From the IMG/VR virus record IMGVR_UViG_3300046004_001875, positions 1-31,060 of that record: a DNA stretch of 31,060 nucleotides; one strand, given 5' to 3'. This document shows positions 1-31,060 of the stretch, one piece after another (position 1 is the first letter of the stretch; each line of letters starts with the position of its first letter). The notes under the pieces were generated by a model that ran no database searches, was not told the DNA's origin, and saw nothing but the letters and a program-made list of their open reading frames with translations. This stretch comes from a virus. The position numbers were made by a program, and so were the translations under genes.

Positions 1-52
1 CACACACTCCGGCCTTGATTTTTTTACAGCATCAACAACAAATCCAATAAAT

Positions 53-262
53 ATGAACAAAATTCAACAAACCAAAGTCGCTGTATTTAAAGTGACACGT
101 AATGAAGAAAACGAAATCACTAATACTGAATTCATTAAAGAAATGTGGATTCAAACTAAAGCAGGAACATCAGTAGAATTTGAAGCAGGTCGTGATAAAG
201 ACTTAACTAAATATGATTCATCTGAATTAGTAATTAAACAAATCACCTCAACTATTTTCTAG
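53..262 (+). CDS. Small hypothetical protein (69 aa)
   Basis: I do not recognise this protein. It is a short, charged, soluble-looking polypeptide with no signal peptide, membrane segment or cysteine motif. The start ATG sits in an A-rich context (AATAAATATG) without a Shine-Dalgarno sequence, like most starts in the window. It is followed after three bases by another small gene (266-442) and then thioredoxin, so it is probably part of a run of small early genes that begins before the window. Function unknown. Confidence 0.6.
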   Translation: MNKIQQTKVAVFKVTRNEENEITNTEFIKEMWIQTKAGTSVEFEAGRDKDLTKYDSSELVIKQITSTIF

Positions 263-265
263 AAT

Positions 266-442
266 ATGCCTTACATTATATTAAAATATATCAAAACAGA
301 AACAAATAAAATCCCAGTCATTATGTTAGATACTAATGATGAGGTGTGGGAGTTTAAAGATAAGGAAGAGGCAGAACATGTTGCTAATATCTTATCTCAA
401 AATTCCATTACTGGAAAAGAATATGAAGTTAAAAAAGTTTAG
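266..442 (+). CDS. Small hypothetical protein (58 aa)
   Basis: Short reading frame from ATG at 266 to TAG at 440-442. It begins MPYIILKYIKTE and contains an acidic helix-like stretch (WEFKDKEEAEHVANIL). It fills the gap between the 69-aa gene and thioredoxin with almost no spare bases, which is the main support for it being real. No family recognised. The pattern of two short strands followed by a helix would fit a small alpha/beta protein, but that is only an impression. Confidence 0.5.
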   Translation: MPYIILKYIKTETNKIPVIMLDTNDEVWEFKDKEEAEHVANILSQNSITGKEYEVKKV

Positions 443-456
443 ACATATTTATTAAT

Positions 457-741
457 ATGAATAAACAATTACTTAAAGAGGTCCTCAAGCGTAGAGAAAA
501 ATCTATATTATTTTTCAACGCACCCTGGTGTGCAGCCTGTATCGAGATATCTCCTGCTGTAGAGCAAATCAAACGTTCTAAACCTGACTATAAGTTTTAT
601 AGTTTAAAATCAGGAGAACAAGATGTAGAAGAATTAGAAGAATTATTTGATGTGGATTATCTCCCATCAATAATAATTATTTCAGAAACCGGATATAAAG
701 AATATTCAGGCACTAGACAAATAAAAAAGTTATTACAATAA
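457..741 (+). CDS. Thioredoxin-like protein
   Basis: A 94-residue thioredoxin-fold protein. The redox motif W24-C25-A-A-C28 follows the expected strand (ILFFNAPWCAAC), and the usual cis-proline is present near residue 70 (YLPSI). It should be a cytoplasmic dithiol/disulfide carrier; phage versions can reduce ribonucleotide reductase or act as polymerase accessory factors. CAAC differs from the common CGPC, so redox potential and partner may differ. It is slightly shorter than typical thioredoxin (about 105 aa), lacking some N-terminal sequence. It lies just upstream of the promoter-like site that serves folE. Glutaredoxin is less likely given the WCxxC context. Confidence 0.85.
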   Translation: MNKQLLKEVLKRREKSILFFNAPWCAACIEISPAVEQIKRSKPDYKFYSLKSGEQDVEELEELFDVDYLPSIIIISETGYKEYSGTRQIKKLLQ

Positions 742-743
742 AG

Positions 744-775
744 TTTGTCTATGTAAATAAAAGATGTTATATTAT
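744..775 (+). promoter_or_regulatory. Bacteroidota-type promoter upstream of folE
   Basis: TTTG at 744-747, a 20-nt spacer, then TATATTAT at 768-775. The same spacing recurs at eight other sites in the window. It would start transcription around 780, just before the ATG at 797. Confidence 0.55.
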
Positions 776-796
776 AAAAATATAAGTTATAAAAAT

Positions 797-1432
797 ATGG
801 AATTATTAAAAAAATCAAACGGAAATTTACCCCGTACAGAACAAGAAGTAAATGAGATGATTGATAATGCTGCTTACTTCTACGGTAAGTTTTTACAATC
901 AGTTGGATTTGACTATGAGGCTGATAAACAAACAATTGATACACCTCGTCGTGTCGCAAAAAGTTGGCTAAAAGATCTAATTATAGGTTCAATTGCAAAC
1001 GAACCTAACATCACAGTATTCCCTAATGATGAAGGATATGAAGGATTAGTTATCCAATCAGGCATTCCTGTCACTAGTATGTGTGCTCACCATAATCTAG
1101 CATTTACTGGATATGCTACTGTAGCATATATTCCAGGTGAAAATGTAATTGGTTTAAGTAAACTTAATCGTATTGTAGAGTGGTTCGCTCGTCGTCCGCA
1201 AATGCAAGAGTCACTTACTCAACAAATTCATGATTATATAGCTGGTAAAATGAAATGCAAATCAGTGGCTGTAAGTATTGCATGTAAACACACTTGCTGC
1301 AGTTCAAGAGGAATTAAACATCCATCAACAATGACTACAAATGTATTCAGTGGAGTATTTTTGGAGCCTGGTAACTTAGTTAGAGAAGAATTAATGTCTG
1401 CTATTCACATGAATGGTACTAAAATGAAATAA
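797..1432 (+). CDS. folE: GTP cyclohydrolase I (FolE type)
   Basis: Converts GTP to dihydroneopterin triphosphate, the first step of folate and of 7-deazaguanine (queuosine-type) synthesis. The family core is clear: zinc/catalytic motif C96-A-H98-H99, the block VIGLSKLNRIV, RRPQMQESLTQQI, and H165-T-C167 followed by SRGI. Zinc ligands and catalytic histidines known from E. coli FolE are therefore kept, but the glutamate of the usual CEHH motif is alanine here. An in-frame ATG at 764 exists, but it lies upstream of the -7-like element at 768-775, so a transcript from that promoter would lack it; ATG 797 is preferred (211 aa). No queC, queD or queE is visible nearby, so the pathway is either completed elsewhere or supplied by the host. 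Confidence 0.92.
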   Translation: MELLKKSNGNLPRTEQEVNEMIDNAAYFYGKFLQSVGFDYEADKQTIDTPRRVAKSWLKDLIIGSIANEPNITVFPNDEGYEGLVIQSGIPVTSMCAHHNLAFTGYATVAYIPGENVIGLSKLNRIVEWFARRPQMQESLTQQIHDYIAGKMKCKSVAVSIACKHTCCSSRGIKHPSTMTTNVFSGVFLEPGNLVREELMSAIHMNGTKMK

Positions 1433-1433
1433 T

Positions 1434-1697
1434 ATGAAAAGCATTAAAATATCCAATCAAACCTACATGCATGTTTATTTACATGAAGTAAATTTTTCTT
1501 TAGAAGAAGCATTTAGCCAAGCAGATGACACTTCTGTATTACCTTTATATTATGAAGAATCAGCTAAATTATTAATTGATTCAATGGAAGATCATTGGTG
1601 TATTGCTTTATTAGAAGCTATTAAAAAAGAATGTGAAAATAGAATTTATGAACATTGGGAAGAATTTTCCCCTAAAAAAAATAATAAACTGGAATAA
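1434..1697 (+). CDS. Hypothetical acidic protein (87 aa)
   Basis: Unrecognised protein starting one base after the folE stop codon, so probably translated from the same mRNA. It is acidic in the middle and rich in aromatic residues near the C-terminus (YEHWEEF), with no cysteine pair or membrane segment. Its role is unknown; the position between folE and dUTPase says only that it is an early-type accessory gene. Confidence 0.6.
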   Translation: MKSIKISNQTYMHVYLHEVNFSLEEAFSQADDTSVLPLYYEESAKLLIDSMEDHWCIALLEAIKKECENRIYEHWEEFSPKKNNKLE

Positions 1698-1698
1698 T

Positions 1699-1860
1699 AT
1701 GCAAGAAAAAGAAAGTAAAACAAAACATCATTTCTACACTAGTTTAGTTAAGTCTATTATTCGAATAGGAGCAGGAGTTGTACTTATGAATGAGTATTAT
1801 ATATTGGCTGGATCTTTATTTATAGTAGCAGAAATATTAGGAATATTAGAAGAATTTTAA
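1699..1860 (+). CDS. Small membrane protein (53 aa)
   Basis: The start chosen is ATG 1699, two bases after the previous stop; an upstream in-frame ATG at 1633 would overlap the preceding gene by 65 bases and is less likely. After a charged N-terminus (MQEKESKTKHH) there are two hydrophobic stretches (around residues 19-29 and 34-48) separated by a short polar turn, suggesting a small hairpin inner-membrane protein. No family recognised. Confidence 0.5.
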   Translation: MQEKESKTKHHFYTSLVKSIIRIGAGVVLMNEYYILAGSLFIVAEILGILEEF

Positions 1861-1871
1861 AAATAAAATAT

Positions 1872-2324
1872 ATGGTTACAATTTACGCACACAAAACGGA
1901 CCCCAAAGCGGTCATTCCAACAGTTGAGTATAATTCAACATCAGCATGCTTTGATATTACATGCACTAAAACAACCATAATACCAGCAGGAGGTTCAGCA
2001 GTGGTACCAAACGGTCTAAACCTAACTATACCAGATCATCAACGCTACTGGATGCAGATCCAATTGCGTTCTAGTAAAGGATTTAAATATAATTTAATTC
2101 CACATTATGGTACAGTAGATGCTGGATATACAGGTGATTTAGGTATTAAAATTTATAATGTAGGTAAAATGGACATTACGATTGAAGAAGGTGAACGTTA
2201 TGCTCAGATAGCAGTTATTAAAAAACCTAAATATGAAATCATTGAATTAAATGATGAGGAATTTAAGGAATTAAAATTAAGCCAAACACGTGGAGATGGT
2301 GGGTTTGGATCATCAGGGAAATAA
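1872..2324 (+). CDS. dut: dUTP diphosphatase (trimeric dUTPase)
   Basis: Hydrolyses dUTP to dUMP and pyrophosphate, keeping uracil out of phage DNA and feeding dTMP synthesis. The five motifs of trimeric dUTPases are in order in 150 residues: motif 1 near 24-30 (SACFDIT), motif 2 at 66-70 (RSSKG), motif 3 at 80-92 (GTVDAGYTGDLGI), motif 4 at 107-115 (GERYAQIAV) and the glycine-rich C-terminal motif 5 at 140-149 (RGDGGFGSSG). Length fits the family. It lies directly upstream of the DNA polymerase gene with a 14-base gap, consistent with co-transcription of nucleotide and replication functions. Confidence 0.95.
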   Translation: MVTIYAHKTDPKAVIPTVEYNSTSACFDITCTKTTIIPAGGSAVVPNGLNLTIPDHQRYWMQIQLRSSKGFKYNLIPHYGTVDAGYTGDLGIKIYNVGKMDITIEEGERYAQIAVIKKPKYEIIELNDEEFKELKLSQTRGDGGFGSSGK

Positions 2325-2338
2325 AAATAATAAAGATT

Positions 2339-5086
2339 ATGTTTCAAAGCATTTACTATTCTTATAGTGGTGAGGATAAAGGTACATGTTATTTAAGGGA
2401 TGACGTCAAAGGATGGTCATCCTTTAAATACTATCCTACTGTTTACAAATTAGACCAGGACGGTGAATATCAAACGTTGTTTGGTGATAGTTGTTCACCT
2501 ATCAGAGGTAAGTTTGATTGGCATGACCCAACCGTATTAGAAAAAGACATCCAGAAAGAATTAGCAGTACTGAGGGACTTATACCACCAAGACGACTCAG
2601 CTCCTATATCACATAATACAATTTATCTTGATATTGAGATTGAGATCTTAGGTACCCTTACCGCTCAATCTATTAGGGATGCTAATGCTAAGATCACTTC
2701 TATAGCTTTAATTGATGTTAATGCAAGCAAGAAATACTGTCTGATATTAGACGATAAACAAGCTATAGAATATGTAAACAAAGACAATAAAGAAATAATA
2801 CCATGCTCCACAGAACAAGAACTACTCAGTAAGTTTTTGGATTTATGGATTGGATTAGATCCAACAATTGTTGTAGGATATAATAGTGATTTCTTTGATA
2901 TACCATACCTATATTTCCGAATTAAAAAAGTATTAGGTGAAGATATTGTTTTATATTTGTCTCCGATTAAAAAAATAAATGATAGTCCATACACACCACA
3001 ATCACCTATTACTTTAGGGGGTGTTAATAGCTTAGACTACATGATGTTAGTTAAGAAATATATCATGAAAGAAGAATCGTCTTATAAGCTAGGAGATATA
3101 GGTACAAAATACGCCAAGTTAGGTAAAATTGAATATAACGGCTCATTAGACAAATTATTTAGAGATGACCCAGATAAGTTTATTGAGTATAACTTACGTG
3201 ATGTTGAGATTATTGAGGCGTTAGAAAATAAGTTACAATTTATTAAATTAACTGTCCTGATATGCCATTTATGTCATGTACCTTATGAGTCAATTTATTA
3301 CAATACTGTATTAAATGAGGGTGCTATATTAACTTATCTTAAACGTAAAGGTATAGTGTCACCTAATAAACCTACTACTACTAACAAGTCTATTAAAGAA
3401 CTTAATATAGGTGATGAAATACAACACCAGCGAGGTACTCCAACTATTGAGGGCACAATTACTTATATAGATGATAGAACAGGTAAATGCCAAATAAGAA
3501 CTAAATCTAACACTCTAAAAGAACGTAGTCTAAAAACAATAAGAAAAAAAGACTCATATGCTGGTGGTTACTTACTAGAACCAACTCCAGGTTTATACTC
3601 ATATGTTAGTGATGCTGACTTTACTAGTCTATATCCAAGCATTATTAAGTCCCTTAATTTAGGTATTGAGACAATGATGGGAAGAATAGTTACTAAAAAT
3701 AACTATGAACAGCATAATTCATTAGAGCAACTTAAACAACTAGAACCTGATACTATATTAGATATTGAAAAACTAAACAATAAAACATATAATTTAAAAA
3801 AATGTAATATTAAGGTTAAGGATCTGATTGAGATTATAGAAGAAAATAACTGGTCTATATCAGCTAGTGGGGCTTTTTATAGAAATGACATTAAAAGTAT
3901 TTCATGTGAGGTACTAGAAGACTGGTTCAAACAGAGAGAACATTATCGTGAACTCAAGAAGAAAGCAGGTAAGAAAGAGGATTGGGAAAATTATAAGTTA
4001 TATGACCTATACCAACTTGCATTTAAGATCTTACAGAACGCACTATATGGCACCTATGCTATCAACGGTTGGAGATACACAGATGGATACAAAATATGTT
4101 CAGCATCTATTACTAACAGCGGGCAAAGATTAGTTAAGGCTAGTATTGATTTTATTAATACTAGATTAGAAAATCTCATAAATAATGGTAGAAAAGAATT
4201 TGTAGTAGCAAGTGATACGGACAGTGCATATATTGAATTAAAAGACCTACTCAATTTAAAATATCCTGATATTACAGATGAAGAAGGAAAAATTAGTAAA
4301 CTAATTGAACTATCTCAAGAACTTATCATTGACACCAACCAAAATCTAGATAATATATCTAAAAAAGTATTTAACATTCAGCGTAAACATTATTTTGAAC
4401 TAAAACAAGAAGTAATTGTAAAGAAGGCTTATTGGTCAGGTAAACGCAGATACGCTATGTGGATTGTAAATAAAGAAGGTGTCCCTATCCCTCCAGATCA
4501 TAAAGATGCTCTGGATATGAAGGGTCTAGATATTATGAAATCTAACTTTCCTCCTCTATTTAGAGAGTTTGGTGAGGAATTAATTAAAAAAATATTATTT
4601 GATGCTCCTAAATCTGAAGTTGATAAATATATACTTGATTTTAGAAAATCACTTGACAATATGGATTGGAAAAAATTACTTAAACCAACTGGACTAAAGA
4701 AACTAGATGAATATATTGCTCAAAAACCATTAACTGGTGAGATATTTTCTAAATTAGCTATAAAATGTCCAACTAATTCTAAAGGAGCCATATATTCTAA
4801 TGATTTAATTAGATTCAAAAATCAAACAAAAACTCATGATTTATTTCAAGTGGGTGATAAAATGTATTTAGCTTATTTAAAAGAAAATCCATACTATATA
4901 GATGTTTTAGGAATGAATGGGTATAATGATTCTCCTGATATTTTAAAATTTATAGAAAAATATATTGACCGAAATCAGATGTTCGATTCAGTTATAAAAA
5001 ACAAAATTGAAAATCTATATAAAGATTTAGGTTGGGGGGTTGTTATTTTTAATGAAAATATCAATAAGTTCTTTACTTTTAACTAA
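2339..5086 (+). CDS. 43: DNA polymerase, family B (T4 gp43-like)
   Basis: Replicative DNA polymerase of 915 residues, close to T4 gp43 (898). The 3'-5' exonuclease comes first: Exo I D98-I-E100, Exo II within NSDFFDIPYL, Exo III Y284-N-L-R287-D288. The polymerase domain follows: motif A at 425-434 (DADFTSLYPS), motif B at 563-571 (KILQNALYG) and motif C D626-T-D-S. A KRRY element in the palm/thumb region is also present (GKRRYAMW). All catalytic carboxylates are intact, so it should be active with proofreading. About 60 extra residues (roughly 345-403) lie between the exonuclease domain and motif A and look like a small beta-barrel. Sliding clamp and clamp-loader genes follow at 5796, 8756 and 9892, as expected for a T4-type replisome. 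Confidence 0.95.
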   Translation: MFQSIYYSYSGEDKGTCYLRDDVKGWSSFKYYPTVYKLDQDGEYQTLFGDSCSPIRGKFDWHDPTVLEKDIQKELAVLRDLYHQDDSAPISHNTIYLDIEIEILGTLTAQSIRDANAKITSIALIDVNASKKYCLILDDKQAIEYVNKDNKEIIPCSTEQELLSKFLDLWIGLDPTIVVGYNSDFFDIPYLYFRIKKVLGEDIVLYLSPIKKINDSPYTPQSPITLGGVNSLDYMMLVKKYIMKEESSYKLGDIGTKYAKLGKIEYNGSLDKLFRDDPDKFIEYNLRDVEIIEALENKLQFIKLTVLICHLCHVPYESIYYNTVLNEGAILTYLKRKGIVSPNKPTTTNKSIKELNIGDEIQHQRGTPTIEGTITYIDDRTGKCQIRTKSNTLKERSLKTIRKKDSYAGGYLLEPTPGLYSYVSDADFTSLYPSIIKSLNLGIETMMGRIVTKNNYEQHNSLEQLKQLEPDTILDIEKLNNKTYNLKKCNIKVKDLIEIIEENNWSISASGAFYRNDIKSISCEVLEDWFKQREHYRELKKKAGKKEDWENYKLYDLYQLAFKILQNALYGTYAINGWRYTDGYKICSASITNSGQRLVKASIDFINTRLENLINNGRKEFVVASDTDSAYIELKDLLNLKYPDITDEEGKISKLIELSQELIIDTNQNLDNISKKVFNIQRKHYFELKQEVIVKKAYWSGKRRYAMWIVNKEGVPIPPDHKDALDMKGLDIMKSNFPPLFREFGEELIKKILFDAPKSEVDKYILDFRKSLDNMDWKKLLKPTGLKKLDEYIAQKPLTGEIFSKLAIKCPTNSKGAIYSNDLIRFKNQTKTHDLFQVGDKMYLAYLKENPYYIDVLGMNGYNDSPDILKFIEKYIDRNQMFDSVIKNKIENLYKDLGWGVVIFNENINKFFTFN

Positions 5087-5091
5087 GTAAG

Positions 5092-5122
5092 TTTAGCAAT
5101 ATTGAAAAATATAATATATTTA
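5092..5122 (+). promoter_or_regulatory. Putative promoter after the polymerase gene
   Basis: TTTA at 5092-5095 and TATATTTA at 5115-5122, separated by 19 nt. It is a slightly off-consensus member of the promoter set in this window and forms a tandem pair with the site at 5162. Confidence 0.35.
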
Positions 5123-5161
5123 TGTATATAAAAACAATATATGAAAGAATGTTAAATAAGG

Positions 5162-5193
5162 TTTGGCTACTCAAAATTAATTATTTATATTTA
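5162..5193 (+). promoter_or_regulatory. Bacteroidota-type promoter
   Basis: TTTG at 5162-5165 (in GTTTGGC), a 20-nt spacer, then TATATTTA at 5186-5193. It lies 16 bases before the small gene starting at 5209 and matches the GTTTGGC form of the sites at 28771, 30348 and 30772. Confidence 0.6.
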
Positions 5194-5208
5194 GATAAAT
5201 AAAAATAT

Positions 5209-5385
5209 ATGAAAAAAATATCAATTCAAAAATTAATTAAAAAATGGATGGGTTTCACCCCAGATAGAAATATTCCATCTATTTTAGAACAGAATGTCAA
5301 TTTTAAAACAACATTGCCTGACCAACACCTTAATTTCAACGAATGGGCTTTGAGATTGAGAGTTAGTTGTTTTAGTCCTAAGTAA
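5209..5385 (+). CDS. Small hypothetical protein (58 aa)
   Basis: Reading frame from ATG 5209 to TAA 5383-5385, placed immediately behind a strong promoter-like site. The N-terminus is basic (MKKISIQKLIKKWMGF), followed by a polar segment and an amphipathic C-terminus (FNEWALRLRVSCF). No family recognised. The promoter and the adjacent helix-turn-helix gene suggest a small regulatory or early takeover protein, but this is inference. Confidence 0.5.
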   Translation: MKKISIQKLIKKWMGFTPDRNIPSILEQNVNFKTTLPDQHLNFNEWALRLRVSCFSPK

Positions 5386-5405
5386 AAATTAAATAGTTAT
5401 ATATT

Positions 5406-5621
5406 ATGAAACGAAAATTAAATCGAACAGCTAAATTGTCTTTCTTTACAGCTCGTAAAAGACAAGGTGACATTTCCCGCATCGCTGAAAACACAGGGTA
5501 CTCTTATTCTCATGTTGTAAACATCATGAATGGAAAGCGCTCAATACCTCAAAGTATTGCTGATGAGATGTATAATGTTAGCCGCCGCCGTATGCTTAAT
5601 AGTAAACGTGTCTTGGCGTAA
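5406..5621 (+). CDS. Small helix-turn-helix protein (Cro-like)
   Basis: A 71-residue basic protein. The central region fits a helix-turn-helix: ISRIAENTGYSYSHVVNIMN has the pattern of a first helix, a glycine turn and a recognition helix, followed by NGKRSIPQSIADEM as in Cro/CI-type XRE domains. The N-terminus and C-terminus are rich in Arg/Lys (MKRKLNRTAK, SRRRMLNSKR). It probably binds DNA as a transcription regulator; targets are unknown. It sits between two promoter-bearing spacers, so local autoregulation is possible. Confidence 0.65.
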   Translation: MKRKLNRTAKLSFFTARKRQGDISRIAENTGYSYSHVVNIMNGKRSIPQSIADEMYNVSRRRMLNSKRVLA

Positions 5622-5643
5622 ACATTATTTATTTATAAGAAAT

Positions 5644-5732
5644 GGGGGAATTTGGCTAACAATGTTGATGCGAAGTATATAATTCAATTCATTAACCGCC
5701 TCGAATGCGGGTACAACAGCCCCTATTTTTTT
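5644..5732 (+). other. GC-rich inverted-repeat island ending in a T run (possible structured RNA or terminator)
   Basis: Within an AT-rich spacer there are nested complementary segments: GGGG at 5644-5648 with CCCC at 5720-5723, TGTTG at 5663-5667 with CAACA at 5714-5718, and a short hairpin CCGC 5696-5699 / GCGG 5707-5710 around the loop CTCGAAT. Seven T's follow at 5726-5732. This could be a small structured RNA, a terminator for the upstream unit, or simply the coding sequence of the 33-aa frame that overlaps it. The loop resembles a tRNA T-loop, but no anticodon arm can be drawn. Confidence 0.35.
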
Positions 5733-5753
5733 ATAAATGAAAACTCTAAGTAA
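5652..5753 (+). CDS. Possible very small protein (33 aa, TTG start)
   Basis: A TTG codon at 5652, preceded by GGGGG at 5644-5648 as a possible ribosome binding site, opens a frame beginning MANNVDAKYIIQF and ending at TAA 5751-5753. It is in the same frame as the upstream helix-turn-helix gene, separated by that gene's TAA and ten sense codons. Codons such as CGC, CTC, TGC and GGG are unusual for the neighbourhood. The same bases form the inverted-repeat island, so protein and RNA explanations compete. Confidence 0.25.
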   Translation: MANNVDAKYIIQFINRLECGYNSPYFFINENSK

Positions 5754-5759
5754 AATAAA

Positions 5760-5791
5760 TTTGATAATCTAAATATTTTTTATTATATTAT
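5760..5791 (+). promoter_or_regulatory. Bacteroidota-type promoter of the clamp/chaperonin operon
   Basis: TTTG at 5760-5763, a 20-nt spacer and TATATTAT at 5784-5791, almost touching the ATG at 5796. The next similar site I see between genes is at 14827, so this may drive everything from the sliding clamp to the glycosyltransferases. The very short distance to ATG implies a near-leaderless mRNA for the clamp gene. Confidence 0.5.
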
Positions 5792-5795
5792 ATCT

Positions 5796-6542
5796 ATGAC
5801 ACAAAAATTAGAATTAACATCCATAATATCTAAATATTATCTAAATGGTATTAATGAATCAGTTATATGGGATATTAAAAATAATATATTAAATATTAAA
5901 TTTTCATCTCCATCTAAAGAAATGTTGGGTAACATTACATTTCATAACTTTCCTTTAGAAGACTCTAAAATAGGCATAAATAACACAACTCAGCTAAATA
6001 AATTAATAAGTGTTACTAATAATTCATTAGATATAAAATATATTAAAAATAAAGATATACCTTATAAATTAATCATTGCTGACCATAATTTTACACTTAA
6101 TTACACTTTAGCAGATTTAATGTTAATACCAAAATCAGGCGACATAAAAGATAATATTGATTTTGATATTAAAGCTGTGATAGATAATGATAGCATACAC
6201 TCTATTGTTAAAGCTAAAAACGCTATAGCTGAAAGTGAAATAGTAGTGATTAAATCATCACTTAATGATGATAATGATTATCTAATTGAATTAGAATTTG
6301 GAGGAAATATAGAACATGCTAATAAAATTTCATTTTTCATTCCTAATATTGAAATAATAAATACCTTAAGAGATTTTAAAACACAATATAACTCAAATAT
6401 GATTAAAGAAATCATGCATTGTAATAAAGATATGCATTATGGTGAAATGTATATTAATTTAGAGGGGATAATGAAACTAGAATTTTCAAATGAAGAAAAA
6501 ACACTGACCAGTACTTATTATTTAATTGCTAAAAATTCTTAA
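5796..6542 (+). CDS. 45: Probable DNA polymerase sliding clamp (T4 gp45-like)
   Basis: A 248-residue protein with the size and two-fold beta-rich, Ile/Asn-rich character of T4 gp45 (228 aa), the trimeric ring that tethers the polymerase. Suggestive elements are the helix-like segment near residues 125-140 followed by alternating strands (VVIKSSL, YLIELEFG), as at the start of a clamp's second domain, and a C-terminal strand pair ending in YYLIAKNS. Sequence signals of clamps are weak, so the call leans on context: polymerase upstream, both clamp-loader subunits downstream. In T4 the clamp also activates late transcription. A lower-probability alternative is an unrelated phage protein of similar size. 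Confidence 0.65.
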   Translation: MTQKLELTSIISKYYLNGINESVIWDIKNNILNIKFSSPSKEMLGNITFHNFPLEDSKIGINNTTQLNKLISVTNNSLDIKYIKNKDIPYKLIIADHNFTLNYTLADLMLIPKSGDIKDNIDFDIKAVIDNDSIHSIVKAKNAIAESEIVVIKSSLNDDNDYLIELEFGGNIEHANKISFFIPNIEIINTLRDFKTQYNSNMIKEIMHCNKDMHYGEMYINLEGIMKLEFSNEEKTLTSTYYLIAKNS

Positions 6543-6580
6543 TAAATGTACTATAAAATAAGTTATTTAAAATAAAAATT

Positions 6581-6868
6581 ATGATAAAAGCAACATTCAA
6601 TGCAATCATTGTAAAACCGTTCAATGAAGAAGAAACAACGTATGGGAATATTATAGTTCCTGATTTAGGAAAAGAACGAAATCTTAGTGGTACAATTGTA
6701 TCAGTAGGTCCAGGCCAATATTCCTTTTCAGGAGAATTTCTTCCAACACAACTCAAAGTAGGACAAAAAGTTATTTTACCTCAAATGGGTCCTGTTAAAG
6801 TAGAGCATGAGGGTGAAGAGTACTATGTGTGTATTGAAAATACAGTATTAGCTATTATTGAAAACTAA
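6581..6868 (+). CDS. groES: GroES-type co-chaperonin
   Basis: A 95-residue cpn10. Family features are the N-terminal strand with VKPFNEEE, the mobile-loop region TTYGNIIVPDLGKERN that would dock on GroEL, the signature GTIVSVGPG, then LKVGQKVILPQMG and the C-terminal VLAIIEN. It would form the heptameric lid of a chaperonin and cap the neighbouring GroEL. It precedes groEL by 11 bases, the bacterial groESL order. Unlike T4 gp31, which replaces GroES without recognisable sequence similarity, this is a readily recognisable GroES. Confidence 0.92.
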   Translation: MIKATFNAIIVKPFNEEETTYGNIIVPDLGKERNLSGTIVSVGPGQYSFSGEFLPTQLKVGQKVILPQMGPVKVEHEGEEYYVCIENTVLAIIEN

Positions 6869-6879
6869 AAATTAAAATC

Positions 6880-8496
6880 ATGAGTAAAGTTATAGAATTT
6901 GGGCCAGAGGCCAGGAAAAAATTATTTGACGGTATTGAAAAATTATCTAATGCTGTTACCGCAACACTAGGACCTAATGGTCGAAATGTAGTTATTGCTA
7001 GGCCAGGTGAATATCCATCAAGTACAAAGGATGGAGTTACAGTTGCTAAATCCATTTCACTTGAAGATCCAATTGAAGAATTAGGAGTACAAATGGTTAA
7101 ACAAGCTGCTATTAAAACAGCTGACATTGCTGGTGATGGTACAACTACTTCTACTTTATTGGCATCTGAGATGATTAGACAAGGTTTAAACCAATTAAAT
7201 AATGGAGCTAATGCTGTTGAAATTAAACGTGGTATAGACAAAGCTGTAAAAGAAGTAATTGATTTTATTAAAACTAAAATTAAAGAGAATATCTCATCTG
7301 AAGAGCAACTTAAACAAATCGCTTCAATTTCAGCAAACAATGATGTTGAAATAGGTGAATTAATCGCAACAGCGATGCAAAAAGTAGGTCGTGAAGGTGT
7401 AGTACACATTGAAGAAAGCAAATCAGGAGAAACATATCTTGAAACTGTAGAAGGAATGCAATTCGATAGAGGTTACAAATCACCATATTTTGTTACTGAT
7501 AATAATTCAATGACAAGTACATTAAATGATACATTGATCCTCATTGTAGATAAAAAAATCAACCAAGTAAAAGAACTTTTACCTATATTAGAAAATGTTT
7601 CATCTCAAAATAAATCATTACTTATTATAGCTGAAGACATTGATGGAGAAGTATTAGCTACACTTGTTGTTAATAAAGCTAGAAACATTTTAAAAGTATG
7701 TGCTGTTAAAGCACCAGATTTTGGAGATAGAAGAAAACTTATCCTTGAAGACATAGCTATATTAACTGGAGGTCAAGTTGTTAGTAGTGAAAAAGGAATG
7801 AAATTAGAAAAATTCAATACTGATTGGTTTGGAAAGGCAAGAGTAGTTACTATTCAGAAAGAAACCACAACAATTGTTGATGGTAAAGGTAATGAAGAAG
7901 CTATAAATAGAAGAATTGAAGAATTACAAATTCAAATTGAAAACTCTAAAAGTTTATTTGAACAAGAAAAACTTCAAGAGCGTTTAGCTAAATTCATCGG
8001 TGGTGTAGCTATTGTTCATGTAGGTGGAAACACTGAAACTGAAATGAAAGAAAAGAAAGATCGTGTAGATGATGCTTTACATGCTACTAAAGCCGCTATT
8101 GAAGAAGGCATTGTACCTGGGGGTGGTGTTACTTTATTACATGCCCGAAGTGGAATTAATTTTGAAAATAACATAGGTGCTAAAATTGTTTGGGAAGCAT
8201 GTTCATCACCATTTAAGAAAATCTTATCAAATGCTGGTTATGAACAAGAAAACATTTACATGTCACTCAACTCAGTAACTGGTAGTAATCATTGGTATGG
8301 GTGGGATTTAAAACAAGGATGTTTTAATGATATGAAAGAAGCAGGTATTATTGATCCATTTAAAGTGACACGTTGTGCTCTTGAAAATGCAGCTTCAGTA
8401 GCTGGTGTTGTTTTATTAACAGAAGCAACTATTGTTGATAAACCCGAAGATAAGAAATCTAACGAAGGGTTTGGAGGTATGGAAGGTATGTACTAA
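6880..8496 (+). CDS. groEL: GroEL-type chaperonin
   Basis: A full-length cpn60 of 538 residues (E. coli 548). Nucleotide-site signatures are intact: TLGPNGRNVV, KDGVTVAK, AGDGTTTSTLLA, the Asp in RVDDALHATKAAIEEG, and VPGGGVTLL. The equatorial C-terminal block GIIDPFKVTRCALENAASVAG is typical. The apical domain is less conserved. The tail ends GFGGMEGMY, a shortened version of the Gly-Gly-Met tail of bacterial GroEL. It should assemble with the adjacent GroES into an ATP-driven folding chamber. A complete groESL pair inside a phage replisome operon is uncommon. Likely clients are phage proteins, but this cannot be seen from sequence. Confidence 0.96.
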   Translation: MSKVIEFGPEARKKLFDGIEKLSNAVTATLGPNGRNVVIARPGEYPSSTKDGVTVAKSISLEDPIEELGVQMVKQAAIKTADIAGDGTTTSTLLASEMIRQGLNQLNNGANAVEIKRGIDKAVKEVIDFIKTKIKENISSEEQLKQIASISANNDVEIGELIATAMQKVGREGVVHIEESKSGETYLETVEGMQFDRGYKSPYFVTDNNSMTSTLNDTLILIVDKKINQVKELLPILENVSSQNKSLLIIAEDIDGEVLATLVVNKARNILKVCAVKAPDFGDRRKLILEDIAILTGGQVVSSEKGMKLEKFNTDWFGKARVVTIQKETTTIVDGKGNEEAINRRIEELQIQIENSKSLFEQEKLQERLAKFIGGVAIVHVGGNTETEMKEKKDRVDDALHATKAAIEEGIVPGGGVTLLHARSGINFENNIGAKIVWEACSSPFKKILSNAGYEQENIYMSLNSVTGSNHWYGWDLKQGCFNDMKEAGIIDPFKVTRCALENAASVAGVVLLTEATIVDKPEDKKSNEGFGGMEGMY

Positions 8497-8505
8497 ATTT
8501 AGAGT

Positions 8506-8745
8506 ATGAAAGAAATATACGTACAAATTGCAGAACGAGTTGTTGGTAAAGGTGATACATGGAGATTGTTAAATGATGGGAAGATTTATTCTTCCCTCAC
8601 TAACACTCTTGAAGCGCATTTCCAAATAGATCAAAAACCAGTTGATTTTAAACTCGCTCCTCTTGAAGGAAAATTATATGTTATTGAGATGGAGAATGTT
8701 AAAGAAGAACCACCTAAGAAATTTAACATATATGGTAATTATTAA
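8506..8745 (+). CDS. Hypothetical protein (79 aa)
   Basis: Unrecognised protein between groEL and the clamp-loader ATPase, with nine- and ten-base gaps on either side. Starts MKEIYVQIAERVV and ends in a proline/lysine-rich tail (KEEPPKKFNIYGNY). The alternating hydrophobic pattern suggests a small beta-rich domain. Co-translation with the replisome genes suggests an accessory role; nothing more can be supported. Confidence 0.6.
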   Translation: MKEIYVQIAERVVGKGDTWRLLNDGKIYSSLTNTLEAHFQIDQKPVDFKLAPLEGKLYVIEMENVKEEPPKKFNIYGNY

Positions 8746-8755
8746 AAAATAAGTT

Positions 8756-9664
8756 ATGAAACAACATACAATTTTAAACGAAAAATGGAGACCTGATACT
8801 TTAGAAGGATATATTTGTTCTGATGAAAACAGAGCCAAATTTCAAGAATTTATAGACAACCAAGATATACCTCATATCTTATTAGCTGGACGTCCAGGTT
8901 CAGGTAAAACCACATTAGCCAAAATATTAGCAAATAACATTAACTGTGACTATTTGTTTATCAACGCTGTTGATGAACGAAGTATGGATGTTATGAGAGA
9001 TAAGGTTGGTTCGTTTGCATCCGCGGGTTCATTCAAACCACTCAAAATAGTAATACTAGATGAGGCTACTCATATTCTTCAAGCATCACAGGTGATGTTG
9101 CTTAATATGATGGAAACATATAGTATAAACACTCGCTTCATACTAACAGGTAATTATCCAGAACGCTTAATTGAACCACTTCGCAGCCGATGTCAAGAAT
9201 TTGACCTAGAACCACCATCTAAAAAAGTTATTGCTCAACATGTAGATAATATATTAAACATTGAAAATATTAAACACACCCCCGAAGACATTGTGAATAT
9301 AATTAAAAAATTCTATCCTGATTTTAGACGCATTATTAATGCTTGCCAAAAATACACTGTTAATAATGAGATTAAATTAGACAATTCTATAACAATATCA
9401 GACGACTATAAAGATCGTATTCTAAATGAACTTAAAAAACCGAATCCTAAGTCATTTACTACAATACGTCAAATACTAGCAGATGCTGACTTAAACGATT
9501 ATACTGACCTTTACAGGTTTTTATACGACACAGTAGACCAATACACTAAGGATGCCGGTTTAATCACTATCATAATTGAAGAATACAAATATCATTCAAT
9601 TGTAAGGATAGACCAAGAATTATGCTTCGCAGCATGTATAAGTAAAATTTTAAAAAACATATAA
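8756..9664 (+). CDS. 44: Clamp loader large subunit, AAA+ ATPase (T4 gp44-like)
   Basis: ATP-driven loader that opens the sliding clamp at primer-template junctions. AAA+ features: Walker A GRPGSGKT at 45-52, Walker B VILDEAT at about 99-105 (DEAT instead of DEAD), sensor 1 in ILTGNY, and the SRC motif (EPLRSRCQEF) carrying the arginine finger that acts on the neighbouring subunit. Length 302 is close to T4 gp44 (319). The N-terminal WRPDTLEGYI is the usual loader opening. With gp62 (9892) it should form a 4:1 complex as in T4. Start AAGTTATG at 8756 matches other start contexts here. Confidence 0.93.
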   Translation: MKQHTILNEKWRPDTLEGYICSDENRAKFQEFIDNQDIPHILLAGRPGSGKTTLAKILANNINCDYLFINAVDERSMDVMRDKVGSFASAGSFKPLKIVILDEATHILQASQVMLLNMMETYSINTRFILTGNYPERLIEPLRSRCQEFDLEPPSKKVIAQHVDNILNIENIKHTPEDIVNIIKKFYPDFRRIINACQKYTVNNEIKLDNSITISDDYKDRILNELKKPNPKSFTTIRQILADADLNDYTDLYRFLYDTVDQYTKDAGLITIIIEEYKYHSIVRIDQELCFAACISKILKNI

Positions 9665-9665
9665 T

Positions 9666-9908
9666 ATGGAACAACAAAATCAAATGAAGCTGAACATTGA
9701 CCTTAAATCAGCACAAACTATTTACTCGCCAGAAGGTGGATGTGTATTCGCAGAAGGAGTAATATTAAAAAAAATTTCTAAATTTGTATCTGGAACTCCA
9801 GAAGATGCTATAGTTCCTATACCAGTATTCTATGATATAGAAAACGGAAATATTTTAATTGAATTATTACCTAAAGAATTAAGAGAAGAATTTGAAAACA
9901 AAGACTAA
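9666..9908 (+). CDS. Hypothetical protein (80 aa) in clamp-loader operon
   Basis: Unrecognised 80-residue protein between the two clamp-loader genes, starting one base after the ATPase gene and overlapping the next gene by 17 bases. It shows alternating strands (VFAEGVILKKI, VPIPVFYDIENGNILIELLP) and a charged C-terminal helix. In T4, gene 62 directly follows 44, so this is an insertion relative to that order. A partner of the loader or clamp is possible but not shown. Confidence 0.6.
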   Translation: MEQQNQMKLNIDLKSAQTIYSPEGGCVFAEGVILKKISKFVSGTPEDAIVPIPVFYDIENGNILIELLPKELREEFENKD

Positions 9909-10332
9909 CCTTACATTGTTTGATTGGTTAAAAGAGATTACTTTAAATAAACATAAATGGAGCTCGTTCAGTGATGATGATAAATCTTCATTTAATGTTT
10001 ATTTAATTAATCGTTACTTATCAATGAATCAAGACTATATTGATATAGTCAATTATGTACAAATGATTCCATATACTGAAAAGGAAAGAATATATAGAAT
10101 ATATTGTGACATGATACCTAAGAAAAATGTTTGGTTAAAATATATTAAAACTGACAAAAAACGTAATTCAGATGTTTTATTACATTATGTTGTAAAACAA
10201 TATGATGTTTCATTTAAAGAAGCAGAAGAATATATTTATTTTTTAGGTAAAGAAGGCATCATAGATATTTTAACAAAAAATGGTATAGATGAAAAAGAAC
10301 AAAAAAAACTTTTAAAAAATTTAATAATATGA
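9892..10332 (+). CDS. 62: Probable clamp loader small subunit (T4 gp62-like)
   Basis: A 146-residue protein with features I associate with gp62-type subunits of T4-like phages: an opening LFDWLKEIT, then FNVYLINRYLSM and a YIDIVNYVQ segment, followed by helical repeats (LLHYVVKQYDV, YIYFLGKEGIID). It is somewhat shorter than T4 gp62 (187 aa). Its place just after the gp44-like gene supports the call. The frame has a TTG start at 9892 inside the end of the previous gene; the first ATG is far downstream, so TTG with translational coupling is the simplest reading. Confidence 0.7.
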   Translation: MKTKTNLTLFDWLKEITLNKHKWSSFSDDDKSSFNVYLINRYLSMNQDYIDIVNYVQMIPYTEKERIYRIYCDMIPKKNVWLKYIKTDKKRNSDVLLHYVVKQYDVSFKEAEEYIYFLGKEGIIDILTKNGIDEKEQKKLLKNLII

Positions 10333-10712
10333 CAAAAAATAATGAAACACACCCCCCATTATCTAAAATGGTCAAATCAAACATAGATACATTTGAGCAA
10401 AATTATCCTAATCTATCTAGGAACTTTAAATACATTCAAAATGAACAATATAAATTGTTTGCTGAGAAGATGTTATCGTATGGTATAGATAATATAGCTA
10501 TGGGGACTTCTTTAGAAAATAAAGAAGATATTAAATTATCATTAACTTCCATATGGATAAGGATGAATGATAAAATGAATCGTTTAAAAAATTTAGTTTT
10601 AAGAAATAATAATAATCCTTTAAATAATGAAACAGTTTTAGACACATGGGTAGATTTAGTAAATTATTCTATTATAGCTCAATTAGTATCTACTGATAAA
10701 TGGAAAAAATAA
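10329..10712 (+). CDS. DUF1599/Nmad1-type protein (nucleotide-modification associated)
   Basis: Overlaps the preceding gene by ATGA. The C-terminal two thirds carry the all-helical pattern of DUF1599 (nucleotide modification associated domain 1): SIWIRMNDKMNRLKNLVL followed by an acidic/Asn stretch and DTWVDLVNYSIIA, matching the R-x-x-DK-x-RL-x-N and D-x-x-x-DL-x-NY signatures. The family is linked by genome context to modified nucleotides and resembles MazG-like pyrophosphohydrolases, but its reaction is not settled. About 30 extra polar residues precede the domain. Its presence with folE and dUTPase is compatible with altered DNA bases, though no base-modifying enzyme is visible here. Confidence 0.65.
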   Translation: MTKNNETHPPLSKMVKSNIDTFEQNYPNLSRNFKYIQNEQYKLFAEKMLSYGIDNIAMGTSLENKEDIKLSLTSIWIRMNDKMNRLKNLVLRNNNNPLNNETVLDTWVDLVNYSIIAQLVSTDKWKK

Positions 10713-10764
10713 ATACTAATGAGGGGAGGATATGTGTATTTAATTAAATATAAAATAATAAATT

Positions 10765-11727
10765 TTGAAAAAATCAGTTCCAAAAATAATAAAAGAAATA
10801 CAAAAACATATATTTCCTGAACTAGATTATAGCTATATGAAGACGATATCATATAGTCAGATGTCTATGTTTAAATCTTGTCCTAAAAAATGGGAACTAC
10901 AATATAAAGATAAAAATTATATATATAAACCATCAATTCATGCTGTTTTTGGAACAGCGTTACATGAAACTTTACAAAATTATATCACTGTATTTTATGA
11001 AGTAAGTGGAGTTGAAGCTGATAAAATTGATATAGAATCTTACTTTCAAGATAAGTTGAGTGAAGTATACATGAAAGAATATATATCAAATAAAAAAGTC
11101 CATTTTAGTGATTCTATAGAGTTAAGAGAATTTTATGAAGATGGTTTAGAAATTTTAAAATTCTTTAAAAAAAAGAAAGGAGGATATTTTAGTAAAAAAG
11201 GATGGCATTTAATAGGATGTGAAACACCCATCCAATTATCACCATGCATTGACTATAGAAATATAACATATAAAGGTTATCTTGATTTAGTATTATATCA
11301 CGAACCAACTAACACTTTCAAAATTATAGATATTAAAACTAGCACTAGGGGGTGGAATGATAAAACTAAAAAAGATGAAATAAAGCAATTTCAACTTATA
11401 TTATATAAACAATATTTCAGCCAAATATATAATGTTCCTATAGATAATATTGAAATTGAGTTTTTTATTGTTAAAAGAAAAATATGGGAACAATCAGAGT
11501 TTGCTCAAAGTCGAATACAAACATTTGTACCATCAAGTGGTAAAATTAAACTAAAACGAGCTGTGACAGCTGTTAATAGTTTTATTGAAAATGCTTTTGA
11601 GAAAACAGGTGAATATAAGGATACAAAACATGATGCTAATCCAAGTAGAGATAATTGTACTTATTGTGTTTTTGCAGATGACCCTGCTTTATGCTCAAAA
11701 GGACAAGAAATCTTAAGAAAAAAGTAA
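10765..11727 (+). CDS. PD-(D/E)XK nuclease, Cas4/RecB-like with four cysteines
   Basis: Predicted DNA exonuclease of the RecB/Cas4 group. Seen in order: YSQMSMFKSCPKKW (family opening with C39), GTALHETLQNYI (conserved His), D174 in YLDLVLY, the D189-I-K191 catalytic pair (IIDIKTS), QFQLILYKQY, and C-terminal C298-x2-C301-x8-C310. C39 with the three C-terminal cysteines fits the iron-sulfur site of Cas4 and AddB-type nucleases. Likely roles are DNA recombination, end processing or host DNA degradation. The frame opens with TTG at 10765; an ATG at 10837 (MKTISYSQM) would still keep the whole domain and is a good alternative. No Cas1/Cas2 or CRISPR repeats are nearby. Confidence 0.82.
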   Translation: MKKSVPKIIKEIQKHIFPELDYSYMKTISYSQMSMFKSCPKKWELQYKDKNYIYKPSIHAVFGTALHETLQNYITVFYEVSGVEADKIDIESYFQDKLSEVYMKEYISNKKVHFSDSIELREFYEDGLEILKFFKKKKGGYFSKKGWHLIGCETPIQLSPCIDYRNITYKGYLDLVLYHEPTNTFKIIDIKTSTRGWNDKTKKDEIKQFQLILYKQYFSQIYNVPIDNIEIEFFIVKRKIWEQSEFAQSRIQTFVPSSGKIKLKRAVTAVNSFIENAFEKTGEYKDTKHDANPSRDNCTYCVFADDPALCSKGQEILRKK

Positions 11728-11775
11728 TTTTAATATCTCAGCATATATTTATATATAACAATTAAAATAAAATAT

Positions 11776-11970
11776 ATGAAAAATGAACAAATTCTTACAA
11801 GTGTTAAAGTTAATAGTACAATATGGGATGAATTTAGAATATCTTGTGTTAAATATAAATTTTCACTACAAAAATTAGCAGACAGAGCAATGCATCTATA
11901 TTTAACTGATCCTGAATTTAGAAAAAAAATACATAATCATACCAATATTGATATAGAAACAAAAGATTAA
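11776..11970 (+). CDS. Ribbon-helix-helix-like DNA-binding protein
   Basis: A 64-residue protein with an Arc/CopG-like layout: a short strand (LTSVKVN), helix A (TIWDEFRISCVKY), a turn with KFSLQ, then helix B (KLADRAMHLYL). Such proteins bind DNA as dimers through the paired strands and usually repress transcription. The C-terminal tail is polar. It sits at the end of the replication block just before the glycosyltransferases, with a 48-base leader containing TATATTTA but no good -33 element. Confidence 0.6.
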   Translation: MKNEQILTSVKVNSTIWDEFRISCVKYKFSLQKLADRAMHLYLTDPEFRKKIHNHTNIDIETKD

Positions 11971-11994
11971 TTAAATTAAAAATAAATAAGTTAT

Positions 11995-12555
11995 ATGAAT
12001 TCAGAATTTAAATATTTACCTCCTGAAAAAAGGAAAAAAATAATGCTCATTACCGATGATATACGTGTTCATAGTGGAGTAGCGACAGTAGGAAGAGAAA
12101 TTATCATACATACAGCTCAGTACTTTAATTGGGTAGTGATAGGAGGCTCAATAAAACATCCAGATTCTGGTAAAAGGTTTGATTTATCTCAAGATACTAA
12201 CACTATATCAAATTTAACAGATTCTTCTGTTATTTTATACCCAGCTGATGGATATGGTAATCAAGAATTAGTTAGAGGTTTAATTGAACATGAAAAGCCA
12301 GATGCTATAATGTTAATCACTGACCCCAGATATTTCACCCATATATTTCAAATGGAAAATGAAATAAGAAAAAATATCCCAATAACATATCTAAACATAT
12401 GGGATGATTACCCAGTTTGTTTATATAATTTACCTTTTTATGAAAGTTGTGATTTATTAATGGGTATCTCAAAACAAACCGTTAACATTAATAAATTAAC
12501 ATTAGAACATGGAAACGTTCCTTATATAGACTTAGATAAAAATAATAAAAAATAA
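11995..12555 (+). CDS. Split GT-B glycosyltransferase, N-terminal (acceptor) half
   Basis: A 186-residue Rossmann-like domain: IMLITDDIRVHSGVATVGRE (strand, then the SGVATVGRE loop typical of the start of GT4-type enzymes), strands VVIGGSI and VILYPADGYG, then PDAIMLITDP and a CDLLMGISKQT helix that is usually the last element before the inter-domain linker. It ends there in a Lys/Asn-rich tail and TAA, without the nucleotide-sugar-binding domain. That domain is the next gene, in the same frame, nine bases downstream counting from this stop. The two products probably associate; alternatively this is a recently broken single gene. Confidence 0.75.
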   Translation: MNSEFKYLPPEKRKKIMLITDDIRVHSGVATVGREIIIHTAQYFNWVVIGGSIKHPDSGKRFDLSQDTNTISNLTDSSVILYPADGYGNQELVRGLIEHEKPDAIMLITDPRYFTHIFQMENEIRKNIPITYLNIWDDYPVCLYNLPFYESCDLLMGISKQTVNINKLTLEHGNVPYIDLDKNNKK

Positions 12556-12561
12556 AAAGTT

Positions 12562-13491
12562 ATGAAAAAAAACAAACCAAACCCAATTTTATTAAAATAC
12601 ATACCTCATGGTTTAAACCATGAGATAATGAAACCACTTGATGAAAAAGACCCTAATTTAGTTCAATTCAAGAAAAATATATTTAAAAACAAAGAATATG
12701 ACTTTGTTTTATTTTTTAACTCAAGAAATATCAGACGCAAACAAATCCCAGATGCTATGTTAGCATATCGTTTGTTTATAGATCAATTACCTATTGAGCA
12801 AGCTAAAAAATGTGCTTTTATACTACATACAGAAATTGTAAGTGAGCATGGTACTGATTTAGAGGCTGTTAGGGAATTATTTTTGACTGGAGATCAATAT
12901 AATGTTATTTTCTCAACAGACCGATATAACACAGCTGAAATGAATTTATTATACAATTGTACTGATGTTCAAATATTATTAACTTCAAATGAAGGTTGGG
13001 GATTAAGTTTAACAGAAGCTATATTATCTGGTCGTCCAATCATAGCTAATGTTACAGGAGGGATGCAAGACCAAATGCGTTTTTCTAAAAATAATAAATG
13101 GATTAATTTTGATGCTGATTTTCCTTCTAATCATAATGGCACTATAAAAGAATGCGGAGAGTGGGCATTCCCAGTATTTCCAACCAGTCGTTCACTTGTA
13201 GGTTCACCTGTTACTCCTTATATTTGGGATGATAGATGTACCGCTGAAGATGCTGCTGTTCAAATTATGAATGCTTATAAAGCAGGAAGAGAAGAATTAA
13301 GACGTAAAGGGTTAAAGGGTAGAGAATGGGCAATAAGTGAAGAAGCAGGATTCACTGGTGAACACCAAGGTAAAAGAGTAATGGAAGCATTTGATGAATT
13401 ATTTGCAACTTGGAAACCAAGGGAAAAATATGAATTAATAAATTGTAATGAAATAAAAGAAAACATAGTAAATCATAAATTAATATATTAA
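12562..13491 (+). CDS. Split GT-B glycosyltransferase, C-terminal (donor) half
   Basis: The 309-residue partner of the previous gene. It opens with the linker-type segment ILLKYIPHGLN, then FVLFFNSRNIRRKQIPDAM, and the donor-site region VQILLTSNEGWGLSLTEAIL with GRPIIANVTGG, the usual E-x7-E-type nucleotide-sugar site of GT4-like enzymes. It lacks the acceptor domain, present upstream. Its start (AAAGTTATG) fits the start context of other genes here, suggesting genuine independent translation. The donor sugar and acceptor cannot be read from sequence. It probably acts with the adjacent GT (13502) in a phage glycosylation pathway. Confidence 0.8.
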   Translation: MKKNKPNPILLKYIPHGLNHEIMKPLDEKDPNLVQFKKNIFKNKEYDFVLFFNSRNIRRKQIPDAMLAYRLFIDQLPIEQAKKCAFILHTEIVSEHGTDLEAVRELFLTGDQYNVIFSTDRYNTAEMNLLYNCTDVQILLTSNEGWGLSLTEAILSGRPIIANVTGGMQDQMRFSKNNKWINFDADFPSNHNGTIKECGEWAFPVFPTSRSLVGSPVTPYIWDDRCTAEDAAVQIMNAYKAGREELRRKGLKGREWAISEEAGFTGEHQGKRVMEAFDELFATWKPREKYELINCNEIKENIVNHKLIY

Positions 13492-13501
13492 AATAAGTTA
13501 T

Positions 13502-14809
13502 ATGAGTAAACCACTTTTTGTAATAAGTAGCCCATTTGATTGTTATAGTGGGTATGGAGCTAGAGCTAGAGATGTAATTAAAGCAATTATTGAAACAGAT
13601 AAATATAATGTAAAATTACTATCTCAAAGATGGGGAAGCACACCTTGGGGATTTTGTAAAGATAATTCTGAATGGAGTTTTTTAATGGAACATATGCTGC
13701 CAAATAATCAACTCCCTAAACAACCTGAGGTATGGATGCAGATTACTATACCATCTGAATTTCAACCTGTAGGAAAATATAATATTGGAGTTACAGCAGG
13801 TATCGAAACAACAATTTGCGCCCCAGATTGGATTGAAGGTCTTAACAGAATGGATTTGAATTTAGTTTCATCAAATCATTCAAAGAAAGTATTTGAAGAA
13901 AGTAAATTTGAAAGACGTAATCAACAAACAAATCAAGTAGAAGGAATAATACAGCTTCAAAAACCAACTGAAGTGTTATTTGAAGGTGCTAATTTAGATA
14001 TCTACAAAGTTATAAATCAAGTTAAAAATATTAACTTAGACTCAATTAAAGAAAATTTCGCATACCTGTTTGTAGGACATTATATAAACGGAGACTTAGG
14101 TGAAGACCGCAAAAACGTTGGATTGTTAATTAAGGCGTTTTATGAGTTGTTTAAAAACAAAAAGACAAAACCAGCTCTTATTTTAAAAACGTCAATGGTT
14201 GGATCATCGTACATGGATAGAGAAGAAATTCTTAAACGTATTAAAATGATTAAGAAAACAGTTAACTCAAAAGACTTACCCAATGTATATCTTTTACATG
14301 GTGAGTTTACAGATTCAGAAATGAATGAGTTATATAATCATCCTAAAGTAAAAGCTATGGTTAGTTTAACTAAAGGTGAAGGATTTGGACGGCCGTTACT
14401 TGAATTTAGTTTAACAAAGAAACCGATCATTACAACTAATTGGAGTGGACACACAGATTTCTTAAAATCCGAATTCACAGTTATGTTACCTGGTCAAATG
14501 GCTAATGTTCATCCAAGTGCTGCTAACCAGTGGTTATTAAAAGAAAGCCAATGGTTTTCAGTAGATCAAGGTCAAGTAGGCCACTACATGAAAGATGTAT
14601 TTGAAAATTATAAAAATTATACTGAAAACGCTAAACGCCAAGCGTATTATAGTAAAACAGAATTCAGTTGGGATAAGATGAAAGATAAATTAGATGAATA
14701 TTTAACCAAGTCAATTCCCAAATTTCCAAAACAAATTCAACTTAAACTACCATCTCTCAAGAAAATCGAATTGCCCTCTTTAAAGAGAATTGAACCTAAT
14801 GTTGAATAA
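13502..14809 (+). CDS. GT-B family glycosyltransferase (GT4-like)
   Basis: An intact 435-residue GT-B enzyme. N-terminal domain: FVISSPFDCYSGYGARARDV with the glycine loop near residues 17-20. C-terminal donor domain: YLFVGHYINGDLGEDRKNVG, VYLLHGEFTDSEMNELY, then VSLTKGEGFGRPLLEFSL and PIITTNWSGHTDFL. The E-G-F-G-R-P-L-L-E segment fits the conserved nucleotide-sugar site. The C-terminus ends with two near-identical eight-residue units (LPSLKKIE, LPSLKRIE) outside the fold. It follows the split GT by ten bases, so the three genes likely form one glycosylation module. Confidence 0.88.
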   Translation: MSKPLFVISSPFDCYSGYGARARDVIKAIIETDKYNVKLLSQRWGSTPWGFCKDNSEWSFLMEHMLPNNQLPKQPEVWMQITIPSEFQPVGKYNIGVTAGIETTICAPDWIEGLNRMDLNLVSSNHSKKVFEESKFERRNQQTNQVEGIIQLQKPTEVLFEGANLDIYKVINQVKNINLDSIKENFAYLFVGHYINGDLGEDRKNVGLLIKAFYELFKNKKTKPALILKTSMVGSSYMDREEILKRIKMIKKTVNSKDLPNVYLLHGEFTDSEMNELYNHPKVKAMVSLTKGEGFGRPLLEFSLTKKPIITTNWSGHTDFLKSEFTVMLPGQMANVHPSAANQWLLKESQWFSVDQGQVGHYMKDVFENYKNYTENAKRQAYYSKTEFSWDKMKDKLDEYLTKSIPKFPKQIQLKLPSLKKIELPSLKRIEPNVE

Positions 14810-14826
14810 GATTGAATTTCAATATG

Positions 14827-14858
14827 TTTAGAAATATAAAGAAAATTAATTATATTAT
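14827..14858 (+). promoter_or_regulatory. Bacteroidota-type promoter
   Basis: TTTA at 14827-14830, a 20-nt spacer and TATATTAT at 14851-14858, in the 62-base spacer before the zinc-ribbon gene at 14872. The -7 element is the same TTATATTA form as at 744 and 5760. Confidence 0.5.
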
Positions 14859-14871
14859 AAAAAAATAAAAC

Positions 14872-15345
14872 ATGGATAATTTAATAATATGTAAAAGATG
14901 TGGCTCAGACGCATGCATGGAAACTGAACCATACAGTGGTATAAAATCATATCACTGTATGGGGTGTGGTTTCACTACAAACACTCTCATGAAAGAGGGT
15001 GAAGCGTTCCTAGAAGAACAAAAAGAAATTTTACCTGAATTGTATAAAGATCTAATGTTTACAGATGATGAAGGAAAAGTTTGGATGCCTTCATCTGTGA
15101 ATTCACCGGAACGTGGGATGGTGTTTGCAAACGGGACTAATGCTTCATTATGGAAATGGTCAGCTGTAAAAGCAGTACCTGTACTAGAAGAAGAAAAAGA
15201 AAAATACCCAATAAAATCAAAAAAGGGAGAATACTATAAATTCAGAATGGATATGGATACAATACAACATTTCGATGAAGGTGATTATATGGAAGCATTA
15301 AGTTACATAAATATCCTCCCTCAAGAAGAAAGTTTGGAAGACTAA
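14872..15345 (+). CDS. Zinc-ribbon protein (157 aa), function unknown
   Basis: The N-terminal 35 residues carry two CxxC knuckles (ICKRCGSD and YHCMGCGF), a four-cysteine zinc ribbon. The rest is acidic and aromatic, with KVWMPSSVNSPERGMVF and KWSAVKAVPVLEEE, and no catalytic motif I can name. It has its own promoter upstream, and the next promoter (15333) overlaps its final codons. Zinc ribbons of this kind occur in nucleic-acid-binding and transcription-related phage proteins, but no specific role can be assigned. Confidence 0.65.
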   Translation: MDNLIICKRCGSDACMETEPYSGIKSYHCMGCGFTTNTLMKEGEAFLEEQKEILPELYKDLMFTDDEGKVWMPSSVNSPERGMVFANGTNASLWKWSAVKAVPVLEEEKEKYPIKSKKGEYYKFRMDMDTIQHFDEGDYMEALSYINILPQEESLED

Positions 15346-15364
15346 AAATAAGGTATTATATTTG
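15333..15364 (+). promoter_or_regulatory. Strong Bacteroidota-type promoter for the sugar operon
   Basis: TTTG at 15333-15336, a 20-nt spacer, then TATATTTG at 15357-15364, a full match to the Bacteroidota -7 consensus TAnnTTTG. It begins inside the last codons of the zinc-ribbon gene and points at the genes from 15379 onward. I see no comparable site between genes until 26498, so it may drive about 11 kb. Confidence 0.6.
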
Positions 15365-15378
15365 GGGTAAATAATAAT

Positions 15379-15636
15379 ATGATAGAAAGACACCAGTATA
15401 TTGAAATGATTAAAACGGGTAATTTTGGTATGAATATATTTTATGAATACTACTCCGAGTTTAATAAAAATGAGTTATTTAAGTTTCCAATCAATGAATT
15501 TAATATGTTATTTAATAATTATATTAATATCATTGGAGTTAATGGTGCCATTAGTACAATTCGAAATTATTATGATAATAAATTTAATATTATCACTTTG
15601 TCAGATAAAGAAGGAAAATTAATAAATGTTTTATAA
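15379..15636 (+). CDS. Hypothetical protein (85 aa)
   Basis: Unrecognised protein, first gene after the promoter at 15333. It is rich in Asn, Ile, Phe and Tyr (EYYSEFNKNELF, MLFNNYINIIG), probably helical, with no cysteines or membrane segment. It is separated from the following glycosyltransferase by two bases, so it may be translated with it. No function can be assigned. Confidence 0.6.
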   Translation: MIERHQYIEMIKTGNFGMNIFYEYYSEFNKNELFKFPINEFNMLFNNYINIIGVNGAISTIRNYYDNKFNIITLSDKEGKLINVL

Positions 15637-15638
15637 AT

Positions 15639-16274
15639 ATGAAAATAAGTTACGGTTTAACCGTGTGTAATGAGCACGAAGAAATAAATGATTTGATAGT
15701 ATATCTTTTAGAACGAATCGATAAAGAAGATGAAATTGTAGTTGTTTATGATGAAAATAGAGTCACAAAAGAAGTATTAAGTGTTTTAGATAAACATACT
15801 GAAAATATATCCTCATATCCTTTTAATTTTCAACAAAATTTTTTAGAAAATAAGAATTTTATGAATAGTAAATGTACTGGAGAATATATTTTTCAAATTG
15901 ATGCTGATGAGATACCTGAAGATTTTTTAATACAAAATTTAAAAACAGTGCTAGAATCCAATCCGGTAGATCTACTAATTACCCCTCGTAAAAATTTAGT
16001 TCCTGGTTTAACTCAAGAACACATTCAAAAATGGGGATGGAGAGTTACAGAACAGGGGTGGGTGAATTGGCCAGATGCTCAGAAACGTATTTATAAAAAT
16101 ACTTCTGATATAAAATGGAGTGGACATCAAATACATGGGATGGTAGAGGGTTTTAAAACATTTGCTACTCTACCTTTTGAAGAGGGATGGAGTATCATTC
16201 ATAATAAAACACTTGAAAGACAAGAAAAACAAAACGATAGATATGATCAAATAGAAAATGGAAAATTAAAATAA
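15639..16274 (+). CDS. GT-A glycosyltransferase (family 2-like, WaaE-like)
   Basis: A 211-residue enzyme of the GT-A fold. The opening YGLTVCNEHEEINDLIVYLL is the usual first strand and helix, VVVYDENR the second strand, and FQIDADEIPEDFL carries the DxD metal/nucleotide-sugar motif. RIYKNTSDIKWSG with HQIHGMVEG resembles the C-terminal part of LPS-core transferases of the WaaE group. The size is small for the family but includes all core elements. It begins the operon of sugar genes and likely transfers one residue to a growing glycan; donor and acceptor are unknown. Confidence 0.85.
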   Translation: MKISYGLTVCNEHEEINDLIVYLLERIDKEDEIVVVYDENRVTKEVLSVLDKHTENISSYPFNFQQNFLENKNFMNSKCTGEYIFQIDADEIPEDFLIQNLKTVLESNPVDLLITPRKNLVPGLTQEHIQKWGWRVTEQGWVNWPDAQKRIYKNTSDIKWSGHQIHGMVEGFKTFATLPFEEGWSIIHNKTLERQEKQNDRYDQIENGKLK

Positions 16275-16275
16275 T

Positions 16276-16869
16276 ATGAAATATAAATTTACAGCAGATT
16301 GGTTTTTAAATAATGTAAATAGCTGGGAATATCATCTAGAAGAATTTAAACATAAACCTAATTTAAATTTTTTAGAAATAGGGGTGTATGAAGGGCGTTC
16401 TACCATTTGGTTATTAGAAAATGTCTTAACTGATCCTACATCTAAAATAACCTGTATTGATTTATTTAATGGAGAATTAGAAGAAAATAATATGACAGAC
16501 AATCCAGAATTAAATCTAAAATATGAAGAATATTTTGATCATAACATTTCTACATTTATAGATAAAGTTACAAAACATAAAGGATGGTCTTCTTCTATAC
16601 TAAGAACACACCCAGAAAAAGAAATTTTTGATTTTGCTTATATAGATGGAGGCCATACAGCATATGGAACTTTAATGGATGCTGTGCTAATTCACCCTCT
16701 AATTAAATCTGGAGGGATGATAATCTTTGATGATTATGGGTGGAAAGATCCATCTGATTTAAGTCCACAAAATAGTCCTGAGTTGGCGATTAGTGCTTTT
16801 TGTCATGTTTTTGAAAAGCAATATGATGTTATTCATTGTGGTTGGCAAGTAATTATAAAAAAGAAATAA
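16276..16869 (+). CDS. SAM-dependent methyltransferase (class I)
   Basis: A 197-residue Rossmann methyltransferase. Motif I is FLEIGVYEGRSTIWLL, the acidic end of strand 2 is ITCIDLF, and FDFAYIDGGHTAYGTLMDA plus GGMIIFDDYGW are typical of the Methyltransf_24 group, whose members modify small molecules and sugars. The DGGH motif can bind a metal in related enzymes. It starts one base after the previous gene and ends exactly at the next start codon. In this cluster it probably methylates a sugar or its precursor; that is inference from context. Confidence 0.82.
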   Translation: MKYKFTADWFLNNVNSWEYHLEEFKHKPNLNFLEIGVYEGRSTIWLLENVLTDPTSKITCIDLFNGELEENNMTDNPELNLKYEEYFDHNISTFIDKVTKHKGWSSSILRTHPEKEIFDFAYIDGGHTAYGTLMDAVLIHPLIKSGGMIIFDDYGWKDPSDLSPQNSPELAISAFCHVFEKQYDVIHCGWQVIIKKK

Positions 16870-17808
16870 ATGAAAAAAATATTAATTACCGGAGGAGCAG
16901 GTTATTTAGGCTCCGTTTTAACAGAGGTATTACTTAATAAAGGATACCAAGTGACAGTTTTAGATAATTTAATTTATAAACAAACATCAATAGCTCCATT
17001 TACTTATCATCCTAACTTTGATTTTATATTAGGTGATGTAACTAATGAATTACTACTAAAACCATTAGTAAAAAAACATGATGTAATAATCCCATTAGCA
17101 GCAATTGTAGGAATGCCAGCTTGTGAAGCTAATCCTGAATTAACAGTTAAAGTTAATTATTTACAAGTAAAAAATATTACTAAATGGATTACTAAAGATC
17201 AAATGTTATTAATTCCAAATACTAATAGTCAATACGGTTCATCATCAGAAATAATAACGGAAGATAGTTTATTTAAACCACTATCATTATATGCTCAAAC
17301 AAAATGCGACGCTGAAAAGGCAGTGCTAGAATCAGGCAATGGTATAACTTTACGATTAGCAACTGTATTTGGTATGTCATATAGAATGCGAATGGATTTA
17401 TTAGTTAATGACTTTGTTTACAAATCAATAGTAGATAAATATCTAGTATTATTTGAATCACATTTTATTCGTAATTATATTCATGTAAGAGATGTAGCGA
17501 ATGTTTTCTTATTCATGATTGAAAATTATAATAAATGTAATAATAATGCGTTTAATGTTGGTTTATCATCAGCCAATTGCACTAAACTAGAATTAACTCA
17601 AATTATCCAAAAATATATTCCTGATTTAGTAATTGTTCAAAATGAATTTAAAAAAGATTTTGATCAAAGAAATTATAGAGTTTCTAATGAAAAGTTGGAA
17701 TCTCAAGGATGGTTACCTACATTTTCGTTAGAAGATGGTATTCAAGAATTAATTAAAGGATATCAATTAATTAACAAATTTAAAAATAAAGATTTTACAA
17801 ACCTATGA
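16870..17808 (+). CDS. NAD-dependent sugar epimerase/dehydratase (extended SDR)
   Basis: A 312-residue extended short-chain dehydrogenase. NAD-binding GGAGYLGS is at 8-15, an Asp that selects NAD(H) ends strand 2 (VTVLDNL), and the catalytic Y141-x3-K145 lies in YAQTKCDAEK, preceded by the serine-rich NSQYGSSS. These enzymes convert nucleotide sugars by 4-epimerisation, 4,6-dehydration or 4-ketoreduction through a 4-keto intermediate. The exact substrate cannot be read. Its ATG directly abuts the previous stop codon, and its stop overlaps the next ATG (ATGA). Confidence 0.9.
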   Translation: MKKILITGGAGYLGSVLTEVLLNKGYQVTVLDNLIYKQTSIAPFTYHPNFDFILGDVTNELLLKPLVKKHDVIIPLAAIVGMPACEANPELTVKVNYLQVKNITKWITKDQMLLIPNTNSQYGSSSEIITEDSLFKPLSLYAQTKCDAEKAVLESGNGITLRLATVFGMSYRMRMDLLVNDFVYKSIVDKYLVLFESHFIRNYIHVRDVANVFLFMIENYNKCNNNAFNVGLSSANCTKLELTQIIQKYIPDLVIVQNEFKKDFDQRNYRVSNEKLESQGWLPTFSLEDGIQELIKGYQLINKFKNKDFTNL

Positions 17809-19337
17809 TAGACGTATTATTTATATCACCAGGAAATTCTAATGGTATTTATCAAGATTTAGCAAATAAATATGCTGCTATTGAACCACCAACTTGGGCT
17901 TTACTTTTAGCTCAATCATGTAGATCAGCAGGACATACAGTGTCACTTATTGATGCTAATGCTGAACAATTAAATAAAGAAATTATAGCTGAACGAATTA
18001 AAAATATTAACCCTCGTCTAATATGCTTTGTTGTTTATGGACAAAATGTAAATTCAGGCACAGTGAATATGAGTGGAGCTATTTACTTATCTAATTATCT
18101 TAAAGATATAGGTGTAAATATTCCTATTAGTTACATTGGTTCATATGTACAAGCCGTTCCTGTTAAAGCATTAAAAGAAGAACCATCTATTGATTTTGCA
18201 TTTACTAATGAAGGAGTATATGCTTTAAGAAACATATTAGCTGAAAAAACAATTAATATTAATAATTTAGATCATATTAAAGGAATTGTTTGGAGAAAAA
18301 ATGGAATCCCTAAGATCAACCCAGCAGAAAGAGTAGTACCTAATGAATTAATGGATGTTGACCTTCCAGGATACGCTTGGGATTTACTTCCAATGAAAGA
18401 AAAACCACTTGATTTATATAGAGCTCCTATGTGGCATGCTGAATATGATCAAAATAAAAGATCACCATATGCCGCTATTCAAACATCATTAGGATGTCAG
18501 TTCGGATGTGATTTCTGTATGATTAATATATTAAATAGAAATGATGAAGAAGAAATAGGAGTAGCTGGAAATTATAGTAATATGCGCTATTGGTCACCAG
18601 AATTTATTATTAAAGAATTTGATAAATTGGTTGAATTAGGAGTTCATACTATTAAGATTACAGATGAAATGTTTCTATTAAATAGAAAATATTATGTTCC
18701 TCTTTGTGAAATGCTAAGAGATAGAGGATATGGTAAATTTCTTAGAATGTGGGCCTACTCAAGAATAGATACAGTTAAACGTCCTGAATTACTTTCATTA
18801 GTTAGAGAAGCAGGCATTAAATGGCTAGCATTAGGTATTGAGAGTGGTGATAAATCAGTTCGTTTAGAAGTATCTAAAGGTAAATTTGAAGATGTAGATA
18901 TCGATAAAGTAATTGAACAAGTACATGCAGCTGATATTGAAGTAATGGCAAATTATATTTTTGGACTTCCCGGAGATACTAAAGAAAGCATGCAAAAAAC
19001 TTTGGATTTATCAAAAGAATTATGTACATTCGGATGGAATGCATATGCAACAATGGCTTTACCTGGTAGTAAGTTATACAAAGACGCAGTATTAAATGGT
19101 ATTCCATTGCCTGACACTTATGAAGGTTATTCGTTTCATGGATATGATACGTTACCTTTACCAACAGAAACATTATCTCCTGCCGAAGTATTAAAATTTA
19201 GAGACAATGCGTTTGATGAATATCACTCATATCCTCCATTTTTAGAAAAAATAAAAAATAAATTTGGACAAATAGCAGTTGATAATATAAATAAAATGTT
19301 AAAAGTAAAAATAAAACGAAAAATAACTAATGAATAA
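17805..19337 (+). CDS. B12-binding-type radical SAM enzyme
   Basis: A 510-residue protein with two parts. The first 190 residues follow the cobalamin-binding layout (FISPGNSNG, PTWALLLAQSCRSAGHTVSL, then IDANAEQLN). From about 220 there is a radical SAM core with the cluster motif C231-x3-C235-x2-C238 (GCQFGCDFC), followed by ALGIESGDKSVR and NYIFGLPGDTKES. Such enzymes do radical methylations, ring changes or C-C chemistry; several act on sugars and antibiotics. In a sugar operon it may methylate or rearrange a nucleotide sugar. Each turnover releases 5'-deoxyadenosine and often S-adenosylhomocysteine, relevant to the apt and MTAN-like genes downstream. Confidence 0.9.
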   Translation: MIDVLFISPGNSNGIYQDLANKYAAIEPPTWALLLAQSCRSAGHTVSLIDANAEQLNKEIIAERIKNINPRLICFVVYGQNVNSGTVNMSGAIYLSNYLKDIGVNIPISYIGSYVQAVPVKALKEEPSIDFAFTNEGVYALRNILAEKTININNLDHIKGIVWRKNGIPKINPAERVVPNELMDVDLPGYAWDLLPMKEKPLDLYRAPMWHAEYDQNKRSPYAAIQTSLGCQFGCDFCMINILNRNDEEEIGVAGNYSNMRYWSPEFIIKEFDKLVELGVHTIKITDEMFLLNRKYYVPLCEMLRDRGYGKFLRMWAYSRIDTVKRPELLSLVREAGIKWLALGIESGDKSVRLEVSKGKFEDVDIDKVIEQVHAADIEVMANYIFGLPGDTKESMQKTLDLSKELCTFGWNAYATMALPGSKLYKDAVLNGIPLPDTYEGYSFHGYDTLPLPTETLSPAEVLKFRDNAFDEYHSYPPFLEKIKNKFGQIAVDNINKMLKVKIKRKITNE

Positions 19338-19926
19338 AGAACAATTAATAGCCTTTGAGGATAATATAGCAGACTGTTTTAATAATGCTATGATTAAAGC
19401 TCCAGTTCATTTATATTATGGAAATGAAGATCAAATGATTAATATATTTAAACAAGTACAACCAGAAGATTGGATATTCTGTACCTGGAGGTCTCATTAT
19501 CAGTGTTTACTTAAAGGTGTACCACCCAACCAAGTTAAACAAGATATTTTAGATGGTAAATCAATTACTTTATGCTATCCTGAATATAATATTTATTCAT
19601 CAGCGATAGTAACAGGTAATATTCCTATTGCAACTGGTGTAGCATTAGATATTAAACGTAAGGGGGGTACTAATCATGTTTGGTGTTTTATAGGTGATAT
19701 GACATCTGAAACAGGTACTTTTTTTGAAAATTGGAAATACGCTGTTAATTTTGATTTACCTATCACATATGTTATTGAAGATAATGGAAAATCAGTTTGT
19801 ACAGAAACAAAAAAGACATGGAATATAGATGAATTATTTTTTGCTAAAGAAACAAGAAAAATAATTTATTATCAATATGAAACAAAATACCCACATGCTG
19901 GGGCCGGTAAACGAATTCAATTTTAA
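19330..19926 (+). CDS. Thiamine-diphosphate enzyme, alpha/PP-domain subunit
   Basis: A 198-residue subunit equivalent to the pyrophosphate-binding domain of E1/transketolase-type enzymes. It shows WRSHYQCLLKG (like the R-x-H-x-x-x-LxxG of E1 alpha), then IVTGNIPIATGVALDIK and the TPP/Mg motif starting GDMTSETGTFFENW and ending VIEDNGKS, the GD-x(n)-N pattern. It is much shorter than E1 alpha (about 330 aa), being reduced to the TPP-binding core. The partner (PYR) subunit is at 20615, with a glycosyltransferase gene in between. Possible chemistry is transfer of a two-carbon unit or decarboxylation; the substrate is unknown. Confidence 0.82.
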   Translation: MNKEQLIAFEDNIADCFNNAMIKAPVHLYYGNEDQMINIFKQVQPEDWIFCTWRSHYQCLLKGVPPNQVKQDILDGKSITLCYPEYNIYSSAIVTGNIPIATGVALDIKRKGGTNHVWCFIGDMTSETGTFFENWKYAVNFDLPITYVIEDNGKSVCTETKKTWNIDELFFAKETRKIIYYQYETKYPHAGAGKRIQF

Positions 19927-19929
19927 TTT

Positions 19930-20628
19930 ATGTTAGTAGAAAGAAACCCTTACAAATTTGAAATTTCAATAGTTTTACCTACTAGAAAACGAGTAGAAAA
20001 ACTAAATGAAACCTTATATTCAATATTGTCTTTAGCTAATCCTGACGAAGTTAATTTTGAAATTATAGTAAAAGTAGACTTTGATGATGTTGATACTATC
20101 GATTATATAAAAAATTGGGAAAATACGTTTGAAAATGTTACATTTATAATTAATTCTCGTAGAGGAGGATGGTTAAATATGGTTGATTATGTTGAAAACA
20201 TGATTGATATAGCTAAAGGAAAATGGATTTTAAATATTAATGATGATATGTTGTTTAAAACAAAAAATTGGAATACTATATTATCTAATTACTTAAAAGA
20301 ATTTAAAATTTATTTCATTAATACAAACGGATATAGACAATCTTTTCCTATATATCCTAAAAAAATTAAAGATATATTAGGGCATATCTCCCACCATAAC
20401 CAGATTGATACTTATTTATATACTTTAAGTAAAAATACAGGAATTGAGGATTATATAGAAGATGTTTTTTTAGAACACGACTTAGAATTACAGGATGAAG
20501 TCCATGGAGATAAAGCTAAAGTAGTAGATAGAAATTTTATAACTAGAAATTACCATTTTAGTTCTCCTGAGTTTATGACTGATATTAATAAATTAAAAAC
20601 CTATTTAAATAAAAATGAAATATTTTAA
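19930..20628 (+). CDS. GT-A glycosyltransferase (family 2-like)
   Basis: A 232-residue GT-A enzyme lying between the two thiamine-enzyme subunits. It opens EISIVLPTRKRVEKLNETLYS, a standard GT2 first strand and helix; FEIIVKVDFDDVDT is the second strand with an acidic pair; GKWILNINDDMLF carries the DDM (DxD-like) metal site. The C-terminal third (EDVFLEHDLELQDE) may hold the acceptor side. It overlaps the next gene by 14 bases. Placement inside the two-subunit enzyme suggests its gene was inserted into a pre-existing pair, or that the three products act together. Confidence 0.82.
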   Translation: MLVERNPYKFEISIVLPTRKRVEKLNETLYSILSLANPDEVNFEIIVKVDFDDVDTIDYIKNWENTFENVTFIINSRRGGWLNMVDYVENMIDIAKGKWILNINDDMLFKTKNWNTILSNYLKEFKIYFINTNGYRQSFPIYPKKIKDILGHISHHNQIDTYLYTLSKNTGIEDYIEDVFLEHDLELQDEVHGDKAKVVDRNFITRNYHFSSPEFMTDINKLKTYLNKNEIF

Positions 20629-21151
20629 TGAATTAAAACGATCAATGGATTGGCTAAATGAAAAACCAGATACATTATTCTTAGGACAAGCTGTAGAATA
20701 TGCTGGTACAGCAATGACTAATACTCTTAAAGATGTAAATAAAAATAAATTACTTGAAATGCCTGTAAATGAAGATATGCAAATGGGTATGACTGTGGGG
20801 ATGGCACTAAATGGTACTATACCTATTTCAATATACCCAAGATGGAACTTTTTACTATTAGCAGCTAATCAAGTAATTAATCATTTAGATAAAATTAAAA
20901 TTATGTCTAATGGTGGGTATACACCTAAAGTAATTATTAGAACTTCTATTGGAGCTCAACGCCCTCTTCATCCACAACATCAACATATAGCTGATTTCAC
21001 ATCAGGATTTAAGGCAATGTGTGACTGGGTTGATATTATTAGGTTAGATGAACCTAATCAAATATTTGAATCATTTAAATACGCTTACGAAAGAACAGAT
21101 AATCGTCCTACTATTTTAGTAGAATGGGGTGATTATTATGGAGAAAAATAA
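20615..21151 (+). CDS. Thiamine-diphosphate enzyme, beta/PYR-domain subunit
   Basis: A 178-residue subunit matching the pyrimidine-binding half of E1 beta/transketolase enzymes. LFLGQAVEYAGTAM is followed by MPVNEDMQMGMTVGMALNG, holding the glutamate expected to activate the thiamine ring, then ISIYPRWNFLLLAANQVIN and HPQHQHIADF. It ends before the C-terminal transketolase domain usual in E1 beta (about 330 aa). So the pair consists only of PP and PYR domains, the size layout of ComDE-type sulfopyruvate decarboxylases. It should dimerise with the 19330 product to build the active site at their interface. Confidence 0.8.
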   Translation: MKYFNELKRSMDWLNEKPDTLFLGQAVEYAGTAMTNTLKDVNKNKLLEMPVNEDMQMGMTVGMALNGTIPISIYPRWNFLLLAANQVINHLDKIKIMSNGGYTPKVIIRTSIGAQRPLHPQHQHIADFTSGFKAMCDWVDIIRLDEPNQIFESFKYAYERTDNRPTILVEWGDYYGEK

Positions 21152-21160
21152 ATATAAATT

Positions 21161-22120
21161 ATGATTACAGTAAAAGCCCCCTTTAGAATATCATTATTTG
21201 GTGGATCAACAGATTATAAAGGATTTTATGAAAAATATGGATCTTTTATGATAGGTACTCCTATTAATAAATACTGTTATATATCAATGAGAAATAGACC
21301 TAAAATATTATCTAATCAATATCTATGCACTTATTCTAAATATGAATTAGTTGACTCAATAAAGGATTTTAAAAATCCACTAATTAGAGAAACATTAAAA
21401 TATCATAATATAGATAGACCTATAGAATTATCCTCAACATCAGATATTCCTTCTAGAACAGGGTTAGGAGGATCTTCTTCATATTGTATAGCATTATCTT
21501 ATTTAATAAAAAAAATTAAAGAAGAAAATATTAATAAAAAAGATATTATTGATTCTGCTATTAAGATTGAAAGAGAAATACTAAATGAAAGTGGAGGTAT
21601 CCAGGACCAAATATGGCCATTTGCTAAAGGATTTTCATCTATTGAAATAAAGAAAGATGGAAGTTATTATATTAAACCACTCCCAATTACAGAAGAATTT
21701 GAACAAACTTTACAAGATTCAATGGTTTTAATTTATACTGAAGAGCAAAGAAATAATGATGTTATAGCTAAGTCTCATGAGGATGATATTAATAACAAAT
21801 ACCAGATATTAGAAACGGCTAAACGAGCATATAAATTATTTGAATATGAAGATCTAAAAGGTATTGGAGAGTTAGTATATGAAAGTTGGTTAAGCAAAGA
21901 AAAGATCTCACCTTATATATCAAATGGTAAGATAAAAGTTATCATTGATGATGTAATAAATATGGGAGCTTATGGAGCTAAATTATTGGGTAGTGGTGGA
22001 TGTGGATTCGTATTAGCAATATGTAACCCAATAGTTAAAAAGAATATAATAGAAAAATATAAAGAAAGTGTATTAGATTTTAAAATTGATAAAACAGGAG
22101 TAACAACAATATATGAATAA
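21161..22120 (+). CDS. GHMP sugar kinase (heptose 7-phosphate kinase-like)
   Basis: A 319-residue GHMP kinase that would phosphorylate the anomeric carbon of a sugar or sugar phosphate. Motif 1 is APFRISLFGGSTDYKGF, the ATP loop is PSRTGLGGSSSY at 97-108, and motif 3 is GAYGAKLLGSGGCGFVLAI. The FGG-x-TD start resembles D-glycero-D-manno-heptose 7-phosphate kinase (HddA) and related enzymes. In those pathways a nucleotidyltransferase follows, but none is visible in the window, so activation may use a host or distant phage enzyme. It overlaps the next gene by eight bases. Confidence 0.88.
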   Translation: MITVKAPFRISLFGGSTDYKGFYEKYGSFMIGTPINKYCYISMRNRPKILSNQYLCTYSKYELVDSIKDFKNPLIRETLKYHNIDRPIELSSTSDIPSRTGLGGSSSYCIALSYLIKKIKEENINKKDIIDSAIKIEREILNESGGIQDQIWPFAKGFSSIEIKKDGSYYIKPLPITEEFEQTLQDSMVLIYTEEQRNNDVIAKSHEDDINNKYQILETAKRAYKLFEYEDLKGIGELVYESWLSKEKISPYISNGKIKVIIDDVINMGAYGAKLLGSGGCGFVLAICNPIVKKNIIEKYKESVLDFKIDKTGVTTIYE

Positions 22121-23288
22121 TTTTTATTTACCTTTAATGAGTGATAATATTGATAAGGAAGATATTCAATCACTAATTGACTTTTTAAGTCAAGACCAAA
22201 TTCCAAAATTAACAAACGGACCTAAAGTAATTGAATTTGAAAATGCGTGGGGGCAATGGTTAGGAACAAAGCATAATCTAATGGTAAATTCAGGAGCATC
22301 AGCTAATGAATTAACTATGTTAGCTTTAAATTATATTCATGGGGATGGAGAAATTATAGTCCCACCATTAACATGGATATCTGATATATCATCAGTTATA
22401 TTTAGTGGTTTTAAACCAGTATTCTGTGATATTAATTTAAAGAATTTTTCATTTGATATTGAAAAATTAAAACAAGTTATAACTCCAAAAACTAAAGCAA
22501 TATTCTTAACTCACGTGTTAGGTATTAATGCATTATCTGATGAATTAATTCAATTATGTAAAGATAAAGATATATTATTGATTGAAGATGTTTGTGAATC
22601 TCATGGTACTACATTTAAAGGACAAAAAGTAGGTTCAATTGGGTTTGCTTCTAACTTTAGTTTTTATTTTGCTCACCATATGTCAACAATTGAAGGTGGA
22701 ATGATTTGCACTAATGATGAACATTTTTATCAAGTTTGTAGAGCATTACGCTCACATGGTATGACTAGGGAAATAACAAATGAAAAATTTAAACAAACTA
22801 TTATCGATGAAAACCCGGATTTAAATAAAGATTTTATATTCCTACACCCAGCACATAATTTTAGAAGTACTGAATTAAATGCCGTTGTTGGTTTATCTCA
22901 AATTAAAAAATTAGATTTAAATAATATTCATAGGATAAATAATTTTAAATATTTTATGGAGCGTTTAGATTCTGATAAGTACCATACTGACATTGAAATG
23001 GAAGGTCAATGTAATTATGCTTTTATAGTAGTATTAAAAGAAGGTTCATTTGAATTAAGAGATAGGATAGAATCAATATTAAAAGAAAAGGGCATTGAAT
23101 TTAGAAGAGGACTATCAGGTGGAGGAAATCAATTACGTCAACCTTATTTTAAGAAAAATTATAATATTAATTTAGATGAATTTAAAAATACCGACCATAT
23201 TCATCATTTTAGTTGGTACGTAGGTAATTACCCGGTATTAGAACAAGAAAAAATTGACGTATTAATTGAAACATTAAATAACATATGA
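22113..23288 (+). CDS. DegT/DnrJ-fold PLP enzyme with His188 (likely sugar 3-dehydratase)
   Basis: A 391-residue member of the DegT/DnrJ/EryC1/StrS family. Seen are NSGASANELTMLAL (phosphate-binding), LLIEDVCESHG (the Asp that contacts the pyridine nitrogen), and SFYFAHHMSTIEGGM, where family aminotransferases have the cofactor lysine in SF-x3-K. Here that position is H188. A His at this place is known in ColD and in the E1-type hexulose 3-dehydrases, which use PMP and remove the 3-hydroxyl instead of transferring an amine; ColD also numbers it 188. The predicted product is therefore a 3-deoxy-4-keto sugar. Family-level certainty is high; the precise substrate is unknown. Confidence 0.88.
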   Translation: MNNFYLPLMSDNIDKEDIQSLIDFLSQDQIPKLTNGPKVIEFENAWGQWLGTKHNLMVNSGASANELTMLALNYIHGDGEIIVPPLTWISDISSVIFSGFKPVFCDINLKNFSFDIEKLKQVITPKTKAIFLTHVLGINALSDELIQLCKDKDILLIEDVCESHGTTFKGQKVGSIGFASNFSFYFAHHMSTIEGGMICTNDEHFYQVCRALRSHGMTREITNEKFKQTIIDENPDLNKDFIFLHPAHNFRSTELNAVVGLSQIKKLDLNNIHRINNFKYFMERLDSDKYHTDIEMEGQCNYAFIVVLKEGSFELRDRIESILKEKGIEFRRGLSGGGNQLRQPYFKKNYNINLDEFKNTDHIHHFSWYVGNYPVLEQEKIDVLIETLNNI

Positions 23289-23776
23289 TATTTAACGAAG
23301 TAAAAATATACCAGCCTTCATCATTTGAAGATTATAGAGGAGAATTATATACTTTATTTAACCAGGATGAACATAAATTAATTTTTAATCATGATAAAGT
23401 AGCAGTATCTAGACAACACGTTTTGAGAGGATTACACGGTGATGACAAAGCATGGAAATTAATTACATGTTTAGGTGGTGAGATTTATTTAGTAGTGGTA
23501 GATAATAGGCCTGAGTCTCTTAACTATTTAAAATGGGATTCAATTATATTAACATCAAATAATAAAAAACAAGTTTTAATCCCTCCTATGTTTGCTAATG
23601 GACATTTAGTTCTAAGCCAAGAAGCAACGTTTTTCTATAAATGGTCATACCCAGGAGAATACCCAGATGTAAAAGATCAATTTAGTTTAAATTGGAATGA
23701 TCCTAAAATTAATATTTATTGGCCTATTTCTAATCCAATTTTATCCACACGTGATTTAAATTCAAAACTTTTATGA
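23285..23776 (+). CDS. RmlC-like sugar 3,5-epimerase
   Basis: A 163-residue cupin of the dTDP-4-dehydrorhamnose 3,5-epimerase type. Family pattern: FEDYRGELYTLF near the N-terminus, HVLRGLHGDDKAWKLI with Arg48, catalytic-type His51 and Lys58, then GGEIYLVVVDNR, IPPMFANGHLVLS and FFYKWSYPGEY. It is slightly shorter than classical RmlC (about 180). It would invert carbons 3 and/or 5 of a 4-keto nucleotide sugar, or act as a related 3- or 5-epimerase. It overlaps both neighbours by ATGA, which indicates coupled translation with the PLP enzyme that may make its substrate. Confidence 0.88.
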   Translation: MIFNEVKIYQPSSFEDYRGELYTLFNQDEHKLIFNHDKVAVSRQHVLRGLHGDDKAWKLITCLGGEIYLVVVDNRPESLNYLKWDSIILTSNNKKQVLIPPMFANGHLVLSQEATFFYKWSYPGEYPDVKDQFSLNWNDPKINIYWPISNPILSTRDLNSKLL

Positions 23777-24273
23777 TACTAAATGTAAAAAACTATATTA
23801 AAGATAAATACATCACTGATGTAATTGATTTTCCAACTAAAGGCGTTATATTTAGAGATATTTCTCCTTTACTTAAATCTCCGTATTTTCCAAGACTTAT
23901 TAAAGAAATGTCTTTACACGTACCTTTACCTGATTATTGGGTAGGAATTGACTCAAGAGGATTTATATTTGCTTCAGCTTTATCAGTCCAAACAGATAAA
24001 GGAATGATAATGTGTCGAAAAAAAGGAAAATTACCACCACCTGTTGTTAATGAAACATATTCTTTGGAATATGGAGAGGATACATTAGAAATCCATCCTG
24101 GAGTAGGGAAGGTAGTTATTGTTGATGATGTGTATGCTACTGGTGGAACTATGGAAGCTGTTGAAAAATTATGTGAAAAAGCAGGTTATACTGTTGTAGG
24201 TAAATTAGTTTTAATTGATTTAAAATATTTACATGGATCGACAGATGTTAAAAGTTTAATACAATATGAATAG
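23773..24273 (+). CDS. apt: Adenine phosphoribosyltransferase
   Basis: A 166-residue type I phosphoribosyltransferase: adenine plus PRPP gives AMP. Family features are DFPTKGVIFRDISPLL near the N-terminus, YWVGIDSRGFIFASAL, the flexible-loop region RKKGKLPPPVVNETYSLEYG, and the PRPP motif VVIVDDVYATGGTMEA. Length is typical of Apt (about 170-180). It overlaps the preceding epimerase gene by ATGA and the following nucleosidase-like gene by eight bases. The pair suggests an adenine-recovery step inside the sugar operon. Confidence 0.93.
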   Translation: MILNVKNYIKDKYITDVIDFPTKGVIFRDISPLLKSPYFPRLIKEMSLHVPLPDYWVGIDSRGFIFASALSVQTDKGMIMCRKKGKLPPPVVNETYSLEYGEDTLEIHPGVGKVVIVDDVYATGGTMEAVEKLCEKAGYTVVGKLVLIDLKYLHGSTDVKSLIQYE

Positions 24274-24817
24274 AGTGTTTATAATAGCAGTTCCTGATGA
24301 AGTGGAAATGCAAGGTGAAATATTAGGATCTCCTGTTATATTTAGTGGAGTTGGAAAAGTAAATGCGACCATAGCCGCTTGTAAAGCATTTAACCAAGGA
24401 TATAATGAAATTATCAATGTTGGTTCTTGTGGTTCATTATTATTACCTGTAGGAGAAATAGTTAAAGTAGGTAAAGTATTCCAAGATATAGACGCCACTC
24501 CATTAACAGATTATGGTAAAACACCGTTTGAAGATGATGCGAGTAAAATAATTTTAAATCCTTTATACTTTACAAGTTGCTTTACAACAGATTATTTTTA
24601 TGACCATAACCAAATAAACAAATACTCAGAAAATTATTTGGAAATGATAAATAAATGTAGTATATTTGATATGGAATGTTTTGCAATTGCTAAAGTATGC
24701 AAATGTTTTAATATTAAATTTACCTCATATAAATGGGTATCAGATGGTGGTGATGGTGGTAATTGGAAAGAAAATTGTAAAATTGGATTTAAAAAAATAA
24801 AAAATATATTATGTTAA
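24266..24817 (+). CDS. MTAN-like nucleosidase (PNP/UDP family)
   Basis: A 183-residue nucleoside phosphorylase-family protein. VFSG-type strand then SGVGKVNATIAACKAF, INVGSCGSLLLPVGEI, the purine/ribose site IFDMECFAIAKVC with Glu in the DME triad, and YKWVSDGGD with the catalytic Asp. These are the landmarks of methylthioadenosine/S-adenosylhomocysteine nucleosidases (Pfs/MTAN), which release adenine from MTA, SAH and 5'-deoxyadenosine. It is about 45 residues shorter than E. coli MTAN, with a contracted middle, so substrate preference is uncertain. Directly after apt, it would supply adenine to that enzyme. Confidence 0.8.
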   Translation: MNRVFIIAVPDEVEMQGEILGSPVIFSGVGKVNATIAACKAFNQGYNEIINVGSCGSLLLPVGEIVKVGKVFQDIDATPLTDYGKTPFEDDASKIILNPLYFTSCFTTDYFYDHNQINKYSENYLEMINKCSIFDMECFAIAKVCKCFNIKFTSYKWVSDGGDGGNWKENCKIGFKKIKNILC

Positions 24818-25614
24818 AATCATTAGAAATAATAGAAACTCAATTTGGAAATTTTATCATAGATGAATATGATTTAATTGGTAATTATATCAAACAAGCT
24901 AAAGTATGGGAATATCATCTATATGAAATATATTCTCAAATGATTGATAAAGAATCATACTGCATAGATGCAGGAGCTAATTTAGGGTTCCATTCCGTTC
25001 AATTTGGTCGTTTAGGAAAAAAAGTTTATTCATTTGAACCTCAATCTTATATATACAATCAATTATGTACTAATGTGTTATTTAATGGATTAGATAATAT
25101 TATTGAAACATATAAATTGGGGTTAGGTGATAAAGAAGAAAAAAAACAAATGTGGAACATAGAACATGAAAATTGGGTGGGAAATGGATCTCATAATTGG
25201 GGGGGTAGAGGAATAATTCAAGATAATTACGGAGGAGAAAGAGCTATTAAAAACGAAATTAGAGATGAAGATATAATAAATGTTATAACATTGGATTCTT
25301 TAAGTATACCTAAATGTGATTTAATGAAAATAGATGTTCAAGGGTATGAATATCATTTATTGAAAGGAGCTAATGAATTAATAATTAAATTTAAACCTGT
25401 TATATTTTTAGAAAATCCTATCTTAGGAGAAGAAGATATAAAATCTTCATATATAACAAAAAATCATTTATTGGATATAGGATATGAATTTTATAGAATA
25501 CACTTAAATAATAAAGAAGATTGTATTATTATTCATCCTTCTAGTAATTATTATAGTAAAAATATAGAAGTTATTAATAAATTCGCAAATAAATATAATA
25601 TAATTAAAGAATAA
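24811..25614 (+). CDS. FkbM-family methyltransferase
   Basis: A 267-residue SAM-dependent O-methyltransferase. Motif I is YCIDAGANLGFHSVQFGRLG, strand 2 ends in VYSFEPQSYIYNQL (FEP is a hallmark of FkbM proteins), and DLMKIDVQGYEYHLLKGA is the family signature, followed by VIFLENPI. FkbM enzymes often methylate hydroxyls of sugars or polyketides and are frequent in O-antigen and capsule loci. It overlaps the nucleosidase gene by seven bases and the next gene by one (TAATG). Confidence 0.88.
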   Translation: MLKSLEIIETQFGNFIIDEYDLIGNYIKQAKVWEYHLYEIYSQMIDKESYCIDAGANLGFHSVQFGRLGKKVYSFEPQSYIYNQLCTNVLFNGLDNIIETYKLGLGDKEEKKQMWNIEHENWVGNGSHNWGGRGIIQDNYGGERAIKNEIRDEDIINVITLDSLSIPKCDLMKIDVQGYEYHLLKGANELIIKFKPVIFLENPILGEEDIKSSYITKNHLLDIGYEFYRIHLNNKEDCIIIHPSSNYYSKNIEVINKFANKYNIIKE

Positions 25615-26480
25615 TGAAGACAGCAGTTGTAACATTTAGTAGAAATGATGGATATAAAGAAAAAGAAAGAGTCGCTATACATTTAAATACTTTATTAGAT
25701 ACTTTTGATGAAGTAAATTATGTAGATTGGAATTCTCCCACCCATAGTTTATTATATGACGTAATGGATTTAATTCCTAAAACAGGACGAATTAAACATT
25801 TTGTTATCCCCCCATCTGTTCATCAAATATATGATAATAGTATACCTAATTTTCCTAATTGTTTTGGACCTATTTCATTTAATTTAGCCTTAAGAAGAAC
25901 AGATGCTGATTGGGTTGTGGCTACTACAACAGATAATATTCCTCCTAACAAAGAAGAATTACATAGTATTATTAATAATGATAAAGATACATTTTATACT
26001 ATTAGCAGAAGAGAAATAGAATACTCAGAAGTATTAAAAAATATCAATAATCTCCAAGAATATAGAGAATATTTAAAACAAATAACTGAACCTAGATATT
26101 ATCCAGCAAAAGTGACTCCTAATGATGAATATAGTTTAATTAATTGTTGTGGTGATTTTCAATTAGCATCTCGTAAAGTGTGGTGGGATATTAAAGGATT
26201 TGAAGAAAATATGTTTTATAATTGTTTTATAGACACAAATGTGCAAAAAAAAGCAGTTTTAAATGGATATAAAATAAAAGCATTATTTGATATTCCAATG
26301 TATCATATGTCCCATGATAATATACTACCTCAGGTTCATACTACAAAATTACATAAAAACGCAAGTAAAAAACCAATCATATATAATGATTCATGGGATT
26401 GGGTAGAATATTTTACAGAATCACAAAATAGTGATAATTGGGGATTAGCAGATACTGAAATTGAATATGAAATGGTTTAA
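25614..26480 (+). CDS. Putative GT-A-like glycosyltransferase
   Basis: A 288-residue protein with a GT-A-like outline: KTAVVTFSRNDGYKEKER opens like a nucleotide-binding strand and loop, FNLALRRTDADWVVATTTDN holds an acidic cluster in the place of a DxD motif, and FQLASRKVWWDIKGFEENM resembles the acceptor-side segment (W-x-x-x-GF-x-E) of GT2/GT27-type enzymes. A His near the end (PMYHMSHD) could be the metal-ligand histidine seen in such enzymes. It is the last gene of the sugar operon. Similarity is weaker than for the other transferases, so the exact family is open. Confidence 0.7.
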   Translation: MKTAVVTFSRNDGYKEKERVAIHLNTLLDTFDEVNYVDWNSPTHSLLYDVMDLIPKTGRIKHFVIPPSVHQIYDNSIPNFPNCFGPISFNLALRRTDADWVVATTTDNIPPNKEELHSIINNDKDTFYTISRREIEYSEVLKNINNLQEYREYLKQITEPRYYPAKVTPNDEYSLINCCGDFQLASRKVWWDIKGFEENMFYNCFIDTNVQKKAVLNGYKIKALFDIPMYHMSHDNILPQVHTTKLHKNASKKPIIYNDSWDWVEYFTESQNSDNWGLADTEIEYEMV

Positions 26481-26497
26481 AATAAACATCCAAAATA

Positions 26498-26529
26498 TTT
26501 GGGAATACTAAAATGATTTAGTATATTTA
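26498..26529 (+). promoter_or_regulatory. Bacteroidota-type promoter with inverted repeat in the spacer
   Basis: TTTG at 26498-26501, a 20-nt spacer, TATATTTA at 26522-26529. A perfect 8-bp inverted repeat (ATACTAAA 26505-26512, TTTAGTAT 26517-26524, four-base loop) spans the spacer and the start of the -7 element. Precedes the small membrane-protein gene at 26544. Confidence 0.55.
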
Positions 26530-26543
26530 AGTAAATAAAAATT

Positions 26544-26726
26544 ATGAAAGAAACACTTAAAGAAATTATTGGATTTACTATATTTGCTGCATTTGTTTGC
26601 ATTTATGGGATTTATTTATTATTATATAATAATACTATTACTTCAAATAAATTATTAACCCCAACAGTAGAATTAAAAATAAAAAATAATAAAGTTGATA
26701 CATTTTATATTTACAAATTAAAATAA
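26544..26726 (+). CDS. Small single-pass membrane protein (60 aa)
   Basis: After a short charged N-terminus (MKETLKEI) a hydrophobic segment of about 20 residues (IGFTIFAAFVCIYGIYLLLY) forms one transmembrane helix, followed by a polar tail. No signal-peptidase or lipobox site is evident. It has its own promoter-like site with a hairpin. Function unknown. Confidence 0.6.
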   Translation: MKETLKEIIGFTIFAAFVCIYGIYLLLYNNTITSNKLLTPTVELKIKNNKVDTFYIYKLK

Positions 26727-26731
26727 AAATT

Positions 26732-26890
26732 ATGTTATACGGATTTTATAGTAGATTAGACCCAAACCAAGAAATAATTAATCGTTTGATCAACATATCA
26801 CGATTAAAGGCAGCTGAATCATTTGCAAATAGAAAGAGATTAGATCTCAAATCATTTTTAAAAATATATGGGGTTAAAAAATTAAGATAA
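26732..26890 (+). CDS. Small hypothetical protein (52 aa)
   Basis: Frame from ATG 26732 (context AAAATTATG) to TAA 26888-26890, with one base shared with the next gene. It opens MLYGFYSRLDPNQEI and continues with a basic helix (NRKRLDLKSFLKIYGV). The tight packing and typical start context support it. I have an impression that similar short proteins occur in T4-type marine phages, but cannot confirm it; no function is known to me. Confidence 0.6.
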   Translation: MLYGFYSRLDPNQEIINRLINISRLKAAESFANRKRLDLKSFLKIYGVKKLR

Positions 26891-27276
26891 TGGATATAAA
26901 AAATTTCGGCCAGCGTCTTAAATTAGAAGAATCTAAGACATCGAGGGTAAAAAAAGAGAAAGAAGTATTTATTGAGACTGTAACATTATTAGAACATTGC
27001 CTTCAGCGTTCTGATATTTTATATGAAGAGTTTAATATTGATATTTATTCGTATGAAGAATATTTTATTAAAATAATTGAGAATTTATTCTTACTTAAAT
27101 ACGGTGAAGCAGTAACTGATATAATAATTTGGTATTTATATGATAGAGTAGATGAAGATGGAAAAGTATATTCTTTAATATATGAAGAAGAAGAAAAACC
27201 ACCAATTGAAATAAAAATAAACAAACCAGCAGATCTGTGGAAATTTATAGATAAATTGTTAAAAACAAAACCATGA
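26890..27276 (+). CDS. Hypothetical acidic protein (128 aa)
   Basis: Unrecognised protein with a basic N-terminus (residues 1-25), a helical middle rich in Glu, Ile and Tyr (EEYFIKIIENLFLLKYGE) and a Pro/Lys-containing C-terminus (KINKPADLWKFIDKLL). It shares one base with the gene before and four with the gene after (ATGA), so these small genes are co-translated. No domain identified. Confidence 0.65.
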   Translation: MDIKNFGQRLKLEESKTSRVKKEKEVFIETVTLLEHCLQRSDILYEEFNIDIYSYEEYFIKIIENLFLLKYGEAVTDIIIWYLYDRVDEDGKVYSLIYEEEEKPPIEIKINKPADLWKFIDKLLKTKP

Positions 27277-27530
27277 GTGAATTAATTAAATATTGTAAAT
27301 GTGGGATACAAATCCCCCCAGCTAGATTAAAAATTTTACCTAACACACACACGTGTGTTAATTGTTCTGATGTGCAAACTAAAAAACCAGTTATAGTACA
27401 GCGTGGGAAAGGTGATCATACTTATACTGAAACTGTGGTTTTAGATCATGAAGAATATATTAAGTATATTGAAGAAGAAAATAAATTTAAAAAACGCATG
27501 TCGTCAGGATTAGATACTCCCAGCATGTAG
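27273..27530 (+). CDS. DksA/TraR-like zinc-finger protein
   Basis: An 85-residue protein whose first 40 residues match the C4 zinc finger of the DksA/TraR group: YCKCGIQIPPARLKILPNTH, then TCVNCSD, i.e. C-x-CG-x-x-IP-x-x-RL-x-x-x-P and C-x2-C. DksA and TraR bind the RNA polymerase secondary channel through a coiled coil; that coiled coil is not evident here, so RNA polymerase binding cannot be assumed. The C-terminal half is acidic and polar. Possible roles are regulation of host transcription or a structural zinc module. Confidence 0.7.
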   Translation: MSELIKYCKCGIQIPPARLKILPNTHTCVNCSDVQTKKPVIVQRGKGDHTYTETVVLDHEEYIKYIEEENKFKKRMSSGLDTPSM

Positions 27531-27538
27531 TATAAATA
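27531..27538 (+). promoter_or_regulatory. T4-late-promoter-like TATAAATA box
   Basis: Exact TATAAATA, the T4 late -10 sequence, right after the DksA-like gene and 31 bases before the ATG at 27570. In such AT-rich DNA a chance match is quite possible. Confidence 0.25.
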
Positions 27539-27569
27539 ATATCTATTTTTGAATGTAAAAATTAATTAT

Positions 27570-28241
27570 ATGCCGAAATCTCGCCCCCTCTCAAAACAAG
27601 ATATATTAGCTGCTATGAGTCAAACAAAATCAAATAGAAGTAGTGCTAGATATCTTAATTGTAGTTACATTCATTATAAAAAATGGGCTAAACTTTATGA
27701 GGCTACTGATTCATCTTTCCCAAACTTATTTGAACAACATAAAAACCAATCCGGTAAGGGAATACCTAAATTTTTAAGTAATACACCATTTGGTAGAAAA
27801 GAACCATGTATACAGAAAATTATAGATGGAACAGAAGATCCATCCCCATTTAATCCTCAAAAAATTAAACATAGGATGATTCAGCAGGGTTATTTAAAAG
27901 AAGAATGTGGTACCTGTGGTTTTCATGAATGTAGAGCAATTGATGGAAAAACTCCCCTGATATTACATTTTAAAGATAATAATAAAAAACATTGGGAACC
28001 AAGCAATCTTCAAATGCTTTGTTATAATTGTTATTTCCTTTACCATAGGAATATATTTAATGATAAACAATTAGAAAAAATGGAAGATCATTTACCAACA
28101 AGAGAAAACTTACCAACTTGGGAGGTGGATGAATATACTCAAAAACGCCTTGAAGAATTAGGGTTATATGATGTTAAAATAGATAATGACCCATATGACT
28201 TAGTATCTAGAAATAAAGAACGCAAATCGAATAACCTATAA
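27570..28241 (+). CDS. HNH-type zinc-finger nuclease-like protein
   Basis: A 223-residue protein with an N-terminal helix-turn-helix-like region (LSKQDILAAMSQTKSNRSSA followed by RYLNCSYIHYKKWAK) and a C-terminal zinc/HNH-like module: ECGTCGFHEC, PLILHFKDNNKKHWE, then NLQMLCYNCYFLYH. The order CxxC, His in a strand, Asn-Leu-x-x-LC-x-x-C is that of HNH endonucleases in many phages. A TTG start at 27549 is possible, but ATG 27570 has the usual context (AATTATATG) and begins the conserved-looking segment MPKSRPL. It may nick DNA, or be a DNA-binding protein without activity; the canonical HNH catalytic histidine pair is not obvious. Confidence 0.65.
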   Translation: MPKSRPLSKQDILAAMSQTKSNRSSARYLNCSYIHYKKWAKLYEATDSSFPNLFEQHKNQSGKGIPKFLSNTPFGRKEPCIQKIIDGTEDPSPFNPQKIKHRMIQQGYLKEECGTCGFHECRAIDGKTPLILHFKDNNKKHWEPSNLQMLCYNCYFLYHRNIFNDKQLEKMEDHLPTRENLPTWEVDEYTQKRLEELGLYDVKIDNDPYDLVSRNKERKSNNL

Positions 28242-28244
28242 ATA
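28237..28244 (+). promoter_or_regulatory. T4-late-promoter-like TATAAATA box
   Basis: Second exact TATAAATA, overlapping the stop codon of the HNH-like gene and 13 bases before ATG 28257. It is part of the short palindrome ATAAATATTTAT (28238-28249). Chance is not excluded. Confidence 0.25.
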
Positions 28245-28256
28245 TTTATCAGTGAT

Positions 28257-28415
28257 ATGAAGAAGATTAAAAAACATCAAGAAATAATAAGAGATTATGA
28301 ATCTCAAAAAGCAAAACATTTAGAAAAAATAGCTAGTAAAATACTAAATAATGATGAAAAGTTTTCTAAATTAAAAGAAAAAGAAACAAGTTTAAAATTT
28401 TTAAAATTATTCTAA
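28257..28415 (+). CDS. Small charged helical protein (52 aa)
   Basis: Frame from ATG 28257 to TAA 28413-28415, one base before the next ATG. Very rich in Lys and Glu (MKKIKKHQEIIRDYESQKAK, then KLKEKETSLKFLKLF), probably one long amphipathic helix or coiled coil. No family recognised; position and packing are the support. Confidence 0.5.
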   Translation: MKKIKKHQEIIRDYESQKAKHLEKIASKILNNDEKFSKLKEKETSLKFLKLF

Positions 28416-28416
28416 A

Positions 28417-28749
28417 ATGGCTCTAGAAATGAATGTAAATAATATTGAAGAATTTCAAATTATGATAGATAATAAGGATTTTAGGATCTCTGAGTCAATA
28501 ACTAAAACTATATTGGATAATGTAAATACTAAGAAAAAACATATTCATATAATTTCAATAAATGTTTTAGAAAATAATACTATATTGGACTTGACTTTAG
28601 AGAAGAAATTTTTTATTGAAACTTTAGAGGAAAATTTGAAATTTTTTATTGAACGTGAAAGATATGAGGATTGTCAAAATATAGTGAACGCAATTAATCA
28701 ATTGAAAAATAATAACAGTTCAATTGATAAGAAAAAAAGAAAAAAATAA
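28417..28749 (+). CDS. Hypothetical protein (110 aa)
   Basis: Unrecognised, charged, helix-rich protein with a Lys-rich C-terminus (SIDKKKRKK). Features such as HIHIISINVLENN suggest a central strand, followed by helices containing ERERYEDCQNIVNAINQL, a region resembling short UvrB/UvrC-like or TPR-like helices, though I would not assign either. It is the last gene before the hairpin-bearing promoter at 28771. Confidence 0.6.
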   Translation: MALEMNVNNIEEFQIMIDNKDFRISESITKTILDNVNTKKKHIHIISINVLENNTILDLTLEKKFFIETLEENLKFFIERERYEDCQNIVNAINQLKNNNSSIDKKKRKK

Positions 28750-28770
28750 GTAATTAAATAATTAAAAAAG

Positions 28771-28802
28771 TTTGGCTCCACTAAGGAGCCTCCTTATATT
28801 TA
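28771..28802 (+). promoter_or_regulatory. Promoter with GGCTCC/GGAGCC hairpin in the spacer
   Basis: TTTG 28771-28774, 20-nt spacer, TATATTTA 28795-28802. A perfect 6-bp stem (GGCTCC 28774-28779, GGAGCC 28785-28790, loop ACTAA) starts in the -33 element. It lies between two genes and could also end transcripts from upstream, because a T-rich tract follows. Confidence 0.6.
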
Positions 28803-28822
28803 ACTAATAAAAACATAACAAA

Positions 28823-29140
28823 ATGAAATTATTTAAAGGATTATTAGAGTTATTAACTACTCTTATCTATATTTTTATTATCACTATATTCATGTATGTG
28901 GCGTGGGCCGGTTGGTTTAAAATAATTCCTTTATCTCGATTAAAAAAAGATGATGCTCCATTGATTGCAACAGTAATAAATTTTCTATACTTGATTATTT
29001 TATTCATATTATCATTTATTACAGATGGTATAATACAAGATGATATTATGTTATTTATGATTTATAATTGGTTCTATAATGTTATATTTATCATAATAGG
29101 CATCCTATTATATGTAATTATCCCTAATAGAAATGATTAA
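28823..29140 (+). CDS. Multi-pass membrane protein (105 aa)
   Basis: Three hydrophobic segments: about residues 8-28 (LLTTLIYIFIITIFMYVAWA), 49-68 (TVINFLYLIILFILSFI) and 78-100 (MIYNWFYNVIFIIIGILLYV), linked by short charged loops (SRLKKDDAP, DGIIQDD). A small inner-membrane protein of unknown role; it does not look like a canonical holin, which would usually lie near lysis genes, none of which are visible. Confidence 0.7.
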   Translation: MKLFKGLLELLTTLIYIFIITIFMYVAWAGWFKIIPLSRLKKDDAPLIATVINFLYLIILFILSFITDGIIQDDIMLFMIYNWFYNVIFIIIGILLYVIIPNRND

Positions 29141-29142
29141 AA

Positions 29143-29274
29143 ATGAAAAAGATTGAAGTAACAATGCAAGAAATTTGGATGATGACAAAACCCACCATTC
29201 ATAAAAATAAGAAAAAATATACCCGTAAAGCTAAACATAAGAAAAATAAAATAACAAACAATGGGATTACCTAA
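29143..29274 (+). CDS. Small very basic protein (43 aa)
   Basis: Frame from ATG 29143, two bases after the membrane-protein stop, to TAA 29272-29274, overlapping the ligase start by 14 bases. Almost half of the second part is Lys/Arg/His (HKNKKKYTRKAKHKKNK), suggesting nucleic-acid binding. No family recognised. It fills an otherwise empty 120-base gap. Confidence 0.45.
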   Translation: MKKIEVTMQEIWMMTKPTIHKNKKKYTRKAKHKKNKITNNGIT

Positions 29275-30343
29275 ATTATTTAAACGAGCTATAAATGGTA
29301 AAATACTTCAGTGGGAAATCGAAATTGAAGGAGCATGCTTTAGGACAATTTCAGGTTACACAGATGGAATTAAAACTCAATCCCAGCCTACTATATGCTC
29401 AGGAAAAAATCAAGGTAAGAAAAACTCCACTACACCTGAACAACAAGCCTTAGCTGAAGCTAAAGCAATGTTTCGTAAGCGTAAGGAGATGGGCTCATTT
29501 GAATCAATAAATGATATTGATAACCCGGTTTATTTTAAACCCATGTTGGCTCATGATTTTAATGACTATAAGGATAAATTAAAATTTCCTTTATTCAGTC
29601 AGCCAAAACTCGATGGAATTAGATGTATCGTTAAATCAGATGGGATGTGGAGTCGTAATGGCAAACCTATTATTTCAGCACCTCATATATTTGAGGCTAT
29701 TAAACCATTGTTTGAAGTTAATCCTGATTTGATTTTTGATGGTGAATTGTACGCTAATAAGGATGTGGCTGATTTTAATACAATTGTTTCTTGTGTTCGT
29801 AAGACAAAACCAACATTAACTGATTTAGAAACATCTAAGAAAATCCAATATTGGATTTATGATATGCCTAGTGTTAGTGGTGGGTTTTCTAAAAGAGAAA
29901 ATGAATTAATAGAGATGGAATTACCTGAATGTTGTGTTAAAGTACAATCTGTTTGTTGCATTAATGAAAATGCAGTTAAACATCATTATGAATATTATAT
30001 GGAACAAGGTTATGAAGGACAAATGATTAGAACTGATAGTGAATATGAAAATAAACGTTCTAAATCACTTTTAAAACATAAATTGTTTGTTGATGATGAA
30101 TTTGAAATATTAGGTGTTGAAGAAGGAAAAGGTAATTTATCAGGAAAAGTTGGTCGTCTTAATTTTAAAATAAATGGAAAACCATTTGACGCCGCTGTAA
30201 ATGGAGATTGGGAATATATTGAACGTTTATGGAAAAGTAAAGATGGATTAATAGGTAAAATGGCTACAGTTAAATACTTTGAATTAACTGAAGATGGTAT
30301 TCCCCGATTTCCAAAGATTATAGCAATTAGAGATTTCGAATAA
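29261..30343 (+). CDS. ATP-dependent DNA ligase
   Basis: A 360-residue ligase that seals nicks in DNA through a lysyl-AMP intermediate. Motif I is K116-L-D118-G-I-R (SQPKLDGIRC) with the adenylated lysine; motif III lies in DGELYANK, motif IV in YEGQMIR, and motif V in LLKHKLF; an OB-fold C-terminus follows (LSGKVGRLNFKI, GLIGKMATVKYFEL). The first 80 residues form an extra N-terminal region with GKNQGKKNSTTPEQQALAEA. The size resembles T7 ligase (359 aa) rather than T4 ligase (487). Likely function is joining Okazaki fragments and repair during phage replication. Confidence 0.94.
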   Translation: MGLPKLFKRAINGKILQWEIEIEGACFRTISGYTDGIKTQSQPTICSGKNQGKKNSTTPEQQALAEAKAMFRKRKEMGSFESINDIDNPVYFKPMLAHDFNDYKDKLKFPLFSQPKLDGIRCIVKSDGMWSRNGKPIISAPHIFEAIKPLFEVNPDLIFDGELYANKDVADFNTIVSCVRKTKPTLTDLETSKKIQYWIYDMPSVSGGFSKRENELIEMELPECCVKVQSVCCINENAVKHHYEYYMEQGYEGQMIRTDSEYENKRSKSLLKHKLFVDDEFEILGVEEGKGNLSGKVGRLNFKINGKPFDAAVNGDWEYIERLWKSKDGLIGKMATVKYFELTEDGIPRFPKIIAIRDFE

Positions 30344-30347
30344 TAAG

Positions 30348-30379
30348 TTTGGCTCCCATAAAGAGTCATCTTATATTTA
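30348..30379 (+). promoter_or_regulatory. Promoter with GGCTC/GAGTC hairpin in the spacer
   Basis: TTTG 30348-30351, 20-nt spacer, TATATTTA 30372-30379. Stem GGCTC 30351-30355 with GAGTC 30363-30367 (one G-U pair in RNA). It lies five bases after the ligase stop and precedes the gene at 30397. Confidence 0.6.
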
Positions 30380-30396
30380 AATATAAAATAAGATTT

Positions 30397-30522
30397 ATGA
30401 AAGACATGACTCAAACACTCAAGTGGAAATGGAATGAAAACAAATTAGAGTTTATTGGCTCTATATTGTTTATATCAACATTAGGAACTATTTACTATTT
30501 TGTATTAAATATATGTTATTAA
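30397..30522 (+). CDS. Small single-pass membrane protein (41 aa)
   Basis: Frame from ATG 30397 to TAA 30520-30522, right behind the hairpin promoter at 30348. A polar N-terminus (MKDMTQTLKWKWNENKLEF) is followed by a hydrophobic segment (IGSILFISTLGTIYYFVLNI) forming one membrane helix. Unknown function; the well-placed promoter supports its reality. Confidence 0.5.
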   Translation: MKDMTQTLKWKWNENKLEFIGSILFISTLGTIYYFVLNICY

Positions 30523-30537
30523 CTCATATGTATATAC

Positions 30538-30750
30538 ATGCATCATAATTATATTTCACTGCCCCGAACCGAACTAGAACAACTCATTAAGAAAGCCTAC
30601 TTAAGTGGACAATCTTATTACATAAAAATCTCCAATAACATCCCCGCATCACAGGATTTAGATAGTTATGTGTTAGATGAGATAGAACAAATCTTTAAAT
30701 CACATGCTAAAAACAAACAAGATGAGATTGATGGTTGGGATGGATGTTAA
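30538..30750 (+). CDS. Hypothetical protein (70 aa)
   Basis: Unrecognised small soluble protein; opens MHHNYISLPRTELEQLIKKA and ends with an acidic, Trp-containing tail (DEIDGWDGC). Mixed helix/strand pattern (LSGQSYYIKISN). It lies between two promoter-bearing spacers. Confidence 0.55.
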   Translation: MHHNYISLPRTELEQLIKKAYLSGQSYYIKISNNIPASQDLDSYVLDEIEQIFKSHAKNKQDEIDGWDGC

Positions 30751-30771
30751 AATAAAATTCTAATAAAAAAG

Positions 30772-30803
30772 TTTGGCCTCATTAAGAGGTTTTCTTATAT
30801 TTA
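30772..30803 (+). promoter_or_regulatory. Promoter with GGCCTC/GAGGTT hairpin in the spacer
   Basis: TTTG 30772-30775, 20-nt spacer, TATATTTA 30796-30803. Stem GGCCTC 30775-30780 with GAGGTT 30786-30791 (two G-U pairs in RNA), loop ATTAA. Precedes the gene at 30828. Confidence 0.6.
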
Positions 30804-30827
30804 AGTATAATAAAAAATAATTGAAAT

Positions 30828-31037
30828 ATGATTAAAGAAAACCAAGTAATAAGAGATTTTAAAATGTACATTGCCACTACAGGATTAAAAGCTGTGAGAG
30901 TATGGGAAAATAAGGGGGGTGTATTCGCACAAATAAACGGATGGACAGATAAAAATAATCCTCATTTCACACATGTGATGCAGGGAGGCACGGTGGTAAG
31001 TTTATCATTTGAAGATATTAAAAAACGATGTAATTAA
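30828..31037 (+). CDS. Hypothetical protein (69 aa)
   Basis: Unrecognised protein behind the hairpin promoter at 30772. It has several short strands (KAVRVWENKGGVFAQINGW, THVMQGGTVVSLSFEDI), suggesting a compact beta-rich domain. The stop is inside the window (TAA 31035-31037), so it is complete. Confidence 0.55.
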   Translation: MIKENQVIRDFKMYIATTGLKAVRVWENKGGVFAQINGWTDKNNPHFTHVMQGGTVVSLSFEDIKKRCN

Positions 31038-31060
31038 ATACAAGACAACACTTGAACAAA

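Follow-up and report, generated by a model that had tools for sequence, protein, structure and literature searches.

The late promoter of phage T4 has no -35 region, and its -10 word differs from the box described below. In Flavobacterium johnsoniae, the promoter of the Bacteroidota primary sigma factor, sigma-ABfr, reads TTTG / TAHHTTTG (PMC6847099), and in cluster K mycobacteriophages a 13-bp start-codon-associated word (SAS) is accompanied, in its extended form (ESAS), by a conserved 17-bp inverted repeat upstream (PMC3203893). Here we examine promoter-like sites of a phage at some of which a hairpin lies over the promoter itself.

The window, the whole 31-kb stretch of viral DNA analysed, is a fragment of a T4-like phage carrying genes for PolB, GroEL and DNA ligase. 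Of the isolates found, Flavobacterium phage vB_FspM_immuto is the nearest: its GroEL is 62% identical, and it has the gene order GTP cyclohydrolase - GroEL - PD-(D/E)XK nuclease - glycosyltransferases in common with the window; on these grounds the host is likely to belong to the Flavobacteriia. A GroEL scan of the genome contigs returned no Flavobacteriia host, and an Rfam search of the window gave no matches. Among the small genes beside the ligase lies an HNH endonuclease-like ORF (27549-28241; phrog_14736).

Promoter-like sites across the window and related phages

An initial annotation had picked out four promoter-like sites (26498, 28771, 30348 and 30772), each with an inverted repeat between its boxes. 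All four were recovered with their coordinates and arms (Table 1), the repeat at 26498 being weaker, built of A/T with one G-C pair only, and set in another register, its 3' arm (26517-26524) entering the -7 box. TTTG-N20-TATATTT occurs seven times on the + strand of the window against 0.09 expected (Markov; maximum 1 in 200), and the stricter TTTGG-N19-TATATTTA five times against 0.01, with no match to a control pattern read backwards. The GTP cyclohydrolase ORF probably starts further downstream than its first ATG (764), which the -7 box (768-775) of site 744-775 overlaps; the copy at 24637-24668 is either an internal promoter or chance.

Table 1. Positions of promoter-like sites, inverted repeats and the sigma-like protein; coordinates are those of the window unless another record is named
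Feature	Position	Strand	Sequence and context
Putative promoter	26498..26529	+	TTTG 26498-26501, N20, TATATTTA 26522-26529; 17 nt past stop of ORF 25614-26480; ATG 26544
Weak A/T inverted repeat	26505..26524	+	ATACTAAA-ATGA-TTTAGTAT; other register
Putative promoter	28771..28802	+	TTTG 28771-28774, N20, TATATTTA 28795-28802; stop of ORF 28417-28749 21 nt upstream; ATG 28823
Terminator-like hairpin	28774..28790	+	GGCTCC-ACTAA-GGAGCC; overlaps -33 box; tail TCCTTATATTT takes in -7 box
Putative promoter	30348..30379	+	TTTG 30348-30351, N20, TATATTTA 30372-30379; 4 nt past stop of DNA ligase ORF 29261-30343; next ATG 30397
Terminator-like hairpin	30350..30368	+	TGGCTC-CCATAAA-GAGTCA; tail TCTTATATTT
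Putative promoter	30772..30803	+	TTTG 30772-30775, N20, TATATTTA 30796-30803; 21 nt past stop of ORF 30538-30750; ATG 30828
Terminator-like hairpin	30775..30791	+	GGCCTC-ATTAA-GAGGTT, two G.U pairs; tail TTCTTATATT
Putative promoter, no spacer hairpin	5162..5193	+	ATG 5209 is 15 nt downstream
Putative promoter, no spacer hairpin	15333..15364	+	TATATTTG; overlaps upstream stop; ATG 15379 14 nt downstream
Weaker promoter-like site, no hairpin	744..775	+	TTTG-N20-TATATTAT; 2 nt past ORF 457-741
Weaker promoter-like site, no spacer hairpin	5760..5791	+	TTTG-N20-TATATTAT; directly before ATG 5796
Motif copy	24637-24668	coding strand	ends TATATTTG; within ORF 24266-24817
Sigma-like protein (sigma-70 region 2 / T4 late sigma)	L373:1318-2028 (G010), L374, L381-L387, NC_055915.1 gp118		

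Relatives were gathered in two ways, by ligase similarity (53-77% identity) and by searching for the motif. Among the matches listed, TTTGG-N19-TATATTTA recurs in dozens of phages, many relatives of immuto included, with up to 34 copies per genome; relatives carry 34, 15, 13 and 16 sites on a single strand, with 0-1 for the reversed control, and immuto itself has a single site. The distance between the boxes is exactly 20 in nearly all sites of relatives. The pooled set comprises 358 non-redundant sites (duplicates above 80% identity removed) from phages that are related, so that the sites are not phylogenetically independent; within it the median distance is 7 nt from the upstream stop codon to TTTG and 22 nt from the -7 box to the ATG. 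The motif was not above background in the Bacteroides phages DAC16 and SJC03 or in Microcystis phage Mel-JY01, nor did TTTGG-N19-TATATTTA rise above it in 60 genomes of the host class (a match in 18 of the 60, with similar control counts). A scan of the collection for TTTG-N21, used as the negative comparison, gave matches in unrelated contigs, all but one. Exact spacing, strand bias, placement after stops and before ATGs, and recurrence across phages all uphold the proposed reading as promoters: from their sequence we infer that these are phage-specific Bacteroidota-type promoters, with -33 TTTGG, exactly 20 nt and -7 TATATTTA.

The hairpin as an optional layer over the promoter

Folded against shuffles of the same spacer, 28771 reached -11.5 kcal/mol (P 0.0005), 30772 -6.3 (P 0.012), 30348 -5.2 (P 0.027) and 26498 -3.2 (P 0.022), the spacers at 28771, 30772 and 30348 exceeding their shuffles. 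A terminator scan detects all three of these hairpins, and counts 14 terminators in the half of the window that contains them against 4.1 in shuffles. The hairpin at 28774-28790 is picked up as a terminator on the - strand as well (tail AAACTTTTTT), and could for that reason act in both directions. The same folding comparison found no spacer hairpin at 744, 5162, 5760, 15333 and 24637, and pairing is therefore no constant of the motif.

The arms had been described as covarying. GGCTCC/GGAGCC pairs perfectly, GGCTC/GAGTC contains one G.T and GGCCTC/GAGGTT two, so pairing is indeed kept, but only if G.U is counted, as in RNA of the + strand; moreover, the sites compared are not homologous, as aligned copies of a single site would be. 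A fixed-register spacer covariation in relative G002 (GTTAC/GTAAC, GCTT/AAGC), striking by eye, was not significant (p 0.07-0.09).

Across the 358 sites a hairpin is present at about 10% and missing from 85-90%, and its register shifts. It may lie inside the spacer (the window; GGCTCC..GGAGCC in G014 and G016; GGAGCCCC-GAAA-GGGGCTCC in L171), across the -33 box (AGGTTTGGA-TTT-TCCAAACCT-TTTTT in L106; also L102, L124, L193 and G010), or upstream of that box with a T-run merging into TTTG (L093, L179, L230). When stem 3' ends are scored along 230 nt, they peak at +16..+23, just before the -7 box (30 sites, against about 5 per bin elsewhere), and again at -8..-1 (17 sites, 11 with a T-tail); both peaks are missing on the opposite strand.

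Such pairing might be an accident of composition, the GG of the -33 box meeting C/T-rich bases before the -7 box in a low-GC genome, and the single-site P values of only 0.01-0.03 at 30348, 30772 and 26498, like the weak pairings in G002, would fit that account. However, joining the 5' half of one site to the 3' half of another, which preserves the column composition, lowers strong stems from 9.5% to 0.9% (0 of 100 permutations), and the non-redundant set holds 30 strong hairpins against 8.7 +/- 2.75 after swapping (maximum 17 of 200); site 28771, for its part, stands out from its shuffles by itself. Chance is already contradicted for the pooled set and is a very improbable explanation overall, although it may still hold for 26498, whose A/T repeat makes no convincing terminator.

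Because most sites lack the hairpin and its register varies, it is a separate, optional layer and no conserved part of the promoter, and the original description of a conserved hairpin within the spacer does not survive. Unpaired spacers in relatives, which the initial annotation had named as refuting a role for the pairing, count against pairing as a promoter component but not against a terminator.

Possible roles: termination, processing or recognition

We consider it probable that transcription of the upstream gene terminates intrinsically at the hairpin, on DNA shared with the promoter of the next gene, and that the -7 (or -33) box serves a second time as the U-tract. A terminator insulating each gene while the same DNA serves as promoter was among the options first proposed, and stop-codon position, T enrichment and hairpin excess support it well. 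Stems stable beyond chance lie on the transcribed strand, and 88% of stems begin past the stop of the upstream gene, where random pairing would give 55% (p < 0.0005); where a hairpin overlaps the promoter, the stop lies slightly further away (medians of 17.5 nt with and 4.5 nt without such a hairpin, p 0.005), as expected if the hairpin needs room. A U-tract follows directly behind the stem, with a T fraction of 0.61 for stems ending by +18 and 0.60 in the upstream register, where other sites have 0.43 and 0.40 at the corresponding columns. Some relatives read as textbook terminators (AGGTTTGGA-TTT-TCCAAACCT-TTTTT, GGGGGTTTGG-TTTT-CCAAATCCCC-TTTG, AGAATCCCGAATTACT-TTT-GGTAGTTTGGGATTTT). Of 22 four-base loops, GAAA among them, eight are GNRA and two TTCG, a count to be read knowing that the AAA of the promoter itself can fall in the loop; an excess of G.T over A.C on the transcribed strand (56:21 vs 855:515 in permutations) is suggestive only.

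Read-through RNA arriving from upstream would form, at 28771, 30348 and 30772 and at about one in ten related-phage sites, a hairpin with its 5' arm beginning in the -33 box; the RNA transcribed from the -7 box, U-rich (UUAUAUUU), would supply the U-tract, and polymerase would be released around the -7 to +1 of the next promoter. That promoter, a few bases past the upstream stop and with the next ATG about 20 nt further on, would start its own transcript about 5 nt past the -7 box; if starts fall 4-5 nt past the box, the distance seen in F. johnsoniae, that transcript would not include the hairpin. The element would thereby uncouple neighbouring genes and limit promoter occlusion by read-through. 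With 85-90% of sites lacking a hairpin, such insulation is not general. Both boxes are T-rich by themselves, so that a U-tract behind an adjoining stem is partly automatic, and in the window, where stems have 5-6 bp and tails are only moderately U-rich (UCCUUAUAUUU and similar), termination may accordingly be partial.

A hairpin right behind a stop codon can also shield the 3' end of an mRNA. The hairpins could thus be processing or stabilising structures, at which the upstream mRNA is cut or protected without termination, and the modest tails in the window would suit that role. Yet many relatives have long T-runs right behind the stem (TTTTTT in L106, ATTTTTTTT in L148 and L159), which points to termination, and T enrichment after stems goes beyond the promoter consensus, even if it is weaker at the window sites, whose tails include the -7 box. 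Processing, one of the options first raised, is on this evidence unlikely. Another was a cruciform affecting promoter strength; more broadly, recognition or regulation could involve structured DNA or, on a subset of promoters, a palindrome bound by a dimeric regulator. GGCTCC/GGAGCC-like arms in the same register in the window, G014, G016 and L082 would make a possible binding word. Against this, the arms differ in sequence, their register ranges from upstream of -33 to inside the spacer, two sites (30348 and 30772) pair only with the help of G.T, stems avoid the upstream coding region and are followed by T enrichment, and most promoters have no hairpin; a role in recognition is decidedly unlikely.

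On the preferred reading, a terminator overlaid on a promoter, one element of 30-50 bases would end one gene and start the next, a testable picture of how gene-dense Bacteroidota phages may separate transcription units in less than 50 bases. It defines a strong, recurrent and searchable phage promoter, tied to a candidate phage sigma, and in other compact genomes a hairpin that lies between promoter boxes may be a terminator that has gone unnoticed and not promoter structure.

Comparison with known systems

As in the sigma-ABfr promoter, a -33 TTTG and a -7 TAHHTTT core (TAxxTTT) are separated by about 20 nt, and leaders are short, A-rich and free of Shine-Dalgarno motifs. Unlike the host promoter, with its near-invariant G at -5, nearly all phage sites have A there (6 of 8 in the window; G002 33/35, G017 19/19, G014 13/13, G010 14/14), only G023 having mostly G; and the phage -33 box is strong and extends to TTTGG, the -33 box in the F. 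johnsoniae logo being weak (PMC6847099). Two 400-kb Bacteroidia genome stretches yielded 36 usable host-type promoters, too few to judge whether hosts overlay terminators likewise. The jumbo phage record G023 (412 kb; L250) encodes three unmistakable sigma-70 proteins, with both region 2 and region 4, and its promoters mostly end in the host-like TATATTTG.

With the T4 late promoter (TATAAATA at -10, read by sigma gp55, no upstream box) the system shares its T4-like phages and a weak gp55/sigma region 2-like protein kept in 10 of them; here, by contrast, the -33 box is invariant, and TATATTTA stands at invariant spacing to TTTGG. The protein (233-266 aa; Pfam below cut-off) is conserved in promoter-bearing phages; five of the ten show a weak match to PHROG 'late sigma transcription factor', and the immuto member, gp118, is annotated as hypothetical. 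It may lie behind the altered -5 preference, a lead and not a result. More tentatively, a large group of T4-like Bacteroidota phages might possess a dedicated, compact punctuation in which promoter boxes are reused as U-tract or arm of the preceding terminator, read by a phage-altered holoenzyme preferring A at -5, possibly with this protein.

SAS and ESAS resemble the present sites in being short repeats before many genes, in one orientation, with an inverted repeat in a subset (about half in SAS; PMC3203893). Unlike them, the repeat here is the promoter, and no conserved 17-bp inverted repeat precedes a 13-bp word, the arms differing in both sequence and register. Within the papers searched there was no description of a terminator/promoter overlap, which is weak evidence of absence. 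The combination is real, its parts ordinary and their joining neat: a Bacteroidota-type promoter in a phage-specific form, over which a minority of sites carry what is probably an intrinsic terminator. Like known Rho-independent terminators, these hairpins have a G+C stem, a short loop (GAAA, TTCG) and a T-rich tail, directly past the stop on the transcribed strand; unlike them, they occupy the same DNA as the next promoter, arm and tail coinciding with its -33 and -7 boxes.
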